From the NCBI GenBank assembly GCA_900555605.1, contig USLW01000039.1, positions 1-10,925 on the forward strand: a stretch of DNA of 10,925 nucleotides, given 5' to 3'. Positions 1-10,925 of this stretch are shown one piece after another. Made by a program: the position numbers and the translations under genes. Each line of letters opens with the position of its first letter. Positions within the stretch are counted from its first letter, which is position 1. Under the pieces are notes generated by a model. That model was given only the letters and a program-made list of their open reading frames with translations, had not been told where the DNA came from and searched no databases. Source of the DNA: an uncultured Clostridium sp. Lineage in GTDB: Bacteria; Bacillota; Clostridia; UBA1212; UBA1255.

Positions 1-1168
1 AGCCGCTCCCGTCACGGACAACGCTGCCGTTTTCATCCCTTTGCGGTCCGTAGTACTTCCCGTCGTGGGCTCTGATCATAACCACCTCGCCCTGGTCGTC
101 CAGATATTCGATGCAGTAGTTCTCACCCAGCCAAAGCATCTTACTGACGTCGAACCGGGCAGAAGTAGCCGATTTCCCCAGCGTCAGTTCAAAATACATT
201 TTAACTTTTTCTTCGGTAACTTTGTTTTGCCGCGCCGCGAAGGTGGCTGCGAGATTGTATTGAATGGTGTCGTAGGAGCGGACAACTTTGTTATGATCAT
301 TTTTATCATTTCCGGGTTTATCAACCGTACCATCAGCACTCAGACTGCCGGTATTGTCAAAAGGGGCCGATCCGTCTACAATACTTTCAATTGTTAACTG
401 CTGCACATAGCCTTTTTCCAGTTTCTTGCTGACAAAAACATAGGGGCAGGGCTGCGTGACATTAAAGGTAAAGCCCTTGTAGTTCTCTGTATCAAGATTT
501 ACCTTCTTCACGGAGTCGGATATTTCACAAAGTTCTGTGCCATCGGTTGCTCTACTGGAAAAAATCCTGAGCTTCCGTTCACCTGCCGTCCCCCACAGTC
601 TTGCTCCCGATTTCAGGTATTCCAACTGGATAGTCGCGTTCTTACCGTCAGTGATTTCCATATTCGTTTGAAGATTATAGGTGCCTGCTGTTTCATTGAG
701 TTCTACCCAGTGGATCATATAGCACTGCATATCGTTGCGTGCTCCAACAGCGGCATCCAAGGCAGCATCTGTCGGGTAATAGGCTTCGCCCGAATTTACC
801 TTGCGGATAAAAGGATAGCAGTTCTCTGTTACGGCCGCGCCTTCTGGCGGGGTGATAACAGCCTTAACATTTGCATTGGTTTCACTCTCGGCATCATAGG
901 CAACCCATGTGCCGCCCTCTCGCAGTTCGCCGGGATAGATGCCCAAGCCGAATAAATCCGAAATTTGACCTGTTATGGGTATTGGCTCAGGCGTAGTGTT
1001 CTCTTGCTTTGTCGTCATTGTAATCGCGGGAAGAATGAGGGCGTAAACGGTGCAGAATATGACGATCACCGCCAGGGAGACAAAAGCCGAGTAATACCAT
1101 TTCCGGTATTTCCGAGATTTAATTTGTTCATTTGCCACTTGAAGCAGCTGATCGTTTTTCATCTTCAT
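1..1168 (-). CDS. N-terminal part of a large secreted/anchored surface protein (pilin or adhesin-like), cut by window edge
   Basis: The minus-strand reading frame is open from the ATG at 1168 through base 2 (389 codons) with no stop, so the gene continues beyond the left edge. An AGGAAGGAGAG ribosome binding site ends about 9 nt before the ATG. Residues 1-23 are polar and basic, residues 24-49 form one hydrophobic segment ending in YALILPAITM, and the rest is polar, Thr/Asp/Gly-rich extracellular-type sequence. That ALILPAIT-type leader is familiar from very large Firmicutes surface proteins with Cna-B/SpaA-like domains. The segment around residues 290-350 (VVRSYDTIQYNLAA, then MYFELTL and FDVSKMLWL) also resembles a domain of such adhesins. 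No Cna-B repeat or LPXTG signal is visible because the C-terminus is missing. It lies 58 nt downstream of a signal peptidase, its probable processing enzyme. The surface role is well supported; pilin versus adhesin is open. Confidence 0.75.
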   Translation of the reverse strand, partial: MKMKNDQLLQVANEQIKSRKYRKWYYSAFVSLAVIVIFCTVYALILPAITMTTKQENTTPEPIPITGQISDLFGLGIYPGELREGGTWVAYDAESETNANVKAVITPPEGAAVTENCYPFIRKVNSGEAYYPTDAALDAAVGARNDMQCYMIHWVELNETAGTYNLQTNMEITDGKNATIQLEYLKSGARLWGTAGERKLRIFSSRATDGTELCEISDSVKKVNLDTENYKGFTFNVTQPCPYVFVSKKLEKGYVQQLTIESIVDGSAPFDNTGSLSADGTVDKPGNDKNDHNKVVRSYDTIQYNLAATFAARQNKVTEEKVKMYFELTLGKSATSARFDVSKMLWLGENYCIEYLDDQGEVVMIRAHDGKYYGPQRDENGSVVRDGSG

Positions 1169-1226
1169 GCGTTATACTCTCCTTCCTAAAAATATAAATG
1201 TCAAATCCAATAAAATCATATGAAGC

Positions 1227-1817
1227 TCATTTGACCTTCCCAAATCTATCCAACGGCCAGACCCGAAAAACAATTTTACCCACAATCTGCTCTTCCGCAA
1301 CACAGCCGACTATAGTACTTCGGGAATCTACCGATGTTGCTCTGTGATCTCCCATTACAAAGTATCTTCCGTCGGGAATTTGGTATGGCAATGCCAAATC
1401 ACATTCACCCAACGCTTTCTCCGTCAGATATGGCTCGTCGATTTCTTCGCCGTTTACATATACCGTACCGAATTCATCTATATCGACCCAATCGCCCGGT
1501 CCGGCGATGATCCTTTTCACCAAGATCTTATTGTTGTAGTAAAATGACAAGACGTCGCCGGTATGAAAATCCGCCCCTTTGAGCGATACAACGATATCAC
1601 CTTCATTCAGCGTAGGCAACATAGAACTGCCGTAGATCTGCAATACCGGCAGCCACAGGGTAGCAATCAGAATTGCGATAGCCGCCACGGTAATCAAGGT
1701 ATATACCGTACTGCGCAAGGTAACGTGGTATCGGCGTCTGTATTTCACACGGTTTAATTCCTTCTCCAGCTCCTCAGAGGAAGGCATTTCGGTAAACTGT
1801 TTGCGACGCATATTCAT
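1227..1817 (-). CDS. lepB: Type I signal peptidase (S26 family), membrane-anchored
   Basis: The 196-residue protein has a charged cytoplasmic N-terminus (1-36), one membrane anchor (about 38-60) and an extracytoplasmic catalytic domain. The S26 motifs are intact: YGSSMLPTL with nucleophile Ser65, LVKRIIAGPGDWV with general base Lys101, and MGDHRATSVDSR at 155-166. It should cleave signal peptides of exported proteins on the outer face of the membrane. The start codon overlaps the stop of the upstream coiled-coil gene in an ATGA (1814-1817), suggesting translational coupling. The large surface protein begins 58 nt downstream. Signal peptidases placed inside Gram-positive pilus clusters are commonly dedicated to the local pilins (SipA-like), and context suggests that here; this is inference. 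The symbol is the generic family name, and the housekeeping role is less likely. Confidence 0.92.
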   Translation of the reverse strand: MNMRRKQFTEMPSSEELEKELNRVKYRRRYHVTLRSTVYTLITVAAIAILIATLWLPVLQIYGSSMLPTLNEGDIVVSLKGADFHTGDVLSFYYNNKILVKRIIAGPGDWVDIDEFGTVYVNGEEIDEPYLTEKALGECDLALPYQIPDGRYFVMGDHRATSVDSRSTIVGCVAEEQIVGKIVFRVWPLDRFGKVK

Positions 1818-2296
1818 TCCTCCCCAGAGGAATTCGAAAGCCCTGAGTGAAGCCGTTGCAATTCATCCATTTTTTGGGACACCTCATTCAAGCATAGGGC
1901 AGCTTGCTGCTTTGCCTGGCTTAACCTTTCTTCGCACCGTTTCCGCGTCGCCGCTTCCATCCCCTGGCATTTTCTTATCATGTCGGTTTCCATACGCTTG
2001 CATTTTTCTTCCGCTTCCGCTTGCATCTTTGCACAGATACTTTCCTGCCGTTCGCTCAATGCCTGAATGTTCCCAATATATTGTGCAGCTGCATTCTGCG
2101 CCGCGTCGAAAACGCCGTTCAGCTGCAGGCACGCTTCTGCAAGAGAGCCCGCATTATCAATCGTAATGATGCGGGAGGATAGTTTCTCCTCCAATGCCGC
2201 GATTTCTGTTTGCAGCCGCTCGTTTTCCCTGGTTCTATTCAGCAGCATCGCGAGCAAATCTGTGCGGCTTAATTTTTTCAGTTCTTTTTCTGTCAT
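1814..2296 (-). CDS. Small coiled-coil protein of unknown function in a surface-protein operon
   Basis: The 160-residue protein has no signal peptide or membrane segment. Residues 1-45 are charged and helical (TEKELKKLSRTDLLAMLL, then a Leu/Glu heptad-like stretch). Residues about 46-75 contain a more compact segment (NAGSLAEACLQLNGVF), and residues 80-155 are rich in Glu, Lys, Arg and Gln with periodic Leu, Met and Cys, consistent with a long coiled coil. It has four Cys in the C-terminal half. The start follows a GGAGGGC ribosome binding site 6-7 nt upstream. It overlaps the signal peptidase gene by 4 nt. From memory, proteins of this type recur beside signal peptidase and surface-protein genes in gut Clostridia, sometimes under a 'DNA repair protein' label that nothing here supports. 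A scaffold or assembly role at the membrane is only a guess. Confidence 0.75.
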   Translation of the reverse strand: MTEKELKKLSRTDLLAMLLNRTRENERLQTEIAALEEKLSSRIITIDNAGSLAEACLQLNGVFDAAQNAAAQYIGNIQALSERQESICAKMQAEAEEKCKRMETDMIRKCQGMEAATRKRCEERLSQAKQQAALCLNEVSQKMDELQRLHSGLSNSSGEE

Positions 2297-2369
2297 GCAT
2301 TTGCCCTCCTGCTCTACGCGCTGTCTCTCTTTCTGACTTTCCTTTCATCAGAGGGAAGGACATGCCGTT

Positions 2370-2850
2370 TCATAACAGCCGCCATATCGTTTCATAAATA
2401 TCCTTGTTCTTTTTCATTTCACCCCGAATAATCTTCTTTGCAAACACACCGGAAAAATCCAATATATACAGCCAAAAATATTTGCTGCTGATTGCATCGC
2501 CCTCAGAGTGTACGCCGAAGTCCTCCGTCAGTTTTTTTACGCACTTCGGAATCCGTTTCTCGAGATTTTCCTGCATAGCCGTAAATGACTTTAATTCCCG
2601 ATACTCATAGTAGTACAGCGTTTTGTAATCGTTCTTCACCATAAAATAGAAGCATTTCAGCCAGAGCTTATGCATACATCCGCAGAATTCCTCTGGCGAT
2701 TTGGTCTCTTGAAAGTTTTCTTTCTCAAGCATCTCATAGATCAGTCCGTCTACATGAAAATAACATTGCAAAAGCAGGCAGTCCAACATCAGCGACGACT
2801 CTCATTGTAGTGTCCAATAAAATATCCTTCCGTTTTTTCTCCTCCTGCAA
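2370..2850 (-). pseudogene. TetR-family regulator, broken: HTH core lost or frameshifted
   Basis: The main open frame (2789-2370, 139 residues) looks like the end of a TetR DNA-binding domain (CYFHVDGLIYEMLEKENF, compare the usual YxHFxxKdxLiyeml) followed by an all-helical ligand-binding domain with paired aromatic helices (KCFYFMVKNDYKTLYYYEYR). An in-frame stop lies five codons before its first ATG. A second frame, from a TTG at 2850 to a stop at 2734, reads EEKKRKDILLDTTMRVVADV then GLPAFAM. This resembles TetR helix 1 and its following turn. The two frames overlap, and the roughly 20 residues expected for helices 2-3 are missing. The best reading is an out-of-frame internal deletion removing the HTH. 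An AAGGAAG sits about 11 nt before the TTG. It would be the first gene read if the upstream promoter segment inverts. The 139-residue part could still be translated. Confidence 0.62.
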
Positions 2851-2877
2851 TACTTATCCAACTTCCTTTTTTCACAT

Positions 2878-2894
2878 AATTATGGTTATGTTGT
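2878..2894 (+). repeat. Left 17-bp inverted repeat of the invertible segment
   Basis: The sequence AATTATGGTTATGTTGT is the exact reverse complement of 3142-3158. It lies 27 bp upstream of the TTG that begins the TetR-like remnant, so an inverted promoter would read directly into the operon. Confidence 0.88.
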
Positions 2895-2954
2895 AATTGG
2901 GCTTAGAAATTGATATTCAAATAAACTATATACTGATATATGTGCATAGAAAAT

Positions 2955-2997
2955 AAGCTCCCTCACTTTTTTGAAAAATGAGGAAAGGAGCTTTTTT
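2955..2997 (+). terminator. Strong intrinsic terminator inside the invertible segment
   Basis: AAGCTCC (2955-2961) pairs with GGAGCTT (2987-2993), CTCA (2962-2965) pairs with TGAG (2979-2982), and a T run pairs with an A run in the upper stem. A T tract (2992-2997) follows on the plus strand. On the minus strand the hairpin is followed by TTATTTT, so it may work in both directions. In the present orientation it lies between the operon and anything to the right, and would stop leftward read-through from the recombinase gene. After inversion it would sit on the recombinase side. Confidence 0.8.
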
Positions 2998-3059
2998 GTG
3001 CTACCTTGAATAAGTAAACAATTTTTGAACGAAACAATGTGAATTTCGAGAATACTGCC

Positions 3060-3089
3060 TTGACATTTTCTCCATTATTGATATATAAT
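3060..3089 (+). promoter_or_regulatory. Consensus sigma-70/sigma-A promoter pointing right (away from the surface operon)
   Basis: The -35 box TTGACA is at 3060-3065 and the -10 box TATAAT at 3084-3089, with an 18-bp spacer. Both hexamers are perfect. The -10 lies in a 20-bp perfect AT palindrome (3081-3100). In this orientation transcripts would leave the segment at 3158 and run antisense into the 3' end of the recombinase gene. After inversion they would run into the TetR-like, coiled-coil, signal peptidase and surface-protein genes. Confidence 0.8.
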
Positions 3090-3141
3090 ATATTATATAT
3101 ATATTCTGTGAGTTTGCACAGCCCATAGTCAGACAAACAGA

Positions 3142-3158
3142 ACAACATAACCATAATT
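3142..3158 (-). repeat. Right 17-bp inverted repeat of the invertible segment
   Basis: The sequence ACAACATAACCATAATT is the exact reverse complement of 2878-2894. It lies 43 bp from the stop codon of the tyrosine recombinase gene, a spacing typical of a recombinase beside its own target site. Confidence 0.88.
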
Positions 3159-3201
3159 TTGTTTCCGATACTATGTGTATCGTTTTTTTGTACGTTTATA
3201 T

Positions 3202-4044
3202 TTATGATATAAGCCGCATGCCGTCGATTTTACGGCGATGTTCTTCGCCCGTAGTCACGATATAGATGCGTGTGGTGTTAATGCTGCTGTGCCCTAAAAT
3301 ATCCGCCAGTTTTACAATATCTTTTTCGATTCCGTAAAAGGTTCGAGCAAACAAGTGCCTGAGATTGTGCGGAAAAACCTTTCCAGGAGATACGCCTGCT
3401 CTTTCGCAGAGTGCTTTCATCTCTTTCCAAATATTGCACCGATTTATCGGCTTGCCGGTTCTCGTAATAAAGACCGCGCTGGATATTATTTTTTGTTCCC
3501 GGATATATCGAATCAGCTTCTTTTGCAGACGGTTCGGTATAAAGATTGTTCGTGTTTTCCCTTTGCAGTTTACAGTTGCCTCGCCACGCCTAACAGCTTC
3601 AGCGGTGATATATTGCAGTTCGCTTACTCGGATGCCGGTCGCACAAATGGTTTCGATCAGTAAACTTAGCCGTTCGCTGCCTTTTTCTTTTGCAGCATGG
3701 ATCAAACGAAAATATTCCTCGCGAGACAGTTCCTTTTCTTCCGAACAATAGATTTTTCGTTGTACCTTGAATTGCTTGACACAGCAGCTTTCTAAGCTGA
3801 TGAATCGCAGAAAAGAATTCATAGATGCAATCATAGAATTGGCGCTTGCGGCAGCATAGTCCTCTTGAAGTTTTGATTTGTATTCCATCGTAAGCGATTT
3901 ATCAATTTTTCTACCATCAGCATATTCCAAAAAATGCCGGACATCTCTCAGATATTTCTCAATCGTGGCTTTGCTTTTTTCGTCTTCCCGTAAATGCTTT
4001 TCAAAGGCGTCCAGCTTTTTTTGCGTTATCTCTTTATTTTTCAT
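3202..4044 (-). CDS. Tyrosine site-specific recombinase, probable invertase for the adjacent segment
   Basis: The 280-residue protein has an N-terminal SAM-like core-binding domain (about 5-90) and a C-terminal catalytic domain (about 105-275). The catalytic set is complete: Arg139 in ATGIRVSEL, Lys161 in NCKGKTRTIF, His226 and Arg229 in PHNLRHLFA, His252 in LGHSSINTTRIY and nucleophile Tyr261. The length suits a stand-alone XerC/D-like invertase rather than a large phage integrase with an arm-binding domain. The ATG at 4044 follows a GGAGGAGC ribosome binding site. No phage genes or att site are near. The stop codon is 43 bp from the right inverted repeat, so the natural assignment is inversion of 2878-3158. 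XerC/D-type dimer resolution is unlikely given this context. No convincing promoter was found in the 100 bp upstream. A promoter in the invertible segment currently points antisense into this gene. Confidence 0.93.
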   Translation of the reverse strand: MKNKEITQKKLDAFEKHLREDEKSKATIEKYLRDVRHFLEYADGRKIDKSLTMEYKSKLQEDYAAASANSMIASMNSFLRFISLESCCVKQFKVQRKIYCSEEKELSREEYFRLIHAAKEKGSERLSLLIETICATGIRVSELQYITAEAVRRGEATVNCKGKTRTIFIPNRLQKKLIRYIREQKIISSAVFITRTGKPINRCNIWKEMKALCERAGVSPGKVFPHNLRHLFARTFYGIEKDIVKLADILGHSSINTTRIYIVTTGEEHRRKIDGMRLIS

Positions 4045-4150
4045 AAAATGCTCCTCCGAATTTTCTTTTAATTTTTAATAATATCCAGTCTATTTTACAT
4101 TATTTTTTTGACATTGGAGAAAACAGAAAAGAAAACCTATGTCAATATAT

Positions 4151-4598
4151 TGGACAAAAAAGTTGAAAGATTATGCTGATTTTTTGAGTTCTTCATCCGC
4201 CTTTTGCTGAGGAGTGATATAACCTTGTGCCGGATAAAAGCCACAATCTCGGCGATTGTTCTTTTGCGAATATGGCGGTCGCTTTTTTATATTTCATTCT
4301 CAATCTTAGGGCGCTGGTTTTCCTTCTGGAGGGCCTTATGCTCCTTGAGGGTAACAGTTTCCTCCCTCTGATACCCTGATCGGGAAGCGCTGTTTTATCC
4401 AGCTGCTGCGCGTGCTCCGATTTACGCCATATTCGCGGCGTCCCAGTTGGGAATACGAGGTTCCTCTGGCATGATACAGGTCCACGATCCGCTGTTTGAA
4501 TTCCGTCCGGAGTGTAGGATTTCTGCCTCTTCGCCATGTTGAACAGCGCCTTTGCTCTTTCATTTGATCATATGCGTTGTTCAACTTTTTCGTGAACA
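4151..4598 (-). mobile_element. Decayed, internally deleted IS3-family insertion sequence remnant
   Basis: The likely ends share an inverted 11-mer: AAAAAGTTGAA at 4157-4167 and TTCAACTTTTT at 4580-4590. They extend outward to TGGACA at 4151 and GTGAACA ending at 4598, which gives weakly matched TG...CA termini as in IS3-type elements. The interior is a broken minus-strand transposase. At about 450 bp it is much shorter than a 1.2-1.5 kb IS3 element, so most of orfB is missing. The right end stops just before the PadR promoter and the left end is about 100 bp upstream of the recombinase start. The exact ends are an inference, and no target-site duplication was identified. Confidence 0.6.
4171..4537 (-). 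pseudogene. IS3-family transposase OrfA remnant fused to the tail of OrfB, frameshifted
   Basis: The original ATG is at 4537 (MAKRQKSYTP). The frame then shifts, and the HTH continues as EFKQRIVDLYHARGTSYSQL and REYGVNRSTRSSWIKQ, which is typical IS3/IS150-type OrfA. A second shift gives RMKYKKATAIFAKEQ, the end of the OrfA leucine-zipper region. Close behind, another frame reads GYITPQQKADEELKKSA then a stop (4171-4173). This resembles the C-terminal end of an IS3 OrfB (LGYxTPxxx). The DDE catalytic core between them is absent. The gene cannot make a working transposase. Identification of the OrfA part is firm; the OrfB tail is tentative. Confidence 0.75.
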
Positions 4599-4612
4599 TC
4601 GCCACACCTCAC

Positions 4613-4640
4613 TTGACTTTTGCGCGGCTATTTGTATAAT
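4613..4640 (+). promoter_or_regulatory. Promoter of the PadR-hydrolase operon
   Basis: TTGACT at 4613-4618 and a perfect TATAAT at 4635-4640 are separated by 16 bp. It lies just outside the right end of the IS remnant and 37 nt before the PadR start codon, so transcription would begin around 4647 within or beside the palindrome at 4640-4653. Confidence 0.75.
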
Positions 4641-4653
4641 AGTAATGTTACTA
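4640..4653. promoter_or_regulatory. Putative operator palindrome at the PadR transcription start
   Basis: TAGTAA-TG-TTACTA is a perfect 6-bp inverted repeat with a 2-bp centre that begins at the last base of the -10 box. A protein bound here would block the promoter. PadR regulators commonly repress their own operons, so autoregulation is plausible but unproven. Confidence 0.5.
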
Positions 4654-4676
4654 ATAGCAATAAAGAGGAGACAACA

Positions 4677-5216
4677 ATGGACAACATCATTCTTGGGCTT
4701 TTGCTCTTGCGCAACAGAACGATATACCAATTGAGAGAGAGAATTGATAAGGGATTAAACTTAATGTACAGCAGTAGTATGGGAAGTATACAGGCAGCTA
4801 TCAAAAAGCTGTTGCACTGCGGATATGTCGACTATGGAGAAACTGTTGAAAATGGAAAATACAAGAAAGTCTACCGTATAACAGAAAGTGGAAAACGATA
4901 TTTTCTTGAGTGGGTAAACACGCCGATTGAGCAGCAGGGCGTCAGATGCCCGGGGTTGGTAAAGATTTATTTTATGGGCTTCTCAGATAAGGAAAATCGA
5001 GAAGCAAACATACAAAACTATTTGTCCTTTCTAAAGGAACAGTATTGTGCGTTAGAAATGATATGTGAGGAAGCAAAGAATATTGCGGTTTCTGAAAGCA
5101 ATAAAGAAATTTTTAATTACCAGCTTGTATCAGCTTTTTACGGAAAAGACTTTTATAAATTCAATATCGATTGGTTTGAAAATCTATTAAGTAAAATGAG
5201 GAACGGTGAAATATGA
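4677..5216 (+). CDS. PadR-family transcriptional regulator
   Basis: The 179-residue protein has an N-terminal winged helix (about 1-75): MDNIILGLLLLRNRTIYQLR, a recognition region SMGSIQAAIKKLLHCGYV, and a wing VENGKYKKVYRITESGKRYF. These are typical PadR features. Residues 90-175 are helical and would form the dimerisation arm of the AphA/PadR type. I chose the ATG at 4677 because an AGAGGAG ribosome binding site lies about 8 nt upstream; an earlier in-frame ATG at 4620 lies in the promoter. Its stop overlaps the start of the hydrolase (ATGA, 5213-5216), so the two are cotranscribed and probably coupled. It likely represses this operon and responds to a small aromatic, lipid-like or toxic compound; the ligand cannot be inferred. 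Confidence 0.85.
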   Translation: MDNIILGLLLLRNRTIYQLRERIDKGLNLMYSSSMGSIQAAIKKLLHCGYVDYGETVENGKYKKVYRITESGKRYFLEWVNTPIEQQGVRCPGLVKIYFMGFSDKENREANIQNYLSFLKEQYCALEMICEEAKNIAVSESNKEIFNYQLVSAFYGKDFYKFNIDWFENLLSKMRNGEI

Positions 5217-6010
5217 AACAATATAAATTGGAAAACTCCCCCATCGTCTATTATGTCAGCGGAACAGAGCATACAGAGTGGGTGCTATTCCTTCACGCCG
5301 CTTTTGTCAATCATAATATGTTTAGAACACAGATTGCGTATTTCCAAGATCAATACAATGTGCTGACTCTTGACGTGATTGGTCACGGAAATTCAACTGA
5401 CACGCAAAAAGGTGACAGCATAGATAGAATGTCGGCATGGATGAATGAAGTTCTAAAAAAAGAAAATATTGATAAGGTACATATTGTCGGAATTTCATTG
5501 GGAGCTGTATTAGCGCAGGACTTTGCCAATCAGTTCCCCAAAGCGGTACAATCCCTTGCTTGCTTTGGTGGATATGATATTAACAATTTCGATGCGAAAA
5601 TGCAGAGGGGAAATCGTGCGGCGCAGATGCTTATGATGCTGAAAGCAGTATTCTCTACGAAATGGTTCGCAAAGTCAAATAAAAAAATATCTGCATATAC
5701 GGAACATGCACAAAAAGACTTTTATGAGATGAATATCGAGTTTCCGAAAAAATCCTTTCTGTATTTAGCATCTCTGAACACTATGGTAAATGTTCGGCAG
5801 GCAACACCGAGAGAATATCCTTTACTGATTGGCTGCGGACAGCATGATATTCCAATGGAATTATCCGCCGTAGAGATGTGGAAGAAAAACGAGCCGGAAT
5901 GTAAAGTGGTCATCTTTCAGGGCGCAGGGCATTGTGTGAATATGGATGTTCCGCAACAGTTTAATAAAACATTGGAGGAATTTTGGACGAGCAGAAACCG
6001 TAAAATATAA
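5213..6010 (+). CDS. Alpha/beta hydrolase (serine hydrolase fold)
   Basis: The 265-residue protein has the standard order of alpha/beta hydrolase motifs: the oxyanion region LFLHAAF (25-31), DVIGHGNS (54-61), the nucleophile elbow GISLG with Ser95, the acid residue in GCGQHDIPM (Asp212), and GAGHCVNMD with His240. A helical cap lies at about 120-195. There is no signal peptide, so it is cytoplasmic. It follows the PadR gene with a 4-nt overlap and ends just before a terminator, completing a two-gene operon. Substrates of this family (esters, lactones, C-C bonds) cannot be predicted from sequence. Control by PadR suggests detoxification of, or response to, a small hydrophobic compound. The canonical HGxG is replaced by HAAF, which is within normal variation. 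Confidence 0.88.
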   Translation: MKQYKLENSPIVYYVSGTEHTEWVLFLHAAFVNHNMFRTQIAYFQDQYNVLTLDVIGHGNSTDTQKGDSIDRMSAWMNEVLKKENIDKVHIVGISLGAVLAQDFANQFPKAVQSLACFGGYDINNFDAKMQRGNRAAQMLMMLKAVFSTKWFAKSNKKISAYTEHAQKDFYEMNIEFPKKSFLYLASLNTMVNVRQATPREYPLLIGCGQHDIPMELSAVEMWKKNEPECKVVIFQGAGHCVNMDVPQQFNKTLEEFWTSRNRKI

Positions 6011-6023
6011 CCATGAATGGATA

Positions 6024-6062
6024 CGCCGCCCGTGTATGGGCAACACCATAGCGGCGGTTTTA
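6024..6062 (+). terminator. Intrinsic terminator of the PadR-hydrolase operon
   Basis: CGCCGC (6024-6029) pairs with GCGGCG (6051-6056). An upper stem TATGG (6035-6039) pairs with CCATA (6046-6050) around a 6-nt loop, with a 5-nt bulge on the left arm. TTTTATTT follows on the plus strand. It begins 14 nt after the hydrolase stop codon. Confidence 0.82.
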
Positions 6063-6118
6063 TTTGCCTATCGGCTGTCTCTGTCAAAGGATTTGAGTGT
6101 GTGCATTCCCATAAGGCG

Positions 6119-6229
6119 TTATATTTGCTCATAAGACTTTTCTCCGTTCAAATCCGCAGCTTTCCGCTTACACTCCATCATGCATTTTGCCGCCGCTACC
6201 GAATCCTTTATCGGATCTTTCTTTACTCG
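6119..6229 (-). other. Possible remnant of a small gene downstream of the acyltransferase
   Basis: The minus strand has an open frame of 36 residues (DPIKDSVAAAKCMMECKRKA then ADLNGEKSYEQI) directly after the acyltransferase stop, with coding-like amphipathic composition but no start codon at its beginning. A frame starting at 6132 reads MSKYNALWEC. This resembles the N-terminus of a small DUF protein family (MSKYxxLWEY) common in Firmicutes, but the resemblance breaks off after about ten residues and the frame then runs across the opposite-strand terminator. Together they look like debris of a former two-gene tail. The rest of 6063-6232 shows nothing else that I recognise. Confidence 0.3.
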
Positions 6230-6232
6230 TTA

Positions 6233-7327
6233 CTACAAAATGTTCTTACGGTACTTTTCCTGTTTTGATGCAATTCCCATCAGATAGCATAGAAACGGTG
6301 TTCTTATACATACTTCACAGCATAGAAATGTTGCGCCGTAAGCCAGAAACACGGGTACAACATACAGCAGAACCGTGCTGCCGCCGCAAATGCGGAACAT
6401 AAAATACTGGAACAAAACAACCCAGATGTAATGCAGAATATAAAAAGCGAATGACCTTTGCGAAAGATATTTTGATATCCTTCCGCTGAAATTTAAGTGT
6501 CTTTTTCCTATTCCGAGCAAGGCAAGAAGCATAAACCATTCGGATACAAACTTAGTAATCGTGTTAAGCAGCGGATATTCGGTACCAGACCAAATAAACC
6601 AATATACATTAAGCACGGTTGAGATGAACCCCACACACAAGAAAAAATATTTATATTTCTCTGTTTTGTCTACCGCACGGTCTTTTGAGAAAACATAATA
6701 ACCGATCAGAAATATGTATAGATATTCTGCAAGGCTTTTTCCGCCTATCGAAAGCAATTCACTCAAAAAAAGTATGGGCAATTCCAAAAGACAGATTCCC
6801 CAAAGCGGTATATCGGTTTTACATTCAGACCTGATCTTTTTTTGTACCGCAATGATTCCGGCCGCTATAACTGAAATGGCAAAAAGATACAGAATAAACC
6901 AAAACTGTCCTACAGAAAATCCGCCGTCAGCGCCTGTTAAATCAGTGAATTTTGTAAAGAAAATACGATAATGCCGAAAGAAGCTTCCATCATAACCGCA
7001 GTTAAAGATATCGGCGATATATGTCATTACAGGAGTAAGCAGTAAGGTCCCGAACACAAAAGGAATTAACAGCCTCTTGAATCGCTCTGAAATATATTGT
7101 CCTACGGTTCTTTTCTGCAATGCAAAGTTTGTACTCATACCCGCAAGAAGAAATAAAACCGGCATGAAATATGGACTTAAAAAAACGACGATACTGCTGA
7201 GCAGCCTGTTGCTTTCAAAATATATATAATTCGGTTCGCTCCATGTATTCCACGCCATTGCAGCATGATAAGGGACAAGCAATAAAATGATAAACCATCT
7301 TAAATTGTCAACATAGTGTTTTCGCAT
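6233..7327 (-). CDS. Integral membrane acyltransferase (acyltransferase_3 family)
   Basis: The 364-residue protein has about ten hydrophobic segments. The N-terminus MRKHYVDNLRWFIILLLVPY followed by HAAMAW is the hallmark of the acyltransferase_3/OafA/OpgC-like family; Arg10 and His21 match the conserved Arg and His thought to serve acyl transfer. Such enzymes O-acylate cell-envelope glycans or lipid-linked sugars at the membrane. The ATG at 7327 follows AGAGGGGA at a somewhat long spacing. It lies 38 nt after a wrecked GNAT gene that itself abuts a truncated XRE gene, so the three probably once formed one operon driven from about 7690. It appears complete. The acceptor is unknown, and no glycan genes are adjacent. 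Confidence 0.85.
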   Translation of the reverse strand: MRKHYVDNLRWFIILLLVPYHAAMAWNTWSEPNYIYFESNRLLSSIVVFLSPYFMPVLFLLAGMSTNFALQKRTVGQYISERFKRLLIPFVFGTLLLTPVMTYIADIFNCGYDGSFFRHYRIFFTKFTDLTGADGGFSVGQFWFILYLFAISVIAAGIIAVQKKIRSECKTDIPLWGICLLELPILFLSELLSIGGKSLAEYLYIFLIGYYVFSKDRAVDKTEKYKYFFLCVGFISTVLNVYWFIWSGTEYPLLNTITKFVSEWFMLLALLGIGKRHLNFSGRISKYLSQRSFAFYILHYIWVVLFQYFMFRICGGSTVLLYVVPVFLAYGATFLCCEVCIRTPFLCYLMGIASKQEKYRKNIL

Positions 7328-7365
7328 GTTGATATTATCCCCTCTTTTCTGACAAATTCCCGTTA

Positions 7366-7517
7366 TCAGCTTTCAAGCGAAATCCAGTATCTCTGTATCA
7401 CGCCGGATTTGCTGAGTCCGACTGTATCAGGCTGCCAGAATGGAACATCTCTATTCGGTATTCCATGACCTGCTTTTCATATGCCTTTGCAGGCGGGATC
7501 AGCTTGATTCTTTGCAT
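7366..7517 (-). pseudogene. GNAT N-acetyltransferase with internal deletion
   Basis: The ATG at 7517 follows GAGGAGAAAG and opens MQRIKLIPPAKAYEKQVMEY (residues 1-20) then RIEMFHSGSL, typical of the N-terminus of a Firmicutes GNAT acetyltransferase. That frame stops at 7398. In another frame the sequence continues KSGVIQRYWISLES and stops at 7366, and IQRYWIxL is the usual last strand of the same family. About 120 residues, including the acetyl-CoA-binding motif, are gone. Both ends survive, so this is a deletion rather than a truncation. It lies between the XRE fragment and the acyltransferase. It is non-functional. Confidence 0.6.
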
Positions 7518-7530
7518 AAATACTTTCTCC

Positions 7531-7650
7531 TCAAAACCACATTGCCTGCTCATCGCATTTCCGCATGATGCCTGCCATGGCCATCAAATCCTTTTTGCGC
7601 AGATCAAGATCAATAAGCAGTTTCCAAGGCTTTTTATAGCTGATTACCAT
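7531..7650 (-). pseudogene. Truncated XRE (Cro/CI-type) HTH regulator
   Basis: The ATG at 7650 follows CGGAGGA. The 39-residue frame begins MVISYKKPWKLLIDLDLRKK then DLMAMAGI, which matches the start of the short Cro-like regulators of about 70 residues found in Clostridia (ISYKxLWKxLIDxxMKKxDL). The second half of the HTH is missing: after residue 28 it reads MRKCDEQAMWF and stops. The stop codon overlaps the ribosome binding site of the following GNAT fragment, so the two were translationally linked. It probably no longer binds DNA. Confidence 0.6.
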
Positions 7651-7687
7651 CCGTGCGTCCTCCGTATGATAAATATAATACAACTTT

Positions 7688-7696
7688 ATTATAGCA
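7688..7696 (-). promoter_or_regulatory. Extended -10 promoter for the XRE-GNAT-acyltransferase unit
   Basis: On the minus strand TGC-TATAAT (TATAAT at 7693-7688 with TG one base upstream) forms an extended -10 about 38 nt before the XRE start codon. No clear -35 lies at the right distance, which extended -10 promoters tolerate. Confidence 0.5.
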
Positions 7697-7771
7697 CATA
7701 ACGATTGCGAACACCGTCATAATAACGTTGTTGTCAACATAATTTCACAAAATAATCCCGCTTTGCGCTGC

Positions 7772-7873
7772 TCACACGTTTGTCTTTTCTGTTTCATTTT
7801 TAGTCAAAGCTTCCATTTCCTCTATTAATTTTCGATCGTCAGCAAAAGGCTTACAGCGATGATATGCAACAAG
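7772..7873 (-). other. Possible C-terminal gene remnant, unidentified
   Basis: A minus-strand open frame reads LVAYHRCKPFADDRKLIEEM then EALTKNETEKTNV and stops at 7772. The Lys/Glu-rich composition looks like the tail of a real protein, but an in-frame stop closes it at its right end and no start is visible. I cannot assign a family. It overlaps the opposite-strand HTH remnant that starts at 7859. Confidence 0.25.
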
Positions 7874-8013
7874 CAGCCTCTATCTGATTATATACGGCAA
7901 GAAAGAAATATGACTTTAGACGAAGTGGCAATTGTAACAGATGTAAGCAAGCATACGATTTTCTATTAGCCGAGAAAAAGGTGACATGCCCAACAGATAC
8001 TGCTATAGCCTGA
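7859..8013 (+). pseudogene. XRE-type HTH regulator fragment, frameshifted
   Basis: From the ATG at 7859, 36 residues include PLSDYIRQERNMTLDEVAIV then TDVSKHTI, matching the first three helices of a HTH_3/XRE domain, and then stop at 7969. In the next frame the sequence continues AEKKVTCPTDTAIA to a stop at 8013, which fits the usual end of the domain (GKxxPTxDTALxIA). A single frameshift near 7958 therefore interrupts one HTH domain. No ribosome binding site is evident. It overlaps nothing intact and ends 13 bp from the convergent transporter gene. Confidence 0.5.
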
Positions 8014-8025
8014 TTGCGCAATTTA

Positions 8026-8901
8026 TCACCCGATTCCCAAACAAACAAGACCGATAATTCCCACACCAAATGAAATCAGCTGCGTCCGATCCAGCTTCTC
8101 TTTCAAAAAGAAATAAGAGATCAGGCCGCACAGCACGGTGGAACCGCCGTTTACCGCCGGAAAGAAAAACATACTGGCCATCTTTCCCGAAAGAAACAGA
8201 TTCGCCGCATTACTGAAAGCCACAAGTATTCCGATTAAAATGCAGCCCGCCAGTATTTTTCCCTTTACCCGGAACACTTCCGCTTCCGGCCGCCGCTTCC
8301 GTTCCCGCAAGTAAAGCAGGAAGGAAAGTACACCCATAATTGCAAAATTCACAAACAGCAAAGAAAACAGTTCATTCTTATAAGCGGAGCTTTGATGAAT
8401 TTTTTGTACAATGCCCACCAGGCCTGCGCACAGAAACAGTACCAGCGCGTAGCAAAGCCACTTCAGCGTAATATTTTGATGTTTTTTAAAATTTGCCCCG
8501 GTAACAAAGCTGACCACTAAAACAGCGGCTCCCAGTGCCTGCAGCCAACTAAAATTTTCCCGCCAAAACAGCACCCCCGCCACTGCCGGTATGATCATGC
8601 CGCAGGAGCTGAACATCACAGTATAGGACATGGGACCGCAGTGCATTGCTTTGATCGTCGCAAATTGAGATCCCATTGTCATGACGGCAAACACAATTCC
8701 GATCAAAACGGTATAGAGAGAAATCATTTGCAGTCCGCGGGAGAGAATCAAAAAAAGGATTGCAGCAGGCACAGATACAATCGTATTAAATAGATAAAAA
8801 TCCCCTTGACCTTTCATGACGGTCCTGCTGAACCGACTGTTTAAAGTGGAATAGATCGTAGTCGACAGAATGGAACACAACAATAAACCATATAGCAGCA
8901 T
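8026..8901 (-). CDS. DMT-superfamily transporter (EamA-like), ten transmembrane segments
   Basis: The 291-residue protein is very hydrophobic, with about ten membrane segments in two halves of five. It has a short charged loop (RERKRRPEAEVFRVKGK) before the second half's final segments, and the typical closing pattern FFLKEKLDRTQLISFGVGII of EamA/DMT permeases. Such proteins move small metabolites across the cytoplasmic membrane, often as exporters. The ATG at 8901 follows AGGAGA at 8 nt. Upstream are its own promoter and two LacI-type operators, and then the LacI gene, so it is the direct regulatory target of that repressor. The substrate is probably related to the 2-hydroxyacid chemistry at the right edge, but it is not identifiable here. 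Confidence 0.87.
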   Translation of the reverse strand: MLLYGLLLCSILSTTIYSTLNSRFSRTVMKGQGDFYLFNTIVSVPAAILFLILSRGLQMISLYTVLIGIVFAVMTMGSQFATIKAMHCGPMSYTVMFSSCGMIIPAVAGVLFWRENFSWLQALGAAVLVVSFVTGANFKKHQNITLKWLCYALVLFLCAGLVGIVQKIHQSSAYKNELFSLLFVNFAIMGVLSFLLYLRERKRRPEAEVFRVKGKILAGCILIGILVAFSNAANLFLSGKMASMFFFPAVNGGSTVLCGLISYFFLKEKLDRTQLISFGVGIIGLVCLGIG

Positions 8902-8944
8902 TATAAATTCTCCTGTTTTTTATGTAATTTGATTTCACTCCGCA

Positions 8945-8962
8945 TCCGTAATCGGTTACGGA
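8945..8962 (-). promoter_or_regulatory. LacI-type operator, promoter-distal site
   Basis: TCCGTAATCGGTTACGGA is an 18-bp near-perfect palindrome with the AANCGNTT core of LacI/GalR operators. It is the exact reverse complement of the site at 9008-9025. It lies in the leader of the transporter gene, 43 nt before the start codon. Confidence 0.8.
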
Positions 8963-9007
8963 ATGGTCATCAAAACAAACATGCACACAAAAGAAAAACG
9001 CGCAGCG

Positions 9008-9025
9008 TCCGTAACCGATTACGGA
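9008..9025 (+). promoter_or_regulatory. LacI-type operator overlapping the transporter transcription start
   Basis: TCCGTAACCGATTACGGA lies 4 bp downstream of the transporter -10 box, over the expected start of transcription. One further base pair of symmetry on each side (CG...CG) extends it to 22 bp. Its centre is 63 bp from that of the other operator, six turns of B-DNA, which would put both sites on the same face. Confidence 0.82.
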
Positions 9026-9029
9026 CGTC

Positions 9030-9058
9030 ACTATAATGAATCACAAAATATTTGTCAA
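9030..9058 (-). promoter_or_regulatory. Promoter of the DMT transporter gene
   Basis: On the minus strand a perfect TTGACA (9058-9053) and TATAGT (9035-9030) are spaced by 17 bp. It lies 28 bp past the lacI stop codon, with an operator immediately downstream, so the transporter has its own repressible promoter. Read-through from lacI is possible because no terminator separates them. Confidence 0.82.
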
Positions 9059-9085
9059 GTATCTCATCGCTGTCTGCTCTGCATT

Positions 9086-10126
9086 TTACAGTCTATTCAT
9101 ATTCGCGGTAAATACCACCTGCGGATATACATGATATTTCTCAGTCATTTCTTTTCCGCAGATTTGCCGATAAAGTAACTCCACCGCTTTTTTCCCCTGC
9201 AGGTAAGGGTTCTGAAAGATTGTCGCGCGTATGACATGCCGCGACAGCAGATCCCGGGTTTCCTCCATTAGATCCGTTGTAACAATATGAATCGCATGGG
9301 CCGGATCCATCTTTTCCATAATCCTACACGCAATCGGCGCAGAAGCAGTCGCCATATAGACGCCATCCAGCTCCGGACATTCCCGGAGCATTTGATACGT
9401 CATTTCTTCGACAAGCGCGGGAATATCATAATGTTCATAAATCCGAATAGAACGGAAAGGATGATGTGCGCTGTACTTTCGGAAGCCGGCAATATATTCA
9501 TTATGCGGCTTTTTATCGGCATCTCCCGTAAGAATCCCGATATTTCTTTCTCTGCAGCACAGATTCAAAACCTCCGCGGCAAGACCGCCTGCAGATTCTC
9601 CATGGATGCTTACCGAAATAATATCCTCCATATTCCAAAGATCCGCTGTTACACCGGCAATCCGGATTCCCTGCTTCTGAAGCTCCCGAAAAGTATCGTA
9701 AAACGGTTCCGTATTTCCCGCCGGGAGGAAAATCACACCGTCATAATGCGCCTTTGCACATTGCTGAAGCCTTTCACCGATTTCCTTCCGAATACTGCTG
9801 CAGTCATCGGAAAATGAGATAAAATATTCGGCCTGTATATTATATGCCCCAATCTCCGCTAAAGCGCCGTCCATACCGCGCTTGATTTCCATCAGATAGT
9901 TTTCAACAGAACAAATTAAAAAGATCCCGATTCGGACCGCTTTACGGCGCAGGCTTTGCGCTGCCGGATTCATTTTAAAATCCATTTTTTCCGCCATTTC
10001 AAGGACCTTTCGTTTTGTTTCCGCACTGATCTCCGGCTTATTATGCAGCGCACGGTTGACGGTCCCGGTGGAAACCCCTAACGCTTTTGCAATATCATAA
10101 ATCGTAACCTGTCGTTTGCTTTCCAT
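9086..10126 (-). CDS. LacI-family transcriptional regulator
   Basis: The 346-residue protein has an N-terminal LacI HTH (VTIYDIAKALGVSTGTVNRA, residues 7-26), the hinge region MNPAAQSLRR (52-61), and a periplasmic-binding-protein-like effector domain (about 62-345) with the usual motifs (YDGVIFLPAG, GILTGD, DGVYMAT, TTDLMEE, QNPYLQGKKAVELLY). I chose the ATG at 10126 because GGAGAG lies 6 nt before it; the upstream in-frame ATG at 10150 has no ribosome binding site. It is divergent from the 2-hydroxyacid dehydrogenase and upstream of a transporter preceded by two operators of LacI type, which it very probably binds. The effector is likely a sugar, sugar acid or related metabolite. Family assignment is firm; effector and target sites are inference. 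Confidence 0.93.
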   Translation of the reverse strand: MESKRQVTIYDIAKALGVSTGTVNRALHNKPEISAETKRKVLEMAEKMDFKMNPAAQSLRRKAVRIGIFLICSVENYLMEIKRGMDGALAEIGAYNIQAEYFISFSDDCSSIRKEIGERLQQCAKAHYDGVIFLPAGNTEPFYDTFRELQKQGIRIAGVTADLWNMEDIISVSIHGESAGGLAAEVLNLCCRERNIGILTGDADKKPHNEYIAGFRKYSAHHPFRSIRIYEHYDIPALVEEMTYQMLRECPELDGVYMATASAPIACRIMEKMDPAHAIHIVTTDLMEETRDLLSRHVIRATIFQNPYLQGKKAVELLYRQICGKEMTEKYHVYPQVVFTANMNRL

Positions 10127-10173
10127 AATCGCTCTCCGCGCCTGCAGCATGCTATCAAACCTGTGTTCGTACT

Positions 10174-10202
10174 ATTTTACTATATTCATGCATAAAAAGC
10201 AA
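10174..10202 (-). promoter_or_regulatory. Probable lacI promoter
   Basis: On the minus strand TTGCTT (10202-10197) and TAAAAT (10179-10174) are spaced by 17 bp, 47 nt before the chosen lacI start. It is weaker than the divergent promoter. No clear LacI operator overlaps it. Confidence 0.5.
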
Positions 10203-10222
10203 AGAGATGTCAGGCAGGCGAG

Positions 10223-10251
10223 TTGATTTGCCGCAGGTACAATGGTATAAT
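10223..10251 (+). promoter_or_regulatory. Promoter of the 2-hydroxyacid dehydrogenase gene
   Basis: TTGATT (10223-10228), a 17-bp spacer and TATAAT (10246-10251) with an extended TGG directly before it form a strong promoter 29 nt upstream of the start codon. Just downstream, 10256-10273 matches the transporter operators at 11 of 18 positions, including the half-site TTACGG, and may be a degenerate LacI operator. Confidence 0.72.
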
Positions 10252-10280
10252 TGCCCGCGAAACACGTTACGGGAGGACTT

Positions 10281-10925
10281 ATGAAAATCGTAATATTAGA
10301 TGGATATACCACAAATCCCGGCGATATCAGTTTTTCTGAAATGGAAACGCTGGGCCGACTTACCGTATATGACAGAACACCTGCGGAGCTGGTTTTAAAA
10401 CGTGCTTTAGACGCGGATATTTTACTGACAAACAAGACCGTATTGGATGCGGAGCTGATCGAAAGGCTGCCAAACCTGAAATATATCGGACTATTATCCA
10501 CCGGTGTGAATGTCGTGGATCTTCCGGCCTGTGACCGGCGCGGAATCCCAGTTGCAAATGTTCCTGGCTACAGCACTCCCACCGTTGCACAAATGGTCTT
10601 CGCTATGCTGAACACATTGTGCTTTCATGTGCAGCAGCACAGCGATTCGGTACATAACGGCGGCTGGGCAAGATCAAAAGACTTCTGCTATTGGAAAGCG
10701 CCTCTGATTGAGCTCTACCAGAAAACCCTGGGGATCGTCGGATACGGCAGCATCGGAAGACAGGTCGCCGCCATCGGCCGTGCATTTGGTATGCGGATTC
10801 TTGTTTACAGCAGAACAAAGCCGGCAGATCTGCCGGCAGCAGGATTATCACCGGAGGAATGGGTCGCTTTCGAAGAACTGCTGGCACGCGCGGATTTTAT
10901 TACGCTCCATTGCCCGCTTACCGAC
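10281..10925 (+). CDS. D-isomer-specific 2-hydroxyacid dehydrogenase, N-terminal 215 residues, cut by window edge
   Basis: The ATG at 10281 follows GGGAGGA at 5 nt. The frame is open to the right edge (215 codons, about two thirds of the usual 310-330 residues). It shows the N-terminal substrate domain (ADILLTNKTVLDAELIERLP, LSTGVNVVDL, NVPGYSTPTVAQ) and the start of the NAD(P)-binding domain with GIVGYGSIGRQVA (GxGxxG at 154-159) and ADFITLHCPLTD. The catalytic Arg, Glu and His lie beyond the window. The enzyme interconverts a 2-oxoacid and a D-2-hydroxyacid in the cytoplasm; the sequence style resembles glycerate dehydrogenase/hydroxypyruvate reductase relatives, but substrate cannot be fixed. 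It is divergent from lacI, whose product probably controls it. Confidence 0.9.
   Translation, partial: MKIVILDGYTTNPGDISFSEMETLGRLTVYDRTPAELVLKRALDADILLTNKTVLDAELIERLPNLKYIGLLSTGVNVVDLPACDRRGIPVANVPGYSTPTVAQMVFAMLNTLCFHVQQHSDSVHNGGWARSKDFCYWKAPLIELYQKTLGIVGYGSIGRQVAAIGRAFGMRILVYSRTKPADLPAAGLSPEEWVAFEELLARADFITLHCPLTD

Follow-up and report, generated by a model that had tools for sequence, protein, structure and literature searches.

A probable promoter inverton with an adjacent tyrosine recombinase faces a signal-peptidase/surface-protein operon in an uncultured Clostridium sp.

The 10,925-nucleotide stretch of DNA from an uncultured Clostridium sp. that was analysed here, referred to as the window, very probably carries a self-contained promoter inverton, in which a tyrosine recombinase encoded next to a short segment would invert that segment and the neighbouring operon would be OFF as drawn. 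An invertible-promoter switch had been proposed in a first-pass annotation of the sequence, and this reading is now supported, on a comparative basis, by site pairs conserved in relatives and by flipped copies of the segment among them. In its design, the switch is that of known promoter invertons. The positions of its parts are listed in Table 1.

Table 1. Features of the predicted switch, its recombinase gene and the operon that it faces, in window coordinates.
Feature	Position	Strand	Basis and remarks
Large surface protein, start	2..1168	-	389 aa in the window, continues past its edge
Signal peptidase I (S26), 196 aa	1227..1817	-	TIGR02227
160-aa protein	1814..2296	-	Similar genes in loci L001 and L032
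TetR-family regulator remnant, first operon gene	2370..2853	-	ORF 2370-2789 plus N-terminal remnant in another frame, about 2764-2853
Left arm, operon side	2874..2894	+	Repeat search, relatives, shuffles
Left predicted recombinase site	2874-2891		ACATAA-TTATGG-TTATGT; 6-bp crossover spacer 2880-2885
Predicted invertible segment	2895..3141	none	247 bp between the exact arms; flipped relative to L001
Terminator-like hairpin inside the segment	2958..2986	-	Between recombinase-side transcription and the operon as drawn
Predicted promoter, TTGACA-18-TATAAT	3060..3089	+	Points right, away from the operon (predicted OFF)
Right arm, recombinase side	3142..3162	-	Repeat search, relatives, shuffles
Right predicted recombinase site	3145-3162		Spacer 3151-3156, identical to the left spacer when inverted
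Terminator-like hairpin and T-run just outside the right arm	3166..3182	+	z -2.6; 6/200 shuffles
Tyrosine recombinase, XerC/D-like, presumed invertase	3202..4044	-	280 aa, PF00589, catalytic residues conserved

The two exact 17-bp inverted repeats around 247 bp that the first-pass annotation had reported were found where it had placed them (2878-2894 and 3142-3158), and they form the core of arms of 21 nt that are complementary at 20/21 positions (95%). When the window was shuffled 200 times with its dinucleotide composition preserved, exact inverted repeats with arms about 30-1500 nt apart never reached 17 nt (0/200), the longest being 16 nt. Comparison with relatives, described below, indicates that the unit at each end of the segment is an 18-bp site (6+6+6) and goes beyond a mere 17-bp repeat. 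The segment is short, intergenic and flanked by inverted repeats, as expected of a promoter inverton, and a search against Rfam gave no match at gathering thresholds. The window holds one longer exact inverted pair, of 18 nt at 8945/9008 near a LacI-type gene; the two copies (8945-8962 and 9008-9025) lie between the EamA and the LacI-family gene, are nearly palindromic and exactly inverted with respect to one another, and have the look of operators for the adjacent LacI-type regulator.

The recombinase gene, which the earlier reading had described as complete and 43 bp away, is intact and ends 43 nt from the end of the exact arm at 3158. Its product matches PF00589 with an E value of 7e-25, and in an alignment of 35 recombinases the residues R139, K163, H226, R229 and H252 were invariant and Y261 was at least 90% conserved; these positions were assigned by eye to R...K...HxxR...H...Y, which we take to be the catalytic motif of tyrosine recombinases. 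The scores lay below the NCBIfam equivalog cut-offs for the housekeeping proteins XerD (127 against 329.6 bits), XerC (111 against 335) and XerA (143 against 220). The alignment, composed of the window sequence and 34 sequences picked from at least 120 listed relatives, was used for a scan with one genome per species, which yielded 358 stretches encoding a relative of the recombinase. The best 80, with 59-74% identity to the window recombinase, were retained, and locus counts given here refer to these best 80 of 358, plus the window where stated. Most of their hosts are MAGs with labels such as Clostridia or Oscillospiraceae, and animal gut samples are the source of many; one locus, L028, belongs to a named strain, Massiliimalia timonensis. 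Among 300 sampled genomes of the family to which locus L001 belongs, 33 encode the recombinase at an E value of 1e-90 or better, none with more than 74% identity.

In most of the best 80 of 358 loci, an inverted-repeat pair begins 25-65 nt past the matched recombinase stretch, and the loci share an 18-bp site, ACATAA-N6-TTATGT. This site was searched for by its half-sites only, ignoring the spacer and allowing at most one half-site mismatch, in those loci whose sequence extends 600 nt or more past the recombinase; two sites were present in 61 of 65 (window included, from the best 80 of 358). The 6-bp spacer was identical at 6/6 positions, in inverted orientation, between the two arms in 60 of these 61 loci, the exception being L055 with a tandem direct copy and a third, inverted one. 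Between loci, spacers agreed in only 36 of 3,660 comparisons (1.0%), and none of the 49 distinct spacers was self-complementary. Strand exchange by tyrosine recombinases requires the two spacers to match, and where the spacer is asymmetric, inverted sites yield inversion as their fixed product. Within the 600 nt that precede the recombinase, none of 77 loci had a site of this type, and five such sites occurred in 805,540 bp of other flanking sequence.

Four loci failed the strict rule: in L014 and L034 the half-sites read ACAGAA/TTCTGT, the pair of L039 lies 1.07 kb away, and L049 has none. Conservation of the repeats beside related recombinases, which the first-pass annotation had named as a test, therefore extends to 64 of the 65 loci with enough sequence (61 strict plus L014, L034 and L039). 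Another search recovered a pair in 68 of 81 loci; in 12 of the 13 others the contig ends within 400 nt of the gene, and L049 has 8 kb and still no pair. At 4849-6055 of L049, the recombinase query matched four stretches, and a 48-nt piece recurs in an inverted repeat (5263-5310/6008-6055), so that this locus may represent a broken copy or an assembly chimera.

Both orientations of the segment exist in nature among the relatives, a comparison that the earlier reading had proposed as a check. Most directly, L036 and L022, from different MAGs, have collinear flanks (94.3% identity over 4004 nt and 99.5% over 217 nt) around a 295-nt segment, arms included, that is 98.3% identical on the opposite strand. 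For the window, the evidence comes from alignment with L001, which has the same operon and a recombinase 73% identical: the segments score 17 when one is flipped and -24.5 on the same strand, against a mean of -21 and a maximum of -1 in 500 shuffles, and the L001 promoter faces the operon whereas that of the window faces the recombinase. Over the 68 loci with a pair (window included), the promoter was called as pointing toward the recombinase in 41 and away from it in 20, with 7 undecided, such calls being consensus matches only. Promoter direction and homology-defined direction agreed in 107 of 122 segment pairs with at least 90 nt aligned and both directions called, pairs that are not independent; all but one of the 15 disagreements involve L041, whose promoter call is probably wrong. 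Of 80 loci, 13 lie on a contig that breaks off no more than 400 nt past the recombinase match (L075 within the gene itself), compared with 3 whose contig breaks off that close before it (p 0.011). Such an excess would be expected if mixed orientations in the sampled populations break assemblies, and it could also stem from repeated recombinase genes; in genome G009, several contigs end inside the recombinase gene.

The perfect-hexamer promoter that had been noted in the segment was recovered, with TTGACA at 3060-3065 and TATAAT at 3084-3089, an 18-nt spacer and 12/12 consensus matches. Since the same scan returned 9 sites that resemble promoters where shuffles gave 5.5 (sd 2.6), the hexamers alone are weak proof, and the argument from promoter direction rests on the relatives. 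Judged by sequence only, this promoter faces the gene set or away from it according to the orientation of the segment. The terminator reported in the segment was likewise found, as a hairpin stable on the minus strand (z -4.5; equally stable in 0/200 shuffles) and weak when read on the plus strand (z -1.3; 12/200). A weak promoter-like match within the segment (9/12, 3112-3085) points toward the operon as drawn and has this hairpin in its path.

We propose that the adjacent recombinase, which presumably catalyses the flip, would bind both ACATAA-N6-TTATGT sites and exchange strands across the 6-bp spacer, whereby the segment between the sites would invert and the outer half-sites would stay put. 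As drawn, the promoter, if active as its sequence suggests, would fire rightward toward the 3' end of the recombinase gene and into the hairpin just outside the right arm, which would end this transcript ahead of that gene. The hairpin inside the segment would stop leftward read-through, leaving the operon of the TetR remnant, signal peptidase and surface protein OFF, which is most likely the state of the orientation seen in the window. Inversion would turn the promoter toward the operon and leave the terminator behind the promoter, so that the operon would be ON. The output of the operon is accordingly predicted, within this model, to be phase-variable, and the window copy is presumably still able to flip.

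On the other side of the segment, the surface-protein operon of the earlier reading was confirmed as four minus-strand ORFs to its left. Matches to all four genes were found in L001 only (best 80 of 358 loci), whose operon comprises an intact TetR-family gene (TetR_N, E 5e-12), a relative of the 160-aa protein, a signal peptidase with 70% identity and a protein of 1644 aa whose end is LPXTG-like. Residues 13-51 of the window surface protein match the N-terminal membrane segment of this LPXTG-type protein, and the 160-aa protein gave no Pfam or NCBIfam match at an E value of 0.001. Among three genomes of the genus of L001, the signal peptidase was detected at an E value of 1e-40 in the genome of L001 itself only. 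The six genes to the right of the window recombinase (PadR, hydrolase, acyltransferase, EamA, LacI and dehydrogenase) had no match at an E value of 1e-15 in the relative loci compared; therefore, the surroundings of switch and operon differ between the window and L001. Short ORFs to the right of the recombinase, at 4193-4605, resemble by eye fragments of an IS3-type transposase and may mark the arrival of the module.

The window copy could be decaying, given an off-consensus right outer half-site and a broken first operon gene, and the switch might then be locked or a relic in this organism, a former inverton that no longer flips or matters; we consider this unlikely. The right outer half-site reads ACAAAA, one mismatch from the consensus ACATAA. 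In the TetR gene of the window, most of the helix-turn-helix for DNA binding is gone and the reading frame changes, so the regulator is broken here, while its homologues P0122 and P0123 (80% and 79% identical) are longer proteins that keep TetR_N; an isolated error is an unlikely cause, because the protein cluster represented by the 139-aa remnant covers 6 member sequences and 27 contigs. A degenerate outer half-site is, however, not rare, since over 66 pairs there were 12 outer and 1 inner half-site mismatches, and ACAAAA itself occurs in one arm of L003 and of L058 and in both arms of L060. In addition, the recombinase is full-length with its catalytic residues conserved, and the two spacers match perfectly, which speaks against a relic.

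Control might also be exerted by a flipped terminator instead of a flipped promoter, as in the cwpV switch of Clostridioides difficile, a design, described in the accessible text of PMC2784873, whose imperfect 21-bp repeats are separated by 195 bp and which the stable hairpin in the segment would suit. This is improbable for the window: the best promoter of the region (12/12) sits inside the segment, promoter direction tracks the homology-defined orientation in the segment pairs counted above, and outside the segment, over the scanned positions 2300-4700, the only promoter-like matches reading toward the operon are two of 9/12 at 4596-4471, upstream of the recombinase gene. That the protein is an ordinary mobile-element integrase, with the repeats as attachment sites or static operators and no inversion pair, is scarcely credible, for although it also matches the phage integrase profile phrog_1 (E 1e-31), six recombinase loci with 55-66% identity appeared in a scan of viral contigs and the six right-hand genes lack matches as stated, the pair with matched spacers is conserved, natural flips exist, and the sites are inverted and therefore point to inversion rather than excision.

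The exact site pattern occurred 1-11 times per genome in 15 genomes, against 0-2 times for a reversed control pattern. More than one recombinase of the window's family was present in 6 of the 15, usually with different spacers. Two couples share a spacer, C4/C5 of G009 (both contigs end inside the recombinase) and C41/C51 of G013; private spacers are therefore a tendency and no rule, and plain drift could be an alternative source of them. Five site pairs in G009 and G018 resembled orphans; three of these were set aside, as they lie at contig ends with the recombinase cut off or, by arm and flank match, starting another contig. The pairs on L116 and L118 (G018) have no match to the window recombinase within about 4 kb. 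They lie at 3950-4134 and 4006-4171, respectively, with 148-167 bp between the arms, and immediately precede genes whose products look secreted and have similar N-termini; these pairs are perhaps flipped in trans.

An extra direct site was found in 6 of 81 loci (best 80 of 358 plus the window): in the switches of L018 (8864-9185), L019 (8879-9224) and L055 (8880-9288), after the recombinase in L025 and L031, and in the tail of L002. In L018 and L019, the extra site encloses, on the cargo side, a terminator-like hairpin cassette with a T-run, and L025 and L031 carry, by eye, a reverse-oriented relative of this cassette on the recombinase side. This arrangement suggests alternative inversions that would move a terminator. 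A regular hairpin was counted between recombinase and site in 28 of 68 loci and inside the segment in 26 of 68, a count that misses the interrupted hairpin of the window and was set aside as too crude. We tentatively consider it possible, short of an even chance, that these loci form an extensive and so far undescribed family of clostridial switches, portable as modules, with constant half-sites and a private 6-bp crossover barcode that would keep switches of the same genome from cross-recombining, some members having a third site that would move a terminator cassette and give more than two states.

The genes behind the switches are varied. Of the 67 related loci that have a pair, 56 yielded a first downstream gene (within 400 nt, fewer than 1300 aa), and Pfam matches among these 56 were to Band 7/SPFH (9), zinc ribbon (6), TetR_N (5), camelysin (3), dockerin (3) and signal peptidase (2), others being fewer. 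In L055, from 9334 onward, a switch stands ahead of genes that by eye seem to encode an AMP ligase, a carrier protein and an acyltransferase, resembling a dlt-type operon for cell-wall modification.

Several described systems resemble the window. A survey of a defined gut community (PMC11892184, Microbiome 2025) linked its inverton group 139 to the tyrosine-type invertase group 35; in the text available, this group comprises 33 invertons, 32 of them in Clostridia and almost all with a tyrosine recombinase nearby, and orientation shifts were measured across culture passages and on mucin carriers. Its two printed examples, one with arms of 26 bp separated by 205 bp and the other with arms of 14 bp separated by 227 bp, are close to the window in arm and spacing sizes, whereas co-variation of spacers and three-site forms go unmentioned in main-text sections 8 and 10. 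As far as these sections tell, the switch family of the window is probably already catalogued there as group 139/35, and our guess is that the repeat motif of that group is ACATAA-N6-TTATGT. The fim switch of Escherichia coli (fimS, FimB/FimE) is, in the accessible parts of PMC2784873 and PMC9993118, likewise an invertible promoter, about 300 bp in length, which neighbours genes for tyrosine recombinases and drives a surface structure; the window, likened to it by layout with the repeats left aside, differs in its single recombinase, its host group and cargo, and the terminator-like hairpin in the segment. The RecV switches of C. difficile (cwpV and others), likened by description and again leaving the repeats aside, share with the window an XerC/D-type tyrosine recombinase, short inverted repeats and a segment of about 200 bp upstream of a surface-protein gene; in cwpV, unlike in the window, recV lies elsewhere and the promoter is outside the inverted region (accessible parts of PMC2784873 and PMC5903667). 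A literature search on design and motif returned, among the matches listed, no description of ACATAA-N6-TTATGT with co-varying spacers, which is weak evidence of absence as most subscription papers lay outside the search; a search for the repeat letters gave only unrelated matches among those listed, and four design terms combined gave no match.

Our findings add a phase switch, well supported by comparison, that would control an operon of signal peptidase and surface protein in a relative of gut Clostridia about which little is known. Across species, the same type of switch stands before very different first genes, including SPFH/Band 7, zinc-ribbon, TetR, camelysin-like and dockerin genes. 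With the half-sites and spacer outlined here for a widespread recombinase family, genomes and metagenomes can readily be searched for switches of this kind, and ACATAA-N6-TTATGT sites with interchangeable spacers are candidate tools.
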